Shown here in pieces: positions 1-64,000 of a stretch of 64,000 nt of DNA (its first letter is position 1; the number at the start of each line of letters is the position of its first letter). The position numbers and the translations under genes were made by a program. This DNA is from an uncultured Desulfobulbus sp. (GTDB lineage Bacteria; Desulfobacterota; Desulfobulbia; Desulfobulbales; Desulfobulbaceae): the NCBI RefSeq assembly GCF_963664075.1, contig NZ_OY760916.1, positions 3,183,001 through 3,247,000 of the forward strand, read 5' to 3'. The notes beneath the pieces are model-generated. The model was not told the DNA's origin. It worked only from the letters and a program-made list of their open reading frames with translations, and did no database searches.

Positions 1-71
1 CTGATGCCATAGGGACGGTCTCCCATAAGGGCTTCACCACTGATTTTCAAAAGGACTCGTTTGAATTTCAT
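1..71 (-). CDS. pyrH: UMP kinase, N-terminal fragment (cut by window edge)
   Basis: Only the first 23 codons lie in the window. They begin [17 protein letters not shown], the typical start of bacterial UMP kinase, which phosphorylates UMP to UDP in pyrimidine nucleotide synthesis. The LLKISGEAL stretch is the nucleotide-binding beta strand and loop of the amino-acid-kinase fold. A GGAGAG ribosome binding site precedes the ATG. It is the third gene of an rpsB-tsf-pyrH unit, the usual bacterial order. Identification rests on the N-terminus and gene order only. Confidence 0.85.
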
Positions 72-157
72 ATCGCAGCTCTCCTCGTCACTTGTCTTTC
101 CCACATTGTGTCCATGGGTCATAGGTTTACAGCGTACCCTCGGAGATAAGGTAAAAA

Positions 158-748
158 TTATCCCAGCTGAAAACGGGCGAATTGCTTAATGGAGATATTC
201 TCACCCATTTTAGCCACGAGCTCATTGAGCAGGTCCTGAACACTGAGATCAGGATTCTTGACAAATTTCTGCTCAAGCAGACAGATCTCAGAGATGTACT
301 TCTCAATTTTACCAGAAACGATCTTCTCAACAATGTTCTCGGGTTTGCCTGAGTCCAATGCCTGTTTTACATAGATATCTTTCTCGCGGGCGACCAGCTC
401 AGCCGGTACATCCTCACGACTCACAGCAACCGGGCAGACCGCAGCGATGTGCATGGCGACATCTTTGGCAAAAGCCTTGAAGTCATCGGTTTTGGCGACA
501 AAATCGGTCTCACAGCCGACCTCAACCATAACACCGAGTTTGCCACCAGCGTGGATGTAGCACTCAATTACGCCTTCTTTGGTTTCACGGTCGGCGCGTT
601 TTGCGGCAACAGCGAGCCCTTTCTGACGCAGCAAATCAACAGCCTTCTCCATGTCACCGTCGGTTTCAGTGAGGGCTTTTTTACAATCCATCATGCCGGC
701 ATTGGTTTTATCCCGGAGCTCTTTTACCATCTGGCTTGTAATTGTCAC
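158..748 (-). CDS. tsf: Translation elongation factor Ts (short form)
   Basis: EF-Ts is the nucleotide exchange factor that releases GDP from EF-Tu. The protein has 196 residues. The N-terminal UBA-like domain (residues 1-45) carries the [11 protein letters not shown] signature, and the conserved TDFVA loop that enters the EF-Tu GTPase domain is at residues 81-85. It is shorter than the 283-residue E. coli form because it lacks the second core subdomain, as in many other bacterial lineages. It follows rpsB, separated by a hairpin that may lower its expression relative to S2. Confidence 0.97.
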
Positions 749-807
749 AGTCGTTCTCCTTAGTCAACGTGCATTTAAGCACATATCGTAGTCAACAGTA
801 TACGCAA

Positions 808-844
808 AACCGACAAAGAAGCCTCGTTGGCAACTTTGTCGGTT
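808..844 (-). terminator. Attenuator-like hairpin between rpsB and tsf
   Basis: Arms at 808-818 and 834-844 are perfect 11-bp complements. An inner GCC/GGC pair (about 822-832) extends the stem. On the minus-strand transcript the hairpin is followed by only four U residues, so full termination is unlikely. In E. coli the rpsB-tsf spacer also holds a partial terminator. Partial termination or processing here is inference. Confidence 0.65.
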
Positions 845-874
845 ATTCAAACGGGGGTGAAAAAAAGGCGAGGA

Positions 875-1651
875 TTACTGCTCGTCAACCTTGGCGGCCA
901 GATCTTCATCTGCACCGGTGGTCATCGCTGCCTCAAGATCATCGATATCAGCAGCAGTCTCTTCTCCGCGACGGGATTTGCCCTCAAGCACTGCACCAGC
1001 CATGGTGGAAGTGATCAGCTTGATAGCGCGGATAGCGTCATCATTACCGGGAATGATGTAATCAATACCATCGGGGTCGCAGTTGGTATCGGTAAGCGCG
1101 ATAACCGGGATGCCCAGTTTCACAGCCTCGCCGATGGCGATATCTTCATTTCTCGGGTCAACGACAAAAAGAACGTCAGGGAGCGTACGCATATTCTTGA
1201 TACCGCCGATATTGCGGTCAAGTTTCACACGCTCTTTCTCCATCATGAGAATTTCTTTTTTGGGAAAACGATTGATGGAGCCATCGTCCTGCATGGCCTC
1301 AATTTTTTTCAAACGATCAACAGAATGTTTAATGGTCTGAAAGTTGGTCAGCATACCACCGAGCCAGCGGTGATTAACAAAGTACATGCCGCAACGCTCA
1401 GCCTCTTCCTTGATGATTGCCTGCCCCTGCCGTTTGGTACAGACAAACAGAACAGAACCACCGTCGGCAACGATATCCGCAAGTGCTGCGTAAGCCTTAC
1501 GGAAAAGTTTCATGGTGACATCGAGGTTGACAATGTAAATCCCATTTCTCGGCCCATAGATATAGGGTTTCATTTTGGGATTCCAGCGGCGGGTCTGGTG
1601 ACCGAAGTGCAGACCAGCTTCCAACATTTGACGCATATTTACAGCTGCCAT
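875..1651 (-). CDS. rpsB: 30S ribosomal protein S2
   Basis: S2 binds the 30S head-body junction and is needed to dock S1. The chosen ATG gives 258 residues starting [25 protein letters not shown], with the conserved [13 protein letters not shown] motif. The open frame extends 23 codons further upstream, but AGGAGA lies 5 bases before this ATG and the extension does not look like S2. The acidic C-terminal tail (residues 235-258) is ordinary for the family. A strong promoter and a roughly 130-nt leader with a GC-rich hairpin precede it. Confidence 0.97.
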
Positions 1652-1751
1652 GTTATCTCCTGATTGTATTTTGGTTAGTCCTCCATCCTGTCGGCCGATT
1701 TCACCATGAACGTGAAACACCTGGACCTAATCGTCAGGATGTGTGTGATAA

Positions 1752-1766
1752 GGGGCGCAGCGCCCC
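1752..1766 (-). promoter_or_regulatory. GC-rich hairpin in the rpsB leader
   Basis: A 6-bp GGGGCG/CGCCCC stem with a 3-base loop lies in the untranslated leader about 100 nt before the rpsB ATG and 20-30 nt after the predicted start of transcription. S2 autoregulates its own mRNA through leader structure in several bacteria. Whether this hairpin serves that role is inference. Confidence 0.35.
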
Positions 1767-1786
1767 CAAAATAAGACAAGCTCGTT

Positions 1787-1815
1787 ATAGTAGCATGATA
1801 AACTATAATTTACAA
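1787..1815 (-). promoter_or_regulatory. Sigma70-type promoter for rpsB-tsf-pyrH
   Basis: On the minus strand, TTGTAA (1810-1815) is followed by a 17-base spacer and TACTAT (1787-1792). Both boxes match the consensus well with optimal spacing. The predicted transcript starts near 1780, giving rpsB a leader of about 130 nt. Confidence 0.75.
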
Positions 1816-1862
1816 GCATGTCGCTTGCCAGACTCAATTTTATTTAAAGCCCGGTAAATGGG

Positions 1863-2627
1863 TCATTTTTTCTGCAACAGCTTACGCCCACCAAGTATGG
1901 TTTCCAACCATTTAAAGCCGAATTGAAGGAGTGCTTCATCGTCTTGCTTCAGTCGTTTCCGCTCATCTTTGCTCAATTTGAATTGGGCAATAATCTGCTG
2001 TTGTTCACAGTAGTTGCGAAAACCATCGAGATTATAAACGGTCATAAAAGCGAGGCGCTGGTAGGGGCCAGCCTGTCCTTCACCGGCCCAGGGATTAGTT
2101 GCAAAAAAGGCGTCCAATTCGGCCCAGATGTCATTGAGCGTGTTACACTGATGAAGATTTTGGTCACGTTCCCATTGTTTCAGGGTATAGGTCCTGGATT
2201 CAAAATGTCCTTTGCAATAAGGGTGGTGGGTCAAAAAATGATGAACTTTAATTTGCCCCCCCTTCCCAGTGCATTCGAGCCCACGCTCAAGCGGATACGT
2301 TCGACAGGAGGTTGGCCGATTACGGTACACATGACACCCTTCAGCTGTCAAAAAAGGACAGGAACGTGCCTCATCATCGAGAAGTTTCAGACGAAGGCCA
2401 GGGAAAAAGGGATGACTGCCCTCCGTGATCTCAGTATAGCGTTCGATAACCTCACCGCTTGTTATTCCAAGCTGTTTCTTGAGCAGAAGAATATCGTACG
2501 GGTAGAGGGGCAGATGAACATCTCTGCAGCACTTCAAAAAACATGATACCTCTGGATGACAGTGGAAGCTAAACGGTTCTTTGCCTATGGGTTCGCGATC
2601 TTCGGGTATTAAGGATTCGTATTCCAT
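1863..2627 (-). CDS. YkgJ-family cysteine-cluster protein
   Basis: A 254-residue protein with the CxxxCC-RDV-xL-PYDILLLKKQLG pattern near residue 30, then ARSCPFL..GCHVYRNRPTSCRTYPL around residues 90-120. These match the YkgJ (CxxCxxCC) family, predicted to bind Zn or Fe; the biochemical role is unknown. The ATG at 2627 is preferred over the longer frame because codons upstream lie within the terminator hairpin of the preceding rplQ operon. The ribosome binding site is weak. It sits between the alpha operon terminator and the rpsB promoter, so it may be its own unit or rely on read-through. Confidence 0.75.
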   Translation of the reverse strand: MEYESLIPEDREPIGKEPFSFHCHPEVSCFLKCCRDVHLPLYPYDILLLKKQLGITSGEVIERYTEITEGSHPFFPGLRLKLLDDEARSCPFLTAEGCHVYRNRPTSCRTYPLERGLECTGKGGQIKVHHFLTHHPYCKGHFESRTYTLKQWERDQNLHQCNTLNDIWAELDAFFATNPWAGEGQAGPYQRLAFMTVYNLDGFRNYCEQQQIIAQFKLSKDERKRLKQDDEALLQFGFKWLETILGGRKLLQKK

Positions 2628-2635
2628 ATCGTTCA

Positions 2636-2672
2636 CACAAAAAAAGCTGGTATGAAAATTCATACCAGCTTT
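2636..2672 (-). terminator. Rho-independent terminator closing the alpha operon
   Basis: A perfect 14-bp stem (2643-2656 with 2659-2672) with a tiny loop is followed on the minus strand by a run of seven T. It lies 30 bases past the rplQ stop and ends the long ribosomal-protein transcription unit. Confidence 0.92.
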
Positions 2673-2705
2673 AACACGTTCTACAACCAAGGGTTCAGGG
2701 AGAAA

Positions 2706-3092
2706 TTACTCAGCCTCTGTTTCCTCGATAATATCTTCGTAGTCGACGAGCTCCAGGATCGCCATGGGTGCTGCGTCTCCTGCACGATTACCAGTGCGGA
2801 TGATACGGGTGTAACCACCCTGACGGTCAGCATACTGAGTGCTCAACTCATCAAAGAGTTTTGCAACGATATCTTTGGAGCGAATGTAAGACAAGGCCTG
2901 ACGACGAGCGTGCAGGTCGCCACGTTTGCCCAAAGTAATCATTTTCTCCGCAACGCGTCGTGCCTCTTTTGCTTTGGGAACTGTGGTAACAATCCGCTCC
3001 TGCTCGAGCAGTGAGGTCACCATATTGCGGAACATGGCATCACGGTGCGATGCTGTACGGCCTAGTTTCCGACCTGCTTTTCTATGTCTCAT
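2706..3092 (-). CDS. rplQ: 50S ribosomal protein L17
   Basis: L17 lies near the peptide exit tunnel of the large subunit. The 128 residues begin [20 protein letters not shown], the family signature, and continue with the typical [25 protein letters not shown] core. The last residues are an acidic extension. It is the last gene of the alpha operon, behind rpoA, with a strong terminator directly after it. Confidence 0.98.
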
Positions 3093-3139
3093 GGTCTTGT
3101 CCTTTTGTCTCTAAAAGAGTCCTTATATAAAACTGTGGA

Positions 3140-4180
3140 TTACTCTTCCAGTTTTTCTTCTCGTTTATCTGGGGCTACCCAGCCCTCGTACTTCATGCCC
3201 AATGTGAGATTGTGCTCGGACAACAGGGCTTTAATTTCGTTGAGCGACTTACGTCCAAAGTTTTTGGTCTTCAGCATTTCAGCATCTGTTTTATTAACGA
3301 GCTGCCCAATGAACTGAATCTGTGCATTCTTCAGGCAGTTAGCTGAACGGACTGAAAGCTCCAAATCCTCAACGTTTTTATCGAGGAACGGTGGGTAGGC
3401 TTTACTGTCGTCTTCCTCGTCTGAGCTTTCAGGAGCTTTCGCGATATCCTCATTGAAGTTAATGAAAATAGTCATCTGCTCTTTGAGGATCTTTGCTGCA
3501 TAAGCTAAGGCATCCTGCGGCTCAACGGATCCGTCGGTCTCAATTTCCAAGGTCAGGCGATCAAAGTCTGTCTGCTGGCCAACACGTGCCTGGCTGACGA
3601 TATATTGAACGCGAACGATGGGCGAAAAAGAGGCATCGATAGGAATAACACCGATGGGCTGCCCCTCTTTCTTATTGTGCTCGGCGGAGACGTAACCTTT
3701 TCCCCAGTGAACCTCTAGCTCGGCACGAAAGGTCATATCACTGGTCAGAGTACAAAGATGCAGGTCAGGGTTCATGACCTCAATGTAGCTCCCCCCATTG
3801 ATATCACCAGCGACCACTTTGCCTGGTCCCTGTTTCTCAATGACGACTGTGCGAGAATCCGGCCCGTTGAGTTTTAAGCGAACCTGTTTCAGATTCAGAA
3901 TGATCTCGGCAACGTCCTCGTGGACCCCATCTATGGTGGTGAACTCATGCAGTGCATCGTTGAAACGAACACTGGTAATGGCTGCACCACGAATGGAACT
4001 CAGCATTATTCGCCGTAGCGAATTACCGATGGTTGTTGCGAAACCACGCTCAAGAGGCTGACAGACAAATTTTCCATACGAACTTGTAAGTGAGCCTTCG
4101 TCAACTTCAAGTTTTTCAGGAGCAATGAGGCTATGCCAGTTTTTGTAAAAGGGATTGTCGTCCCGGATTTCTTGTGCCAT
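3140..4180 (-). CDS. rpoA: RNA polymerase alpha subunit
   Basis: The alpha subunit dimerises to nucleate RNA polymerase assembly and contacts UP elements and activators. The N-terminal domain (roughly residues 25-240) includes FATTIGNSLRRIMLSSI. A linker rich in Ser, Asp and Glu (about 245-265) leads to the C-terminal helix-hairpin-helix domain with LELSVRSANCLKNA and GRKSLNEIKALL. At 346 residues it is slightly longer than the E. coli 329, mainly at the ends and linker. It lies between rpsD and rplQ. Confidence 0.98.
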   Translation of the reverse strand: MAQEIRDDNPFYKNWHSLIAPEKLEVDEGSLTSSYGKFVCQPLERGFATTIGNSLRRIMLSSIRGAAITSVRFNDALHEFTTIDGVHEDVAEIILNLKQVRLKLNGPDSRTVVIEKQGPGKVVAGDINGGSYIEVMNPDLHLCTLTSDMTFRAELEVHWGKGYVSAEHNKKEGQPIGVIPIDASFSPIVRVQYIVSQARVGQQTDFDRLTLEIETDGSVEPQDALAYAAKILKEQMTIFINFNEDIAKAPESSDEEDDSKAYPPFLDKNVEDLELSVRSANCLKNAQIQFIGQLVNKTDAEMLKTKNFGRKSLNEIKALLSEHNLTLGMKYEGWVAPDKREEKLEE

Positions 4181-4200
4181 GCAATACCTAACGATTGAAG

Positions 4201-4830
4201 TTACTTGGAATACAACTCGATGATAAGCTGTTCCTGAATTGGCATCGTTATTTCTTCGCGATTTGGCAATGCTTTAACTACACACTGAAACTTAGGCTGG
4301 TCAAGCTCAAGCCAGCTGGGCAGTCCACGACGAACTGCGCCTTCAAGGTTATCAATGATGACCTCGTTTTTCTGATGTTTCTCTTTCAAAGAAATAACAT
4401 CGCCAGCTTTAACCTGATAAGAAGGAATATTAACCTTCTTGCCATTGATCAGAAACAGGTTGTGACGGACCATCTGCCGTGCCTGGGTACGTGAACTTGC
4501 AAACCCGCTCCGAAAAAGCGCGTTATCAAGACGACGCTCGAGCATGATCAGCAGAATCTCACCGGTTACACCTTTGGCGCGCTCGGCTTTCTCGTAATAC
4601 CGGCGGAACTGTGCCTCAAGCATACCATACATCTGCTTGACTTTTTGTTTTTCCCGCAACTGTACAGCGTAGTCGGACACTTTACGAAATTTATTCTGTC
4701 CATGCTGCCCAGGGGCGAAGGAGCGACGCTCAAAGGAACACTTGTCTGAGTAACAACGGTCACCCTTGAGAAACATCTTAAGATTTTCACGTCTGCACAG
4801 CCTGCAGGATGCGCCTGTATATCTAGCCAA
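4201..4830 (-). CDS. rpsD: 30S ribosomal protein S4, zinc-binding form
   Basis: S4 is a primary 16S rRNA binder that starts small-subunit assembly. The protein has 209 residues. Cysteines at 9, 12, 26 and 31 form the zinc-binding N-terminal knuckle (the C+ form). The S4 RNA-binding domain follows with [25 protein letters not shown]. It is placed rpsM-rpsK-rpsD-rpoA-rplQ; in E. coli S4 represses its operon, but no S4-binding pseudoknot was identified here. Confidence 0.98.
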
Positions 4831-4895
4831 CTTTTACCTCCAAATAGTATCCGATAAGATCTCTGACTGTGGTACGGATAGTTGAGTGTTGCCTC

Positions 4896-5294
4896 TCAAA
4901 CTCTTCTTCTTTTAGGTGGTTTACACCCATTATGAGGAAGCGGGGTAACATCGACAATACGGCTTACGTCAAGATCAACACCTGTGAGTGCACGCAGCGC
5001 TGCTTCGCGACCAGGACCAGGCCCCTTAACACGTACTTCAACTTTACGCAGGCCATGCTCTTTAGCCTTTGACACTGCATCGTTCAGTGCGTTCTGGGCA
5101 GCAAACGGGGTGGATTTTCTTGATCCTTTAAAACCAAGAACACCAGCGCTTGACCATGAGATGGTATTACCCTGACGATCAGAAACAGTGATAACTGTAT
5201 TATTAAATGTGGAATAAATAAAAACGATCCCTTCGGGAACATTTTTCTTATCTCTTTTCTTTACTTTTGTATTGACCTTGCCTGCTTTAGCCAT
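4896..5294 (-). CDS. rpsK: 30S ribosomal protein S11
   Basis: S11 lines the platform next to the mRNA Shine-Dalgarno helix. The 132 residues contain [16 protein letters not shown] and the C-terminal [19 protein letters not shown], both diagnostic. The ATG at 5294 is chosen over an upstream TTG because GGGAG lies 6 bases before it. It is an alpha-operon member between rpsM and rpsD. Confidence 0.98.
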
Positions 5295-5338
5295 AGCGAC
5301 TCCCAATTACTCTTCAGTCAGAACAGTGCGAGTGATAG

Positions 5339-5707
5339 TTATTTCTTACGAACAGCAGCACCGCGTCTGGGACCCTTGCGAGTGCGGGCATTCGTTTTAG
5401 TTCTTTGACCTCTTGCCGGTAGACTACGACGATGGCGACGCCCACGATAGCAGCCAAGATCCATGAGACGTTTTATATCCATGGAAACTTCGCGCCGGCG
5501 ATCACCTTCTACGATGTAGTCACTCTCAAGAACGATACGGATACGGTTAACATCATCGCCGCTCAGATCATCACTGTTCATCTGATAAGGAAGATCGACC
5601 TTATCGAGAATTTGGCGAGCAGTCGTTAATCCAATGCCGTAAATATAGGTCAAAGCTCGATCCATGTGTTTGTTGCGTGGCAGGTCCACACCAGCTATAC
5701 GTGCCAA
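5339..5707 (-). CDS. rpsM: 30S ribosomal protein S13
   Basis: S13 sits in the 30S head and bridges to the 50S subunit. Residues 1-60 begin [26 protein letters not shown] (split here only for naming the motif [10 protein letters not shown]), and the C-terminal tail [17 protein letters not shown] contacts P-site tRNA. The length of 122 is normal. The gene follows rpmJ and starts the rpsM-K-D-rpoA-rplQ group. Confidence 0.97.
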
Positions 5708-5753
5708 ATCCGTGCTCCTTTATCAGAATCTTGCTAGATTAATTAACGACCGG

Positions 5754-5867
5754 TTATCCTTGCCGTTGTTTGTGTTTTTTGTTAGGGCAGCTTACCCGTA
5801 CAACACCTTTACGTTTCAAGATCTTGCATTCACTGCAGATCTTTTTTACTGACGAACGTACTTTCAT
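5754..5867 (-). CDS. rpmJ: 50S ribosomal protein L36, zinc-binding form
   Basis: A 37-residue gene read directly from the bases. The protein begins [15 protein letters not shown] and ends KKHKQRQG. Cysteines 11, 14 and 27 with a late His form the C+ zinc ribbon of L36, the smallest large-subunit protein. Its start is 18 bases after the infA stop and it precedes rpsM, the standard infA-rpmJ-rpsM order. Confidence 0.97.
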
Positions 5868-5884
5868 ATTTCACCCCGAAACGT

Positions 5885-6121
5885 TTATCGTTTTCCCTTC
5901 CCGCCTTTAGACCGGAAGGTTACCCTTCCTCGAGTCAAATCATAGGGCGACAATTCAACGGTGACCCGGTCGCCGGGAAGAATTTTAATATAATGCATGC
6001 GCATTTTACCAGAAATGTGCGCAAGAACCTTGTGCCCGTTATCCAGTTCAACTTGAAACATGGCATTAGGTAATGGCTCTACAATTGTCCCTTCAACTTC
6101 GATGGCGTCTTCTTTAGCCAT
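5885..6121 (-). CDS. infA: Translation initiation factor IF-1
   Basis: IF-1 is an OB-fold protein that blocks the 30S A site during initiation. It begins [19 protein letters not shown] and contains [23 protein letters not shown], both typical. At 78 residues it exceeds the usual 72 through a basic tail rich in Lys and Gly. The ATG at 6121 follows family practice; a TTG two codons upstream is better spaced from GGGAG and could also be used. It lies between map and rpmJ. Confidence 0.96.
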
Positions 6122-6233
6122 AAGCAATATCGCTCCCGTTATTATACGAGCAGAAAATTTTAATTATATATCGAACAAAAGCCGAATAATCAAGCCTTTT
6201 TGTGCTATTTTAGTCTTTTGCAATAATTCTAAA

Positions 6234-7010
6234 TCATTCTGGCGGCTGATCACTTAAAATAAGCGGCCCATCCTTGGTGATGGCAACAGAGTGCTCAAAG
6301 TGGGCTGAGGGCTTTCTATCAGCAGTGATCACGGTCCACTGGTCCTTAAGCACTTTCACTTTTGCTACGCCAAGATTTACCATGGGTTCAATTGCCAAAA
6401 CCATACCTTCCTGAAGACGCGGTGAAGCCTGGCGTTGAACATAATTGGGAATCTCTGGCGGTTCATGAAGATGAGAACCAATACCGTGACCAACAAATTG
6501 GCGCACTACTGAAAAACCGTGTGATTCACTATAATTTTGTACAGCTCTAGATATATCTGAAATCCTGTTACCAACTACTGCCTGCTTAATCCCCTGCATC
6601 AGCGCCTCGTAGGTAACATCGAGCAGCTGTTGCACTTGTGAGGGTATTGGCCCAACCGCAACTGTAATGGCGGCATCTCCATAGAAACCTTTATACAGCG
6701 TTCCAAAATCAAGAGATATGATATCACCGTTACGTAAATGCTTCTTCTTTGAAGGTATTCCGTGAACGACTTCTTCATTGACAGAAGCACAGAGGCTGGC
6801 AGGAAACCCCTTGTAGCCTTTAAATGCAGGGACCGCATCATGGTCCCTGCAATACTCTTCGGCCAGTTTATCAAGCTGGTGGGTTGTCACTCCTTCTGCG
6901 ACATGCCCCCGGAGGAGCTCATGTACCCCAGCCACAATTCTGTTCGCCTGATGCATGAGATTAATCTCATCAGGAGTTTTCAGAGTAATGGCATTTTCGC
7001 TAGCTATCAC
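6234..7010 (-). CDS. map: Methionine aminopeptidase, type I
   Basis: This enzyme removes the initiator Met from nascent proteins. All five metal ligands of the pita-bread fold can be placed: Asp101 in SLDFGT, Asp112 in YGDAAI, His175 in VGHGIG, Glu208 in AIEPM and Glu239 in HFEHS. His83 (VVHGIP) is the conserved substrate-side His. The length of 258 is normal for type I and there is no N-terminal zinc finger. It directly follows secY; the adk gene often found between them is absent. Confidence 0.97.
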   Translation of the reverse strand: MIASENAITLKTPDEINLMHQANRIVAGVHELLRGHVAEGVTTHQLDKLAEEYCRDHDAVPAFKGYKGFPASLCASVNEEVVHGIPSKKKHLRNGDIISLDFGTLYKGFYGDAAITVAVGPIPSQVQQLLDVTYEALMQGIKQAVVGNRISDISRAVQNYSESHGFSVVRQFVGHGIGSHLHEPPEIPNYVQRQASPRLQEGMVLAIEPMVNLGVAKVKVLKDQWTVITADRKPSAHFEHSVAITKDGPLILSDQPPE

Positions 7011-7019
7011 TGTTCCCTC

Positions 7020-8318
7020 TTACCGTCCTTTACGACCAGATTTAAGAAAACCATCGTAATTTTTCATGATCATGTGCGATTCAATCTGGGAGATTGTATC
7101 TATGGCAACACCAACCACAATGAGAAGTGCTGTACCACCAAAATAGAATGGTACATTCAACTTACTGATAAGAAGAGTCGGCATGACACAGACAGCACTC
7201 AGATAGATAGCGCCGACCACCGTAAGTCGGGTTAAAACATAATCCAAAAATTCTGCTGTTTTCTTCCCGGGTCGGATTCCAGGTACAAACCCACCGTTCT
7301 TTTTCAAATTTTCCGCGACGTCATCAGCTTTGAAAGTAACGGCTGCGTAGAAGAAGCAGAAAAACACAATCATGGCAATGTACATTGAATAGTAATATAC
7401 AGTCCCCGGAGAGAATGCAGCGGAGAGCTGTTGTACCCAATCGACCTGCACAAATGAGCCAATTGTAGCAGGAAACATCATGATTGATGATGCAAAGATT
7501 GGAGGTATAACACCGCTCACATTCAACTTCAAAGGCAAATGCGATGATTGTCCACCGTAAACACGACGCCCAACCACACGTTTTGCGTACTGAATAGGAA
7601 TTCTTCGTTGGCTCGTTTCCACATAAATAATAAAGCCAACGACAAGGAACATCATAGCAATAATGATGGGTACAAATATCAAAGAAAGCTCACCAGATTT
7701 GATCAGCTCGATGGTATTACCAACAGCAGCTGGCATACGAGCAACAATTCCGGCGAAAATGATCAACGAGATACCGTTACCTATCCCTCTTTCGGTCATC
7801 TGCTCGCCAAGCCACATAATAAATGCGGTACCTGATGTGAGCGTAACAACAGTGAGCAGCTTAAACTGAATGCCCGGATCAATGACGATCGGAACACCAT
7901 TCGGGCTGGTCATCCCTTCAAGCCCAGAGGCAATAAAAAATCCCTGAATCACAGAAAGAACAACAGTTCCATAACGGGTGTACTGAGTGATTTTACGACG
8001 GCCGGCCTCCCCTTCCTTGGAAAGTGCTTCCAACTGGGGGATGACAACAGTGAGCAACTGAATGATAATGGAGGCCGAAATGTACGGCATAATCCCGAGT
8101 GCGAAGATAGAAAATTTCTCCAGAGCACCACCAGAAAACATGTTAAACATGCCGAAGAGGGTACTCGCATTCTTTGCAAAGAATGCTGCCAGGGCTTCTC
8201 CATTAATCCCAGGGGTAGGAATCTGTACCCCCATCCGATAGACCAAAAGCATAAAGAGAGTGAAAATCACTCTCTTTCGCAGTTCTGGTATATTTGCAGC
8301 ACCGACTAGACCTGCCAT
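7020..8318 (-). CDS. secY: Preprotein translocase subunit SecY
   Basis: SecY is the inner-membrane channel of the Sec export system. The protein has 432 residues with about ten hydrophobic segments. Signature stretches include GIMPYISASIIIQLL near residue 80, the QYTRYGTV cytoplasmic loop and GQSSHLPLKLNVSGVIP. It partners with SecE, encoded far upstream in the same supercluster (33.5 kb). The stop is 10 bases from map and the start 4 bases from the rplO stop, so translation is probably coupled. Confidence 0.98.
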   Translation of the reverse strand: MAGLVGAANIPELRKRVIFTLFMLLVYRMGVQIPTPGINGEALAAFFAKNASTLFGMFNMFSGGALEKFSIFALGIMPYISASIIIQLLTVVIPQLEALSKEGEAGRRKITQYTRYGTVVLSVIQGFFIASGLEGMTSPNGVPIVIDPGIQFKLLTVVTLTSGTAFIMWLGEQMTERGIGNGISLIIFAGIVARMPAAVGNTIELIKSGELSLIFVPIIIAMMFLVVGFIIYVETSQRRIPIQYAKRVVGRRVYGGQSSHLPLKLNVSGVIPPIFASSIMMFPATIGSFVQVDWVQQLSAAFSPGTVYYYSMYIAMIVFFCFFYAAVTFKADDVAENLKKNGGFVPGIRPGKKTAEFLDYVLTRLTVVGAIYLSAVCVMPTLLISKLNVPFYFGGTALLIVVGVAIDTISQIESHMIMKNYDGFLKSGRKGR

Positions 8319-8321
8319 GTA

Positions 8322-8759
8322 TTAGCCCTCGACAGTTCCGCCGGCTGCTTCGATCTTCTCTTTAGCCCCTTGGCTGACTTTATCCACCTTAACGGTCACG
8401 GATTTGTCAAGCTCACCATTGGCCAAAACCTTCACAAGAGCATCCTGTTTAACGATTCCGGCTTCAACAAGGGCATTTTTGTCAACCACAGCACCGCTCT
8501 CGAATGTATTCAAGTGATCCAGGGTGACGATAGCGTATGCCTTTTTGAAAATATTGTTAAAGCCACGTTTGGGCAAGCGACGATGCAGAGGCATCTGACC
8601 ACCCTCAAATCCCGAACGTAAGCTGTAACCTGAGCGAGAACGCGCACCTTTGTGACCACGGGCAGAAGTTTTTCCATGACCGGAACCAGGTCCACGACCC
8701 ACTCTTTTTCTATCCTTACGAGCACCTTCACTGGGTGCCAAGGTATTTAATTTGAGCAC
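8322..8759 (-). CDS. rplO: 50S ribosomal protein L15
   Basis: L15 is a late-assembly large-subunit protein. The 145 residues start [19 protein letters not shown] and contain the Gly-rich [22 protein letters not shown] extension that penetrates 23S rRNA. The globular C-terminal half ends normally. It lies in the standard spc order between rpmD and secY with 2-4 base gaps. Confidence 0.98.
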
Positions 8760-8761
8760 GA

Positions 8762-8941
8762 TCAGTCCTCCATTTTTATCAAATGCTGAACTTTGTTCAA
8801 CATGCCGCGCAACTCAGGCGTGTCTTTACGGGTCACGGTTTTATACATCTTGGTTAAGCCCAAGCCGACCAGAGTCGCACGGATGGCTTTAGGACTTCCG
8901 ATACCACTTTTAACTTGGGTAAACGTTACTGTTTTTTCCAT
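8762..8941 (-). CDS. rpmD: 50S ribosomal protein L30
   Basis: A 59-residue protein starting [15 protein letters not shown] and containing [18 protein letters not shown], the L30 core. The ATG at 8941 is preferred over one three codons earlier on alignment with family starts. It sits between rpsE and rplO as usual. Confidence 0.96.
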
Positions 8942-8962
8942 GATAAACAACCCCTCACAACC

Positions 8963-9475
8963 TTATGCCGCAATTTCTGCGACAGGCTTGTTACGCAACT
9001 TTGCAATCTGCTCAGCTGTGCGTAAGTTTCTCAATCCGTCCATGGTGGCTTTTACCAGGTTATGTGGATTGTTCGACCCTAGACATTTGGTGAGAATATT
9101 CTGCACACCAGCTGCCTCAAGAACAGCACGAACCGCACCACCAGCAATTACACCCGTACCATCGGAAGCGGGTTTCAGCATAACAGAACCGGATTTAAAT
9201 TTGCCAACGATGTCATGTGGAATGGAAACATCGGTCAGGGATACGAGTTTCATATCCTTACGTGCCTGCTCGATCCCTTTACGGATCGCCTCAGGTACCT
9301 GGTTTGCTTTTCCCAGTCCGTACCCTACTCGGCCTTTTCCATCTCCAACAACCACGATGGCACTGAAACTGAACCGGCGACCACCTTTAACAACCTTGGC
9401 CACGCGATTGATATAGACTATTTTTTCGATGAGCTCTTCTTGAGTTCCTTCTTTAGCTCGCTTAAAATCAGCCAA
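8963..9475 (-). CDS. rpsE: 30S ribosomal protein S5
   Basis: S5 supports decoding accuracy and mRNA unwinding at the entry channel. The protein has 170 residues. The double-stranded RNA-binding domain near residues 15-80 includes [20 protein letters not shown], the site of spectinomycin-resistance changes in other species and of normal type here. [13 protein letters not shown] and [21 protein letters not shown] follow. It lies in the spc operon between rplR and rpmD. Confidence 0.98.
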
Positions 9476-9523
9476 GAAACACCCCCGTCGTTAATTTTGA
9501 TCCACTCTTTGAGAGTGTTTTGG

Positions 9524-9889
9524 TTAAAACTGCAGTCCGCCTTCGCGGGCACCCTCAGACAGTGATTTCACACGTCCGTGGTAGACATTACCACCGCGAT
9601 CAAAGACAACCTGCTCGATACCTGCAGATATTGCTTTCTCAGCGATCTTAAGCCCCACCTGTTTAGCCTGCGCACATTTATCGCCGGCATCATCAGCATT
9701 GAAGTCCTTGTGCTCGGTGGACATGGAGACCAAGGTTTTATGCTGGGTGTCATCAATAATCTGGGCGTAAATGTGGCGGTTGCTACGAAATACACACAAA
9801 CGGGGGCGCTGACTGGTCCCAGTAATTTTGACGCGAATGCGCTGAACCCGTTTCTTTCTTGCCTTTACTTTCGGATTAGTTTTGGCCAT
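9524..9889 (-). CDS. rplR: 50S ribosomal protein L18
   Basis: L18 binds 5S rRNA and helps place it in the central protuberance. The 121 residues contain GTSQRPRLCVFRSNRHIYAQ near residue 28 and the C-terminal VVFDRGGNVYHGRVKSLSEGAREGGL family signature. Spc operon order is kept, between rplF and rpsE. Confidence 0.98.
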   Translation of the reverse strand: MAKTNPKVKARKKRVQRIRVKITGTSQRPRLCVFRSNRHIYAQIIDDTQHKTLVSMSTEHKDFNADDAGDKCAQAKQVGLKIAEKAISAGIEQVVFDRGGNVYHGRVKSLSEGAREGGLQF

Positions 9890-9914
9890 GGTCGGTTATT
9901 CTATGTGTAAGTTT

Positions 9915-10457
9915 TTATTTTTTACCGCCGGCCTTGCCGACTTTACGTACAATGTGTTCGTCTACGTAACGAATACCTTTGCCTTTATAGGGTTCAGGTT
10001 TTCTGATTGCACGGATCTGAGCTGCGGTCATCCCGACAAGTTCTTTATCAATACCTTCTAAGGTAATTGAGTTGTCCTTATCAACGGTGGCTGAAATGCC
10101 TGCCGGCAGAGTAAAATCAACGGGATTAGAATACCCGACGTTCAGTGTCAGGGTTGCACCTTGCACGTTTGCACGATAGCCAACACCTTCAACCATGAGT
10201 TTCTTGCTGAACCCCTGGTCAACACCAACGACCATATTGTTAATCAAAGACCGGGTCATTCCCCAAAAGGCCAATACCTTTTTGCTGGTTCCCTTCGGGG
10301 AGAATACCAAGGTATTGTCTTCCAGGGCAACGGCGATCTCAGGGCGGATGTCCCGCTCAAGATTACCTTTCTTGCCCTGGACTTTGATGTGTGTTCCTTT
10401 TATTTCAACCTTCACCCCACTGGGGATCGGAACGGGTTGTTTTCCTATTCGTGACAT
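9915..10457 (-). CDS. rplF: 50S ribosomal protein L6
   Basis: L6 lies near the factor-binding site at the base of the L7/L12 stalk. It has 180 residues with the duplicated L6 fold. MSRIGKQPVPIPSGVKV opens the protein and the C-terminal KPEPYKGKGIRYVDEHIVRK motif is diagnostic. It lies between rpsH and rplR. Confidence 0.98.
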   Translation of the reverse strand: MSRIGKQPVPIPSGVKVEIKGTHIKVQGKKGNLERDIRPEIAVALEDNTLVFSPKGTSKKVLAFWGMTRSLINNMVVGVDQGFSKKLMVEGVGYRANVQGATLTLNVGYSNPVDFTLPAGISATVDKDNSITLEGIDKELVGMTAAQIRAIRKPEPYKGKGIRYVDEHIVRKVGKAGGKK

Positions 10458-10491
10458 TAGGATCTCCTTTCTTCAGCAAATCGCAAATAAA

Positions 10492-10890
10492 TTACCAAAC
10501 TTCGCAGAGAAACTCACCACCAACATTCATTTCACGAGCCTGCTTGTCGGTGATGACGCCTCTGGAAGTTGTCAGAATACCGATACCCAAGCCGCTCATT
10601 ACATTCGGAATTTGGGTGGATCGTTTGTACTGACGACAACCAGGTTTGCTGACTCTACGGATACCCGTTATTACCAGTTCGTTGTGCGGTCCATATTTCA
10701 GGTCAACCTTCAAAGTGCCTTGAGGGCCTTCTTCACTGATCTGATAATCAGTAATGTACCCTTCTTCTTTCAACACTTTGGCTACGTTGACCTTAAGTTT
10801 GGACAGTGGCATCTCAACTGAACTGAAACGCGCTTTATTAGCATTTCTAATTCTTGTCAGCATATCTGCCAACGGGTCACTCATAGACAT
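10492..10890 (-). CDS. rpsH: 30S ribosomal protein S8
   Basis: S8 is a primary 16S rRNA binder and, in E. coli, the repressor of the spc operon. The 132 residues contain DPLADMLTRIRNANKA and the C-terminal GLGIGILTTSRGVITDKQA with GGEFLCEVW. The first ATG is chosen because GAGG lies 8 bases upstream; an in-frame ATG two codons later is also possible. Confidence 0.98.
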   Translation of the reverse strand: MSMSDPLADMLTRIRNANKARFSSVEMPLSKLKVNVAKVLKEEGYITDYQISEEGPQGTLKVDLKYGPHNELVITGIRRVSKPGCRQYKRSTQIPNVMSGLGIGILTTSRGVITDKQAREMNVGGEFLCEVW

Positions 10891-10935
10891 TGAATAATCC
10901 TCTACTTTATATAAATTGGCTTTGTATGAGTATGA

Positions 10936-11121
10936 TTACCAACTAGATTTTGTTACGCCAGTGATCTCACCTTGAGAAGCCAACTTGCGGAAACACAATC
11001 TGCAAATGCCAAACTTACGGTAATACGCACGTGCGCGCCCACACAAAGGACAACGATTGTATCGTCGTACTTCAAATTTAGGGGTACGTTTAGCCTTGGC
11101 AATTAATGATTTTTTGGCCAC
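10936..11121 (-). CDS. rpsN: 30S ribosomal protein S14, type Z (zinc)
   Basis: A 61-residue S14 of the short zinc-binding type. Cysteines 24, 27, 40 and 43 (RCPLCGRA and ICRLCFRKL) form the zinc ribbon. S14 sits in the 30S head and is needed for late assembly. The gene lies between rplE and rpsH, as in type-Z operons. Confidence 0.97.
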
Positions 11122-11165
11122 AGAATCCTCCTAGAAGCTCTACTCTGCTATCCGTCTGTCAGAAA

Positions 11166-11708
11166 TTATTTTTTTCTAAAGGGCATTCCAATAGCATCAA
11201 GCAAGGCTTTAGCCCCTTCGTCTGTTTTGGACGAGGTAACGATGGTTACGTTCAGTCCGCGAATCTGATCGATCTTATCGTAATCGATCTCCGGAAAGAT
11301 GATGTGCTCGGTAATACCCATGGAGTAGTTACCGCGTCCATCAAAGCCTTTGAAAGAAACACCGCGAAAGTCACGAACACGGGGCAGGGCAACGTTGATT
11401 AACTTGGAGAGAAAATCATACATACGCTCACTGCGCAGAGTTACGCGCGCACCAATCGGCATGCCTTCGCGAAGCTTAAAGGTTGCAATGGATTTTTTAG
11501 CTTTGGTAACGACTGCCTTCTGACCTGCGATACGAGTCAGCTCAAGTGCTGCCTTCTCTACGATCTTCGGGTTTTGAACAGCCTCACCAAGGCCCATATT
11601 GAGAACAACTTTCTCAACACAGGGGATGTCCATCACGTTTTCAATCCCGAGCTGCTTCTGCAGGGCGGGTTTAATTTCGTTCTCGTATTGTTCTTTTAAT
11701 GTGCCCAT
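11166..11708 (-). CDS. rplE: 50S ribosomal protein L5
   Basis: L5 binds 5S rRNA and contacts P-site tRNA. The 180 residues include [39 protein letters not shown] and the C-terminal [20 protein letters not shown]. The length is normal. It is placed rplX-rplE-rpsN. Confidence 0.98.
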
Positions 11709-11734
11709 TCTTTACTCCGTAAGCGAGAATGCCG

Positions 11735-12070
11735 TCATTTAGATACTTCGATGGTAGCTTTGCACTTTTTGCAAATGCGAACCTTGGTGCCGTCATCAAG
11801 GATCTGCTTACCGACACGTACAGTCTCGGCGCATTCTGGGCACACCAGCATGACATTGGAAATATGAATGCCAGCTTCTCTTTCAATGATCTGTCCGGAT
11901 TGGGTAGCGTCGGTAGCTTTCTGGTGTTTTTTGATCATGTTGATTCGCTCAACGACTACTCGGTCATTGTCGCGGTCAACACGTAACACCTTACCTACTC
12001 TTCCCTTATCTTTTCCAGCAATGACTTCTACTTTGTCATTTACGCGCAAATTGCTATGACCTTGACGCAT
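11735..12070 (-). CDS. rplX: 50S ribosomal protein L24
   Basis: L24 initiates large-subunit assembly. The 111 residues start [21 protein letters not shown] with a KOW motif ([14 protein letters not shown]) near residue 16. The C-terminal half carries [12 protein letters not shown] and [10 protein letters not shown], which looks like a four-Cys zinc ribbon found in a subset of L24 proteins. Confidence 0.97.
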
Positions 12071-12110
12071 ATCGTAATCCCCTTAATTATTTAGGTAATT
12101 GAGGTAGTGT

Positions 12111-12479
12111 TTATAATACTTCAGGAGCAAGGGAGATTATCTTCATGAAGCCAAGTGATCTCAGTTCACGAGCAATAGGTCCAAAAATACGCGTTCCAAT
12201 GGGTTCACCATTGGTGCCCAGCAGTACGGCAGCATTTTCATCAAACCGAACCGTCGTATCTTCCGGACGTTTGATAGCCTTAACAGTTCGCACGACTACG
12301 GCATTAAGAACATCCCCCTTTTTGACTTTGGCATGGGGAATCGCTTCTTTTACCGTCACTACAATAATATCACCAATACGTGCATAGCGCTTTCCTGTGC
12401 CACCAAGTACTCTGATACAGAGTATTTTCTTGGCACCGGAATTATCGGCTACATTTAACACGGTTTCAGTTTGGATCAT
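12111..12479 (-). CDS. rplN: 50S ribosomal protein L14
   Basis: L14 forms an intersubunit bridge with 16S rRNA. The 122 residues start [20 protein letters not shown] and contain [27 protein letters not shown] and the [13 protein letters not shown] signature. The spc operon is read rplN-rplX-rplE. Confidence 0.98.
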
Positions 12480-12538
12480 GACCTCACCCGATTATCTTCT
12501 CGATTCGTTTCTAAAGCTGATTATTAGGTGCTTTGGAT

Positions 12539-12793
12539 TTATACAGCACGCTCTACAATGCTTCGAACCAGCCATCTTTTCTTTTTGGACAAGGGACGGC
12601 ATTCTTCGATTACCACCAAATCACCGATCTGGCAGTCATTAGATGCGTCATGAGCCATATATTTGACCTGTTGGCGAATATATTTCCCATACAGTTTATG
12701 GGGGACTTTGCGCTCGACGAGAACGACGACGCTCTTGTCCATTTTATTGCTGACAACAAAGCCTTGTCGCGTTTTTTTTACGTTTTCGCTCAT
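12539..12793 (-). CDS. rpsQ: 30S ribosomal protein S17
   Basis: S17 is a primary 16S rRNA-binding OB-fold protein. From the ATG at 12793 it has 84 residues, with [19 protein letters not shown] and [28 protein letters not shown]. The longer open frame starts at a TTG four codons upstream whose bases overlap the likely ribosome binding site, so the ATG is preferred. It lies between rpmC and rplN. Confidence 0.97.
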
Positions 12794-12821
12794 TGTATTT
12801 TCCAAGTCTAAAATTAATCAG

Positions 12822-13019
12822 CTACGCTGCTTGGTTTTGTTTCTCAGCAAGAATAGTCTGTATTCTAGCAATGTCTTTACGAAGTTGATTGAGTTTAGCA
12901 GGATTTTCAAGGCGGCGGATACCATGTTTAAACTGGAGTTTAAACAGATCTTCCCTTGTCTCTTCTTCCTTTTTCAGCAAGTCTTCGACGGCTAAACTTC
13001 TCAGATCTTTTGCTTTCAT
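12822..13019 (-). CDS. rpmC: 50S ribosomal protein L29
   Basis: L29 sits at the exit tunnel where signal recognition particle and trigger factor dock. The 65 residues start [20 protein letters not shown] and contain [19 protein letters not shown]. Its ATG overlaps the rplP stop by four bases, which implies translational coupling. Confidence 0.97.
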
Positions 13020-13432
13020 ATTACTTTACTCTTACTGATCAAAGTGGTGGGAAATGGAAGCTTATAGCTTGCAAGCCGAAGGGCTTCCATGGCCAGTGCC
13101 TCAGGTACCCCTTTGAGCTCATAGAGGATACGACCAGGACGAATGGTTGCTACCCAATACTCAGGTACACCTTTACCCTTACCCATACGAGTCTCAGCCG
13201 GCTTTTTGGTGATCGGTTTGTCAGGGAAAACCCGAATCCACAATTTACCGCCACGTTTTACTTTACGGTTAATGGCAATACGGGCTGCCTCAATCTGCTG
13301 TGCGGTCATACGGCCACAACCAACAGCTTTGATAGCGTAATCGCCATAGGCAAGCTCAGCGCCTCGGCTGGAGACGCCGTCCATTCTGCCCTTAAACTGT
13401 TTTCTATGTTTAACTTTACGAGGACTTAACAT
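13016..13432 (-). CDS. rplP: 50S ribosomal protein L16
   Basis: L16 helps shape the A-site region of the peptidyl-transferase centre. The 138 residues begin [19 protein letters not shown] and contain [31 protein letters not shown] and [13 protein letters not shown]. It is in S10 operon order between rpsC and rpmC. Confidence 0.98.
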
Positions 13433-13471
13433 ATCTTAACTCCTAAGAAATTCACCGGGCGCGAAAAAAGA

Positions 13472-14137
13472 TCAGTTGGCCTGAGCCTGGCTGTCTGCGA
13501 CGTTTTCGGTCTCAGCCAGTACTTCACCTTTAAAGATCCAAACTTTAACGCCGATGATTCCATATGTGGTTTTTGCTTCGGCGGTTCCGTAATCGATATC
13601 GGCACGCAGAGTGTGCAGCGGTACGCGGCCCTCTTTGAACCATTCGGTACGTGACATCTCAGCACCACCAAGACGACCGGAACAGGAAATTTTTATGCCC
13701 TGCACACCAAACCGAAGAGCAGAATTGATCGACTTTTTCATGGCCCGACGAAAGGCAATACGTCGCTCAAGCTGAGTAGCGATGTTTTCAGCGACCAACT
13801 GGGCGTCGGCCTCAGGGCGACGGACTTCCTGGATGTCGATGAAACAGGCGCGTTTGAACTTCTGCTCCAGATCTTTTTTCAGCCCTTCAATCTCAGAACC
13901 CTTCTTACCGATAACGATACCGGGACGAGCGGTGAAGAGTTTGATTTTAATCTTTTCACCGGTACGCTCAATGATAATGCGAGCGATACCTGCATGATAA
14001 AGACGTTTTTTCAGATATTTGCGGATCAGCTGATCCTGATGCAGATTTCCCGCATATTCTTTATCAGCGTACCAAATGGATTCCCAAGAGCGTGTTATGT
14101 TAATACGCAGTCCGATGGGATTTACTTTTTGTCCCAA
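13472..14137 (-). CDS. rpsC: 30S ribosomal protein S3
   Basis: S3 lies at the mRNA entry tunnel and has helicase activity with S4 and S5. The 221 residues start [20 protein letters not shown]. The KH domain motif [19 protein letters not shown] is near residue 70, and [11 protein letters not shown]-type sequence ([18 protein letters not shown]) is near residue 130. It follows rplV. Confidence 0.98.
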
Positions 14138-14181
14138 GATAACCCTCCGTTCCCTCTGCTAATATTCGTTATTTGATGAAT

Positions 14182-14514
14182 TTAGGCTTCGTCTACGACA
14201 ACAGTTATGTGACTGGTGCGTTTCAGAATGCGGGTAGCACGCCCTTGGGCTCTTGGACGAAATCGCTTGAGCATTGGCCCACCATCCACCATGATTTCTT
14301 TTACATAGAGGCTGTCCACATCTACAGAATCACGCTGATCAGCATTAGCAACAGCAGACTCAAGCACCTTACGAATAATTTGGGCTGCCTTTTTCGGCAT
14401 AAACCGTAGGGTGGTCACAGCAGTATCGGCTTTCATTCCACGGACAACATCAGCTACAAGACGTGCCTTCTGTGGTGAGATACGTATATACTTAGCGACG
14501 GCTTTTGTTTCCAT
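14182..14514 (-). CDS. rplV: 50S ribosomal protein L22
   Basis: L22 lines the peptide exit tunnel. From the ATG at 14514 it has 110 residues, with [18 protein letters not shown] at the start and [21 protein letters not shown] at the tunnel-hairpin end. The longer frame opens at a GTG three codons upstream, but GGAG is 8 bases from this ATG. Confidence 0.97.
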
Positions 14515-14553
14515 CGTGTTCACTCCTCAGGATCTTTCCTGCAAGATCTATTA

Positions 14554-14829
14554 TTACTTGCGGCCTTTTTTATCAGCTGCGTGCCCGTAGTAGGTACGGG
14601 TCGGTGAAAATTCACCCAATTTGTGGCCAACCATATTCTCTGTCACGTAAACAGGGATAAATTTGTTTCCGTTATGGACGGCAAAGGTGAGTCCAACCAT
14701 CTCTGGGAGAATATCAGACCGACGAGACCAGGTTTTGATCACCTTACGAGAACCACTTTCCTGGGCCTGCAACACTTTCTTCATCAGATGGTCATCGACG
14801 AAGGGGCCTTTTTTTATAGATCGAGCCAT
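14554..14829 (-). CDS. rpsS: 30S ribosomal protein S19
   Basis: S19 pairs with S13 in the 30S head. The 91 residues begin [19 protein letters not shown] and contain [29 protein letters not shown], which is diagnostic. It is in standard order between rplB and rplV. Confidence 0.98.
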
Positions 14830-14847
14830 TCCTAGTATCTCCGTGTA

Positions 14848-15669
14848 CTATTTCCGTTTATTGACGATATCGCGATCAGAAGCCTTAGGCTTTCTGGTTT
14901 TGTATCCCTTAGCAGGCATACCCCACGGTGAACATGGATGACGTCCACCAGAGCTTTTACCTTCACCACCACCCATGGGGTGATCAACAGGGTTCATTGC
15001 GACACCACGTACAGAGGGACGGATACCTTTCCATCGTGAGCGTCCGGCCTTACCTAATTTTTCACTACCATATTCGGTGTTACCAACCTGACCGATGCAG
15101 GCGCGGCAATCCTTATGGAATTTACGTACTTCGCCAGAGGGAAGTTTGACCAGAACCTGGTTGCCATCTTTAGCCATCAGCTGAGCGGAAGCACCTGCAG
15201 AGCGCACAAGCTGTGCACCTTTACCGATCTTCATCTCAACATTGTGGATGATGGTACCCAACGGAATGTTAACCATGGGCAGACAGTTACCAACTTTGAT
15301 ATCTGAGCCTGCGCCGGCTACAACCGTATCGCCAACCTTGATGCCTTTAGGCGCCAGGATGTAGGTCTTCTCACCATCGGCGTAGACCAGAAGCGCGAGG
15401 TTAGCAGAACGGTTCGGATCGTACTCAATGGCACTGACCGTGGCCGGAACCTGCTCTTTGTTGCGCTTCCAATCAATAATTCTATATTTACGCTTGTGGC
15501 CGCCACCTTTATGACGAGAGGTGACCCGGCCGTAGGCATTACGACCACCGGTTTTTTTCAGTGTAGCCGTCAGTGATTTTTCAGGTCCTTTATTCGAAAG
15601 GTCGTCCTGACGAATGGAAACGTGATGACGGCTTCCAGGTGATGTCGGTTTATGGATTTTAATAGCCAT
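14848..15669 (-). CDS. rplB: 50S ribosomal protein L2
   Basis: L2 is needed for subunit joining and peptidyl-transferase activity. The 273 residues contain [19 protein letters not shown] near residue 42 and, near the C-terminus, [18 protein letters not shown] with the conserved His (DHPMGG) close to the catalytic centre. The tail rich in Lys, Arg and Pro is normal. Confidence 0.98.
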
Positions 15670-15715
15670 TTCTCTTCCTATAATCGCAGCAGACGAGTCT
15701 TAGTGACCGCGGGGA

Positions 15716-16006
15716 TCAAAGCTCGTCAAGGAAATCGATTTTTCCTTCTGACAAGGTGATATATGCTTTCTTCCAGTTACTGGTGTAGCCAGCAGAACCT
15801 GCGCCAACACGTTTTTTCTTGCCGGTCATATTTGCAGTGGCAACTTTGGCTACAGTAACATCGAACAAGCTTTCCACGGCCTCTTTGATCTCGATCTTGT
15901 TAGCACGACGATCGACCTTGAAGACAACCTTGTTCTCAGTCTCTTGGAGAAAGTTTCCCTTCTCAGTCAGGCACGGTTTTTTGATAACTTCGTATATAAC
16001 TTTCAT
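15716..16006 (-). CDS. rplW: 50S ribosomal protein L23
   Basis: L23 is the main docking site for trigger factor and SRP at the tunnel exit. The 96 residues include VIKKPCLTEKGNFLQE, VFKVDRRANKIEIKEAVESLF and KKRVGAGSAGYTSNWKKAYITL. The start codon overlaps the rplD stop by four bases. Confidence 0.97.
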   Translation of the reverse strand: MKVIYEVIKKPCLTEKGNFLQETENKVVFKVDRRANKIEIKEAVESLFDVTVAKVATANMTGKKKRVGAGSAGYTSNWKKAYITLSEGKIDFLDEL

Positions 16007-16626
16007 GCCTGTACCCTCTCCTCGATTTTTGCAAGACTGGACTGGATAAGCATCAGTTTTGAATGTTTGAGAATGTCATATACATTCAGGCCTTCAACAG
16101 GCAGCACTGTATACCCAACCGCGTTACGGGAAGAAAGGCTGATCTGCTCGTCAACCCCTTCGGTGATAACCAGACAGTTATCAAACGCAAACTTGTCCAT
16201 AACCTGAACAAAGTTTTTGGTCTTAACTTCGGGCAATTCGAATTTATCAACGACAACCAGATTGCCTTCCTGGTTGCGAGCGCTCAGGGCCATTTTCAGA
16301 GCCAGACGCTTTACTTTTTTGGGCATGCTGTAGCTGTAGTCACGCGGTTTGGGACCAAAAGCGGTACCACCACCACGCCAGACCGGAGAGGTCCGACTAC
16401 CTGCACGGGCACGACCGGTTCCTTTCTGCCGCCAGGGTTTGGCGCCACCACCGCGAACCTCGCCGCGGGTTTTGGTGCACGCGTTACCGCTGCGACGATT
16501 AGCTCTCTGCATGCAGACGACTTCGTGAAGAATGCCGGTGTTGATTTCCACGTTGAAAACGGAATCGTTGAGCTCAACCTCGCCGACTTTTTCTGCTTGA
16601 GTATTTAGAATTTCACAAACTGCCAT
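16003..16626 (-). CDS. rplD: 50S ribosomal protein L4
   Basis: L4 lines the exit tunnel and, in E. coli, represses the S10 operon. The 207 residues contain the tunnel loop [33 protein letters not shown] near residue 45, typical of the family. No S10-type leader was recognised upstream of rpsJ. It sits between rplC and rplW. Confidence 0.97.
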
Positions 16627-16653
16627 GAGAATCTCCTTAAAAGCAGTCCAGGA

Positions 16654-17286
16654 TTACGCTTTTGAATAGATATTGACTACTCCGTTCTTTGCTCCTGGTA
16701 CCGTCCCGCGAACGAGCAAAACGTTGTCTTCTGTACGTATGTCAACAACTTTCAGATTTTTTTGAGTAACTGTATCATTTCCCATCCGTCCGGGCAGTTT
16801 CTTACCCTTGACGACACGGGCCGGCCAAGCGCTGCAGCCAATGGAACCGGGTGCGCGATGAAAGTTGGAACCGTGTGTTTTGCGTCCACCGTGAAATCCG
16901 TGACGCTTCATAACACCTTGAAAACCACGTCCCTTGCTCTGACCGGTAATGTCGATCATTTCGCCCACGGAGAGCACCTCAGACAAGGTGATTTCCTGGC
17001 CAACTTCATAAGCTTCGGGATCAGCGATTCTGAACTCTTTAACGTGGTAGAATCCTTTACCACCTGACCGCTTAAAGTGTCCTGCTTCAGGCTTATTCAA
17101 ACGCTCGGCTTTCTTTTCAAGAAATCCAACTTGGATAGCGTTATATCCTTCTTTTGCTACAGTTTTTTTCTGCAACACTGTGCAAGGGCCTGCTTCGATG
17201 ACGGTAACCGGGATTGATCGGCCATTTTCATCATAGACCCGAGTCATTCCCAATTTACGTCCTAATATTCCTTTTGTATTCGGCAT
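16654..17286 (-). CDS. rplC: 50S ribosomal protein L3
   Basis: L3 is an early large-subunit assembly protein near the peptidyl-transferase centre. From the ATG at 17286 it has 210 residues starting MPNTKGILGRKLGMTRVYDE. GFQGVMKRHGFHGGRKTHGSNFHRAPGSIG, which includes the methylated-Gln region of the family, is present. The longer frame begins at a TTG inside the spacer and is not supported. It follows rpsJ. Confidence 0.97.
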   Translation of the reverse strand: MPNTKGILGRKLGMTRVYDENGRSIPVTVIEAGPCTVLQKKTVAKEGYNAIQVGFLEKKAERLNKPEAGHFKRSGGKGFYHVKEFRIADPEAYEVGQEITLSEVLSVGEMIDITGQSKGRGFQGVMKRHGFHGGRKTHGSNFHRAPGSIGCSAWPARVVKGKKLPGRMGNDTVTQKNLKVVDIRTEDNVLLVRGTVPGAKNGVVNIYSKA

Positions 17287-17361
17287 CTGTCTACCTGGAG
17301 TCAATTCTTAATCACTTATAGCGATTATTGTTTGATCGATCAGTTTTTGCTTAGCCAACCA

Positions 17362-17676
17362 TCAGGGAAGTTTGATTTCCACGTCAACTCCGGCTGAAAG
17401 CTCAAGCTTCATCAGCGAGTCGATGGTTTGTTGTGTCGGCTCAAGAATGTCGAGCAGTCGGCGATGGGTACGCATCTCGAATTGCTCGCGAGATTTTTTA
17501 TCCACATGAGGCGACCGCAATACTGTGTATTTTGAGGTACTCGTAGGCAGCGGAATGGGTCCAACGATGGTAGCACCAGTCCGTCTTGCGGTATCTACGA
17601 TTTCTTTGGTGGACAGATCAAGGAGCTTATGATCATACCCTTTTAATCGTATACGAATTTTATCTGCAGGAATCAT
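17362..17676 (-). CDS. rpsJ: 30S ribosomal protein S10
   Basis: S10 is a head protein that also acts as NusE with NusB in antitermination; nusB is in this window at 47 kb. The 104 residues contain [21 protein letters not shown] and [35 protein letters not shown]. Its ATG is 9 bases after the tuf stop, so the str and S10 operons are probably joined. Confidence 0.98.
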
Positions 17677-17686
17677 AACTCTCCTT

Positions 17687-18877
17687 TTATTCGATAATTT
17701 CGGAGACTACACCAGCACCAACGGTGCGGCCACCTTCGCGGATAGCAAAGCGAAGACCAACTTCCATGGCGATTGGTGTGATCAGCTCACCGGTCACATG
17801 CACATTATCACCAGGCATTACCATCTCGACACCATCTTCGAGGGTAACAACACCGGTCACGTCAGTGGTCCGGAAATAGAACTGGGGACGATATCCGTTG
17901 AAGAAAGGAGTATGACGTCCTCCCTCTTCCTTGTTGAGGATATAGGCCTCAGCTTTAAATTTTTTGTGCGGGGTAATGGAACCCGGTTTGGCCAGAACCT
18001 GACCGCGAACAATCTCTTCGCGTTTCACGCCGCGAAGCAGTGCGCCGATGTTATCGCCAGCCTGGCCTTCGTCCAGCAGCTTGCGGAACATCTCAACACC
18101 TGTACAGGTGGTTTTGGCGGTATCACGAATACCGACGATCTCGATTTCGTCACCCACGTGGATAACACCACGCTCAACACGACCGGTGGCAACGGTACCA
18201 CGACCGGAGATAGAGAAAACATCCTCAACAGGCATAAGAAAAGGTTTATCGACCGCACGCTCTGGCTCAGGGATGTAACTGTCTACCTGCTCCATGAGGT
18301 CCCAAATGCATTTGGCTTTCTCTTCGTCTTCCGGATTTTCCAAAGCAAGAAGTGCTGACCCCTGGACAATTGGAATATCGTCACCAGGAAAATCATACTT
18401 GTCAAGCAGCTCACGAAGCTCCATCTCAACCAGCTCGATGAGCTCTTCGTCGTCTACCATGTCGCACTTGTTCAAGAAGACGACCATAGCCGGAACACCA
18501 ACCTGACGAGCCAGGAGGATATGCTCACGTGTCTGAGGCATGGGGCCATCAGTAGCTGCTACCACCAGGATAGCGCCGTCCATCTGCGCTGCACCGGTGA
18601 TCATGTTTTTGATGTAGTCAGCATGGCCAGGGCAGTCAACATGTGCATAGTGACGGCCGGGGGTCTCATACTCGACGTGAGCTGTCGCGATGGTGATACC
18701 ACGCTCTTTCTCTTCCGGGGCTTTATCAATATCACTAAAGTCAGTAAATTGAGCCTGCCCTTTGGTTGACAGTACACGTGTAATCGCAGCTGTCAGTGTG
18801 GTTTTACCATGATCGATATGACCGATAGTACCAACATTGACATGCGGCTTAGTCCGCTCAAATTTTTCCTTCGCCAT
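17687..18877 (-). CDS. tuf: Elongation factor Tu, copy 1 (str operon)
   Basis: EF-Tu delivers aminoacyl-tRNA to the ribosome. From [20 protein letters not shown] the protein has 396 residues. GTPase motifs are [10 protein letters not shown] (about residues 18-27), [13 protein letters not shown] (about 81) and NKCDMVDD (about 136). It lies behind fusA in the str operon. It differs from the second copy at 34132-35322 at about eleven amino-acid positions, so the two are not kept identical by gene conversion. Confidence 0.98.
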
Positions 18878-18906
18878 CTTCTGCACCTCAACTCGGGCTA
18901 TACTCG

Positions 18907-20985
18907 TTATACGCCTTTAATTTTATGAATAATAGCTTCAGCGCTTTTTGCTGGTATCATCGCAAAGTCGCTAAAAATCATGGTAAATGTTGCTCTACCC
19001 TGGGTGGCGGACCGAAGGTCCGTTGAATAACCAAACAACTCCGCCAGGGGAGCTTTGGCATGAACCACCTGCCGGTTCTGCTCAGCATCGACGCCAATTA
19101 CCTGAGCACGTTTTTTATTTAAGTCGTTGATTACATCGCCGAGGTATTCCTCCGGAGTAACCACATCCAGATTCATAACCGGCTCCATCAAGACCGGATC
19201 AGCCTGACCTACCGCCTTGCGGCAAGCCATGGTACCCGCGACACCGAAGGCCATCTCGGTTGACTTCTCTTCGTCATAAGAGCCACCGACCAAGGTGACA
19301 GTTACATCCATCATCGGATAGCCGACAACGGGACCACTGTCGAGACTGTCCAAGACGCCGCGCTTAATGGCTTCGATAAAGGGGGCCGGAATTTGCTTTT
19401 CATCCACTTTGGAGAGAAACGTTTTTCCACTGCCCTTCTCGCCAGGCGCGACTTCAAGTTCAACATGCCCGTACTGCTCTTTACCAGTTCCGAGTGACTC
19501 GAACCGACCTTCGGCATGTGCAGCCTTGGTAATTGTCTCACGATAGGCAACCTGTGGCTTACCGATGTTGGCCTTGACCTTAAATTCACGAATCAGTCGA
19601 TCGACAATAATTTCGAGATGCAGCTCACCCATACCCGAAATAATCGTCTGCCCTGTCTCTTCACTTGCAGAAATCTTGAAACTAGGATCTTCCCAAGCAA
19701 TTTTTTCAAGTCCTTCGGCAAGCACACCTTCATCAGCCTTGGTTTTTGGCTCGATGGCGATGCCAATGACAGGTTCTGGAAACTCTATGGCTTCCAGGAG
19801 GATGTTCTCGCCGTTTTCACACAGCGTATCACCTGTTCGTGTAAACTTAAGCCCGACCACGGCACCGATATCACCAGGCCCGATCTGATCGACTTCCTCA
19901 CGCTTGTTTGCGTGGAGTTTTATTAGCTTCGAGATCTTCTCAGTTTTCCGTTTGCTGGGATTGAACACTTTGTCTCCGAGTTTCAGCTCACCTGAATAGA
20001 CACGGATAAAAGATAAATGCCCAACATACGGATCACTTTGCAGCTTAAATACCAGGCCACAAAATGATTCGCTCCTCACTGGCTTACGGATAAGCGGCGC
20101 ACCGTCCTTATCCATCCCCTCGACCGGGGGAACATCAACGGGTGAAGGCAGATACCATGTGATTGCATCCAAAAGAGGTTGAACCCCTTTGTTTTTAAAT
20201 GCTGAGCCACACAGCACCGGCACCAAGTTCAGCTTAAGGGTTGCTGTCCGCAACGCCTCTCTGATTTCACCGGGAGCGATCTCTTGATCGTTTAAGTATT
20301 TTTCCATGACGCCTTCATCGAAGTCGGCCAACTTCTCGATAAGCGCCACTCTCGCGGCCGTAGATTCTTCCTGTAGTGCATCCGGTATATCTTGTTCACT
20401 GACAACTTGACCTTTTGAATCTTCATCAAAGGTCAGCATCTTCTGCTCGATCAGGTCAATGATACCTTCAAAGGTATCTTCAGCCCCGACAGGCAACGTC
20501 AGCGCTACCGGTGAAGCCCCTAGACGGGTTTCAATCTGCTCAAGACATCGCTGGAAGGATGCCCCGATGCGGTCCATCTTATTTACAAAAGCAAGACGTG
20601 GTATGTGGTAGCGATCAGCCTGCCTCCAGACAGTCTCAGACTGAGGCTCTACTCCACCGACTGCACAAAAAACAGCTACAACACCATCCAGAACTCGCAA
20701 GCACCGTTCAACTTCTACGGTAAAGTCAACATGCCCTGGGGTATCGATGATATTAATCTGGCAGTCTTTCCACTGGCAGGTTGTGGCAGCCGACGTAATC
20801 GTTATACCGCGTTCCTGCTCTTGCTCCATCCAGTCCATGACAGCGGTGCCATCGTGAACCTCGCCAATCTTATGCGATCGGCCTGTATAATATAGGACCC
20901 GCTCAGTGGTTGTTGTTTTCCCAGCGTCAATATGGGCCATAATGCCTATATTGCGCACCCTCGACAAAGGATCTGCGTCACCCAC
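18907..20985 (-). CDS. fusA: Elongation factor G
   Basis: EF-G is the GTPase that drives ribosomal translocation. It has 692 residues with the usual five domains. [19 protein letters not shown] is the P-loop near residue 18, [14 protein letters not shown] is G3 and VNKMDRIGA is G4. The C-terminal domain holds [18 protein letters not shown]. It lies between rpsG and tuf, with a hairpin in the 120-base spacer before it. Confidence 0.98.
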
Positions 20986-21029
20986 GGTCGGACACCTATA
21001 TTATTTTAGCTTTTTCAATTTCTCACGAA

Positions 21030-21066
21030 AAAGTGACCGATGTTGGTAATCCAACACGGCCACTTT
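21030..21066 (-). terminator. Hairpin with U-run between rpsG and fusA
   Basis: Arms of about 16 bases (21030-21046 and 21051-21066) pair with one mismatch and one bulge around a four-base loop. On the minus strand the hairpin is followed by TTTTT. It lies in the 120-base spacer between rpsG and fusA and could attenuate downstream expression or serve as a processing site. Confidence 0.65.
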
Positions 21067-21105
21067 GTCAAGAAAAAAAACAGCCTCTCGTATATTTTTT
21101 CCGAA

Positions 21106-21579
21106 CTACCAGCGGTAGTGAGCAAACGCTTTGTTTGCTTCGGCCATTTTATGCGTATCGTCTTTTTTCTTCACGGAAGCACCGCGGCTGTTGTACGCAT
21201 CGAGCAATTCTGCCGCCAGTTTTTCCGACATTGCCTGACCGGAACGACTTTTAGCAAACGCAATAATCCAGCGAATAGCCAGGGCATTACGACGCTCGGG
21301 GCGCACTTCAACAGGAACCTGGTAGGTAGCACCACCCACACGACGGCTCTTAACCTCAACGCGGGGGCGCACATTCTCCATGGCCTCCTCAAAAATCACG
21401 AGAGGCTCCTGATCAGCAACTTTTGTCCCAATAATATCCATTGCATCATAAAAAAGACGACGAGCAACAGTTTTTTTACCGTCGACCATAAGGCCGTTGG
21501 TGAATTTGGAAACCAGCACTGAGTTGAACCGAGGATCCGGTGCGACCGGGCGCTTATCCAGCAGTTTTTTACGTGGCAT
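21106..21579 (-). CDS. rpsG: 30S ribosomal protein S7
   Basis: S7 organises the 3' domain of 16S rRNA and, in E. coli, represses the str operon. The 157 residues contain [20 protein letters not shown], the [28 protein letters not shown] signature and the C-terminal [14 protein letters not shown]. The length is normal. It sits between rpsL and fusA. Confidence 0.98.
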
Positions 21580-21610
21580 ATTTCTAACCTATTTGGCTTA
21601 CTAACGGATA

Positions 21611-21982
21611 TTATTTAGGACGTTTAGCCCCGTATTTAGACCGGCCCTGACGACGATCATTCACACCAAGGGTATCAAGAGTACCACGTATAATGTGATA
21701 ACGTACACCAGGCAAGTCCTTAACACGACCACCACGGATCAATACGACCGAATGCTCCTGCAGGTTATGCCCAATACCTGGAATATAGGAAGTCACCTCG
21801 ATTCCATTGGTCAGACGCACCCTGGCTACTTTACGCAACGCCGAGTTCGGTTTCTTGGGTGTTGTGGTATAGACACGTACACATACGCCTCGTCTCTGCG
21901 GACATGACTGCAGAGCAGGAGTATTGGTTTTTTTGGTCTGTTTCTTCCGTCTATTTCTGACGAGTTGATTAATAGTGGGCAT
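21611..21982 (-). CDS. rpsL: 30S ribosomal protein S12
   Basis: S12 controls decoding fidelity and is the target of streptomycin-resistance mutations. From [14 protein letters not shown] it has 123 residues. Lys43 in TTPKKPNSA and Lys88 in GRVKDLPG are the wild-type residues, so this S12 is of the sensitive type by sequence. The ATG at 21982 is chosen over an 18-codon longer frame because AGGAG precedes it and the family starts here. Confidence 0.98.
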
Positions 21983-22051
21983 GCAAGCAGCTCCTTTAAT
22001 ATATACGATCAAGCCCCACCCCATAGGGGCGGCCAAGCATGAAAGATTGAG

Positions 22052-22080
22052 TATTTACCCGATTCGACCTTTCAGGTCAA
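22052..22080 (-). promoter_or_regulatory. Promoter for the str operon
   Basis: On the minus strand, TTGACC (22075-22080) is separated by 17 bases from TAAATA (22052-22057). It sits between the rpoC stop and rpsL. A GC-rich stretch able to form a CCCC-TAT-GGGG hairpin (about 22012-22030) lies in the predicted leader. Confidence 0.7.
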
Positions 22081-22092
22081 GTGATTATTTCG

Positions 22093-25000
22093 TTAGTTGT
22101 CCTCGTAAATCCGATAACGCTTCAATCCGGTACCTGCTGAGATCAAGCGCCCCATGATGACATTCTCTTTGAGACCGGAAAGATCATCGATTTTCCCTGC
22201 CATCGCAGCATTGGTCAATACCTTGGTGGTCTCCTGGAAGGAGGCAGCGGAGATAAAGGAATCCGTTGACAGCGATGCCTTGGTCACACCCAAGAGCAGC
22301 GGCTCAGCAGCGGCTGGCTGTAAGCCTTCTTTCATCATACGCTCGTTCTCTTCCTGGAACTTCCACCATTCAACCTGTTGATCCAACATGAAGCGAGAGT
22401 CACCCGGATCGGTAATGCGAACACGTTTGAGCATCTGACGCACGATGGTCTCGATGTGCTTATCGTTGATCTTAACACCCTGGAGGCGATACACCTCCTG
22501 GATCTCATTGACCAGGAAGCGCGCCAATTCCTCAGCCCCCTTGACCCGAAGAATATCGTTAGGCAGACGGATACCTTCCATCAGCTGATCGCCAGCCTCA
22601 ACCCAGTCATTTTCGTGAACGGTGATGTGTTTGGCTTTGGGAACCAGATACTCTTTGGGTTCACCGATCTCCGGGGTGACGATAACGCGACGTTTCCCTT
22701 TAAGATCTTTACCAAAACTGACCCGACCATCGATCTCAGTGATGACGGCCTGCTCTTTTGGTTTACGCACCTCAAACAGCTCAGCAACGCGGGGAAGACC
22801 ACCGGTAATATCTTTTGTTTTGGTGGTCTCACGCGGAATTTTCGCGATAACGGTACCTGGTCCGATGATGTCCTGTTCGTCAACGGTGATAATCGAACCA
22901 ACCGGCAACGGATAGCGCGCAGCCAACTCACCATCGGAGAGTTTCATGGTGCGGCCCCGCTCGTCCTTAATGGTAACACGCGGGTTCATCTGCTTGTTGG
23001 AGCTGACCGTGGTAATAACCTTCGAGGCCTTACCGGTGATCTGGTCAACACGTTCCTGCATGGACTCACCCTCAACAACGTCACCGTATTTAATCTTACC
23101 ACCGACTTCAGCCACGATGGGAATGGAGAAAGCGTCCCAGTCAGCGATGACGGAACCGGGATCGACCAATGCTCCATCAGGGAAGCGCAAAGTGGCACCG
23201 TAAGGAACGGGGAATCGCTCACGGTCAAGTCCCTGGTCATCAAGAACCGTAATCTCAGCATTCCGGTTCATGACAATCTGCAACCCATCCGCGTTGGTAA
23301 CGGAATGCAGGTTTTTGTAGCGAATGTTACCACCACGCTGAGAGCGAACCTCGGCCTGCTCAACAGAACCACGGGCAGTACCACCAATATGGAAGGTACG
23401 CATGGTCAGCTGAGTTCCAGGCTCGCCAATGGACTGGGCTGCGATGATACCGACAGCCTCACCGATATTGACCATGTGCCCGCGACCAAGGTCACGACCA
23501 TAGCACATGGCACAGACACCACGTTTGGCTTCGCAGGTGAGAACGGAACGGATCATGACTCGATCCACACCGGCTGCCTCGATTGCCTCAACACGGTCCT
23601 CGGTGATCTCTTCGTCCATAGCGACAATGATCTCTCCGCTATGGGGGTCGACCACGTCTTCCAGGGCAACACGACCAAGAATACGTTCACCGATGCGAAC
23701 AATAACCTCACCCCCCTCAATCAGCGGCTCGGCCATGGTACCGCGCATGGTGCCACAATCGCGTTGTACGATGGTGGAATCCTGGGCAACATCGACCAGA
23801 CGACGGGTCAGGTAACCAGAGTTCGCGGTCTTCAGTGCGGTATCTGCAAGACCTTTACGGGCACCGTGGGTTGAGATGAAGTACTCAAGGACATTCAGGC
23901 CTTCTCGGAAGTTCGCCTTAATTGGAGTCTCAATGATCTCACCGGAGGGTTTGGCCATAAGACCACGCATACCAGCCAACTGACGAATCTGATCCTTGGA
24001 GCCACGAGCACCCGAGTCGGCCATGATGTAGACCGAGTTGAAGCTTTTGATTTCCTGGACGGCGCCGGTGTTGTCGGCCATAAACTCGACCGCCATCTCG
24101 TCCATCATCTCTTTGGTGATCTTATCCGTAGCCTTTGACCAAATATCGATGATCTTATTGTACTTTTCACCGTCGGTGATGAGACCATCAGAGTACTGCT
24201 GATCAACATCAGCTGCTTCCTTCTCTGCCTCTTCGACAAATTCCTCCTTACGAACAGGAATTTTCATGTCGTTGATACAGATGGAGATACCGGCCCGGGT
24301 CGCGTACTCGTATCCTAAATCTTTAAGTCGGTCAGCAAGAATAACCGTCTCCTTGGTGCCACCATGGCGATAGGTATAGTCAATAAGGAAGGCCAGCTCT
24401 TTTTTGGAGAGCTCTTTATTGACCAGGGAGAACGGGATCACCTCTGGCAATAACTCTCCAACCAGGATACGACCGACCGTGGTATCAACCAGGCCATTTT
24501 TTAATCGAACCTTAACCTTGGCCTGCATGTGAGCAGCGCCGTGGTCGTAGGCAATGCGTGCCTCCTGGGGACCGGAAAAAATAAACCCCTCACCAGAAAC
24601 ACCGATACGTTCACGAGTCATGTAATAGAGACCAAGAACGATATCCTGGGAAGGAATAATGATCGGGCCACCGTTTGCCGGAGAGAGGATGTTATTGGTG
24701 GACATCATCAGGACGCGGGCCTCAACCTGTGCCTCAACAGAAAGCGGCACATGCACGGCCATCTGGTCACCGTCAAAGTCGGCGTTAAAGGCGGCACAGA
24801 CCAGCGGGTGCAACTGAATAGCCTTACCCTCGATCAACACCACTTCAAAGGCCTGCATACCAAGACGATGGAGTGTTGGAGCACGGTTCAGAATAACCGG
24901 GTATTCCTGAACGATGGAATCAAGAACGTCCCAAACCTCTTTGGTTCCCTTCTCGACCATCTTGCGTGCGCTTTTGATGGTGGTAACGTAGCCCTTACGT

Positions 25001-26157
25001 TCGAGTTGGTTGTAAATAAAGGGCTTGAACAGCTCGAGCGCCATTTTCTTTGGCAGACCGCACTGATGGAGTCGCAGGTGCGGGCCAACGACGATTACAG
25101 AACGACCTGAGTAATCGACACGTTTACCCAAAAGGTTCTGGCGGAAACGGCCTTGCTTACCCTTGAGCATATCGGAAAGGGATTTCAGCGGTCGTTTGTT
25201 GGGTCCGGTGATAGTACGCCCGCGACGGCCGTTATCAAAGAGAACGTCCACCGCTTCCTGGAGCATACGCTTTTCATTGCGGATAATAATATCCGGTGCG
25301 TCCAGCTCAAGGAGACGTTTAAGACGGTTGTTCCTGTTAATTACGCGGCGATAGAGGTCGTTGAGATCCGAGGTGGCAAAACGTCCACCTTCCAAAGGAA
25401 CCAGCGGACGCAGATCCGGTGGCAAAACCGGAATAACCTCAAGGATCATCCACTCTGGGCGGTTGCCGGAATCACGAAAGGCCTCGACAACATTAAGCCG
25501 CTTACCATATTTGGTACGTTTGGTCACCGAACCGGTCTCTTTCATCTCACGACGCAGCGTCTCAGAGAGTTCTTTGAGATCTAGCCCCATGAGCATCTCG
25601 CGGATGGCCTCGGCACCAATTCCTACACGAAACTGTCCCGGGTACTCCTCAAGTGCGTTGCGGTACTGCTCTTCATTGAGCAGGGAGCCGACAGGAAGCG
25701 CTTCGACCTCAGAGGTGACAACAGCATAGGACTCAAAGTAGAGAATCCGTTCAAGCTGTTTGAGGGTCATATCGAGGATTGCCCCGATTTTAGAGGGCAA
25801 ACTCTTGAGGAACCAGATGTGGGCAACCGGGGCTGCGAGTTCTATGTGGCCAAGGCGCTCACGGCGAACCTTGGACTGAATGACTTCAACACCACACTTT
25901 TCACAGACAACACCACGGTGTTTCATCCGCTTGTACTTACCGCAGTTACACTCGTAGTCTTTGACCGGTCCAAAAATTTTGGCGCAGAACAGGCCGTCCC
26001 GTTCAGGTTTGAAGGTACGGTAGTTGATGGTTTCGGGTTTCTTCACCTCACCATGTGACCACTCTCTGATTTTCTCAGGAGAGGCCAGAGATATTTTTAC
26101 CTTATTGAAACTGACGGGACCTTTCGGTTTTGCAAAGAAGCTAAAAAGTTCTTCCAC
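22093..26157 (-). CDS. rpoC: RNA polymerase beta-prime subunit
   Basis: The largest catalytic subunit of RNA polymerase, 1354 residues. The N-terminal zinc ribbon uses Cys70, 72, 85 and 88 ([22 protein letters not shown]). The catalytic Mg-binding motif [12 protein letters not shown] lies near residue 460. A second zinc site, [17 protein letters not shown], is near residue 815. The trigger-loop region [16 protein letters not shown] follows. It lies 80 bases after rpoB. Confidence 0.99.
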
Positions 26158-26237
26158 GTATTCACCTATGCTCTATTCTAAATAAATCCGATTAATCGGC
26201 AGGAATCTCAATCACATACGGGGGTAAATCCCGATTC

Positions 26238-29200
26238 TTATTCCTGCAGCTCGATATCAAGGCACAATCCTTTCAGCTCTTTCACCAGTACATGGAACGA
26301 CTCAGGCAATCCTGTCTCCAGGAAGTTATTGCCTTTGACGATCTTCTCGTACATGGTAGTTCGGCCTTCAACATCATCGGATTTTACAGTCAAAAATTCT
26401 TTGAGCGTGTATGCCGCACCATAGGCCTCCATCGCCCAAACCTCCATCTCACCCAGACGCTGTCCACCGAACTGGGCTTTACCACCCAGAGGCTGCTGGG
26501 TAACCAGCGAGTACGGGCCAGTGGACCGGGCGTGGATCTTGTTATCAACAAGATGGTGCAGTTTGAGCATGTACATCACGCCAACGGTGACTTGGTTATG
26601 GAACTGCTCACCAGTCAAACCATCAAAGAGCGTCGACTGGCCGACCTCGTCAACTCCGGCCTCAACCAGGGTCGAGCGAATCTCAGCCTCAGAGGCCCCA
26701 TCAAACACCGGAGTGGCCACATGGATACCACGGCCAACTTTCCGCATCATATCGATGAGTTCATCATCGCTGACGCCTTCGGTGAGTTGGGTATACTCTT
26801 TCTCGGAGTAGATAGTCTTCAAACGCTCATGAATGAAATCAAGCTCCATCTTCTTGGCAAGTTTGCCGAGTTGTTCTCCCAGCCGCTTGGCTGCGAAACC
26901 GAGATGACACTCCAGCACCTGGCCAACATTCATACGCGAAGGAACACCCAAGGGATTCAACACGATATCCACGGTGGTTCCATCAGCAAAAAAGGGCATA
27001 TCCTCTTCAGGCAGCAAGCGGGAGACGACACCCTTGTTTCCGTGGCGACCGGCCATCTTGTCACCCACTGAGAGCTTTCGTTTGGTGGCCACGTAAATCT
27101 TGACCATCTTCACCACCCCCGGAGGCAGATCATCCCCCTTTTCCATGCGCTCAACAATTCCCTGGTAGCGGCCACGAACGATCGAGGCCTGAGTATTGTA
27201 GCGTTTGAAAATGGCGTCGATTTCTTCTTCGTATTTAGCCTTCTCCGAAAAATCAAGATCATGAAGTTCGGCAAATGAAACCTGGCTGATGACCTCTGGA
27301 GAGAGCTGTTTTCCAAGTTTGAGGAGCACATTGCCCTGCTTATCGACAATATCGCCTTTGGCAACACGACCATCAAGGAGTACACCCAGCGCGTTGCGCA
27401 CACCGTTGCGTAAGGAGTGGAGTTCGTCTTCCATATCGCGGTTGAGACGATCGATCTCCATTTCTTCGATCATAAGGGTGCGCTCGTCCTTATCGACGCC
27501 CTTGCGGGAGAATACTTTGGCGTCAATGACAACACCTTCAACACCTGGTGGTACACGCAAAGAGGAGTCCTTGACGTCTCCAGCCTTCTCTCCGAAGATT
27601 GCCCGCAGCAGCTTTTCCTCAGGCGAGAGCATACTCTCCCCCTTCGGGGTAACCTTACCAACGAGCATGTCGCCGGCGCGCACCTCGGCACCGATACGAA
27701 CGATACCGGAATCATCGAGATTGCGCAGACCGTCTTCGCCGACATTGGGTATGTCACGCGTGATCTCTTCCTTGCCCAGCTTGGTATCACGGGCCATGGT
27801 CTCAAAGATCTCGATATGAATTGAGGTAAAGGTATCCTCTTTGAGCAGACGCTCGTTAACGAGGATGGAGTCCTCAAAGTTATATCCGCGCCAAGGCATG
27901 AAAGCGATGGTTACGTTCTTACCAAGTGCAAGCTCGCCCATTTCGGTTGAAGGACCGTCAGCCAGCACATCCCCTTTGGTTACCCGGGTTCCGGGCAGAA
28001 CCAGTGCTTTCTGGTTAAAGCAGGTGTTCTGATTAGATTTTTTATACTTTTGCAGGTGATAGACACCAATACCAGTGTCAAAGCCATCTACTCCAGGCTC
28101 GTCATAACGGACAACGATCCGGTTAGCATCCGCCTCTTCGACGATTCCTTCGCCACCAGCTAATAAACAGGCACCTGAATCACGGGCCACGTATTTCTCA
28201 ACACCAGTTCCAACAAGCGGAGAGAGGGTCTTGAGCAGCGGGACAGCCTGACGTTGCATGTTCGATCCCATGAGTGCGCGGTTAGCGTCATCGTTCTCAA
28301 GAAAAGGGATCAGAGAAGCGGCCACAGAAACCATCTGATTCGGGGCCACATCCATCATGGTAATATCTTCAGCAGGAACCATGGCAACCTCACTCTCCTG
28401 ACGAGCAATGAGGTAGTCATCAGCGATACGATTGCCCTCGCAATTAATCTTCGCCGGAGCAATGGTATGCTCTTCTTCCTGCAGAGCAGAGAGATATTTA
28501 TAATCCTCTGCAATGACCCGCCCATTCACATAACGGTAGGGGGTTTCGATAAAACCGTAAGGGTTAACCTTTGCATAGGTTGCAAGGGAGACAATGAGAC
28601 CGATGTTCGGTCCCTCAGGTGTTTCAACCGGACAGATTCGCCCATAGTGCGTCGGATGTACGTCACGAACCTCAAAGCCCGCACGTTCGCGGGAAAGACC
28701 ACCAGGTCCCAAAGCGGAAAGACGCCGTTTATGGGTAACCTCGGAAAGGGGATTGGTCTGATCCATGAACTGGGAGAGCTGAGAAGTTCCGAAAAATTCC
28801 TTGATCGCAGAAGTCACCGGCTTGGGGTTGACCAAATCATGCGGCATAAGGGTTTCGATCTCCTGCAGAGTCATGCGTTCCTTGATCGCACGCTCCATCC
28901 GGACAAGTCCCATTCGGAATTGGTTCTCACAGAGCTCACCAACCGTACGAACACGACGGTTGCCCAGGTGATCGATATCATCGCCATCTTTGAGCTCATC
29001 CTTGATACGAACCAGGTGTTTGACACTCTTGACGATGTCTTCCTGGGTCAGAGTGCGCACCTCGATGGGTGTATCGACACTGAGCTTGGTGTTAATTTTA
29101 TAGCGGCCAACCTCGGAAAGATCATAGGTCGAGGCATTAAAAAAGAGGTTGTCAAAAAAGGATTGCGCGACCTCGAGGGTTGGGGGGCTTGACGGACGAA

Positions 29201-30311
29201 GACGACGATAGATTTCAATCAACGCCTCATCGGTATCTTTGATTTTGTCAAGCAACAGAGTTTTTCTAAAAGATTCACTGTAGTGAACACCATCGATATA
29301 AAGTAGAGAAAATGTGTTTACCCCGGCAGCGGCCAGAGACTCAAGGATGGTCGGGGTGATGGTGTCATTGCATTTAACAAGCAACTCTTCGCTCTGCGGA
29401 TCAACGATATCCTGAGCGAAAAAGCGCCCCTCAAGCTCTTCTGCCTCAATGGGGAAAGAGGAGATGCCAAGGGTACCAATTTTCTTGGAGAGGGTTTTGG
29501 TGACCTTGCGACCTTTCTTGGCAAGGACCGAACCATCTTCAGGATTGATAATATCACTGTTGAGGCGCTGACCGGCAAAGGTGATCGGGTTAAAGGCGAT
29601 AGTATATTTTTCACCGTCGAATTTGATTTCATCGGTGTAGTAGAACTCATTGAGCAACTGCTCGTCGTTATACCCCAGTGCCTTTAAAAGCACACTGACA
29701 GGAAGTTTACGCCGACGGTCAATGCGTACGTAGAGAACGTCTTTAATATCAAATTCAAAATCCAGCCAGGATCCACGTACAGGTATAATACGGGCAGAGT
29801 AGAGCCGTTTTCCTGAAGCATGGGATTTACCATGGTCATGGGTATAGAAAAGACCTGGAGAGCGTTGCAGCTGATTAACAATTACACGCTCAGTACCGTT
29901 AACGACGAAAACGCCATCACTGGTCATAAGCGGCAGCGCGCCCAGGAATACTTCCTGCTCTTTGATGTCACGGACGGTTTGTACTCCTGTTTCCTCGTCG
30001 ACATCAAAGGTAATCAGGCGTACAGTGATTTTTAAAGGAGCTTCATAGGTCATGCCCCGCTCAATACATTCAGCTACTGTATATTTGGGCTCCCCAAAGC
30101 TGTAGCGAACAAATTCCAGAGAGCAGAGGCCGTTAAAATCAGTGATCGGAAAAATACTTTGGAAAATAGATTGCAAACCGTGATCCTTGCGTTCCTCAGG
30201 CGCAATATCTCGTTGCAAAAAGTGCTCGTAAGAATGCCGCTGCATCGCAATAAGATGGGGCGGTTCCAAAATCTGGCTAGTCTTAGCAAAACTCTTACGT
30301 ACTCTTCTCAT
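26238..30311 (-). CDS. rpoB: RNA polymerase beta subunit
   Basis: Catalytic subunit of RNA polymerase. From [13 protein letters not shown] the protein has 1357 residues. The rifampicin-pocket stretch [30 protein letters not shown] is of the wild-type form. C-terminal motifs such as [21 protein letters not shown]-type sequence (here [13 protein letters not shown]) join it to beta-prime. The ATG at 30311 is chosen over one twelve codons upstream because GAGGA lies about five bases before it. Confidence 0.98.
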
Positions 30312-30441
30312 GATTTCCTCGAAACAGTCCACATCAAGCACTTTCATTCACTTGAAGCAGAACACTTTTTAATATTTCACTGTAATTACGAGTGAAATTG
30401 TATCAGAATCCGACCTGAAAATAGGAAAAACCTACAAACAC

Positions 30442-30479
30442 AGGAACGCTACGGGGCTAAAAGCCCTATAGCGTTTCCT
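30442..30479 (-). terminator. Attenuator or processing hairpin between rplL and rpoB
   Basis: A near-perfect stem of about 17 bp spans 30442-30479 with a loop of three bases. There is no strong U-run after it on the minus strand. It lies 60 bases after the rplL stop. In E. coli the same interval has a partial terminator and an RNase III site that set the ratio of L7/L12 to polymerase; the same role here is inference. Confidence 0.7.
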
Positions 30480-30537
30480 GTTTGGGTGATGTGCTGACGG
30501 GCTAATAATAACCCGGGATGACGAATGGTAGAGTAAA

Positions 30538-30918
30538 TTACTTGATCTCTACGGAGCCACCAACGCCTTCAATCTGGCCTTTGATAGCTTCTGCTTCGTC
30601 TTTAGAGACACCCTCTTTCAGAGGAGAGGGAGCACCCTCAACCAACTCTTTCGCCTCTTTCAGGCCAAGAGCGGTGATTGCACGTACTTCTTTAATTACT
30701 TTGATTTTCTCGCTACCAGCTGCGGTGAGGATAACGTCGAACTCAGTTTTCTCCTCAGCAGCAGCGGCACCAGCATCGCCACCGCCTACTGCGGCAACAG
30801 CTACCGGAGCAGCGGCAGAAACGCCGAATTTCTCTTCCAGCTCTTTGATCAATTCAGAGAGCTCAAGAACGGTCATATTAGCAATGAAATCGATTACGTC
30901 TTCTTTAGTTGCAGCCAT
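30538..30918 (-). CDS. rplL: 50S ribosomal protein L7/L12
   Basis: The stalk protein that recruits and activates translation GTPases. It has 126 residues. The N-terminal dimerisation helix is [17 protein letters not shown], the flexible hinge is rich in Ala and Gly (about residues 37-55), and the C-terminal domain carries [27 protein letters not shown]. It is present in four to six copies per ribosome, consistent with the hairpin that separates it from rpoB. Confidence 0.98.
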
Positions 30919-30977
30919 TGTTCATTCCTCCAGGCTTATGAGAGCATTGTCCTACGCAAGGCGCAGGTCTTTGTTTT

Positions 30978-31496
30978 TTAGTTATCTTTCTGATCTTTGA
31001 TAGCAGACAATGCGTACATCATCTTCTGCGGCACTGCAGCAAGAACGCGGACAAAGTTGCCAGGTACAGCATTCATTGTACCCAACAGTTTTGCCAAGAG
31101 CTCTTCCTTGCTCGGCAGTTTGGAAAGCGCTTCGATATCACTGACCGTCAAGGCACTTCCCTCGAGAGAAGCACTACGGATGGTGAATTTATCAAAGTCT
31201 TTTGCAAAGGTGGTGAGAGCCTTTGCTGGACCAACGGGCTCGGTGAAACCTATGGCGATAGCCGTGGTTCCGGTGAACGAGTCAGCCAAGCCTTCGTATG
31301 GGGTGTCTTTGACAGCCAAACGAAGCAGGGTGTTCTTAGCCACCTGAATCTGCGCGTCACTCTGGCGCAGATCCTTGCGCAGTTTCTCCAGTTCCGACAC
31401 TTTCAGTCCACGATAGTCAGCGACTGCCGCAAACTTGGCTTTGGAAAAGGTTTCGTTGAGTGCACTGACGATGTCAGTTTTTTGATCGCGATTCAA
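30978..31496 (-). CDS. rplJ: 50S ribosomal protein L10
   Basis: L10 anchors L7/L12 dimers to 23S rRNA. The chosen start is a TTG (31494-31496) because AAGGAGG lies 8 bases upstream and the protein from there, LNRDQKTDIVSALNETFSKA, aligns with L10 N-termini; it has 172 residues. The longer ATG frame reads into the regulatory leader. YRGLKVSELEKLRKDLR and AKNTLLRLAV are the family motifs. Confidence 0.95.
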   Translation of the reverse strand: MNRDQKTDIVSALNETFSKAKFAAVADYRGLKVSELEKLRKDLRQSDAQIQVAKNTLLRLAVKDTPYEGLADSFTGTTAIAIGFTEPVGPAKALTTFAKDFDKFTIRSASLEGSALTVSDIEALSKLPSKEELLAKLLGTMNAVPGNFVRVLAAVPQKMMYALSAIKDQKDN

Positions 31497-31561
31497 CGCT
31501 TGGACCTCCTTAAATGAGCGGGACTGTCCTTCAGAGCAGAGAGAGGAATGAAGTTTAAACC

Positions 31562-31640
31562 GGCAATCCAATCATTGCCAAATCTGGCCTCGGCAGGTAG
31601 CGGCGAACCACTATTAAACTCCAGTGCCTGCTGTCTATGA
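31562..31640 (-). promoter_or_regulatory. L10-type autoregulatory leader before rplJ
   Basis: The minus-strand RNA between rplA and rplJ has AGACAGCAGGC (about 31626-31638) and ACCTGCCGAGG (31588-31599), which can pair and resemble the conserved core of the bacterial L10 leader bound by L10(L12)4. A perfect 6-bp hairpin (31562-31579) follows. A covariance search against the L10 leader model would decide. Confidence 0.65.
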
Positions 31641-31692
31641 CCTTCCCTAGAAGTAAATAATTACGACAATATTAAAGCAATCTCCTGATAAA

Positions 31693-32403
31693 TCAGGCAG
31701 ATTTGATCAGTGAGCGAACCTGCAACGGATCAACTTTCACACCAGGTCCCATGGTTGTAGACAGGGAGACCGCGCGTAGGTAGATACCTTTACTAGTTGA
31801 AGGTTTCAACTGAATCAATTTATCGATAAAAGCGACGATATTCTCAGTGAGTTTTTCAGCGCCAAAAGAATGCTTTCCAATGGCAGCGTGAACAACGCCT
31901 GCTTTATCAACCCGGAAGTCGACCTTACCTTTTTTGATCTCCCCTACAACGCGGGCGATGTCAAAGGTAACCGTACCCAATTTAGCGTTTGGCATAAGGT
32001 TACGAGGTCCAAGAATTCGACCGATCTTACCGACCTCGCCCATCATATCCGGAGTGGCGATTGTTTTATCGAAATCAAGCCAACCATCTTTGATCTTGGC
32101 AACGATTTCATCAGAACCAGCGAAGTCTGCACCGGCCTCAAGCGCTTCCTTCTCTTTATCGCCTTTAGCGAAAACGAGAACACGGGCGGTTTTACCGGTA
32201 CCGTTGGGGAGGATAACGCTGGAGCGGACCATCTGGTCTGCATGACGGGGATCAACACCGAGCCTAACGGCAATGTCCACTGATTCGTCAAATTTAGCAA
32301 ATTTAGATTTCAGGACACAGTCAATTGCTTCTGCAAGTTCGTAGACCTTAGTCTTGTCGATCGCAGCAATGGCATTTTTGTAATTTTTTCCACGTCTGGG
32401 CAT
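31693..32403 (-). CDS. rplA: 50S ribosomal protein L1
   Basis: L1 forms the mobile stalk that guides E-site tRNA and is the repressor of the L11 operon in E. coli. The 236 residues start MPRRGKNYKNAIAAID. VRLGVDPRHADQMVRSSVILPNGTGK and the MPNAKLGTVTFDIARVVGEIKKGKVDFRVDK region are diagnostic. It lies between rplK and rplJ. Confidence 0.98.
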   Translation of the reverse strand: MPRRGKNYKNAIAAIDKTKVYELAEAIDCVLKSKFAKFDESVDIAVRLGVDPRHADQMVRSSVILPNGTGKTARVLVFAKGDKEKEALEAGADFAGSDEIVAKIKDGWLDFDKTIATPDMMGEVGKIGRILGPRNLMPNAKLGTVTFDIARVVGEIKKGKVDFRVDKAGVVHAAIGKHSFGAEKLTENIVAFIDKLIQLKPSTSKGIYLRAVSLSTTMGPGVKVDPLQVRSLIKSA

Positions 32404-32461
32404 GTTCGCTCCTTATTCTCCCTGGTAAGCTGTGGGGGCTCACAGGTACGAATGACTCCGA

Positions 32462-32887
32462 TTATTTTACGACGGTGATTCCGCAGCTACGTGCAGTACC
32501 GGAAACAATTTTAATAGCCTGATTGATGTCATATGCATTGAGATCCGGCATTTTGATTTCGGCAATCTCTCTGATTTTATCGAGAGAAAGTTCTGCCACA
32601 CGCTCTTTTTTCGGGTTACTTGACCCACTCTTGAGGCCAGCTGCTTTTTTCAACAGAACTGAAGCCGGAGGAGTTTTGGTGATAAAGGAAAAAGAACGAT
32701 CAGAGTAAACAGTTATAACAACCGGGATGATAGTATCACCTGCCTGCTGTGTCTGCGCATTGAATGCTTTGCAGAAATCCATAATGTTTACACCGTGCTG
32801 GCCGAGTGCCGGGCCAACAGGAGGAGAAGGGTTAGCCTTCCCTGCCTGGATCTGCAGTTTGATGTACGCTTGAATTTTTTTTGCCAT
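32462..32887 (-). CDS. rplK: 50S ribosomal protein L11
   Basis: L11 forms the GTPase-associated centre with 23S rRNA and is the thiostrepton target and sensor for the stringent response. The 141 residues contain [28 protein letters not shown] and the C-terminal [11 protein letters not shown]. The gene is placed nusG-rplK-rplA. Confidence 0.98.
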
Positions 32888-32915
32888 TGCTCAACCTCCT
32901 CGTCTAACCGAGGGC

Positions 32916-33479
32916 TTAGTTTTTACTTACCTGAATGTACTCAAGTTCAACCGGAGTCGAGCGACCAAAGATGGAAACCATGACGCGTACACGACCTTTG
33001 TCCGGAAAAACCTCTTCGATGACGCCCTGAAAATTTGCAAAAGGGCCATCTATAACTCGGACAGGGTCGCCTTCGGCAAATACCACCTTAGGCTTAGGCT
33101 TATTGGCACCGTCGGCAATCCGTCCTAAAATTTTGTCCGCTTCCTTATCGGTCAAGGAAGGAATCTTTTTATAAATTTCTGTGTCAGAGCTCGCCTGGCT
33201 GACATTAACCCCTACAAATCCTGTGACTCGTGGGGTCTCCTGGACGGTATGCCAGGTATGCTGGTTCATGTCCATATTGACCAGGATATACCCCGGAAAA
33301 AACTTCCGTTCAGAAGTTTTACGTGCTCCTTTGACCATCTCGACAACCTGTTCAGTCGGAACGAGGATCTCGCCAAACAGCTCTTCCTGCCCAGCCATCT
33401 TGATCCGTTCTTCCAGCGTTGCTTTGACTTTATTCTCGAAGCCCGTATGTGTGTGTACGATGTACCAGCTTTTAGCCAT
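32916..33479 (-). CDS. nusG: Transcription elongation and termination factor NusG
   Basis: NusG binds RNA polymerase and couples it to Rho or the ribosome. From MAKSWYIVHTHTGFENKVK it has 187 residues. The NGN domain (about 1-115) includes KFFPGYILVNMDM, and the C-terminal KOW domain holds GDPVRVIDGPFANFQGVIEEV. The ATG at 33479 is chosen because GGGA lies just upstream. secE precedes it, the usual pair. Confidence 0.98.
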   Translation of the reverse strand: MAKSWYIVHTHTGFENKVKATLEERIKMAGQEELFGEILVPTEQVVEMVKGARKTSERKFFPGYILVNMDMNQHTWHTVQETPRVTGFVGVNVSQASSDTEIYKKIPSLTDKEADKILGRIADGANKPKPKVVFAEGDPVRVIDGPFANFQGVIEEVFPDKGRVRVMVSIFGRSTPVELEYIQVSKN

Positions 33480-33500
33480 GAAATCTTCCCAGGTAGTCAA

Positions 33501-33773
33501 TCAGTTCAGCACGATTGATACAAGTTTCCCAAGAAGCAGATCGACCGAGCCGAGATACAATGAAATCACGATGACCAGCAAAATGACGAAGCTTGTCAAT
33601 CCCGCGGTTGGTTTTACTCCAGGCCAAACAATTTTACGAAACTCTGACTGGACCTCGGATAAGAAAAGCTTGATACCCGAAGGAGAAAACGATACGCTTC
33701 TCTTCCGGTCACCAAGCTCTTTTTTATTCTCGCCGCCCTGTTTGCCTGATCTATTAGATTTTTTAGTCGACAT
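33501..33773 (-). CDS. secE: Preprotein translocase subunit SecE
   Basis: SecE clamps SecY in the membrane. From MSTKKSNRSGKQGG it has 90 residues. A polar, charged N-terminus leads to the conserved amphipathic stretch LFLSEVQSEFRKIVWPGVK and one C-terminal membrane segment (about 58-85). The single-span form is normal outside the Gammaproteobacteria. The longer frame reads into tRNA-Trp and is rejected. Confidence 0.96.
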   Translation of the reverse strand: MSTKKSNRSGKQGGENKKELGDRKRSVSFSPSGIKLFLSEVQSEFRKIVWPGVKPTAGLTSFVILLVIVISLYLGSVDLLLGKLVSIVLN

Positions 33774-33815
33774 TATGTGGTGCTGAGAACCTATGATCCA
33801 CTCTACGTGGATGCG

Positions 33816-33892
33816 TGGCAGGCCAGGAGGGACTCGAACCCCCAACCCCCGGATTTGGAGTCCGGTGCTCTACCAATTCGAGCTACTGGCCT
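33816..33892 (-). tRNA. tRNA-Trp (anticodon CCA)
   Basis: The minus strand folds into a cloverleaf with acceptor arm AGGCCAG/CTGGCCT, anticodon loop CTCCAAA (CCA) and T-loop GTTCGAGTC. The discriminator is G and the 3' CCA is encoded. Its 5' end is only two bases from the rpmG stop, so it must be cut from the same transcript as rpmG and secE. Confidence 0.97.
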
Positions 33893-33894
33893 GT

Positions 33895-34044
33895 TTATTT
33901 GGTTTCCTTATGCGGTGTATGGGTCTTGCAAAAAGGGCAATATTTCTTCAGCTCCAATTTATGTGGAACTGTTTTCTTGTTCTTCGTGGTAGTATAGTTC
34001 CGCTGTTTACAGTCTTGGCAAGCCAGCGTAATATTATCTCTCAT
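33895..34044 (-). CDS. rpmG: 50S ribosomal protein L33, zinc-binding form
   Basis: A 49-residue gene read directly from the bases. It starts [17 protein letters not shown] and ends [10 protein letters not shown]. Cysteines 9, 12, 36 and 39 form the zinc-ribbon (C+) L33. It lies between tuf and tRNA-Trp, a common tuf-rpmG-(trnW)-secE order. Confidence 0.97.
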
Positions 34045-34131
34045 AATTCGCTCTACAGAGTGACAGCAGCCGGACTAACTAAAGCCCGGCTGCATATTCG
34101 TCAAAAAAACTACTCGAAAATTCGAGGGTTT

Positions 34132-35322
34132 TTATTCGATGATCTCGGAGACAACTCCAGCACCTACGGTGCGGCCACCCTCGCGAATAGCGAAACGGAG
34201 ACCAACTTCCATGGCGATGGGGGTGATCAACTCACCAGTTATATGCACGTTATCACCTGGCATTACCATCTCCACACCATCCTCAAGGGTACATACACCT
34301 GTTACGTCAGTTGTACGGAAGTAAAACTGAGGGCGATAGCCATTAAAGAACGGAGTATGACGTCCGCCCTCCTCTTTATTGAGGATGTAGGCTTCGGCTT
34401 TAAATTTTTTATGGGGGGTAATGGAACCTGGCTTAGCCAAAACCTGACCACGAACAATCTCTTCACGTTTTACACCGCGAAGAAGTGCCCCGATGTTGTC
34501 ACCAGCCTGACCTTCATCAAGCAGTTTACGAAACATCTCAACGCCGGTACAAGTTGTTTTAGCGGTGTCTTTAACACCTACAATCTCAATCTCATCGCCC
34601 ACGTGGATAACACCACGCTCAACACGACCGGTAGCCACTGTACCACGACCAGAGATAGAGAAGACATCCTCGACGGGCATCAAGAAAGGTTTATCGATAG
34701 CACGCTCTGGCTCAGGGATATAGCTATCAACCTGATCCATGAGATCCCAGATGCATTTTGCTTTGTCAGCATCTTCCGGATTTTCCAACGCCAACAGAGC
34801 AGAACCCTGAACGATCGGAATATCGTCGCCCGGGAAATCATACTTGTCCAGCAGCTCCCGGAGCTCCATCTCAACTAGCTCAATGAGCTCTTCGTCGTCT
34901 ACCATATCGCACTTGTTCAAAAATACGACCATGGCCGGAACACCAACCTGACGCGCAAGCAATATATGCTCACGGGTCTGAGGCATGGGGCCATCAGTGG
35001 CGGCTACAACCAAAATCGCGCCGTCCATCTGCGCCGCACCTGTGATCATGTTTTTGATATAGTCAGCATGGCCTGGACAGTCAACATGTGCGTAATGACG
35101 GCTAGGAGTCTCATACTCTACATGAGCAGTAGCGATGGTAATACCACGCTCTTTCTCTTCAGGTGCTTTATCAATTTCACTAAAGTCGGTAAAAGAAGCC
35201 TGACCCTTAGTGGACAGAACGCGTGTAATAGCAGCAGTCAGAGTGGTTTTACCGTGGTCAATATGACCGATTGTACCTACATTGACATGCGGCTTCGTCC
35301 GCTCAAATTTTTCCTTCGCCAT
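34132..35322 (-). CDS. tuf: Elongation factor Tu, copy 2 (tRNA operon)
   Basis: Second EF-Tu gene, 396 residues, in the tRNA-Thr/Tyr/Gly/Thr-tuf-rpmG-trnW-secE operon, the counterpart of E. coli tufB. All GTPase motifs ([24 protein letters not shown]) are intact. Differences from copy 1 include GQAS for GQAQ, YETPSR for YETPGR, PEDAD for PEDEE, GVKD for GIRD and TGVC for TGVV. Confidence 0.98.
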
Positions 35323-35389
35323 CTCATGTCTCCTTGGGCAAAAGTTCAATTAGATTCAATCGATCCCTTTACCAATCGACTGATACTTT

Positions 35390-35464
35390 TGGAGCCCGCG
35401 ATCGGATTTGAACCGATGACTTCATCCTTACCAAGGATGTACTCTACCCCTGAGTTACGCGGGC
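35390..35464 (-). tRNA. tRNA-Thr (anticodon GGU)
   Basis: Cloverleaf on the minus strand with acceptor GCCCGCG/CGCGGGC, anticodon GGT and T-loop GGTTCAAATCC. Discriminator U and encoded CCA. It is the last tRNA before tuf, as in the E. coli thrU-tyrU-glyT-thrT-tufB operon. Confidence 0.97.
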
Positions 35465-35512
35465 ACATGAACGTTATGATCAGCTTACAGCTATGTGATG
35501 CTGCGCGAAAAA

Positions 35513-35587
35513 TGGAGCGGGAAACGAGACTCGAACCCGCAACCCTCAGCTTGGAAGGCTGATGCTCTACCATTGAGCTATTCCCGC
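35513..35587 (-). tRNA. tRNA-Gly (anticodon UCC)
   Basis: Acceptor GCGGGAA/TTCCCGC, anticodon TCC in a CTTCCAA loop, T-loop GGTTCGAGTC and encoded CCA on the minus strand. Third of the four-tRNA cluster. Confidence 0.97.
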
Positions 35588-35631
35588 TTTTTCACGCTGC
35601 CTGCACAGCGCGAATGCGCTGCTGCTAAATA

Positions 35632-35716
<85 letters not shown>

Positions 35717-35726
35717 ACATATCATC

Positions 35727-35790
35727 AGAAGACAAAAGACAGAAAGCAGATAACAATTCTTTGCCAGCCGCTTTCTGGCTTTTGTCTTCT
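35727..35790 (-). repeat. Long inverted repeat inside the tRNA operon
   Basis: Arms at 35727-35747 and 35770-35790 are 21 bases each and complementary at 20 positions, around a 22-base loop. They fill the spacer between tRNA-Thr(UGU) and tRNA-Tyr. There is no U-run, so it is more likely a processing signal or an inserted short element than a terminator. Confidence 0.8.
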
Positions 35791-35799
35791 CATATCCAC

Positions 35800-35875
35800 T
35801 GGAGCTGGCGATGGGACTTGAACCCGCAACCCCCTGATTACAAATCAGGTGCTCTGCCAATTGAGCTACGCCAGC
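35800..35875 (-). tRNA. tRNA-Thr (anticodon UGU)
   Basis: Acceptor GCTGGCG/CGCCAGC, anticodon TGT, T-loop GGTTCAAGTCC, discriminator U and encoded CCA on the minus strand. First gene of the tRNA-tuf operon, directly after a stringent-type promoter. Confidence 0.97.
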
Positions 35876-35888
35876 GAGGAACGGGGCA

Positions 35889-35916
35889 AATATACTCTGT
35901 TTGATTTATATTGCAA
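35889..35916 (-). promoter_or_regulatory. Promoter of the tRNA-tuf-secE supercluster
   Basis: On the minus strand, TTGCAA (35911-35916), a 16-base spacer and TATATT (35889-35894). The bases after the -10 box are GC-rich (TGCCCCG), which is the discriminator type associated with stringent control of stable-RNA promoters. Confidence 0.8.
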
Positions 35917-35949
35917 GCTATATTTTAGCTTTTGAACCTTTTTTCTAAA

Positions 35950-35988
35950 CGAAATAGCCTGGGAGGCTTTGCCTCCCAGGCTATTTCG
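35950..35988 (-). terminator. Terminator after qmoC
   Basis: A perfect 18-bp stem (35950-35967 with 35971-35988) and a three-base loop, followed on the minus strand by TTTAG and an A-rich run. It separates the sulfate-reduction genes from the tRNA-tuf promoter 35 bases downstream. The U-run is short but the stem is very strong. Confidence 0.88.
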
Positions 35989-36009
35989 AGGTCTTACGGA
36001 TATCCGTTC

Positions 36010-37218
36010 TTACTGATTCAACGGATTTTTAATGTAAGAAGACTCTCGGTACCGCTCAAAGGCCAAGGCGAATGTACGGTAGACGATATGTGCAAATTTT
36101 GTGTACGGCATATAAAGAAACAACATAGCAACTGAGATCAGATGCAGGTAGTACACTACATAGCCCAAAGAAGGGATGCCAACCAGGCGCAGCAACTCGG
36201 CAGCAAAACCAGTCACACCTACACCCATGATCATCCAAATCAGGAACCAATCATAGAAGGTATTCTGAGCTTTGCCCTCAGCTTCCATTTTAGAACGGTT
36301 CATCCAGAGGATGCCGATACCAACGATCATGGCGATAGCTGATACGTTTGCCAACCATTTTACCGGATTCCACATGGACAACGGACCATGCATGGATGGC
36401 CAAATGATACCAAGGACGTCTTGGGTAAACAGCGAGTAGCAAGTTACAATAAACAGGCCGATAAAGGCAAACATCAGCGGCTGATGACCTTTAACCCGGT
36501 CACCATTGACCGTACACTCTTTGAAACGAGTGTGTTGCAAGATCTCGACAACAGCAGGCCAGAGGAACAGTTTGATAAACTGGGGAATGGACGGACGGTA
36601 GGCAACGTCATTTTTACCAAGGGATGCTTCCATATTTTTCCACATCTTGGAAATTCCCTTGAAGACCGATGTCACTGCGATACCGGCGGCTGTTAGCATT
36701 ATGATATCAATGAACAGCACGTTTTTAGCCAGCAGGTGCCAATCCCAGTGTCCAAAGAACTGAGTGTAACCAGCTTTGTCAAAATGCTCAGCTGTAGGGA
36801 TATGCATGCCGCCGGAAATAACCCACAGTACAAAAATTACCAGGGCAGGAATACCGATCAGCATGGGCAGGTTCTTTGCTGAAGAGCAAAGGTCTGCAAG
36901 GGCTGTGGGCCAGCCAAGGCTGCGATACGCATAGGCACGAATCGCACCAAGCACATCACCAGGACGAGCGCCACGGGGACACATCTCGGTACAGTCGCCA
37001 CACTGGTGGCAAAGGAAGATAGAGGCATCATTGGAGAGCTGCTCACGCATACCCCACTGAGCCATTATCATCTGTTTCCGAGGAAAGGGATTATCATCGG
37101 TGGAGAGCGGGCAGGCGACAGAACACGTCGCACACTGGTAACACTGTTTCAAAGTGTCCCCACCCGCCTCCTTCATGGCTTTGATAAAATCAAGATCGGG
37201 TTGCACGTTCATAGACAT
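36010..37218 (-). CDS. qmoC: Quinone-interacting membrane-bound oxidoreductase, subunit C
   Basis: QmoC is the membrane subunit of the complex thought to pass electrons between the menaquinone pool and APS reductase. The 402-residue protein fuses an HdrC-like N-terminus, with two 4Fe-4S motifs at Cys26/29/32/36 and Cys70/73/76/80, to a C-terminal haem b membrane domain like NarI/HdrE with about six hydrophobic spans (from residue 110). AGGAGG lies six bases before the ATG. It is the last gene of the aprBA-qmoABC locus. Confidence 0.95.
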   Translation of the reverse strand: MSMNVQPDLDFIKAMKEAGGDTLKQCYQCATCSVACPLSTDDNPFPRKQMIMAQWGMREQLSNDASIFLCHQCGDCTEMCPRGARPGDVLGAIRAYAYRSLGWPTALADLCSSAKNLPMLIGIPALVIFVLWVISGGMHIPTAEHFDKAGYTQFFGHWDWHLLAKNVLFIDIIMLTAAGIAVTSVFKGISKMWKNMEASLGKNDVAYRPSIPQFIKLFLWPAVVEILQHTRFKECTVNGDRVKGHQPLMFAFIGLFIVTCYSLFTQDVLGIIWPSMHGPLSMWNPVKWLANVSAIAMIVGIGILWMNRSKMEAEGKAQNTFYDWFLIWMIMGVGVTGFAAELLRLVGIPSLGYVVYYLHLISVAMLFLYMPYTKFAHIVYRTFALAFERYRESSYIKNPLNQ

Positions 37219-37290
37219 TTATATCCTCCTGTCATGAAAGGTGGTGATCTACGCGCAGTCGGAGTGTATCACATAATATCGGGGTAAAAC

Positions 37291-37315
37291 CGCCGCCCTT
37301 GATAAAAGAGCGGCG
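37291..37315 (-). terminator. Hairpin between qmoB and qmoC
   Basis: CGCCGC (37291-37296) pairs with GCGGCG (37310-37315), with inner complementary bases. On the minus strand the hairpin is followed by GGTTTTACC. It lies in the unusually long 121-base gap after qmoB and may lower qmoC expression or protect the upstream mRNA. Confidence 0.55.
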
Positions 37316-37339
37316 ATAGGCAAATAACAGAATCGAAAC

Positions 37340-39586
37340 TTAGAAGCCCTTGAAGGGGTTCGGTCCCATTTCGATAATTTCCTCGACAAACTCATCGATG
37401 ATGCCAGGAACCTTGTCGTAGTCGGAAATAGCAATTTCACGAACCGCGCAACGCTCAGGCTCAAGACCAAGAGATCCAAGGGTCTCACCGATATTATCCA
37501 TACGACGGTTAGCGATCTCAGAACCTTTGACAAAGTGGCACTGATAATCGTCACCGTATTTACATCCGAGCAGCAGAGCACCGTCCATACCGGAAGACAT
37601 AGCGTCTTTAATCCAGACCATGTTCACGGAACCCAGGCAGCGTACCGGGATGAAGCGAACCAGTTTATTCATCTTGTTGCGATGCATACCGGACATATCG
37701 AGAGCCGGGTAAGCGTCGTTTTCACAGACGAATACAGCGATACGCAGTTTATCCTCGTCATCATCGGGTACTTCAATGGACTTAACCATAGAACCAATCA
37801 TGTCGATGGAGTAGTCAGCGAAGTTGATGATACGCTCAGGACAGGCCCCCATACAGGTACCACAACGGCGGCAGCGTGTCGGATTAGGCAACGGTGTACC
37901 TTTCTCATCATCGTCAAGTGCGCCAAAAGGACATTCCTCAGTACAACGTTTACACTGCGTACAGCGAGAGAAGAAAAAGTCCGGGTAGGTCTGATCACCA
38001 GAACGCGGATGAACAGCTACACCACGGTTGGCTGACTCGATACACTGGATAGCCTTGAGGGCTGCACCGGTGGCATCGTCGATGGTCTCTTCCATGGTCT
38101 CTGCTTTACGTACACCACCGCAGGTGTAAACACCGGTACGACGGGTCTCGTAGGGGAAGCAGATGAAGTGAGAGTCGGCATAGCCGTCAAAAAGATCCAG
38201 ATCCAGGAAGGCCGGTCCCTGACGATAGGCCAGGTTGATGGTGTTTTCGGCAGCAGTGGTCGGAACCATACCAGCAGCGAGAACGACCATATCAACTTCG
38301 ATATCAAGATCATCACCCAGGAGGGTGTCAGCAGCGGAAACAACCAGACCGGAACCAGCTTCAGCAACACCGGTTACAGAGGCCTTGGTCATGAAGACGC
38401 CATCCTGCGCCTGCATACCTTTGTAGAACATCTCGGCGTTGCCGGGTGTACGCATATGCTGATAGAGGATGTAGGCCTGACCTTCCGGATTGTCTTCGAC
38501 CACGTAGGAAGCCTGTTTAAGGGCAACCATGGATGTAACGGAGTTACAGTACGGAAAGTCTTTGTCGTTGTCTTTTCCACCAGGGCTCTGGATGAAAGCG
38601 ACCTTAGCCGGAACCTTGCCGTTTTTAGCTAATTTCTCAAACTCGGCATTGGTCACGACGTTGGGCAGCTTACCGTATCCCAGGTGTTCGTACTCGGAGA
38701 CATCGGCAGGTTTCCAACCGGTGGCCAGAACAACAGAACCAAAGGTCTCTCCGTCAGGATTCATCTCGGTGTATTTCTTCATCCCTTTATTGGGATCTTC
38801 CATCTCACCTTTGTTGATCAAATCCTGCTGATCAGCGGTCACTTTAGCCGGAGCGTCCCACTCACCCTTGGAGCCAGTCTCTTTGAAGGTGACGTTGAAC
38901 TTACCGGGAGCACCAGCAATACGTGCAACCTCACAGCTGGTTTTTACAGTGATTTTGGAATCAGCTTCAACTGCGGCGATCATCGCAGCGATATTAGGCT
39001 CTTCCAGGGTATTGTAGGGATAGCTGGTGGGGAACATCTTGCGCCATCCAAGAGCCTTGCCACCAAGCTGTGCCTCTTTCTCAACCAGGGTAACTTCGTA
39101 GCCAGCTTTTGCAGCCTCAGTCGCTGCAGTGATACCTGCGATACCACCACCCATGACCAGGATGCGTTTATTGATGGTCTCCAGCAGATACGGCTCGGGC
39201 AGCTCGGTTTTCTGAGCACGGGTCACGGCCATACGTACGTAGTCGGTGGCCATTTCCTGAAGGAATTCGTCAACCTCACCTTCCTCGGTCAGAGAGCCGG
39301 TCCATGCAACCTGCTCACGGAGGTTACCGCGAACAGTGATGGTTTCTTTTCCGAAATCAAATTCCGGCTGCATAACCCGGGGAGAACAGGCACAAACGAT
39401 AACGGTGTTGACACCAGCAGATTTAATATCGCCCTCGATAAATGCGCGCCCTTCTGCTCCACAGAGACAGGCATGCTCTTTCATCGCGACACCAGTCTCA
39501 GAGGCGGCATCTTTGAGACCATCTACATCGAGTACCTCGCCGATGCCACAGCCAGTACAGAGATAAGCACCATAAACTTTCTTCAT
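37340..39586 (-). CDS. qmoB: Quinone-interacting membrane-bound oxidoreductase, subunit B
   Basis: A soluble flavin and Fe-S subunit of Qmo, 748 residues, related to HdrA. The FAD dinucleotide fold MGGGIAGITAATEA is at residues 145-158. Two 4Fe-4S motifs use Cys542/545/548/552 and Cys572/575/578/582. The C-terminal part (about 610-748) matches the MvhD family, with VFVCEND, RCLGSVN and GCKYGDDYQCHF. Its start is 11 bases after the qmoA stop. Acts in the cytoplasm with QmoA on the QmoC membrane anchor. Confidence 0.95.
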   Translation of the reverse strand: MKKVYGAYLCTGCGIGEVLDVDGLKDAASETGVAMKEHACLCGAEGRAFIEGDIKSAGVNTVIVCACSPRVMQPEFDFGKETITVRGNLREQVAWTGSLTEEGEVDEFLQEMATDYVRMAVTRAQKTELPEPYLLETINKRILVMGGGIAGITAATEAAKAGYEVTLVEKEAQLGGKALGWRKMFPTSYPYNTLEEPNIAAMIAAVEADSKITVKTSCEVARIAGAPGKFNVTFKETGSKGEWDAPAKVTADQQDLINKGEMEDPNKGMKKYTEMNPDGETFGSVVLATGWKPADVSEYEHLGYGKLPNVVTNAEFEKLAKNGKVPAKVAFIQSPGGKDNDKDFPYCNSVTSMVALKQASYVVEDNPEGQAYILYQHMRTPGNAEMFYKGMQAQDGVFMTKASVTGVAEAGSGLVVSAADTLLGDDLDIEVDMVVLAAGMVPTTAAENTINLAYRQGPAFLDLDLFDGYADSHFICFPYETRRTGVYTCGGVRKAETMEETIDDATGAALKAIQCIESANRGVAVHPRSGDQTYPDFFFSRCTQCKRCTEECPFGALDDDEKGTPLPNPTRCRRCGTCMGACPERIINFADYSIDMIGSMVKSIEVPDDDEDKLRIAVFVCENDAYPALDMSGMHRNKMNKLVRFIPVRCLGSVNMVWIKDAMSSGMDGALLLGCKYGDDYQCHFVKGSEIANRRMDNIGETLGSLGLEPERCAVREIAISDYDKVPGIIDEFVEEIIEMGPNPFKGF

Positions 39587-39597
39587 TGATGTTCCTC

Positions 39598-40851
39598 CTA
39601 CTGTCCGATCTGAATGGCTTTAAGAGCAGCTGCAGTGGAGGATTGTCCACTGGTGTATACATCGACGGCGGATTTGGCACAGCCAGCTGCGATCATACCA
39701 TTCTCAGGCTCGGAAACGACGAATCCGTTGCCATCCATGGTCACGCCAAGAGCTTTACCCTGCTCGCCAAGAGCCGGTTGCATACCGGTGGCAAGAACGC
39801 AGAGATCAACTTTCTGGTTGATTTTCGCACCGGTCAACGCGTTCTCGGCAATTACGGTTACACCACCATCACGCTCGGCTGCGATGTCAGCAACTTTACC
39901 TTTGACAAAGGTAATGTTGGCATCATCAGAGAATTTCTCGCGGAAGTGCTCGTATTTACCTGGGGTACGCAGATCGATGTAGAACACGTAAACTTGCGCT
40001 TCAGGATACTGCTCACGGATATAGGAAATCTGCTTGAAAGTCGCCATGCAGCAGATGTAGGAGCAGTGATTGAGATGGTTCTCATCACGGGATCCGGCAC
40101 ACTGTACAAAGGCAAATGATTCAGGCTCTTTCTTGTCGCCGGGGCGAACAATCTTGCCTTGGGTCGGCCCATTGGGTGCAGCCAGACGCTCCATCATCAT
40201 GTTGGTGATGATGGCGGAAGAAGAGTTGAATTTGAGGTTGGTGATCTTCTCGGGATCGTAGGGATTCCAACCGGTGGACCAGATAATGGAACTGACCTTC
40301 AGTGTGAAGGTTTTGGGCTGCATATCCAGATCAACTGCATTGTATTTACATGCAGCTTTAACAGCTTCGAGGCTAGCAGCTGAGCAAGCTTCTTTCTTCA
40401 GCACGTAACGACGCGGGAAAGCCATCTCGTGGGGCAGATAAGCGGCTTTTGTTTTTCCCATGCCAAAGTTGAACTCGTCATCAATCTCGTCGGTGCAAGC
40501 TTGGGCGCAATCGCCACAGGCGGTACAATTGGAGTTGATGTAACGAGGGGCAGTCTCAAGCTGAACCTCATAGTTCCCTGGGCCGCCACTGATTGATTTC
40601 ACAGTGGTGAGAGAATAGGTTCTGATCTTACGATTGTCCTTGATGCGCTTGAAGTTGATCTCAAGGCCACATGTGGGGGGACAAAGTTTGGGGAAATACT
40701 GATTCAGTTGTGCTACCCGACCACCGAAATAGGGATTTTTCTCGACGATGAAGACATCGCTCCCGACCTCAGCTGCTTCGAGTGCTGCGGTAATACCACT
40801 GATACCGCCGCCAACAACCAGTATTGCACCATTGCCTGCAGTGTCACTCAT
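39598..40851 (-). CDS. qmoA: Quinone-interacting membrane-bound oxidoreductase, subunit A
   Basis: HdrA-like flavoprotein of 417 residues. The FAD-binding motif VVGGGISGITAALEA starts at residue 12, Cys57 and Cys61 lie in KLCPPTCGLE, and a 4Fe-4S site is formed by Cys109/112/115/119. A GGAGG ribosome binding site is present. It heads qmoABC and lies downstream of aprA, from which it is separated by a strong terminator, so it needs read-through or its own promoter. Confidence 0.95.
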   Translation of the reverse strand: MSDTAGNGAILVVGGGISGITAALEAAEVGSDVFIVEKNPYFGGRVAQLNQYFPKLCPPTCGLEINFKRIKDNRKIRTYSLTTVKSISGGPGNYEVQLETAPRYINSNCTACGDCAQACTDEIDDEFNFGMGKTKAAYLPHEMAFPRRYVLKKEACSAASLEAVKAACKYNAVDLDMQPKTFTLKVSSIIWSTGWNPYDPEKITNLKFNSSSAIITNMMMERLAAPNGPTQGKIVRPGDKKEPESFAFVQCAGSRDENHLNHCSYICCMATFKQISYIREQYPEAQVYVFYIDLRTPGKYEHFREKFSDDANITFVKGKVADIAAERDGGVTVIAENALTGAKINQKVDLCVLATGMQPALGEQGKALGVTMDGNGFVVSEPENGMIAAGCAKSAVDVYTSGQSSTAAALKAIQIGQ

Positions 40852-40966
40852 GCCAAACCTCCATAACTGCTGGTATTGATGAAAGGTGATTTCTGGTTCA
40901 ATTGATACGAAATGAGAAAAGCTACTTCATCTTTCGAATCAACTCAAACAAAATCACAGTCTATAC

Positions 40967-41004
40967 AAAAAATCTCCAGACTCCACGAGGGGAGTCTGGA
41001 GATT
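40967..41004 (-). terminator. Terminator between aprA and qmoA
   Basis: A perfect 14-bp stem (40971-40984 with 40991-41004), six-base loop, then six T on the minus strand. It lies 30 bases after the aprA stop and should end most aprBA transcripts, setting APS reductase above Qmo. No convincing promoter was found between it and qmoA. Confidence 0.9.
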
Positions 41005-41033
41005 CGTACTAGACAATCAATGTCTTATCGAAA

Positions 41034-43049
41034 TCAGATCCAAGGCTCTGTTTCGATAATGTTGATGCACGGAACTTTCTCGCATTTCCACTCTTTGGTG
41101 CTCGGATCAAAGGTGGAGTTAACGAAGCACTTCCAGTTCTCGTCATCACAGGTCGGGTAGTCAGAGCGATAGTAGAAGCCCGGGTAACGGGACTCTTTAC
41201 GGAACTCGATGTGACGGATGTGGGTCTCTACACACCAGATACGATGGTAGTTCTCCCAAGCACGCATCAGCTCATGGAGGTCAGCAGCAGCCATCTTCTC
41301 TGCATCTTCACGCATCATCTGGAGCAGATCCAGACAGATGTTGAGCAGTTTGCCAGAGGTCATGTAGTAGGTAGCAACACCACCACCGTACTCATCGGTG
41401 GCTTTCATCAGACGCATCATCATACCAGCAGGTTTGATGTAGTTGGGGTTAACGTCTGCGGCGGTAGATGCATCTTTGAACTCTTCGTAGAGTTTAACCG
41501 GTGCGTAGATCTCGTCAGCCAGCTCTTGAGCGGTCTGAGCCAACTCAGGGGTGAAGTCTGCGTTATCGCGGCAGTACTTAACCATCTGTTTTGCACAGAT
41601 ACGACCCTCAGCATGGGATCCGGAAGAGAACTTATGACCGGAAGCACCAACACCGTCACCAGCAGTGAACAGACCGTTAACGGTGGTCATGCGGTTATAA
41701 CCCCATTTGTACTGGTGAGAACGAGGACCATCTACTGAAGGTACCCAATCCTCTTCCGGACCAGAAGTCCAGATACCACAACAACCGGAGTGAGATCCGA
41801 GCATGTAGGGTTCGGTCGGCATGATCTCAGACCCTACTTTCTCAGGCTCTACGTTAGCACCGGCCCAGAGACCAGCCTGACCAACAGACATATCGAGGAA
41901 GTCTTCCCAAGCCTCAGACTCGAGGTGTTTCCAGAATTTCTTAACAGCCTTCTCGTCTTTACCAGCTTCACGCTGTGCATCCAAGAATGCATTCAGAGCA
42001 ACGTCGGTAGCCATGTAGATCGGACCACGGCCGGCAGCCAGCTCGTTGATCATGAGATGGTTACGCAGACAGGTAGGGGTAACTGCAGACTGACCGTACG
42101 GCATGAACTTGGAGAGTTCGTCTTTGACTGCATCGCTGTTTGCGTAGAACTCGCCCAGACCGTTCTGTACTTTAGCTTTGAACAGAAGGAACCATGCACC
42201 AACCGGACCGTAACCGTCTTTGAAACGTGCGGGGGTGAAGCGGTTTTCCATCATGGTCAGGGTAGCACCAACCTGAGCACACATGGTGTAGGTGGAACCA
42301 GCGTTCCATACAGGGTACCAAGCGCGACCTTTACCCTCACCAGTGGAGCGAGGACGGAAGATGTTAACAGCACCACCACAAGCTACGAGAGCAGCTTTGC
42401 AGGTGAAAACGTGAACCTTGTTCTCACGAGTGGAGAAACCAACAGCACCGGCGATGGTGTTCTCTTTGTTTTTGTCGAGCAGCATCTTGACGATGAAAAC
42501 GCGCTCCATGACATTCTCTTCGCCCAGAGCTTTTTTAGCAGGCTCAGCAACGATGCATTTATAAGACTCACCGTTAATCATGATCTGCCATTTACCGGTA
42601 CGTACCGGGGTACCACCCTCGCGGAGGGTAGGAGCAGGCTTGGCGCCGTCGAGGTTCTCACCTTCAGCGTTTTTCTTCCATACGGGCAGACCCCACTCCT
42701 CGAACAGCTTAACAGACTCGTCAACGTGACGGCCGAGGTCGTAGATGAGATCCTCACGAACAACGCCCATCAGGTCGTTACGTACCATCTTGACGTAATC
42801 TTCGATGGCATTCTCGCCGATGTAGGTATTGATAGCGGACAAACCCTGAGCAACAGCACCGGAGCGCTCCATGGCAGCTTTGTCGCAGAGGATGATTTTC
42901 ATGTCTGCGGGAGCCCATTTTTTGATCTCGAAAGCGGTACCACAAGCGGCCATACCACCACCAACGATCAGAACGTCACAGCTATGCTCAACGATTTCCG
43001 GATTGACAACGGCGGCAAGCTCGCCTTTCGGCTTATTCGGTAATGCCAT
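41034..43049 (-). CDS. aprA: Adenylylsulfate reductase, alpha subunit
   Basis: AprA is the FAD subunit that reduces adenosine 5'-phosphosulfate to sulfite and AMP, the second step of dissimilatory sulfate reduction. The 671-residue protein belongs to the fumarate reductase/succinate dehydrogenase flavoprotein fold. CDVLIVGGGMAACGTAFE near residue 24 binds FAD, and SGAVAQGLSAINTY is near residue 63. C-terminal regions typical of AprA (NRMTTVNGLFTAGDGVGASGHKFSSG) are present. It is encoded 70 bases after aprB. Confidence 0.98.
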   Translation of the reverse strand: MALPNKPKGELAAVVNPEIVEHSCDVLIVGGGMAACGTAFEIKKWAPADMKIILCDKAAMERSGAVAQGLSAINTYIGENAIEDYVKMVRNDLMGVVREDLIYDLGRHVDESVKLFEEWGLPVWKKNAEGENLDGAKPAPTLREGGTPVRTGKWQIMINGESYKCIVAEPAKKALGEENVMERVFIVKMLLDKNKENTIAGAVGFSTRENKVHVFTCKAALVACGGAVNIFRPRSTGEGKGRAWYPVWNAGSTYTMCAQVGATLTMMENRFTPARFKDGYGPVGAWFLLFKAKVQNGLGEFYANSDAVKDELSKFMPYGQSAVTPTCLRNHLMINELAAGRGPIYMATDVALNAFLDAQREAGKDEKAVKKFWKHLESEAWEDFLDMSVGQAGLWAGANVEPEKVGSEIMPTEPYMLGSHSGCCGIWTSGPEEDWVPSVDGPRSHQYKWGYNRMTTVNGLFTAGDGVGASGHKFSSGSHAEGRICAKQMVKYCRDNADFTPELAQTAQELADEIYAPVKLYEEFKDASTAADVNPNYIKPAGMMMRLMKATDEYGGGVATYYMTSGKLLNICLDLLQMMREDAEKMAAADLHELMRAWENYHRIWCVETHIRHIEFRKESRYPGFYYRSDYPTCDDENWKCFVNSTFDPSTKEWKCEKVPCINIIETEPWI

Positions 43050-43119
43050 GTTTTCTATCTCCTCAGAATAATTTTCAGAATAGAAGTTTATGTAATTCCC
43101 AGTTCACCAACAACCTAAA

Positions 43120-43545
43120 TTAGGCAAGTTTGGTGGGTGTCGGCAGATTGCTCTCAAGCAGCAAGCACTCGTCATCCAGGTTTGCACCAGTCTGACCGGC
43201 GTACTCGTTGGATGCACCCTCTGCGGTTGTACGGATCGGGAATTTGAAACGTTTGATGTTACCGTTACGGAATTTGACCGTCCACATGATGGAATCGGAA
43301 GAACGCATCGGATGAACCTGGCCGCCCAACGGTACGAAGTCATCATAACCGCGAACGAAGATAGCACCCTGCGGGCAGATCTTAACACAGGAATAGCACT
43401 CCCAGCATGCATCCGGCTCCTGATTGTAAGCTCTCATAGCCTCAACATTGAGAACCATCAGATCGTTGGGGCAGATGTACATGCAGGCAGTCTTATCTCC
43501 ACCCTTGCAACCATCACATTTTGAAGGATCTACGTAACTTGGCAT
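43120..43545 (-). CDS. aprB: Adenylylsulfate reductase, beta subunit
   Basis: The ferredoxin-like subunit of APS reductase. It has 141 residues. One 4Fe-4S site uses Cys10/13/21/25 and the other Cys47/50/53/57, and the C-terminal tail wraps around AprA in known structures. It lies first in the aprBA order, behind an 885-base region with no confident gene. A candidate promoter is at 43762-43790. Confidence 0.98.
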   Translation of the reverse strand: MPSYVDPSKCDGCKGGDKTACMYICPNDLMVLNVEAMRAYNQEPDACWECYSCVKICPQGAIFVRGYDDFVPLGGQVHPMRSSDSIMWTVKFRNGNIKRFKFPIRTTAEGASNEYAGQTGANLDDECLLLESNLPTPTKLA

Positions 43546-44430
43546 TAAACTACCTCCTCACTTGGATTTTCCTTTATGGCGCCCGTTTTTGGGCAGCCAA
43601 TAACCTCTAGCTTCTTGCTTCAAGAAAAACAAATACTCAGATCATGCAGCCATCCGTTTTCCACCATAACCGAATTTTGCAACATGCTCATATAACACGT
43701 CTTTTCAGACGAATATTATCTTTTAAAAAAATGAACAGCCACTCATTCTGGTCGTGATGATCTTTTAATTTGTTGCCCGGGGTATGTCAAGAAAAATCGT
43801 CGAAAAAACAAGGCTGAACACTAAAACTTAAGCAAAGTATCAGAATTATGGATATATACTTATCACCTACGCCCATTGTAGGATTTGGAGCCCGTAAAAA
43901 AGGCGGTTGACAAAGGGGAGAGATGAAGGAAACAGCATTTGAGCTTTGAGAACAAAAGAATGAAAGAACAACGCGAAGAGAGGGTAAGAGGAGGTCTTTT
44001 TTGCATGCAGGAGATCACACCAATGCGGCACAGGTGGTCGACTGGGGACGAGGTCATACACATATACCTTGAGCATGTTAAAGGGAGGATGCTCCTTTCC
44101 GAACAGAGAGCTTCCCGGAAAGGGAGAGTGAGTGGAATGTACGCCTAACCCTGGTTAAAATGCAAGCAGTTATAGTTCCCCCCTGCTCTTTCAGTGTTGA
44201 CTTTACTTACAACTGCCAGATCAATGCTGATTAATATTTATTCCAGGGTACTCTTTTTACAGTACCTTTTTTCAGTTACGCCCCATAGTCAGGGACAACC
44301 TCTTCAGCAAAATTATTTTTTTGACCATCCCCCTCTATGCGCTCATTGTGCAAAATGTTCTCGAGCACCCTGGCTCCACTATTTTGCTGAACGCATTGGT
44401 GTCAAGTTCCGTGCTGGCGAGTGGCTGCGA
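43546..44430. other. Gene-poor region upstream of aprB
   Basis: An 885-base interval without a convincing coding region. It holds the candidate aprB promoter, a hairpin with arms near 44092-44101 and 44115-44127, and several short open frames on both strands that lack ribosome binding sites. One frame ending at 44436 encodes a CxxCxxC motif but has no good start. A regulatory RNA is possible; none was recognised. Confidence 0.5.
43762..43790 (-). promoter_or_regulatory. Candidate promoter for aprBA
   Basis: On the minus strand a perfect TTGACA (43785-43790) is followed after 17 bases by TAAAAG (43762-43767). This gives aprB a leader of about 210 bases. The -10 match is only moderate. Confidence 0.5.
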
Positions 44431-44436
44431 CTATAA
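44224..44436 (+). CDS. Doubtful small Cys-containing ORF
   Basis: From the ATG at 44224 the frame encodes 70 residues with a hydrophobic start (MLINIYSRVLFLQYLF) and a C-terminal LCAHCAKCSRAPWLHYF segment. There is no visible ribosome binding site, and the frame runs tail to tail into ftsK with a six-base overlap. It may be chance; the cluster of three cysteines is the only reason to list it. Confidence 0.2.
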   Translation: MLINIYSRVLFLQYLFSVTPHSQGQPLQQNYFFDHPPLCAHCAKCSRAPWLHYFAERIGVKFRAGEWLRL

Positions 44437-46596
44437 ATCTTCTTCCGAATAGGATGAGCGCACCAACACCTCTCGTGGCCGAGCGCCGTCTGCCGGACCG
44501 ACAATGCCTTCGCGCTCCATGATCTCTATCATCCGCGCTGCACGATTGTAACCTACTCGCAATCGTCGCTGCACCATGGAGATGGATGCCTGACCAGTCT
44601 CCGTCACGATGGCCACAGCTTCGTCATACTTCTCGTCATACTCTTCTTCTCCGGTCTCAACCATTTCCGGCTCTTCCTCTACCACCTGGAGCACACTCTC
44701 GTCGTACTCTGCACTGCCCTGCTCCTTCAGTTTTGTGACAAGTCGCTCGGTTTCCTGTTCCGAAATGAAGGCACCATGAATACGCTGTAATTTTGCAGCC
44801 CCAGGAGGAAGAAAGAGCATATCCCCCATTCCCAGTAAATGTTCTGCACCTGAACCATCGAGAATGGTCCGCGAGTCGACCTTAGAGGAAACTTTAAAAG
44901 AAATACGGGTGGGGAAGTTTGCCTTAATCAAACCGGTGAGCACATCGACAGAAGGACGCTGGGTAGCCAACACAATATGCATACCAGCTGCGCGGGCCAT
45001 CTGGGCCAGGCGGGCAATGGAGGTCTCAACATCTTTTGAGGCAACCATCATCAAGTCAGCCAGCTCATCGACGATGACGACTATATACGGGAGTTTATCT
45101 TCCGCGACCTTGTTGTAGGAAGCAAATGATTTCACCCGGAATTCTTCAAGCAGCCGGTATCGGCGCTCCATCTCCCGCACCGCCCATATTAATGCCCTCG
45201 AGGCCATTTTAGCCTCCACGACCACAGGATGGAGCAGGTGAGGAATATCATCGTAGACAGAAAGTTCGATTCGTTTGGGATCGATCATCAGCAAACGCAC
45301 TTGATCCGGGCTTGCCTTAAAAAGGATGGAGGCAATAAAGGCATTAATTGCAACCGACTTACCAGCACCTGTTGCACCAGCTATGAGCAGATGGGGCATT
45401 CTCGCCAGATTAGCAACCACGGGCCTTCCAATAACATCAAAGCCAAGAGCCAGACTCAGCTCGGATTTGGCATTTTCATACTCAGGGCTTGAGAGTATTT
45501 CACGCAGGTAGACGGTCTTTCTGACCGGGTTGGGGATTTCGATTCCAATGGCCGCCTTCCCGGGAATGGAGCCAACAATACGCACCCTATCTACCTTGAG
45601 CACCATGGCAAGGTCATCGGCCAGAGTGACAATTTTATTGATTTTGACACCAGGGGCGGGCGCAAATTCATAAGTGGTGACCACTGGACCGGGTGAGATA
45701 CCAGCCACCTCCCCTTTCACGCCAAAATCTTGCAACTTGGAGACGAGGATATCACTGATTTCGTAGTAATGTTCTGTGCTGACTTCTGAATCGTCGATGG
45801 GTTTCTCATCGAGCAAATCAAGGGAAGGAAGCTCGAAATTATTGAGAGAAACGGGCTGCGCGTTTTGATTGCGGCTGACTGTCTTGGCTCGTTTTTCAAC
45901 CACCGGCTTATGGATGACTGCGGGTTTGGCCGCTGCAGTCTCATCCCTCTCCTCTGCGTTCCTCTCTATTTTTTTTGTGGTGTTCAGCTCTCCCCGCTTG
46001 CGGACGGGTGGGGAGCGCACCTCCGGTCGATCGTCTTCAAACTCCTGGCTGGACATTTTGGGGCGTCGTCGTATTACGGCAAAGAGCGAAAAGCGCACCG
46101 AGGCCATCAGAGAAAAAATTAACACCAACACCAACACCAGACTGGTTCCCACGTCGCCAATCACACCGTGCAGCAGTTGCCACACCAATGTCCCCAGATA
46201 TCCGCCAGGCTCAATAAACCCAGGAGGAAGCCAGAGTTCTTTGAAAGCACCAAAGAGCCCGGAGGAGCTGATCATAATCCCGGATAAACCGATAACAATT
46301 GCGGGCAACCTGTTCGAAGCAGGCCGGGACAGCAATACGGAGATCATGGCATAGCCAAGAAGACAGACTGGAAAGACACCAATCATCCCCAAAAATGAAA
46401 AGAGATAATGAGCGGCATAATACCCAAATGAACCGCACCAGTTGGCTGCGGGTACCTGCCAAACTGGCGTAGGCGCTAGCAGTGGACGGAGATAACTGAT
46501 TTGTGCCAAAAGAAGAAAAAGTGCCAAAAACAACAGCAGCAGCGAGGCGACCTCCTGGCTGTGTTTGGGACTGGCATGGGAATCCGAAACAGTCAT
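44431..46596 (-). CDS. ftsK: DNA translocase FtsK/SpoIIIE
   Basis: FtsK pumps chromosome ends through the division septum and activates XerCD. From MTVSDSHASPKHSQEV it has 721 residues: four or so membrane segments (to about residue 180), a short charged linker, the RecA-like motor with Walker A GATGAGKSVAINAF near residue 395 and Walker B YIVVIVDELADLMM, and a C-terminal winged-helix gamma domain (QASISMVQRRLRVGYNRAARMIEIME) that reads KOPS. The 68-codon upstream extension of the frame is not typical of FtsK and is rejected. Confidence 0.95.
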   Translation of the reverse strand: MTVSDSHASPKHSQEVASLLLLFLALFLLLAQISYLRPLLAPTPVWQVPAANWCGSFGYYAAHYLFSFLGMIGVFPVCLLGYAMISVLLSRPASNRLPAIVIGLSGIMISSSGLFGAFKELWLPPGFIEPGGYLGTLVWQLLHGVIGDVGTSLVLVLVLIFSLMASVRFSLFAVIRRRPKMSSQEFEDDRPEVRSPPVRKRGELNTTKKIERNAEERDETAAAKPAVIHKPVVEKRAKTVSRNQNAQPVSLNNFELPSLDLLDEKPIDDSEVSTEHYYEISDILVSKLQDFGVKGEVAGISPGPVVTTYEFAPAPGVKINKIVTLADDLAMVLKVDRVRIVGSIPGKAAIGIEIPNPVRKTVYLREILSSPEYENAKSELSLALGFDVIGRPVVANLARMPHLLIAGATGAGKSVAINAFIASILFKASPDQVRLLMIDPKRIELSVYDDIPHLLHPVVVEAKMASRALIWAVREMERRYRLLEEFRVKSFASYNKVAEDKLPYIVVIVDELADLMMVASKDVETSIARLAQMARAAGMHIVLATQRPSVDVLTGLIKANFPTRISFKVSSKVDSRTILDGSGAEHLLGMGDMLFLPPGAAKLQRIHGAFISEQETERLVTKLKEQGSAEYDESVLQVVEEEPEMVETGEEEYDEKYDEAVAIVTETGQASISMVQRRLRVGYNRAARMIEIMEREGIVGPADGARPREVLVRSSYSEEDL

Positions 46597-46953
46597 GAAT
46601 GATCTTCTAGTTAGTCCGGCAAGCATGGCCGGGAGAAATAAAAATGAGAGGACGACAAACAGCGCTCGCACCGCAGCAAGCTCACAGATGCACGACAAAG
46701 ACGTGCCGCACGCGAACAATCGGTTTGAGGGCTCCTGGTCAAGGGTCAGGAATACACCGCACCGGCCTTTGCCTTTCACCCTGGTGGGCAAAAAGATCAA
46801 AGGCCTTTGTATGTGTACACTATTTTTACTAAAAACGCAAAATCAGCCCTGAGCTAGGGCAACAGAGGGGGGAGTACTTGAAAGGATTGCCGCAAGCTGG
46901 GCAATCAATTTGGGGCTTGTGAAGACAGAGTGCGAGTACCAAGGTATCCCTTT

Positions 46954-47376
46954 TTATGGCTGCAGCGCGTCCTGAACTGCATCCAAAATACCGTTGATAA
47001 AGGCCACGGACTCTCCGATGGAGTAGCGTTTGGCTATCTCCAGGGCCTCGTTGATAGCCACCTGCGCCGGGGCCTCGTCACAGTACTGCATCTCATAGAC
47101 GGCAATACGAAGAATATTGCGATCTACCAGCGACATACGCTCCACTCGCCAATTATGCGAATGGGCGGAAAGTAGAGTATCGATGTCCGAAAGGTTTGTG
47201 CAGATGCCGGTAATGAGCTGCTTGCCATAGGCAATTGACTTCTCCCCGGCCTCGAAAGACTGACAGAAGGTATCGATATCCTGGGCCACATCTTCAGGGG
47301 CACAGGAGGCCCCCTGAAAATCGTGGCTGAACAAAAACTGCAGGGCAAATTCCCTGGATTTACGCCGTAATCCCAT
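46954..47376 (-). CDS. nusB: Transcription antitermination factor NusB
   Basis: NusB binds boxA RNA with S10 (NusE) to prevent Rho termination in rRNA operons. The 140-residue all-helical protein starts MGLRRKSREFALQFLFSHDF and contains SLVDRNILRIAVYEMQY and VAINEALEIAKRYSIGESVAFINGILDAV. It follows ribH, the widespread ribH-nusB pair. Short hairpins at 46886-46907 and about 46847-46862 lie after the stop and may end the transcript. Confidence 0.97.
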   Translation of the reverse strand: MGLRRKSREFALQFLFSHDFQGASCAPEDVAQDIDTFCQSFEAGEKSIAYGKQLITGICTNLSDIDTLLSAHSHNWRVERMSLVDRNILRIAVYEMQYCDEAPAQVAINEALEIAKRYSIGESVAFINGILDAVQDALQP

Positions 47377-47426
47377 GCTGTATCACAAAAACAAGGTGAA
47401 CGGAGACGGGCTGAAGCCAAAGGCCA

Positions 47427-47894
47427 TCAACCAACGTTCTCCAAAAGATTGATCATTTCCAGGGCGGCGATAGCCACATCAGAGCCTTTGTTTCCGGCTT
47501 TGGTGCCAGCACGCTCGATGGCCTGTTCAATTGTTTCCGTGGTCAGTACACCAAAAAGAACCGGTACTCCTGTATCAAGCATCACCTGGGCGGTACCTTT
47601 GGCAACCTCACCTGCAACATAGTCAAAGTGAGGGGTTGCACCACGAATCACTGCTCCCAGGACGATAACTGCATCATACTTGCCCGATTTGGCCATCTTC
47701 TGCGCGACCAATGGAATTTCAAAGGCCCCAGGAACACGAGCAACGGTTACATCGTCACCGTTGACACCGGATCGAACCAGGCTATCAAGCGCTCCTTCCA
47801 AAAGTTTTTCGCAGATAAAGGAGTTGAAACGGGCCACGACAATGCCCAGTTTGCGCCCGTTCCCCTGTAAATTTCCTTCAATATATTGTGCCAT
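47427..47894 (-). CDS. ribH: 6,7-dimethyl-8-ribityllumazine synthase
   Basis: RibH condenses the ribityl-pyrimidine with the butanone phosphate made by RibBA. The 155 residues include [19 protein letters not shown], the [15 protein letters not shown] motif, and [19 protein letters not shown] with the catalytic His. It lies 20 bases after ribBA and before nusB. Confidence 0.97.
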
Positions 47895-47914
47895 GTTTTT
47901 TCCCTAAAAGTCTA

Positions 47915-49159
47915 TCACGGATCTCTGGTGACCGAACCCATCGGCATATCGCCGTACAGCTCGAGGATATGTCCCATCTTATCCCGTTTGGTTTGCAAAT
48001 ACTTTTTATTTTCTGCCTCAGCCGGGATCTCGATAGGTAAGCGATCGACGACCTCCAGCCCATAGCCTTCCAGCCCAATGATTTTTTTGGGATTATTGGT
48101 AAGAAGCCGCATCTTGCGTACGCCGAGATCGCGAAGAATCTGGGCACCAATTCCGTAATCGCGCAGGTCCGGTTTAAAGCCGAGGCGAATATTCGCCTCC
48201 ACCGTATCCAGACCATCGTTATCCTGGAGGTTGTAGGCTTTAAGCTTATTGACAAGCCCGATGCCCCGACCTTCCTGACGCATATAGAGGACCACCCCGC
48301 GCCCCTCCTGCTCAACCATACGCATGGCTGCATGCAGCTGCGGCCCACAATCACAGCGGGCGGAACCAAAGACATCACCGGTCAAACATTCGGAATGAAC
48401 GCGAACCATCACCGGCTCATCGGTGCTGACATCGCCCATGACCAAAGCAACATGCTCCATGTGATCGACATCGTTCTGGTAGGCGATAACCCGAAACTCC
48501 CCGGCATGCTGAGTGGGTAAACGAGCTTCAACAGCTGCACGGACCAGAACGTCTTTGCGCAACCTGTAGGCCACAAGATCAGCAATGGTTGCGATTTTCA
48601 GATCATGTTCTTTGGCAAAAACTTCCAGGTCCGGCATACGGGCCATGGTGCCGTCTTCTTTCATGATCTCGCAGATGATGCCGGCAGTACGCATGCCCGC
48701 CAGACGCGCCAGATCAACCGATCCTTCTGTCTGTCCGGTACGCACAAGTACCCCACCGCCACGTGCACGAAGTGGAAAGATATGGCCGGGGCTGATGATA
48801 TCACGCGCAGTTGCATCAGGTGCCACGGCAGCTTCAATGGTGCGGGCACGGTCGGCGGCCGAAATGCCGGTGCTGACTCCTGTACGGGCCTCGATGCTGA
48901 TGGTGAACCCGGTCCCGTAAGGGGACTGGTTATTGGAGACCATCATTGGCAGACCTAATTGATCCACGATATCCGGACTCATGGCCAGGCAGATGAGCCC
49001 ACGGCCATGGGTTGCCATAAAATTGATAGCCTCCGGTGTGACCATTTCACCGGCCATGCAGAGATCGCCTTCGTTTTCGCGATCCTCGTCATCAACCAGG
49101 ATAACCATTTTCCCGGCCTTGATATCCTCTATTACTTCCTCAATTGAACTGACTGCCAT
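47915..49159 (-). CDS. ribBA: Bifunctional DHBP synthase / GTP cyclohydrolase II
   Basis: Makes both precursors of riboflavin from ribulose 5-phosphate and GTP. From [17 protein letters not shown] it has 414 residues. The N-terminal DHBP synthase carries [11 protein letters not shown] near residue 24. The C-terminal GTP cyclohydrolase II has the zinc-binding [18 protein letters not shown] and [15 protein letters not shown]. The ATG at 49159 is chosen over a 35-codon longer frame because GGAGAGG precedes it. No FMN riboswitch was recognised upstream. Confidence 0.97.
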
Positions 49160-49342
49160 ACCAAGCCTCTCCAGGCTGTCGCCTGTGGCGAGAGCCCCCT
49201 TCGTTGCCAGACCCTTCCTCTTGCAAGAAGAGTCTATAATTATATCTGTTCGCGCCGCAGGCACGAATGCTTTCCCTTAAGTTGGGTCCAAAACGAACGA
49301 ATCCTGGCCCTGCACCATCTGGTGATCAATCGACGATCTTGC

Positions 49343-49996
49343 TTACAGAAACCCGTTTTCGGCTAAAAATCCTGGATTTATTCGACTTCCTGCGGTTGCA
49401 CGAGCCGCATCTGTCGAGAGCAATTTTTCGACATATTTGCCGATGATATCTACTTCCAGATTCACCTTATCCCCCTGGCGTAACAAGCCAAGAGTTGTCA
49501 CCGACAGGGTGTGGGGAATAATGGAGACCGAAAATTGATCACGTTCACAACTGTTTACAGTAAGACTGACCCCGTTAATCGTGATAGATCCCTTTTCGAC
49601 TACATATTTCGTCAGGGACGCATCTATGGAAAAGGTGAACAGGGTGAAATCTCCAGCATTACGCCGCTCCCGTACCTGACCTTGGGTATCGACATGCCCA
49701 GAGACCAGGTGACCACCAAGTCGATCACTTAAACGCAGTGCCCGCTCGAGGTTAACCCGACTCCCAGACTGCAGAGTTCCCAGTCCGGTGCGCCGAATAC
49801 TCTCTGGCGAGACATCGACATAGAACCGGTTTCCTTTGATATTCCGAGCAGTGAGACAGGCACCATTAACAGCAATGGATTCGCCCTCTTCTGGATCAGT
49901 CAGATCGAAATCGGCTTCTATTCCGAAGATCATCCCGCCGCCAGCGGGACGTTTTTCAAAAAGCGTCCCCAGCCCTTGAATGATCCCGGTAAACAT
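49343..49996 (-). CDS. ribE: Riboflavin synthase, alpha chain
   Basis: RibE dismutates two lumazines to riboflavin. The 217 residues start MFTGIIQGLGTL and show the duplicated lumazine-binding fold: VNGACLTA in the first repeat and INGVSLTV in the second. It heads ribE-ribBA-ribH; ribD is not in this window. Its ATG directly abuts the stop of the upstream TPR gene. Confidence 0.97.
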   Translation of the reverse strand: MFTGIIQGLGTLFEKRPAGGGMIFGIEADFDLTDPEEGESIAVNGACLTARNIKGNRFYVDVSPESIRRTGLGTLQSGSRVNLERALRLSDRLGGHLVSGHVDTQGQVRERRNAGDFTLFTFSIDASLTKYVVEKGSITINGVSLTVNSCERDQFSVSIIPHTLSVTTLGLLRQGDKVNLEVDIIGKYVEKLLSTDAARATAGSRINPGFLAENGFL

Positions 49997-50599
49997 TTAT
50001 CCTTCCTGCGCAAGCTCAGCAGCCCGTTTGGCAAACTGCTCAGCAATGCGCTCATGTTTGAATCGCTTGTGAATACTCGCAACTGAACGATAGGCATCGG
50101 CAGCACTTGCCTTATCGCCCTGCTCGTTGTAGCTCTCTGCGATAAGCGTCAAGACTTCAACCGCCCCTTTGGGGTTATTGGTGAGGCGATAATGCTCAAG
50201 GATATCAAAGAGCATTTCTTGCGCCTTATCGTGATCACCAAGTTTGCGATAAGCTGCAGCCATCTTTTTATTGATGGACAAAGCTGAAAAACTGTCGTCT
50301 TCCTTTTCACAGATGGCATGCGCCTGTTTGAAATTCGCCAGCGCCATGGCGTATTCGCCACGAGCCAGACAGGCATCGCCCAGTCGATCGGCCGCATTGG
50401 CCACACCGATCTGGTCACCTTTCTCCTCGAATCCGCGCAGAGCGTTGTGAAAAGATATGGCAGCCTGGGCATACTCCCCTTCCTGAAAGAACTTACGCCC
50501 CTCCATATAGTCTCTTTTTGCCGGATCTTCGAGATCAGGATCTGAAGATTTAGGAGCCGCACCGATGGATTCAAGCGGTTGGAGGTTATCAGTTGCCAT
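49997..50599 (-). CDS. TPR-repeat protein of unknown function
   Basis: From MATDNLQPLESIG it has about 200 residues with four or five tetratricopeptide repeats, for example EGRKFFQEGEYAQAAISFHNAL and GDACLARGEYAMALANFKQA. There is no signal peptide or membrane segment, so it is probably a cytoplasmic scaffold. The start at 50599 has AAGG nine bases upstream and overlaps the end of the preceding gene by eleven bases. It abuts ribE. No specific function is claimed. Confidence 0.75.
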   Translation of the reverse strand: MATDNLQPLESIGAAPKSSDPDLEDPAKRDYMEGRKFFQEGEYAQAAISFHNALRGFEEKGDQIGVANAADRLGDACLARGEYAMALANFKQAHAICEKEDDSFSALSINKKMAAAYRKLGDHDKAQEMLFDILEHYRLTNNPKGAVEVLTLIAESYNEQGDKASAADAYRSVASIHKRFKHERIAEQFAKRAAELAQEG

Positions 50600-51776
50600 T
50601 GGAGTCATCCTTATGAATGTTTCGGGTCGCCTCACCGCTCAATGCGGCCACGGTGGTTTCCACGGGCAGCCCTTGTTCGTAAATAGTGATGGGGGTTGTA
50701 TCAAACTGCAATCCCATGATCTGCATCTCAGCCTCTTTTGCCTGAATCCTGCCCAACAGTCGCAGGGCAAGACCGCGCAACTCGGGAATAGTGTGATTCA
50801 GCACCGGAAACAAGGAGTAAAACGGGGTGGATTTGCGAATGAGCTCTGGTTTAACCGCTGCAATTTCACACAGGCCCCAAAGAACGCCTTCGCGGGTTCC
50901 TGGATCTCCCATAAAGTTGAACAGATGTCGGGTAAAGGCACCGTAGATATCAGGCCGAGCTGCAATGATTGCACCGATGGTCTCAACCATCCCCCAGGAG
51001 CTCGAAGCAGAATCGGTGCTGGACTCAAACATACGATGCAAGAGATCTGCAACCGCTCCCGGCTCACGGGTTGCAACCCGTCCACAGACCTGGCCGATAA
51101 CCCACGCATGTTGAAAACGGGCCCCGGGGGTCGGGTCGTACAAAAGTCGCTGCAGATAGCGCAGGACCTTGCTGTCATCAAAAAAGAGATCGACCAGGGC
51201 GTTGATGTCGCGCGCCTCCGCAAGCTGTTTCACGATCCTTTTATCTGCCCGTTTTTTCTTGCGTTTAGGATCACGCTCCGGTTCTAGCGCAGGGCTAGCA
51301 AAAGGAGTCGTCACCTCGGCTGGGGCTGAAGCAGCTTGCGATTGGAGTGCGGCTCCTTCACCTAGAGCAGGCTGCTCAGACTGTTTGTTCTCAAACCGCT
51401 CAACCAGTTCGGCCATCTCGCGATGGAGCCGGACAAAATAGAGCACCCCGCGCACGGCGCGACCATCAAGGTTACGCTTAGGGATGACCTGATGGGTAAC
51501 CTCGTCATAGTCCTCTATGATGCCGGTGAGATAGTCATCTTCCGGAATAAGTTCCCAGGCAAGATCCCACTCATCGTTACAGGCAGAGACCAGACATTCC
51601 ACCATGGCGGCACCGATGTTATGACCCGTTGCCTCGCTGACATACACAGCTCCACACTCGCAGGTTCCCTGCGCGAATTCACGCATTCGCCGCTGGGTGG
51701 CCATCGTCGGGCGGCCAACATCCATCCCGCAAAACGGGCACCAGGGCCTGAGCAATTCTTCCGCCTTGCTGCTCAT
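50589..51776 (-). CDS. HEAT-like protein of the DVU0298 type
   Basis: A 395-residue soluble protein. The N-terminus has WCPFCGMDVGRPTMA and TCECGAVYVSEATGHNIG, a likely zinc-binding pair of CxxC-type motifs. A low-complexity linker rich in Ala, Glu and Pro (about 135-170) leads to a helical-repeat region (about 175-350), with TREGVLWGLCEIAAVKPELI. It resembles a family seen in sulfate reducers and annotated after DVU0298 of Desulfovibrio; that link is from memory. It is translationally coupled to both TPR genes around it. Confidence 0.65.
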   Translation of the reverse strand: MSSKAEELLRPWCPFCGMDVGRPTMATQRRMREFAQGTCECGAVYVSEATGHNIGAAMVECLVSACNDEWDLAWELIPEDDYLTGIIEDYDEVTHQVIPKRNLDGRAVRGVLYFVRLHREMAELVERFENKQSEQPALGEGAALQSQAASAPAEVTTPFASPALEPERDPKRKKKRADKRIVKQLAEARDINALVDLFFDDSKVLRYLQRLLYDPTPGARFQHAWVIGQVCGRVATREPGAVADLLHRMFESSTDSASSSWGMVETIGAIIAARPDIYGAFTRHLFNFMGDPGTREGVLWGLCEIAAVKPELIRKSTPFYSLFPVLNHTIPELRGLALRLLGRIQAKEAEMQIMGLQFDTTPITIYEQGLPVETTVAALSGEATRNIHKDDSNGN

Positions 51777-51778
51777 GA

Positions 51779-52411
51779 TCAGGCCAGTTTTTCTTTGAGC
51801 GCATCGGCAAAGCGGGGATCAACGCTGTAGCCAAGCTCTTTCGCTTTTTCCATGTTCCGCAGCGACTCTGAAAAGTCCCCTTTGAAATACAGTGCAACAG
51901 CTAAATTGTTCCGGGCCATGGCCGAATCGGGCTCTAAGGTCACAGCCTGACGGGCTGCATCCACGGCCTTGTCATCTTCTTCCAGCATGGTATGTGCCGA
52001 AGTCAGATTGATCCATGCTGTCAGCAGTTTAGGGTCGACCTGCAGCGCCCGGTTATAACTCTCCACAGCCTGCTCTACCTCACCACGATGCTGACGGATC
52101 AGACCGATATTGACATGGGCTTCAGCCATATCCGGAGAAACCTTCAGGGCTCGCTCATTAAGCTCAAGGGCGCGCTCGCTATCCCCCTGATCAAAAAAGA
52201 TGGCCCCCAGGTTAATCATGGATTCCATGGACTGGTTATCCAACTCAATAGCTTTTTCCAGCTGCGCCACAGCTTCTTCAATACGGCCCACCTGACGATA
52301 AATCAGACCGAGATGATGCCGGGCCATAACATTGTTGGGCTTCTGCTCGACAATTTTTTCAAGCTCTGCGATAACAGCCTGGGTGTCGGCTGTTTTTTTT
52401 GCATCCGTCAT
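51779..52411 (-). CDS. TPR-repeat protein of unknown function
   Basis: From MTDAKKTADTQAVIAELEK it has 210 residues with about five TPR units, such as NVMARHHLGLIYRQVGRIEEA and PDSAMARNNLAVALYFKGDF. AAAGG lies seven bases before the ATG at 52411; the longer frame is not supported. It starts the TPR/DVU0298-like/TPR trio that runs into the riboflavin genes. No enzyme motif is visible. Confidence 0.75.
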   Translation of the reverse strand: MTDAKKTADTQAVIAELEKIVEQKPNNVMARHHLGLIYRQVGRIEEAVAQLEKAIELDNQSMESMINLGAIFFDQGDSERALELNERALKVSPDMAEAHVNIGLIRQHRGEVEQAVESYNRALQVDPKLLTAWINLTSAHTMLEEDDKAVDAARQAVTLEPDSAMARNNLAVALYFKGDFSESLRNMEKAKELGYSVDPRFADALKEKLA

Positions 52412-52712
52412 ATAAAAACCTTTCTCTTTGCTGGTTGAACCCTTTGGGGCGGCTGACCGCATCATCCCAAGGGAATATTAATGGCAACATACAAAGTCAG
52501 AAAACCAGGAGCCCCATTCCTCAACAGATACCGTTGAGAAAGGCGTCTCTTGTTTTCAGATCTTACTGGGCTATGAAGGTGTTCATAGGTTCATTGAGTG
52601 GCATATAGTATAGACATAATTATGGGTGACGCAAGGTAACGACTTTGTGAAAATTAATGGACCTCGCAAAACCTAAATACAGGAAGCCGTCTTGCTGAGG
52701 GACTTAACCAAC
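52412..52712. other. Intergenic region between ribF and the TPR operon
   Basis: About 300 bases with no convincing gene. A weak hairpin (CTCAAC/GTTGAG, about 52517-52535) and no clear promoter were seen. It should hold the end of ribF transcription and the start of the TPR-rib unit. Confidence 0.4.
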
Positions 52713-53696
52713 TCAGAAGCTCGTCGCTTGCTGATAGCTGATCAGTCTTCGTTGTCGCTCCTGGGCCAGGACCTCCTGGGCCACCTGAATATCACGCCTG
52801 ATCTGAGCGGCCAGGGCATCAATGCCGTCAAACGTGATCTCGCCTCGGAGATGACGCAAAAGATTTATTTTAAGCGGACGCCCGTAAATATCTGCGTTAA
52901 ATTCAAAAATATGTGTTTCAGCTACCAGCCCGGTATCACCAAAAGTTGGATTATAGCCAATATTGGAAACGCCGCCATATTGCCGACCATCATAAATAAC
53001 CTGGGTGACATATACACCCCGTTTCGGACAGAGGTCCTCCTCAGAGAGGCTCAGATTCGCCGTGGGAAAGCCTAACAGCTTGCCCCCACGTTGACGCCCC
53101 CATTGGACATCACCGCGAATCTGATAGTATCGACCAAGCAGACGACGGACGTCGCGCATCTTGCCTTGGGCCACCAACGCACGAATTCGGGTGCTCGACA
53201 CCAGGCTTCCCTGTTCATAATGCGCAGGCACAACAAGTACGGAGAATCCCTCTTCCCTACCCTTTTGTTCCAAAAATGCCGTATCTCCTTGTCGCCCCTT
53301 GCCCATGGCATAATCGTACCCTACAACCAGATCACACATACCCAGGCGATCAAGGAGAACCTGATCAACAAATTCTTCTGCGGTCGTTACCGCCACCTCA
53401 GGACTAAAGGGAATAATGACCAATACGTCGATGCCCGCCCGTTCAATTAACTCAATTTTTTGTTCGGTGGTAGAGATAAGGCGAATGCCTTTGGGGCTAA
53501 GCACCTTTAAAGGATGCGGATCAAAGGTGACTGCAATACTGGTACCCTGGTCCTGCCGAGCCCTGGTGACCACATGCTCAAAGAGCTTCTGATGCCCGAG
53601 ATGAACACCATCGAAGTTACCGATAGTGACGTGGGCACGGACGAACGGATGTTTTATTGCGCTGAGATCTCTATATATTTCCATGGAAGTTGCCAT
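52713..53696 (-). CDS. ribF: Bifunctional riboflavin kinase / FAD synthetase
   Basis: Converts riboflavin to FMN and FAD, the latter needed by AprA and Qmo encoded nearby. About 327 residues. The nucleotidyl-transferase half has TIGNFDGVHLGHQKL near residue 27 and VSSTRIRALVAQGKM; the kinase half has GRQRGGKLLGFPTANLSL and GVSNIGYNPTFGD. The start is uncertain: ATG at 53696 or an in-frame ATG at 53684. It is not contiguous with the other rib genes. Confidence 0.95.
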   Translation of the reverse strand: MATSMEIYRDLSAIKHPFVRAHVTIGNFDGVHLGHQKLFEHVVTRARQDQGTSIAVTFDPHPLKVLSPKGIRLISTTEQKIELIERAGIDVLVIIPFSPEVAVTTAEEFVDQVLLDRLGMCDLVVGYDYAMGKGRQGDTAFLEQKGREEGFSVLVVPAHYEQGSLVSSTRIRALVAQGKMRDVRRLLGRYYQIRGDVQWGRQRGGKLLGFPTANLSLSEEDLCPKRGVYVTQVIYDGRQYGGVSNIGYNPTFGDTGLVAETHIFEFNADIYGRPLKINLLRHLRGEITFDGIDALAAQIRRDIQVAQEVLAQERQRRLISYQQATSF

Positions 53697-54184
53697 CACA
53701 GGGGATGGTTCCTCTCGATTCTGAATTCTGAAGGCCTCGTCTCAAGGCTAAAACCTGAATTATCCAGGTAGGTAATCAGCCTCTCACCAAGATCAAACCG
53801 TCATTCTCTGCATGCGCCTGACGAGCGACCATTCTTTAAACATGGAACTGAGTTCAAGTTCCAACTCGCCAGCACGCGCCAACCTTTCAACGCTTGCCAC
53901 GGCTATTCCACCTGATTCCTGTCCAAATTCTATTGGTTTGAGCGTGTTATTCTACATCAGTGGAATTCCATATTTGAACGTGCACGAATCCAGATACAAC
54001 ACAAACAGGGGATCCCGTTACCTTGGAAAACCCCATACGACCATGAAAAGGGGATACTTACCCTAAATCGACTAAACAAGCAAACAGTTCATGTTTGGGC
54101 AATGCTTGACACGCAGCAGAGTCCTTATGCGAAGAGGTTTTCATCACAAAAATCAAATTTGCCGATTCAACACAAAAGAAATTC
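53697..54184. other. Intergenic region between ribF and tRNA-Leu
   Basis: About 490 bases separating divergent units. One minus-strand frame (53793-53900, about 35 codons from a GTG after AGGTGG) reads ASVERLARAGELELELSSM and looks protein-like, perhaps a remnant of a larger gene. Nothing else was supported; a longer plus-strand frame here has no ribosome binding site and low-complexity content. Confidence 0.4.
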
Positions 54185-54213
54185 TTGACACTCCTCATCA
54201 AAACCTGTATATT
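54185..54213 (+). promoter_or_regulatory. Promoter of tRNA-Leu
   Basis: A perfect TTGACA (54185-54190), a 17-base spacer and TATATT (54208-54213), ending 12 bases before the mature tRNA. Confidence 0.88.
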
Positions 54214-54225
54214 TTCCAGCGCAGT

Positions 54226-54312
54226 GCCGAAGTGGCGGAATTGGTAGACGCGCTAGGTTCAGGGTCTAGTTGGGGTTTCCCAGTGGAAGTTCGAGTCTTC
54301 TCTTCGGCACCA
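54226..54312 (+). tRNA. tRNA-Leu (anticodon CAG), integration target
   Basis: An 87-base class II tRNA. Acceptor GCCGAAG/CTTCGGC, D-arm GGCGGAATTGGTAGACGC, anticodon CAG, long variable arm, T-loop GTTCGAGTC and encoded CCA. A P4-type integrase gene begins 207 bases downstream on the same strand, so the tRNA 3' end is the likely attL of the mobile element. Confidence 0.97.
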
Positions 54313-54326
54313 TTTTATTATCCATG

Positions 54327-54383
54327 GACTTCCATGGAAGTCTTTTAACCCCGGAAAATCATTTGGTTTTCCGGGGTTTTTTT
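54327..54383 (+). terminator. Palindrome and terminator after tRNA-Leu
   Basis: A perfect 16-base palindrome (54327-54342) is followed by a 12-bp stem (54347-54358 with 54367-54378) and a run of seven T, a textbook intrinsic terminator for the tRNA transcript. The palindrome could be an integrase or excisionase site. Confidence 0.85.
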
Positions 54384-54519
54384 GTGCCTTTTTGTCCGTA
54401 CCCCTCCATTTTAGCCCGTTTACTTCCGTGATTTTTCCGGGTATAACACCGGGTATATAAGACGTTCCACGAATACCCGCTTTTTCTCCTCTTCCCCCTG
54501 ACAGAGAGGCGATCCCCAC

Positions 54520-55758
54520 ATGCTTACCGCAATAGAAGTTCGCAACGCTAAACCCCAGAAGAAAGCATACAAGCTCACCGACGGTAAAGGCCTTTACCTG
54601 TACATAGCCCCCAGCGGCATGAAAACATGGCGCTACCGCTATACCGTTGCAGGAAAAGAAACTTCCTATGTCATCGGTGAATACCCCACCCTTTCTCTTG
54701 AAGCCGCCCGCAAAGAACGGATGGCACTTCGAGAGAAGGTTAAGGCTGGAATCAACCTTGCCGAAGAACGCCGCCAACAAAAGCAAGCCGTTATCGAGAC
54801 CCAAGAAGAAGCAAAGAAGCTGAAGATCAACAGCTTTGAGACTGTTGCTTGTGAGTGGCACCACCACCGTCAAGCCCGCTGGTCAGCCGGTTACGCCAAA
54901 TCAAACATGAACAAGCTGCGAAACAATGTGTTTCCAGCCATTGGTACCGCACCAGTTGACCAGATAACCCCGCCCATGGTCTTGAAGGTAATTCGAGAGG
55001 TTGAAGCCCGTGGAGCTGGCGAGACTGCAAAAAAATGTCTTGAGATCATGAACGGTGTTTTTCGCTATGCCATCCAAACCGGCTTGGCAACCTACAACCC
55101 GGCGGCCGACATGCGGGGTGTACTCAAAGCCCGCAAGGTGAAGCACCACCCCATGATAAAGCCGGAAGAACTACCAGCTTTCCTGCAGGCCCTCACAAAA
55201 TCTGACGTACACACCACCACCAAGCTTGCTTTACAATTCACCATCCTGACCGCCGCCAGATCCGGCGAGGTACGCGGGGCCACTTGGCTTGAAGTTGACC
55301 TTGAGAAAAAGCTGTGGATCATCCCCGCCGAGCGCATGAAGATGAAAGCGCCTCACGCTGTTCCCCTCTCCAAGCAGGCCATAGCTATTCTAAACCGGCT
55401 CAAAGTTCTGCATGGCAATCAGCCACTACTTTTTCCCGGCATTCACTACCCGGATAAGCCCCTCAGCGAAAACACCATGCTCTTTGCCCTGTACCGCATA
55501 GGCTACCACTCAAAGGCAACCGTGCACGGCTTCCGGGCGCTGTTCAGTACCATAGCCAATGAATCAGGCTGGGACCCGGACGCAATCGAACGCCAACTTG
55601 CCCACAAAGAGAAGAACGCCATCAGGGCCGCCTATCACCGAAGTGAGTACATCCAGGAGCGAACAGAAATGATGCAATGGTGGGCCGACCACCTGCACCA
55701 CTTGGAACACGGTGCGGATATTGTGCCAATAGGAAGAAAAGCAGTAGCCGGAGAATAA
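54520..55758 (+). CDS. int: P4-type tyrosine integrase
   Basis: Site-specific recombinase of 412 residues that integrates mobile elements at tRNA genes. The N-terminal DUF4102-like domain (LTDGKGLYLYIAPSGMKTWRYRY) is followed by the SAM-like and catalytic domains. Catalytic residues fit Arg247 (AARSGEVRG), Lys near 273-275, His336 and Arg339 (HGFR), His362 (LAHKEK) and Tyr372 (AAYHRSEY). GAGAGG lies before the ATG. It points away from the tRNA, the standard layout. Confidence 0.95.
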   Translation: MLTAIEVRNAKPQKKAYKLTDGKGLYLYIAPSGMKTWRYRYTVAGKETSYVIGEYPTLSLEAARKERMALREKVKAGINLAEERRQQKQAVIETQEEAKKLKINSFETVACEWHHHRQARWSAGYAKSNMNKLRNNVFPAIGTAPVDQITPPMVLKVIREVEARGAGETAKKCLEIMNGVFRYAIQTGLATYNPAADMRGVLKARKVKHHPMIKPEELPAFLQALTKSDVHTTTKLALQFTILTAARSGEVRGATWLEVDLEKKLWIIPAERMKMKAPHAVPLSKQAIAILNRLKVLHGNQPLLFPGIHYPDKPLSENTMLFALYRIGYHSKATVHGFRALFSTIANESGWDPDAIERQLAHKEKNAIRAAYHRSEYIQERTEMMQWWADHLHHLEHGADIVPIGRKAVAGE

Positions 55759-55878
55759 GACTGGCACCGGGAATACAGGCACGGATAGGCGAGGACTGAT
55801 CATTTTCGCTGAAAACCGCTTCCTCTGGCGGCTTCCGTGTTTGTTCTCACAGAGGATCATTTGAAAATTGAGGATCAA

Positions 55879-56652
55879 ATGGAACAATGGTTAAGCACGG
55901 ATGAACTCTTACAAAAGCAAATATTCTCCGAAACCAACCTTATTTACCTCGTAAAAACTGGTTATTTAACGGCTTACGACAAAGAAAATTTTACCCCTTT
56001 CGACTGGACCAACCTTGAAAAACAATTCAGAGACCTGGGTGAGGCCTTAAAAAAAATTCACAAAGAGCCCTCATGGATATTAGGAAGGGGGCGAATATCC
56101 CTGGGAGGTAACCACAAAGGCCCACCACCCCCAGACATCGAGGGAAAGATACCTTTTAAAACCCTCTTGAGAATGGCCACCGTAAAAAGCCCATTCAATA
56201 TATCATGGGAACAATACACTGAAATTAAGGAAGGATGGTCAAGCACACAAATTCAAGAATGCTTACAAGACGCCATTTTTATAGAATCGGACATCGAGAC
56301 CTTAACCAAAGAGACCAATACAAACGGCCATACTATCCAAGCCCAACAGCATGTTGAAGATATTGGCGACTCAGAACGATTGACCTTAATCAAAATTATA
56401 ACCCTACTGTCACACATCCTCGCCCTTGAGTGGAAAGGCGACCCAGACTGTGACATTTTAAGCAAAAAAGGCCCACTCAAAATTAACCCGGAAAAGCTCG
56501 CAAAGATTTTAAAGGAAAGGTCTTTGGAATTATTCCCAGAATCAAAAGACCCCTCTCATCGGCTAGGAAAAACTAAACTCAGAGAGATCCTTAAAGCTGC
56601 AGAGGAAAAGCTAGAGCCAGATACCACCGCCTTTCTATCTACCCAGGAATAA
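55879..56652 (+). CDS. Hypothetical protein of the mobile element
   Basis: From the ATG at 55879, with GAGG five bases upstream, it has 257 residues. A longer frame starts at a GTG at 55837 but lacks support. The N-terminal third (MEQWLSTDELLQ) may be a small helical region. The C-terminal part (GPLKINPEKLAKILKERSLELF and LGKTKLREILKAAEEKL) is basic and helical and could bind DNA. No family was recognised. Its stop codon merges with the 34-bp palindrome. Confidence 0.7.
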   Translation: MEQWLSTDELLQKQIFSETNLIYLVKTGYLTAYDKENFTPFDWTNLEKQFRDLGEALKKIHKEPSWILGRGRISLGGNHKGPPPPDIEGKIPFKTLLRMATVKSPFNISWEQYTEIKEGWSSTQIQECLQDAIFIESDIETLTKETNTNGHTIQAQQHVEDIGDSERLTLIKIITLLSHILALEWKGDPDCDILSKKGPLKINPEKLAKILKERSLELFPESKDPSHRLGKTKLREILKAAEEKLEPDTTAFLSTQE

Positions 56653-56697
56653 CCTGGAACTTTCCACGTGGAAAGTTCCAGGTTCCACGTGGAAAGT
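56651..56697. repeat. 34-bp perfect palindrome plus a partial second copy
   Basis: Bases 56651-56684 form a perfect palindrome with 17-base arms, centred on CCACGTGG. A second TTCCACGTGGAA block starts at 56683, 21 bases after the first. There is no T-run, so an operator for a dimeric regulator of the downstream alpA gene is more likely than a terminator. Confidence 0.85.
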
Positions 56698-56716
56698 TAA
56701 ATTCTCCATTTGTTCG

Positions 56717-56778
56717 TACAGTCCTCACAAATCCAAAACGCTCCGCTCAATTGTGGAGCAGAAGTCAGGAGGACTGTA
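56717..56778 (+). promoter_or_regulatory. Inverted repeat that can hide the alpA ribosome binding site
   Basis: TACAGTCCTC (56717-56726) and GAGGACTGTA (56769-56778) are perfect 10-base complements. The right arm covers most of the AGGAGG Shine-Dalgarno (56767-56772) two bases before the ATG at 56780. An inner GCTCC/GGAGC pair (56740-56744 and 56755-56759) would stabilise the fold. This suggests translational control. Confidence 0.6.
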
Positions 56779-56893
56779 TATGCACGAAGATCGTATTTTT
56801 AATGAACTTCCCAAAGAACTAAAACAGCAATTCCCCCAAACCACACCCGACCGACTATTGAGGCTCACGCAGGTTGAGTCAATTGTTGGATAC

Positions 56894-56901
56894 AAAAAAT
56901 C
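56894..56901. repeat. Target-site duplication, left copy (AAAAAATC)
   Basis: Eight bases directly before the insertion-sequence left end, repeated at 58265-58272. An exact duplication points to a recent, unrearranged insertion. Confidence 0.93.
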
Positions 56902-56933
56902 CTGATTATTTCGAATTTAGGGGAGGGGATGCT

Positions 56934-56961
56934 TTGACATAAACAACCATTTGATTATTAT
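56934..56961 (+). promoter_or_regulatory. Transposase promoter inside the insertion sequence
   Basis: A perfect TTGACA (56934-56939), 16-base spacer and TATTAT (56956-56961) 54 bases before the transposase ATG. It points toward the downstream element genes and might also drive them. Confidence 0.7.
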
Positions 56962-57015
56962 GGGAAAATTTGATTTCCACGTCAAAACCACCCTGATAAC
57001 CTATGGTACGTATAG

Positions 57016-58260
57016 ATGGCCAAAACATCCCCAAGAAACAACCGTACAATATGTACACCCTTTTGCAATAAAACCTATGTCGATACTGTAGAGTGCCCTC
57101 AGAAATTTCGTGCTCAATTAGATGATATGATAGCCAGATGTCCGGAAATTTTTCCGCTTGAGATCCAGCATGGCTATCGGATGAAAGACAGTTACGTCTC
57201 AATAAGGCTCAACATCCGGATACGACGGATAGAAGTGGAAAATACGAATTTTACCATACGTCCATCATTTGTGATGCCCTATCAAACAGCATTCACCAAA
57301 GATATTGACAACGCCCTGTTTCTACGAAAATTTGATATACCGTTTTGGGCACTTGCACATGTTTTCGGCAGAAATGCATCGTTTTGGTATCGGCTTGAAA
57401 GCCACTTGGGACGATTCAGTATCGTCGGGACTACCATTAAGGAACCGGCCAAACTGCCGGCGCATCTCGTTGCCGACGAAAAGCACACGAAAATACGGGG
57501 CAAAAAGTGCTATATCCCAACAACTGTGGCTGAAGGCTGTATACTCGGTGTCGCCGTTACCGAAAAGGCAGACAATGCCGACCTTGAGCGAGGCTACAGC
57601 ACCTTCAAGCAAGAGGCTCTGGATCTAAAACCGAAGTACTCCCCAAAGACTGTGAATACAGACGGCTGGGCAGCAACCAAAAATGCATTTGGCAACCTTT
57701 TTCCATCGATATGCATCTTGTCCTGTTTTCTGCATATTTACATTAAGATACGCGACAGATCCAAGAAAAAACACAGGGAGCTATTCATCGAGGTGGCAAC
57801 AGCGCTTTGGGAATGTTTTCAAGCCCCCACAAGGCGTTCATTTTCCCAAAAAATCAGAAGACTTGTGGAAGCAGCACAATACGAATCGTATCCTGATGTG
57901 ATTCTAGCCCCTTTGAAAAAGATCAAGAGCAATATCGTTGATTATTCAATGACATACAAGCACAAGGGAAGTCACAGAACAAGCAACATGCTTGACCGGT
58001 TAATGCAGGGAATGGACCGCCACATGTACAATACGAGATATTTCCACGGTTCCCTGGAAGCAGCAGAGCAAAATATTCGGGGCTGGGCGCACATCAAAAA
58101 TTTTGCTCCGCAAAACCCGAAAACGGTGAAACAACATGCTGGATTGAAAAGTCCATCCGAACAGTTGAATGGCCGTCGATATCACGATTGCTGGCTACAG
58201 AACCTTTTGATTTCCTCCTCTCTTGGAGGATTTCGAGGGGCTCCCCTAAATCCGAAATAA
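57016..58260 (+). CDS. Transposase (DDE type, unassigned family)
   Basis: A 414-residue protein filling the insertion sequence; the stop codon lies inside the right terminal repeat. The N-terminal third is basic with a Cys pair. Likely catalytic acids are Asp in LVADEKHTKIRGKK (about residue 158), Asp in TVNTDGWAATK (about 218) and a Glu in GSLEAAEQNIRGW (about 350). The GKK-YIPTTVAEGCILGVAV stretch resembles RNase H-like transposase cores. The family cannot be named from sequence alone. Confidence 0.85.
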   Translation: MAKTSPRNNRTICTPFCNKTYVDTVECPQKFRAQLDDMIARCPEIFPLEIQHGYRMKDSYVSIRLNIRIRRIEVENTNFTIRPSFVMPYQTAFTKDIDNALFLRKFDIPFWALAHVFGRNASFWYRLESHLGRFSIVGTTIKEPAKLPAHLVADEKHTKIRGKKCYIPTTVAEGCILGVAVTEKADNADLERGYSTFKQEALDLKPKYSPKTVNTDGWAATKNAFGNLFPSICILSCFLHIYIKIRDRSKKKHRELFIEVATALWECFQAPTRRSFSQKIRRLVEAAQYESYPDVILAPLKKIKSNIVDYSMTYKHKGSHRTSNMLDRLMQGMDRHMYNTRYFHGSLEAAEQNIRGWAHIKNFAPQNPKTVKQHAGLKSPSEQLNGRRYHDCWLQNLLISSSLGGFRGAPLNPK

Positions 58261-58264
58261 TCAG

Positions 58265-58272
58265 AAAAAATC
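58265..58272. repeat. Target-site duplication, right copy (AAAAAATC)
   Basis: Second copy of the 8-base direct repeat flanking the insertion sequence. Deleting one copy and the element restores the alpA-like frame exactly. Confidence 0.93.
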
Positions 58273-58413
58273 TAAACTGTACGCACTTATCAGTGAAGGC
58301 CGATTCCCCAAGCCGGTCAAACTATCTCCCCGATCTGCTCGCTGGAAAGCAAGCGCCGTTTATGCCTGGATTGAAAGCCTCCCTACCACCGACGTTTCCG
58401 AAGGGGCAGCAGC

Positions 58414-58764
58414 ATGAAAGACTTGTGTGCATCAATCCAACGCCACCACGGACAGGCTGATTTTGCCCCGATAACCCGTGTCGATCTCCTCACCCTGGGA
58501 AAGACTCTCGCCATTAACGGCGAGGACCCGTCACCATCAATACCTTGCCATGAAATTGTAACGCAGTTATTCCCCAGATCAGCACACAACATAACAGCCA
58601 TGTGCGGTAAGGAGTTACAAAACGGCAACCTACGCCTTGTTTACCTTCTCCCCGACAATAGGCATATCCTTGCAACCATCACCCCTCCATACACTGTTTT
58701 TTGGGCCACCGACAACGCAACAGATCAAGCCACCTATGGCAATGGTGAGGGGCAGGAAGGTTAA
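58414..58764 (+). CDS. Hypothetical protein before the primase
   Basis: A 116-residue protein. Its ATG overlaps the alpA stop by four bases, and its stop overlaps the primase ATG by one base, so it belongs to the replication operon. No motif was recognised: it has scattered Cys and His residues (LCASIQRHHG, MCGKELQ) but no clear metal-binding pattern, and a Gly- and Gln-rich tail. A replication accessory role is only suggested by position. Confidence 0.7.
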   Translation: MKDLCASIQRHHGQADFAPITRVDLLTLGKTLAINGEDPSPSIPCHEIVTQLFPRSAHNITAMCGKELQNGNLRLVYLLPDNRHILATITPPYTVFWATDNATDQATYGNGEGQEG

Positions 58765-60218
58765 TGTCGTTTACAGAAAAAATCAGAAAGACTCTGAAAG
58801 GCTCTGAATACTGGACTAGGAAAACACGATCAAACAGCAACACCATTCAGGGGCTTACCTGTCCCGTTTGCGGTGATCAGGGCGCGTGGGCTTACTCTTC
58901 AAGCCCCATGTCTATCAACTGTAACCGCATGTCACAGTGCGGGGCACGCACCAAAACTCTTGAACTCTTCCCGGAGATTCGCCAGGACGTTGAACGAGAT
59001 TTTCCAGCTACCAAAGAAGATCCACACCTACCGGCGCGGGAGTACCTGAAATCGAGGGGCCTTTCCCAAGTGCTGACCGGCCTTGAATTCCGTTATCTGA
59101 AAAACGCCAGAAAAACCGGATCGGGGGCAGTGTTGTTCCTGGTGGCCAAGGACTCAGACGGTAAGGAACTTCTGAACGGGAGACTTTTCAACCCACCACC
59201 AGGCGTAGGAAAAACCCATAATATCGGGTCAACCGCTGGTCGGTTCTGGCAACACCCGGAAATGCCCTACGATTCAAACCAGAAGACGTTCATCACCGAG
59301 GGCATTCTTGATGCCCTTTCCTTGCTTGAAATGGGCAAGCAGGCCATTGCCGTTCTTTCTTCCGGCCAGGACCCCGCCAAGATTGATTTATCTTTTTTCA
59401 AGAACCTGGCCCTAGCATTCGACAATGATGAGGCGGGCCACCGTGCTTGCATAAAATGGAAATCTTCTCACCCGGAAGCCGATGTAATCCTTTGCGACCA
59501 GGGGCAAGACTGGAACGACATTCTCAATACTGGACCTATCGCCAACGTCATAGAACTATTAGAAGAATCCCTTCCCGGGTTTCGGAACAATGGAGCATTG
59601 GCCTTGGCAAAGGATGCCACCGAGTACGCCACTCTTTACCACCAGTTCAACAAGCATCCACCAGGCTTGTTTATATTCAACCGATCGACCTATTTCTCTA
59701 CCGTAAAGATCCCGCGCAACGAAGCGGCAGAGCCTTTTGTTGCCGTCTCCCGTTGTATCAGAGGAACAATTAAGGTCCTCAGCTACATTGTAGATCGCAG
59801 CAACCCGGCCAAACCGGAATACCTGTACAACCTGGAAGTACACCCGGCCAAGGGGAAACCGATTGAAGTAACTGCCACCGGTAAGGATATATCAAGCGCC
59901 AGGCCTTTAAACGAATTTCTGCTTTCCTCAGCAAAAATCAATTGGGAAGGCGAACCCAAGGCGGCAACCGCCCTGCAAACCAAAATCACCAGCGACAAAA
60001 CCGCCCCTGAAGTGCTGCAGCTCACCGTCAATGGCTATCAGCCAGAGAGTGGCCACTACATTTTTAATCAGTGGGCGGTCGATATATCCGGCAACCAGGC
60101 CACCCCAAACAAACGGGGGCTGTTCAAGATCGGCCACAATCAATATTTCAGGCCACCGCAGCACGGGGAAAGCAAAGCCATTCCCCCGACTACCATCACG
60201 AAGAAACGAATCAAATAA
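58764..60218 (+). CDS. Toprim primase (N-terminal part of a primase-helicase)
   Basis: A 484-residue frame. The N-terminal zinc finger uses Cys33, Cys36, Cys53 and Cys59 (LTCPVCGDQG and MSINCNRMSQCG), as in DnaG and P4 alpha-type primases. The Toprim catalytic acids are Glu179 (TFITEG) and Asp220/Asp222 (LAFDNDEAG). After a middle region (about 280-480) the frame ends at TAA (60216-60218). The same frame reopens at once into the helicase part, so this is probably one protein split by a nonsense codon. Confidence 0.85.
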   Translation: MSFTEKIRKTLKGSEYWTRKTRSNSNTIQGLTCPVCGDQGAWAYSSSPMSINCNRMSQCGARTKTLELFPEIRQDVERDFPATKEDPHLPAREYLKSRGLSQVLTGLEFRYLKNARKTGSGAVLFLVAKDSDGKELLNGRLFNPPPGVGKTHNIGSTAGRFWQHPEMPYDSNQKTFITEGILDALSLLEMGKQAIAVLSSGQDPAKIDLSFFKNLALAFDNDEAGHRACIKWKSSHPEADVILCDQGQDWNDILNTGPIANVIELLEESLPGFRNNGALALAKDATEYATLYHQFNKHPPGLFIFNRSTYFSTVKIPRNEAAEPFVAVSRCIRGTIKVLSYIVDRSNPAKPEYLYNLEVHPAKGKPIEVTATGKDISSARPLNEFLLSSAKINWEGEPKAATALQTKITSDKTAPEVLQLTVNGYQPESGHYIFNQWAVDISGNQATPNKRGLFKIGHNQYFRPPQHGESKAIPPTTITKKRIK

Positions 60219-60248
60219 ATATACCGGCTCATCCATGAAGCATGGGGC

Positions 60249-61373
60249 ATGAATGGTATCGTTGCCCTTTCCTGGACCGTTGCCGGGTGGTTCGTCAATC
60301 AGGTGAAAGCAGAAACCAACTTCTTCCCTTTCCTCTCCCTGTTCGGAGATCCGGCCAGCGGCAAGAGCGCCCTGGTCACCATGCTGAACAATATTCAGGG
60401 CCGGGAGGGTGAAGGCCTACCCATAACCCAACTGAACACCAAGAAAGGAGCGATCCGCACTATTGGCCAAGTGTCTGGGTTATTCACAGCCTTGCTAGAG
60501 GACAATGAGAGAAACGAAAAAGGATTCGATTACAGTATCATTTTGACCGCCTACAACCGAGGCCCGCTACAGGTACAGGCCTCGTTCTCCAATGACTTGG
60601 CCACCAGAGAAAACCCATTCCTAGGCACCTTGCTTTTCTCGCAAAACCGCGAGCCGTTTAACAGCAAAGCCGAAAAACAGCGGACCATCAGTCTTGAATT
60701 CAAAGTTGAAGATCTCAGTGACAGCACCAGGGCTGCTTATGAGAAGTTGACAGCCATTGATAAACGGGAAATTGCCGGAATCCTGCAGCAGGTGCTTATC
60801 AAAAGGGCACACTTTAAGACCTGGAATAAAGAATATAACTCAGCGCAAACAACACTGCGCCCAATGACCGAGCGCCGGATTCTGGATAACCACGCTCTCA
60901 TTCTGGCCTTTTATCGCCTGTTCTGCTCCTGTTTCGATCTTGCCATCGATCCACAAGTAACATCTTTTATAGCCCAAATCGGGCGGCGTAAATGCGTCAC
61001 CAGTGCAATCAGAAGCACCACCATTGCCGACCATTTTTTCGATGCTTTAGACAGCATCGACATGAAGAACTATCCAACCTCCTACTACATCGACGTAGAG
61101 AAAAAACGTCTTCTAATACACCTGCCCGAAGCAGAAAGGGCCTTAAGAAACTTAAGCCTTGGTATCCAGGTTAACGAGCAGTTTTCCAGGGTATTGCAAG
61201 AACACCCTGCTTTCATCAGAAATGGCCTGAAATTCCGCCACCCCGACAACCCCAAGATTGATAGCTCAGGGCGGCCCGAACAGGTCAAAATGTGGGTTTT
61301 TGACCTGGAATGGTTCATCAAAAACAGCAACTTAGAACCATCTGAAGACAAAGAAAAAGGGGCAGATCAATGA
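60249..61373 (+). CDS. Helicase-like ATPase (C-terminal part of the primase-helicase)
   Basis: Same frame as the primase. From the first ATG after the stop it has 374 residues. Walker A is GDPASGKS at residues 33-40, and FTALLEDNER near residue 85 may be Walker B. The architecture fits the superfamily 3/D5-like helicase half of phage replication proteins. The ten codons between the TAA and this ATG (IYRLIHEAWG) read naturally into it, so the true start may be further upstream. A weak ribosome binding site precedes the ATG. It may work as a separate subunit or be inactive. Confidence 0.75.
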   Translation: MNGIVALSWTVAGWFVNQVKAETNFFPFLSLFGDPASGKSALVTMLNNIQGREGEGLPITQLNTKKGAIRTIGQVSGLFTALLEDNERNEKGFDYSIILTAYNRGPLQVQASFSNDLATRENPFLGTLLFSQNREPFNSKAEKQRTISLEFKVEDLSDSTRAAYEKLTAIDKREIAGILQQVLIKRAHFKTWNKEYNSAQTTLRPMTERRILDNHALILAFYRLFCSCFDLAIDPQVTSFIAQIGRRKCVTSAIRSTTIADHFFDALDSIDMKNYPTSYYIDVEKKRLLIHLPEAERALRNLSLGIQVNEQFSRVLQEHPAFIRNGLKFRHPDNPKIDSSGRPEQVKMWVFDLEWFIKNSNLEPSEDKEKGADQ

Positions 61374-61549
61374 AAACGGCTCAAAATTGGGGCCCCTGGG
61401 GACGCTGCCTTTTTCGCCTGGGGACCGCAAAAAACAACGGAAAATCAAGGCTGGGGACCCTGGGGACCGTGGGGACCCCATTTTTTCACCACTTTAAAAA
61501 TAAAAACAACGCGAAGAGCGGGAAGCGCCTCGCACGCGACAATATATAA
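61370..61549 (+). CDS. Small ORF over the iterons (doubtful)
   Basis: A 59-codon frame whose ATG overlaps the helicase stop by four bases. It reads MKTAQNWGPWGRCLFRLG and includes LGTLGTVGTP, which is simply the translation of three repeats spaced by 9 bases. The protein is basic at the end. The overlap suggests coupling, but the content may only reflect the repeats. Confidence 0.25.
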   Translation: MKTAQNWGPWGRCLFRLGTAKNNGKSRLGTLGTVGTPFFHHFKNKNNAKSGKRLARDNI

Positions 61550-61700
61550 CAGTCCCCAGCGTCCCCATGGTCCCCAGCTATATATAATATATAATAATTA
61601 TAAGTATTTATATAATATATATGTAAGAACTTGAGGAAAAACCTTCAATTTTGGGGACCCCAAAAGCTGATTTGGGGACCCCAAAACACCCCGTGGGGAC
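61397..61700. repeat. Iteron array with AT-rich core, candidate replication origin
   Basis: Eleven copies of TGGGGAC. Forward copies start at 61397, 61419, 61452, 61461, 61470, 61652, 61673 and 61694; reverse copies start at 61552, 61561 and 61570. Triplets are spaced exactly 9, 9 and 21 bases. Between the reverse and last forward triplets lies a run of almost only A and T (61578-61622). It sits directly after the primase-helicase, as the origin does in P4-like replicons. A coding explanation for the spacing (multiples of three) is not excluded. Confidence 0.75.
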
Positions 61701-61782
61701 CCTCAGACCGATATTTTCCCCCTATTTTTTGCCAAAAATGAGGGTGAAAGGGAAAGAATTCAAAGAAAAAGCAGGTCAGAAA

Positions 61783-62451
61783 ATGAGATTTTCCGACGCA
61801 ATTGAGCAACTGGCACAGGGAAATGCCCCGATTTTGCCCACTGAGAACCGGCAAAACTGCCTAAATTTTGCCCCAAAAGGAAAAAACACCACCCAACCCG
61901 GAGGCAAAAACACTCCAGGCCCCAAGAACAACAGGCCAAAAGATAGGCGCAACCGCCAGCGACGCCCCCCAAAACCGGAGCGCCTGGCCTTCCTGCAGCC
62001 CTGCCCGCTCTGTTTTGGCCGGTCATTTGTGGTGGGCAATGGTGGCGGATTTTTCTGCACTACCTGTCAACCAGGGATCGAGGGCCACCCGGTTGAAGCC
62101 GCTGGCCAGGCCAGCAAAACAGGCCGCGGATCAATGCCGGTCAATTCTAGATTCGGTCACCTACTCCCTGCAGATCAGCAGCCCGAGCAGGTCACCGAGC
62201 AGCAGCGGCGATACTTCCAGGAGGCCTGGCCATGGATCAAAGAAAACAAGGCTCAACTCCTGAAATCCGGGTGGACCTTGGCCGCCCTGGTCGGCAGGTC
62301 AAAATTCAAATGGCCTTATGGCCGGTGGGGCCTTGCCTGGTTGCCAGTCTGGACCCGCGACCAACTGCAGGTCACCATCAGCGACAAGGGAGCTATCGTT
62401 TTTACCTTCCGCTATTGCGGAAAAACTGTGCAACAAACAGCAAACCCGTGA
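61783..62451 (+). CDS. Hypothetical zinc-ribbon protein
   Basis: From MRFSDAIEQLAQGNAPIL, with AGG seven bases upstream, it has 222 residues. The frame is open back to a TTG inside the iterons and an ATG at 61738, both less likely. The middle holds a basic Pro/Lys/Arg-rich stretch and a CPLCFGRSFVVGNGG..FCTTC zinc ribbon. The C-terminal part (WPWIKENKAQLLKSGWTLAAL and PYGRWGLAWLP) is Trp-rich. The position after the origin suggests a DNA-binding accessory of the element. Confidence 0.7.
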   Translation: MRFSDAIEQLAQGNAPILPTENRQNCLNFAPKGKNTTQPGGKNTPGPKNNRPKDRRNRQRRPPKPERLAFLQPCPLCFGRSFVVGNGGGFFCTTCQPGIEGHPVEAAGQASKTGRGSMPVNSRFGHLLPADQQPEQVTEQQRRYFQEAWPWIKENKAQLLKSGWTLAALVGRSKFKWPYGRWGLAWLPVWTRDQLQVTISDKGAIVFTFRYCGKTVQQTANP

Positions 62452-62696
62452 CTATTTGTAATTATATAATAATTTCAACATATTACACCAGAAAAAAGAC
62501 TCAAATACCCCCCTTCCCAATTCTGCCAACACCGCAGGAAAACTGCCGACCGGTTGTCAAACTAAGGGGTGTAGAGATTTTGACCGCCCCTCCCATTGAT
62601 TTGTCGTCAGTATTTTGACGGTGCCCAGTAGCTTTTATCCAAAAAACGACATGAATTCAATACCTTGATAATACGCCACTGCACACTAGCAACACC
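62452..62696. other. Intergenic region of the element
   Basis: About 245 bases with no supported gene. The start is AT-rich. A short GTCAGTATTTTGAC inverted repeat occurs near 62608. Nothing else was recognised. Confidence 0.4.
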
Positions 62697-63467
62697 GTGG
62701 TGACCATTGATAATCTTTCCCAGCCTAACAACAAAACACCAGGGGACCAGGGACACCACCAATCAGTAAGCACCGGACAGGCAGCAATCAATCATCCCTT
62801 GACAACTCCCCTTCATCACGGCAAATATAAGGACGCAGGCGCAAAAAACGTCTGCCGGGCTTGGTCGCCCGAACACACGGCGGACGCACCGCCACAACTC
62901 CCAGTTCGGCGGTTTTTTTGTGCCCTGAGTTCGGGTGTAGTGCGTTTATTCACCATGGCTTGCTTTCTCTTTGGGGCGGCTATGTGGGAGGGGGCAACCC
63001 CTGCCGGTCCGTGTGCCGGTCGACCAACCTACATAGTTCGCCCCTTTTTGCGTTTGGTCGCGCAACAAGGGGTTCCCCAATACCACACGGAGAACAACAT
63101 GGAAGCAATGGAACGTTTGGAAAAAACCCTCGACAACGGCGTTAGAGAAGCCAACAACCAAGTGGAAAGAGTCACAAGACTTTTGCACAATCGCGTTCGC
63201 ATCATCGCCGAGTTGCTACAGCAAGATATCATTGATAACGGTTCCGGCCGGGGTGTATGCCTTGGGGCAGTCTTGAATGAAACAGTCGATGAAATAGAAG
63301 AACAGCTTGATGGGTTCGTTGACGCCGTGGAAAAGTTCAAAGAGCCCTGTGTCGAACAGGTCAAATCGTTACATTTTGACCACAGAGAATCTCTATCCCT
63401 ATTGGGTAGGATTGCGCAAGAAGGAAAGACTAGCTTAATTCAACCGAATAAAAGAATAGTGAGTTGA
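62697..63467 (+). CDS. Ash/Icd-like leader frame fused to a coiled-coil protein (uncertain)
   Basis: Open frame of 256 codons from a GTG. Residues 70-120 (RRFFCALSSGVVRLF, TPAGPCAGRPTYI) recall the Ash/Icd-like reading frames of P4-type prophages; that comparison is from memory. A separate ATG at 63099 with GGAG six bases upstream would give a 122-residue protein rich in Glu and Val heptads (about residues 1-100), probably a coiled coil. A strong terminator lies inside the upstream half, so the long frame may be a leader and the short protein the main product. Confidence 0.45.
   Translation: MVTIDNLSQPNNKTPGDQGHHQSVSTGQAAINHPLTTPLHHGKYKDAGAKNVCRAWSPEHTADAPPQLPVRRFFCALSSGVVRLFTMACFLFGAAMWEGATPAGPCAGRPTYIVRPFLRLVAQQGVPQYHTENNMEAMERLEKTLDNGVREANNQVERVTRLLHNRVRIIAELLQQDIIDNGSGRGVCLGAVLNETVDEIEEQLDGFVDAVEKFKEPCVEQVKSLHFDHRESLSLLGRIAQEGKTSLIQPNKRIVS
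62799..62919 (+). promoter_or_regulatory. Attenuator: competing hairpins and terminator
   Basis: GGCGG (62879-62883) can pair with CCGCC (62889-62893). The same CCGCC can instead pair with GGCGG (62908-62912), with an inner AACT/AGTT pair, and is followed by seven T, an intrinsic terminator. The two folds exclude each other. A perfect TTGACA starts at 62799, with a weak -10. This resembles premature termination control in P4 immunity, but is only an analogy. Confidence 0.6.
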
Positions 63468-63520
63468 TAATTCCATAAAAATTCATCAAATCTAAATCCA
63501 AATTTTAGCAATCCAAGCAC

Positions 63521-63555
63521 AAGCCTTGTCGGAAACGGCAGGGCTTTTTTGTTTT
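63521..63555 (+). terminator. Intrinsic terminator after the coiled-coil gene
   Basis: An 11-bp stem with two G-U pairs (63521-63531 with 63536-63546), a GAAA tetraloop and a T-run follow the 63467 stop. Confidence 0.85.
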
Positions 63556-63556
63556 A

Positions 63557-63820
63557 CTACCCTCAGGGTATTAATTAAGTTATACTAAAAAAATTTTTCC
63601 ATTTCTCTTGAATTATCAAGGCATATTGGAATGAAATTGCCTTTCGGCCTCCCCATTCTTTCCATAAGCTTCATGTTATAAAACTCTATAAGCTCCATTT
63701 AAAGTAAATATTTTATTTCTGATCATACTTCAGAATTGTATCATGACCTAAAACTGGATAAAAAACTGTTAAGATATAGGCAATAACGCATATAGCCCAT
63801 TGACTATTAGGATTCAATTT
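63557..63820. other. AT-rich intergenic region before the last gene
   Basis: About 260 AT-rich bases. A TTAGGA-type ribosome binding site lies just before 63821. No clear promoter or RNA was recognised. Confidence 0.4.
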
Positions 63821-64000
63821 ATGTCGCAGGCAATTACAAGAGAGAGACTATCAGACTTACTGGTAGATCCACGTGAGGACCTCGACTTTGAGGCCAAGAA
63901 TTGGCTTGATCTTCAGAATAGCAACGAGGATAAAGCGACATTTGCAAAAGCAGTTTTAGCCCTTGCCAACCATGGCGGCGGCTTTGTTGTTTTGGGCCTT
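63821..64000 (+). CDS. AlbA_2 / Schlafen-type ATP-binding protein, N-terminal fragment
   Basis: Only the first 60 codons are present. They read LVDPREDLDFEAKNWLDLQ and then KATFAKAVLALANHGGGFVVLG, the pattern of the AlbA_2 domain found in Schlafen-like and many mobile-element or defence-associated proteins. The rest lies outside the window, so the activity (nuclease, ATPase or regulator) cannot be judged. Confidence 0.7.
   Translation, partial: MSQAITRERLSDLLVDPREDLDFEAKNWLDLQNSNEDKATFAKAVLALANHGGGFVVLGL

What the first reader, a model, noticed from the sequence alone, without database searches (positions are those of the whole stretch)
61397..61700. Highly ordered TGGGGAC iteron array: a possible new replication origin
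Eleven TGGGGAC motifs lie within about 300 bases. Three forward copies are 9 bases apart (61452, 61461, 61470), three reverse copies are 9 bases apart (61552, 61561, 61570), and three forward copies are exactly 21 bases apart (61652, 61673, 61694). The first two triplets form a near-perfect inverted repeat of about 26 bases. A pure A/T stretch (61578-61622) lies between the reverse and last triplets. The array follows the primase-helicase directly. The pattern fits an iteron-bound origin with an unwinding element, but the motif differs from the P4 iteron I know.
Basis: partly seen in the sequence, partly recalled or inferred. Interest (0 to 1): 0.87.

Follow-up and report, generated by a model that had tools for sequence, protein, structure and literature searches.

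The report
Iteron origin with changing repeat words
Next to a mobile element's DNA-copying gene sits a precisely spaced array of short DNA repeats that very probably marks where copying starts; related elements keep much of the spacing but swap the repeat's spelling, apparently in step with the part of the enzyme that reads it.

Summary
The array is real: eleven TGGGGAC copies at the stated places plus a degenerate twelfth, just after a TOPRIM primase/AAA+ helicase gene. Homologous elements do not share TGGGGAC. Many carry, at the same place and partly at the same spacing to within a base or two, arrays of other words (TGGCCAC, TGGGTGC, TGGGTAC, TGGCAAC, TGGTGAC and others); three appear to carry the array turned round as a unit. 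This genome holds a second such element with another word. The helicase's closest solved folds are SCCmec Cch and SaPIbov1 Rep, and published PICI/SaPI origins have the same plan: initiator gene, then two iteron sets flanking an AT-rich stretch. So this is most likely a PICI/SaPI-type rep-ori, here with primase and helicase in one gene, which the window copy has interrupted by one stop codon. What looks new is the comparison: words change as whole sets, and single residues of the initiator's C-terminal winged-helix-like domain vary with them (residue 328 with word position 5 in 13 elements; another residue with another position in a distant set, then tried on further loci). Kinship leaves few independent changes. 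Binding and replication are inferred, not shown.

The parts
54226..54312 (+). tRNA-Leu beside the integrase; possible left attachment site (right end not found)
54520..55758 (+). Tyrosine integrase of the element
   Evidence: integrases 61-67% identical beside the same module in L017, L066, L065
58764..60218 (+). Primase half (Toprim_2) of the primase-helicase gene, ending in an in-frame TAA at 60216-60218
60249..61373 (+). AAA+ helicase half with C-terminal domain, same frame as the primase half
61062..61370 (+). C-terminal domain, winged-helix-like in the model; proposed reader of the repeats. Codon of residue K328 at 61230-61232, of R330 at 61236-61238
61388..61425 (+). First iteron set: one-mismatch copy at 61388, TGGGGAC at 61397 and 61419
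61452..61476 (+). Forward trio, 9-bp spacing (61452, 61461, 61470)
61552..61576 (-). Reverse trio, 9-bp spacing (61552, 61561, 61570)
61579..61622 (.). AT-rich stretch (one G at 61604), proposed unwinding element
61652..61700 (+). Last iteron set, 21-bp spacing (61652, 61673, 61694)
61783..62451 (+). Zinc-ribbon-like ORF (paired cysteines; no Pfam or PHROG match) found after the array in all 13 clade A elements

Best explanation
The array is the replication origin of an integrated mobile element. The C-terminal winged-helix-like domain of the element's primase-helicase binds the repeated 7-8-bp words; the inverted trios and the flanking sets assemble the helicase, perhaps as two hexamers as reported for SaPI Rep; the adjoining AT-rich stretch is opened and the TOPRIM part primes. 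Initiator and repeats form a lock and key: in related elements the copies of the repeat have changed together to another word within a similar scaffold, and residues near the end of the strand after the domain's second helix vary with the word. Shown here from sequence: the array, its scaffold, the word differences, the residue-word association. Inferred: binding, strand opening, priming, replication, and that each pairing is private. The window's own copy may no longer work as one protein, because its gene has an in-frame stop between the two halves; the helicase half has an ATG ten codons further on and could still be made separately.
Against: No binding or replication data. The clade A rule was found after the fact; on the tree each trait changes only 4 times there and 3 of 3 independent pairs agree, too few for significance; ignoring kinship, 158 of 20,000 label shuffles gave some perfect column. 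Outside clade A, L024 (1 of 6 loci with a word) has G at position 5 but S at the column. The clade A rule does not carry to the distant set (L214), and profile alignment does not show the two key columns to be equivalent. In the distant set 42 of 4,000 shuffles gave some perfect column; with 28 rows, 5 independent pairs agree 4.9 times on average, p 0.06 to 0.13. L288 fits only when anchored on the conserved S; MAFFT puts S, not R, in the column. Several word frames were set by fit. Eight of 32 loci show no array downstream (L011, L013, L014, L021, L022, L023, L025, L030; L021 and L022 have a repeated 7-mer upstream instead) and two are cut off. Six of 7 phage or plasmid homologues opened show no array after the gene. 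No sequence-level match to SaPI Rep or Cch. Three of the five structure models had mean pLDDT 61-64. The window's gene is interrupted.
Confidence: 0.84

Rival explanations
1. The array is an operator or silencer region for the zinc-ribbon gene just downstream, or for the primase operon; the 21-bp-phased copies lie on one face of the helix upstream of its start.
For: The 21-bp set ends about 80 nt before the ATG of the conserved downstream gene.
Against: Word position 5 follows a column of the helicase C-terminal domain, while the zinc-ribbon protein has 0 of 149 columns with that pattern, though one column shares no residue between the classes. Where the array appears inverted another part of it faces the downstream gene. 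In some Desulfovibrionaceae prophages the array lies 0.6-3.5 kb beyond the initiator gene.
Confidence: 0.07
2. The array is a partition (centromere-like) or DNA-packaging site of the element.
For: Arrays of short repeats also mark such sites in other systems (recalled).
Against: No partition or packaging gene was recognised beside it in the window; the position after the helicase gene and the AT-rich stretch fit published PICI origins.
Confidence: 0.04
3. The array is an origin, but the residue-word association is a product of shared descent and many comparisons, not a reading contact.
For: Few independent changes; rules found by scanning; several frames set by fit; the two clades give different columns.
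Against: In both sets the single perfect column lies in the C-terminal domain (1 of 501, 1 of 820), and a basic residue with guanine is a common contact (general knowledge). Later loci agreed, with L288 ambiguous; related rows differ in both together: L291 and L297, L214 and L268, L200 against L199, L204 and L208.
Confidence: 0.25
4. This copy of the origin is a relic: the gene is interrupted and the element no longer replicates.
For: In-frame TAA at 60216; right end of the element not found.
Against: Eleven exact copies and an intact scaffold; the stop lies between the two functional halves and the second half has its own ATG. This does not contradict the origin reading as such.
Confidence: 0.35

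Closest known systems
PICI / SaPI pri-rep-ori replicons
   Same: Primase and initiator helicase, sometimes fused, followed directly by an origin with two iteron sets flanking an AT-rich stretch; SaPI Rep's C-terminal domain reads the iterons (PMC6092414 and PMC7581432, passages). Helicase fold matches SaPIbov1 Rep.
   Different: No sequence-level match to the solved SaPI Rep; Desulfobulbales host; the second element of this genome has tail genes beside the module, unlike a typical PICI; zinc-ribbon-like gene after the origin. The PICI iteron sequences themselves are in a figure that I could not see.
SCCmec Cch / Cch2 helicases
   Different: Separate polymerase-type primase partner in SCCmec; a 23-bp repeat region with AAGTG iterons, not an array of about a dozen words on both strands.
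TOPRIM primase-helicases of Peduoviridae phages (PHROG 1139 relatives)
   Same: Homologous protein; Pseudomonas phage BIBS67 has a CCGGAACA array right after the gene.
   Different: 24-31% identity over the matched part; 6 of 7 homologues opened have no array after the gene.
PLE RepA and its iterons
   Same: Initiator and repeats of a phage satellite form a specific pair; origin changes allow escape from an origin-directed nuclease (PMC8263062, PMC7145576, passages).
Geminivirus Rep and iterons
   Same: Positions and repeat pattern conserved while iteron sequences differ between close relatives (PMC12548392, abstract).
   Different: Plant single-stranded DNA viruses with an unrelated initiator (recalled); only a parallel.

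Membership tests
PICI/SaPI-type pri-rep-ori module | Primase and initiator helicase genes or fusion followed directly 3' by the origin region | tested here: met
   the window gene has one in-frame stop
[quoted passage not shown]
PICI/SaPI-type pri-rep-ori module | Initiator C-terminal domain binds the iterons and the segment replicates | not testable with these tools
   needs binding and plasmid assays; only residue-word association here
PICI (whole element) | Integrase with a specific attachment site | tested here: inconclusive
   integrase beside tRNA-Leu; no second attachment repeat found in the 30 kb searched
PICI (whole element) | No phage structural gene set, own regulators, induction by a helper phage | tested here: inconclusive
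   no structural gene among the window ORFs scanned, but tail genes beside the module in the second element; regulators and induction not tested
SaPI Rep / SCCmec Cch helicases | Shared MCM-like AAA+ fold with C-terminal domain | tested here: met
SaPI Rep / SCCmec Cch helicases | Sequence relationship | tested here: inconclusive
   no match in PDB sequences by phmmer (E up to 1) or profile (E up to 10) beyond two chance-like hits
P4 alpha / type I iterons | P4 iteron sequence and relationship to the alpha protein | not tested
   P4 iteron known to me from recall only

The most novel reading that the evidence does not exclude
These elements use an evolvable recognition code: a short strand of the initiator's C-terminal domain reads variable bases of the repeat one by one, the dozen copies of the repeat switch together to a new word while the scaffold stays, and co-resident elements, as in this genome, hold different words so that their origins do not interfere, perhaps driven by competing elements or by enemies that target a given word.
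Probability: 0.4. Interest if true: 0.82.

Novelty: new variant of a known kind. Interest (0 to 1): 0.62.

Why it matters
Repeats at replication origins differ between related replicons, but how a multi-copy site and its reader change together, and why, is open. One natural family here gives elements with different words in similar scaffolds, some with closely similar helicases (window and L032, 86%), candidate reading residues, two words in one genome, and one array with mixed words (L015). That makes the recognition code and the cause of diversification testable with purified natural domains.

Tried and rejected
Chance and coding repeats: rejected by simulation, by the array lying before the ATG of the next gene and by its apparent inversion as a unit in three elements. 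Zinc-ribbon protein as reader: 0 of 149 columns follow word position 5 with a basic residue. A by-eye claim that residue 328 of clade A and the key residue of the distant set are one column was dropped after profile alignment placed a gap there. The later idea that residues 328 and 330 correspond to positions -3 and -1 of that set rests on the invariance of R330 and on -3 following t4 (rank 9 of 662; 3 of 3 independent pairs; the column is a gap in the Pseudomonas type) and is only a suggestion.

I noted eight two-strand arrays; none of the 80 loci has tblastn similarity to our proteins, so the predictions I had written for the eight could not be tested. Of 21 phage and 4 plasmid records with a match I opened 7; only BIBS67 shows an array after the gene. 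Scans with L016 and L020 found nothing, and A3 gave three loci, all from contigs already seen. Right attachment site not found. No fold of the C-terminal domain alone was obtained.

Rows dropped: of 80 viral loci (115 relatives, best 80 kept) 79 were analysed; 35 passed the automatic cluster criterion. Of these I used 14 rows in eight word groups; 17 were left out as repeats of those words (L256, L283, L285, L286, L293, L294, L296, L298, L300, L301, L304, L306, L307, L310, L311, L314, L315), 3 as spurious by my judgement (L273, L277, L313), and L330 because no protein was read and its words are mixed. One search left out L198 (two C-terminal domains, mixed words) and L202. The 22-row scan left out L206 and six CGGAACA rows; the tree left out L290. 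In clade A, L067 enters only with its intact 3' part; the broken pieces of G538 were not used. Of 28 Desulfovibrionaceae loci, 16 have an array; eight follow-up stretches of about 5-6 kb showed no clear one; L211, L216, L217, L224 were not followed by such a stretch of their own.

Literature: passages in PMC6092414, PMC7581432, PMC8263062, PMC7145576, PMC7466680; abstract and outline of PMC12548392; everything else as search listings, most of them capped. I make no claim that the arrays are absent from print.

Full report
What is there. The window lies in a genome of 4,775,109 bases in one contig. Two genomes that the search tool calls same genus (G026, G032) have contigs with the lengths of L016 and L018, which a public collection labels Desulfobulbaceae bacterium and Desulfobulbus sp.. 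At 54226-54312 lies a tRNA-Leu, then a tyrosine integrase (54520-55758), a transposase-like ORF (57016-58260), a primase-helicase (58764-61373) and the array (61388-61700). Both halves of the primase-helicase match PHROG 1139, at profile positions 19-489 and 520-806. They are in one frame, and the only stop inside 870 codons is a TAA at 60216-60218. Many relatives have one open frame of 816-965 codons; some are shorter or broken (L065 559, L020 577, L027 656, L021 672, L067 with stops). The stop lies between the TOPRIM part and the AAA+ part; an ATG follows at 60249.

The observation. All eleven copies and their spacings are as described, far above local chance. A one-mismatch copy at 61388 adds a twelfth. 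The AT-rich stretch is 61579-61622 with one G.

Relatives carry an array but not this word. Matches to the helicase half: 6 of 73 genomes of the family, 5 of 395 of the phylum, 13 of 257 of the order by profile, and 17 and 7 loci in the public genome and viral collections; these sets overlap. Of 32 loci examined, 22 have a repeated word downstream (four with only 4-5 exact copies; L012 and L026 look like one element), 8 do not (L011, L013, L014, L021, L022, L023, L025, L030), and 2 are cut off (L036, L038). TGGGGAC is the array word of the window alone. In the frame TGGnnnC(A) others read TGGCCAC (second element of this genome, L008/L063), TGGGTGC (L010/L032), TGGGTAC (L003/L016), TGGCAAC (L066), TGGTGAC (L017, L018, L019, and less regularly L004/L065), TGGCTAC (L020), TGGTTAC mixed with TGGTGAC (L015), and variants in L033 and L067. 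In this genome, of 13 TGGnnnC trios with 9-bp spacing only three repeat one word three times: both trios of the window array and one of the second element.

The scaffold. Measured from the forward trio, window copies lie at -64 (one mismatch), -55, -33, 0, 9, 18, reverse at 100, 109, 118, then 200, 221, 242. The second element of the genome has -63, -54, -32, 0, 9, 18, reverse 99, 108, forward 201, 222, 243 (its word is close to a palindrome, so strands are partly ambiguous). L016, L032 and L017 follow with differences of up to 8 bases in the distal parts; L066, L018, L019 and L033 keep the sets at other distances; L015 is irregular. In L067, L020 and L065 the order of the sets and the side of the AT-rich run appear reversed, as if the origin had been turned round as a unit. 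This was read from sequence and positions and not scored. An array that survives inversion is unlikely to act as RNA or coding sequence.

Do reader and word change together? In 13 elements (clade A: window, L015, L016, L017, L018, L019, L020, L032, L033, L063, L065, L066, L067) residue 328 is R or K in 7 of 7 elements with G at word position 5 (window K; L017, L018, L019, L033, L065, L067 R) and in 0 of 6 others (I, N, G, I, L, V). Of 501 columns with enough rows it is the only one with that pattern. This was seen after the fact. Shuffling labels without regard to kinship gave a perfect column somewhere in 158 of 20,000 shuffles. On a tree built without the C-terminal domain each trait changes 4 times in clade A and 3 of 3 independent pairs on supported branches agree, too few for significance; of six loci outside clade A with a word, L024 disagrees. 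Between window and L032 the helicase is 86% identical but the C-terminal part 51%; helicase minus C-terminal identity averages -1.7 over 6 same-word pairs and +10.0 over 72 different-word pairs, which are not independent. The zinc-ribbon protein has no such column (0 of 149).

A distant set. Desulfovibrionaceae genomes hold homologues (30 of 348 genomes of the class); profile alignment spans helicase and C-terminal part at probability 99.95. Of 28 loci read, 16 have arrays, from under 0.1 to about 3.5 kb downstream. In ten of the 15 loci used I saw a bounding inverted repeat (TCGGAAAAG or close, with its complement), which fixes the frame of the word; L205, L207 and L214 were framed by fit, and in L201 and L210 the word was taken from repeat counts. 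In these 15, the residue just before a conserved S near the end of the domain is basic in 5 of 5 with t6=C and 0 of 10 others, the only such column of 820; eight word-position classes were tried and no other gave one; 42 of 4,000 label shuffles gave some perfect column; 3 changes of each trait on the tree, 2 of 2 pairs agree. I had written the rule down, and then fetched 80 viral loci. Eight word groups could be framed: TGTTACA R, GGTTACA R (L288; the MAFFT alignment gives S), CGGAACA R, against TGTAATT S, GGTAATT D, GGTTAGA W, TGGAAGG H, GGTTCAG H. Four of the eight (L263, L267, L269, L288) have the bounding sequence; the other four I framed by fit, knowing the rule, and they are the weakest part; L263 is close to L197 of the first set. 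In a 22-row scan the column ranks first of 662 for t6. The highest associations of that scan concern t3, which differs in two rows of one clade and so reflects kinship. On a tree of 28 rows t6=C changes 7 times and the basic residue 7 times; of 5 independent pairs on supported branches 4.9 on average agree and none oppose, p 0.06 to 0.13.

Conclusion. The array is very probably the iteron origin of an integrated element, of the PICI/SaPI plan, read by the C-terminal domain of its primase-helicase. The likely novelty is the natural series of word changes on a shared scaffold with candidate reading residues, including two words in one genome. What drives the changes is unknown; competition between co-resident elements, or enemies that recognise an origin as described for PLE (PMC8263062, passages), are possibilities.

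Noticed in passing
window 60216-60218: Single in-frame TAA between the primase and helicase halves of the gene; relatives with an uninterrupted frame exist.
   Followed up: partly
L063 3534-7114 (second element of this genome): The second copy of the module lies beside tape-measure, weakly matched tail-chaperone and minor tail genes, so that element is a prophage or an unusual satellite.
   Followed up: partly
L064 14882-16608: DarT-like ADP-ribosyltransferase next to a macro-domain protein (toxin-antitoxin-like pair) near the second element.
   Followed up: no
L015, first 320 bases after 4396: Array with mixed words, TGGTTACA in the inverted core and TGGTGACA towards the edges, possibly between two words.
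   Followed up: no
L198 2572-3060: A separate ORF after the primase-helicase ends in a second domain of the same C-terminal type, before an array with mixed words.
   Followed up: no
L100, L112, L128, L131, L132, L146, L150, L152: Two-strand arrays of TGGnnnCA words in viral contigs without tblastn similarity to this primase-helicase: perhaps similar origins with other initiators.
   Followed up: partly
L076 from 5212 (Pseudomonas phage BIBS67): CCGGAACA array after the annotated DNA primase gene, perhaps an unannotated origin.
   Followed up: partly
L021 and L022, about 2.6 kb before the end of the match: Repeated 7-mer (ATTACAA, TTACAAA; 7 copies) upstream of the gene in two relatives without a downstream array.
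   Followed up: no
window 63800-64000: Start of a Schlafen/AlbA_2-like gene at the window end, below the curated cut-off.
   Followed up: no
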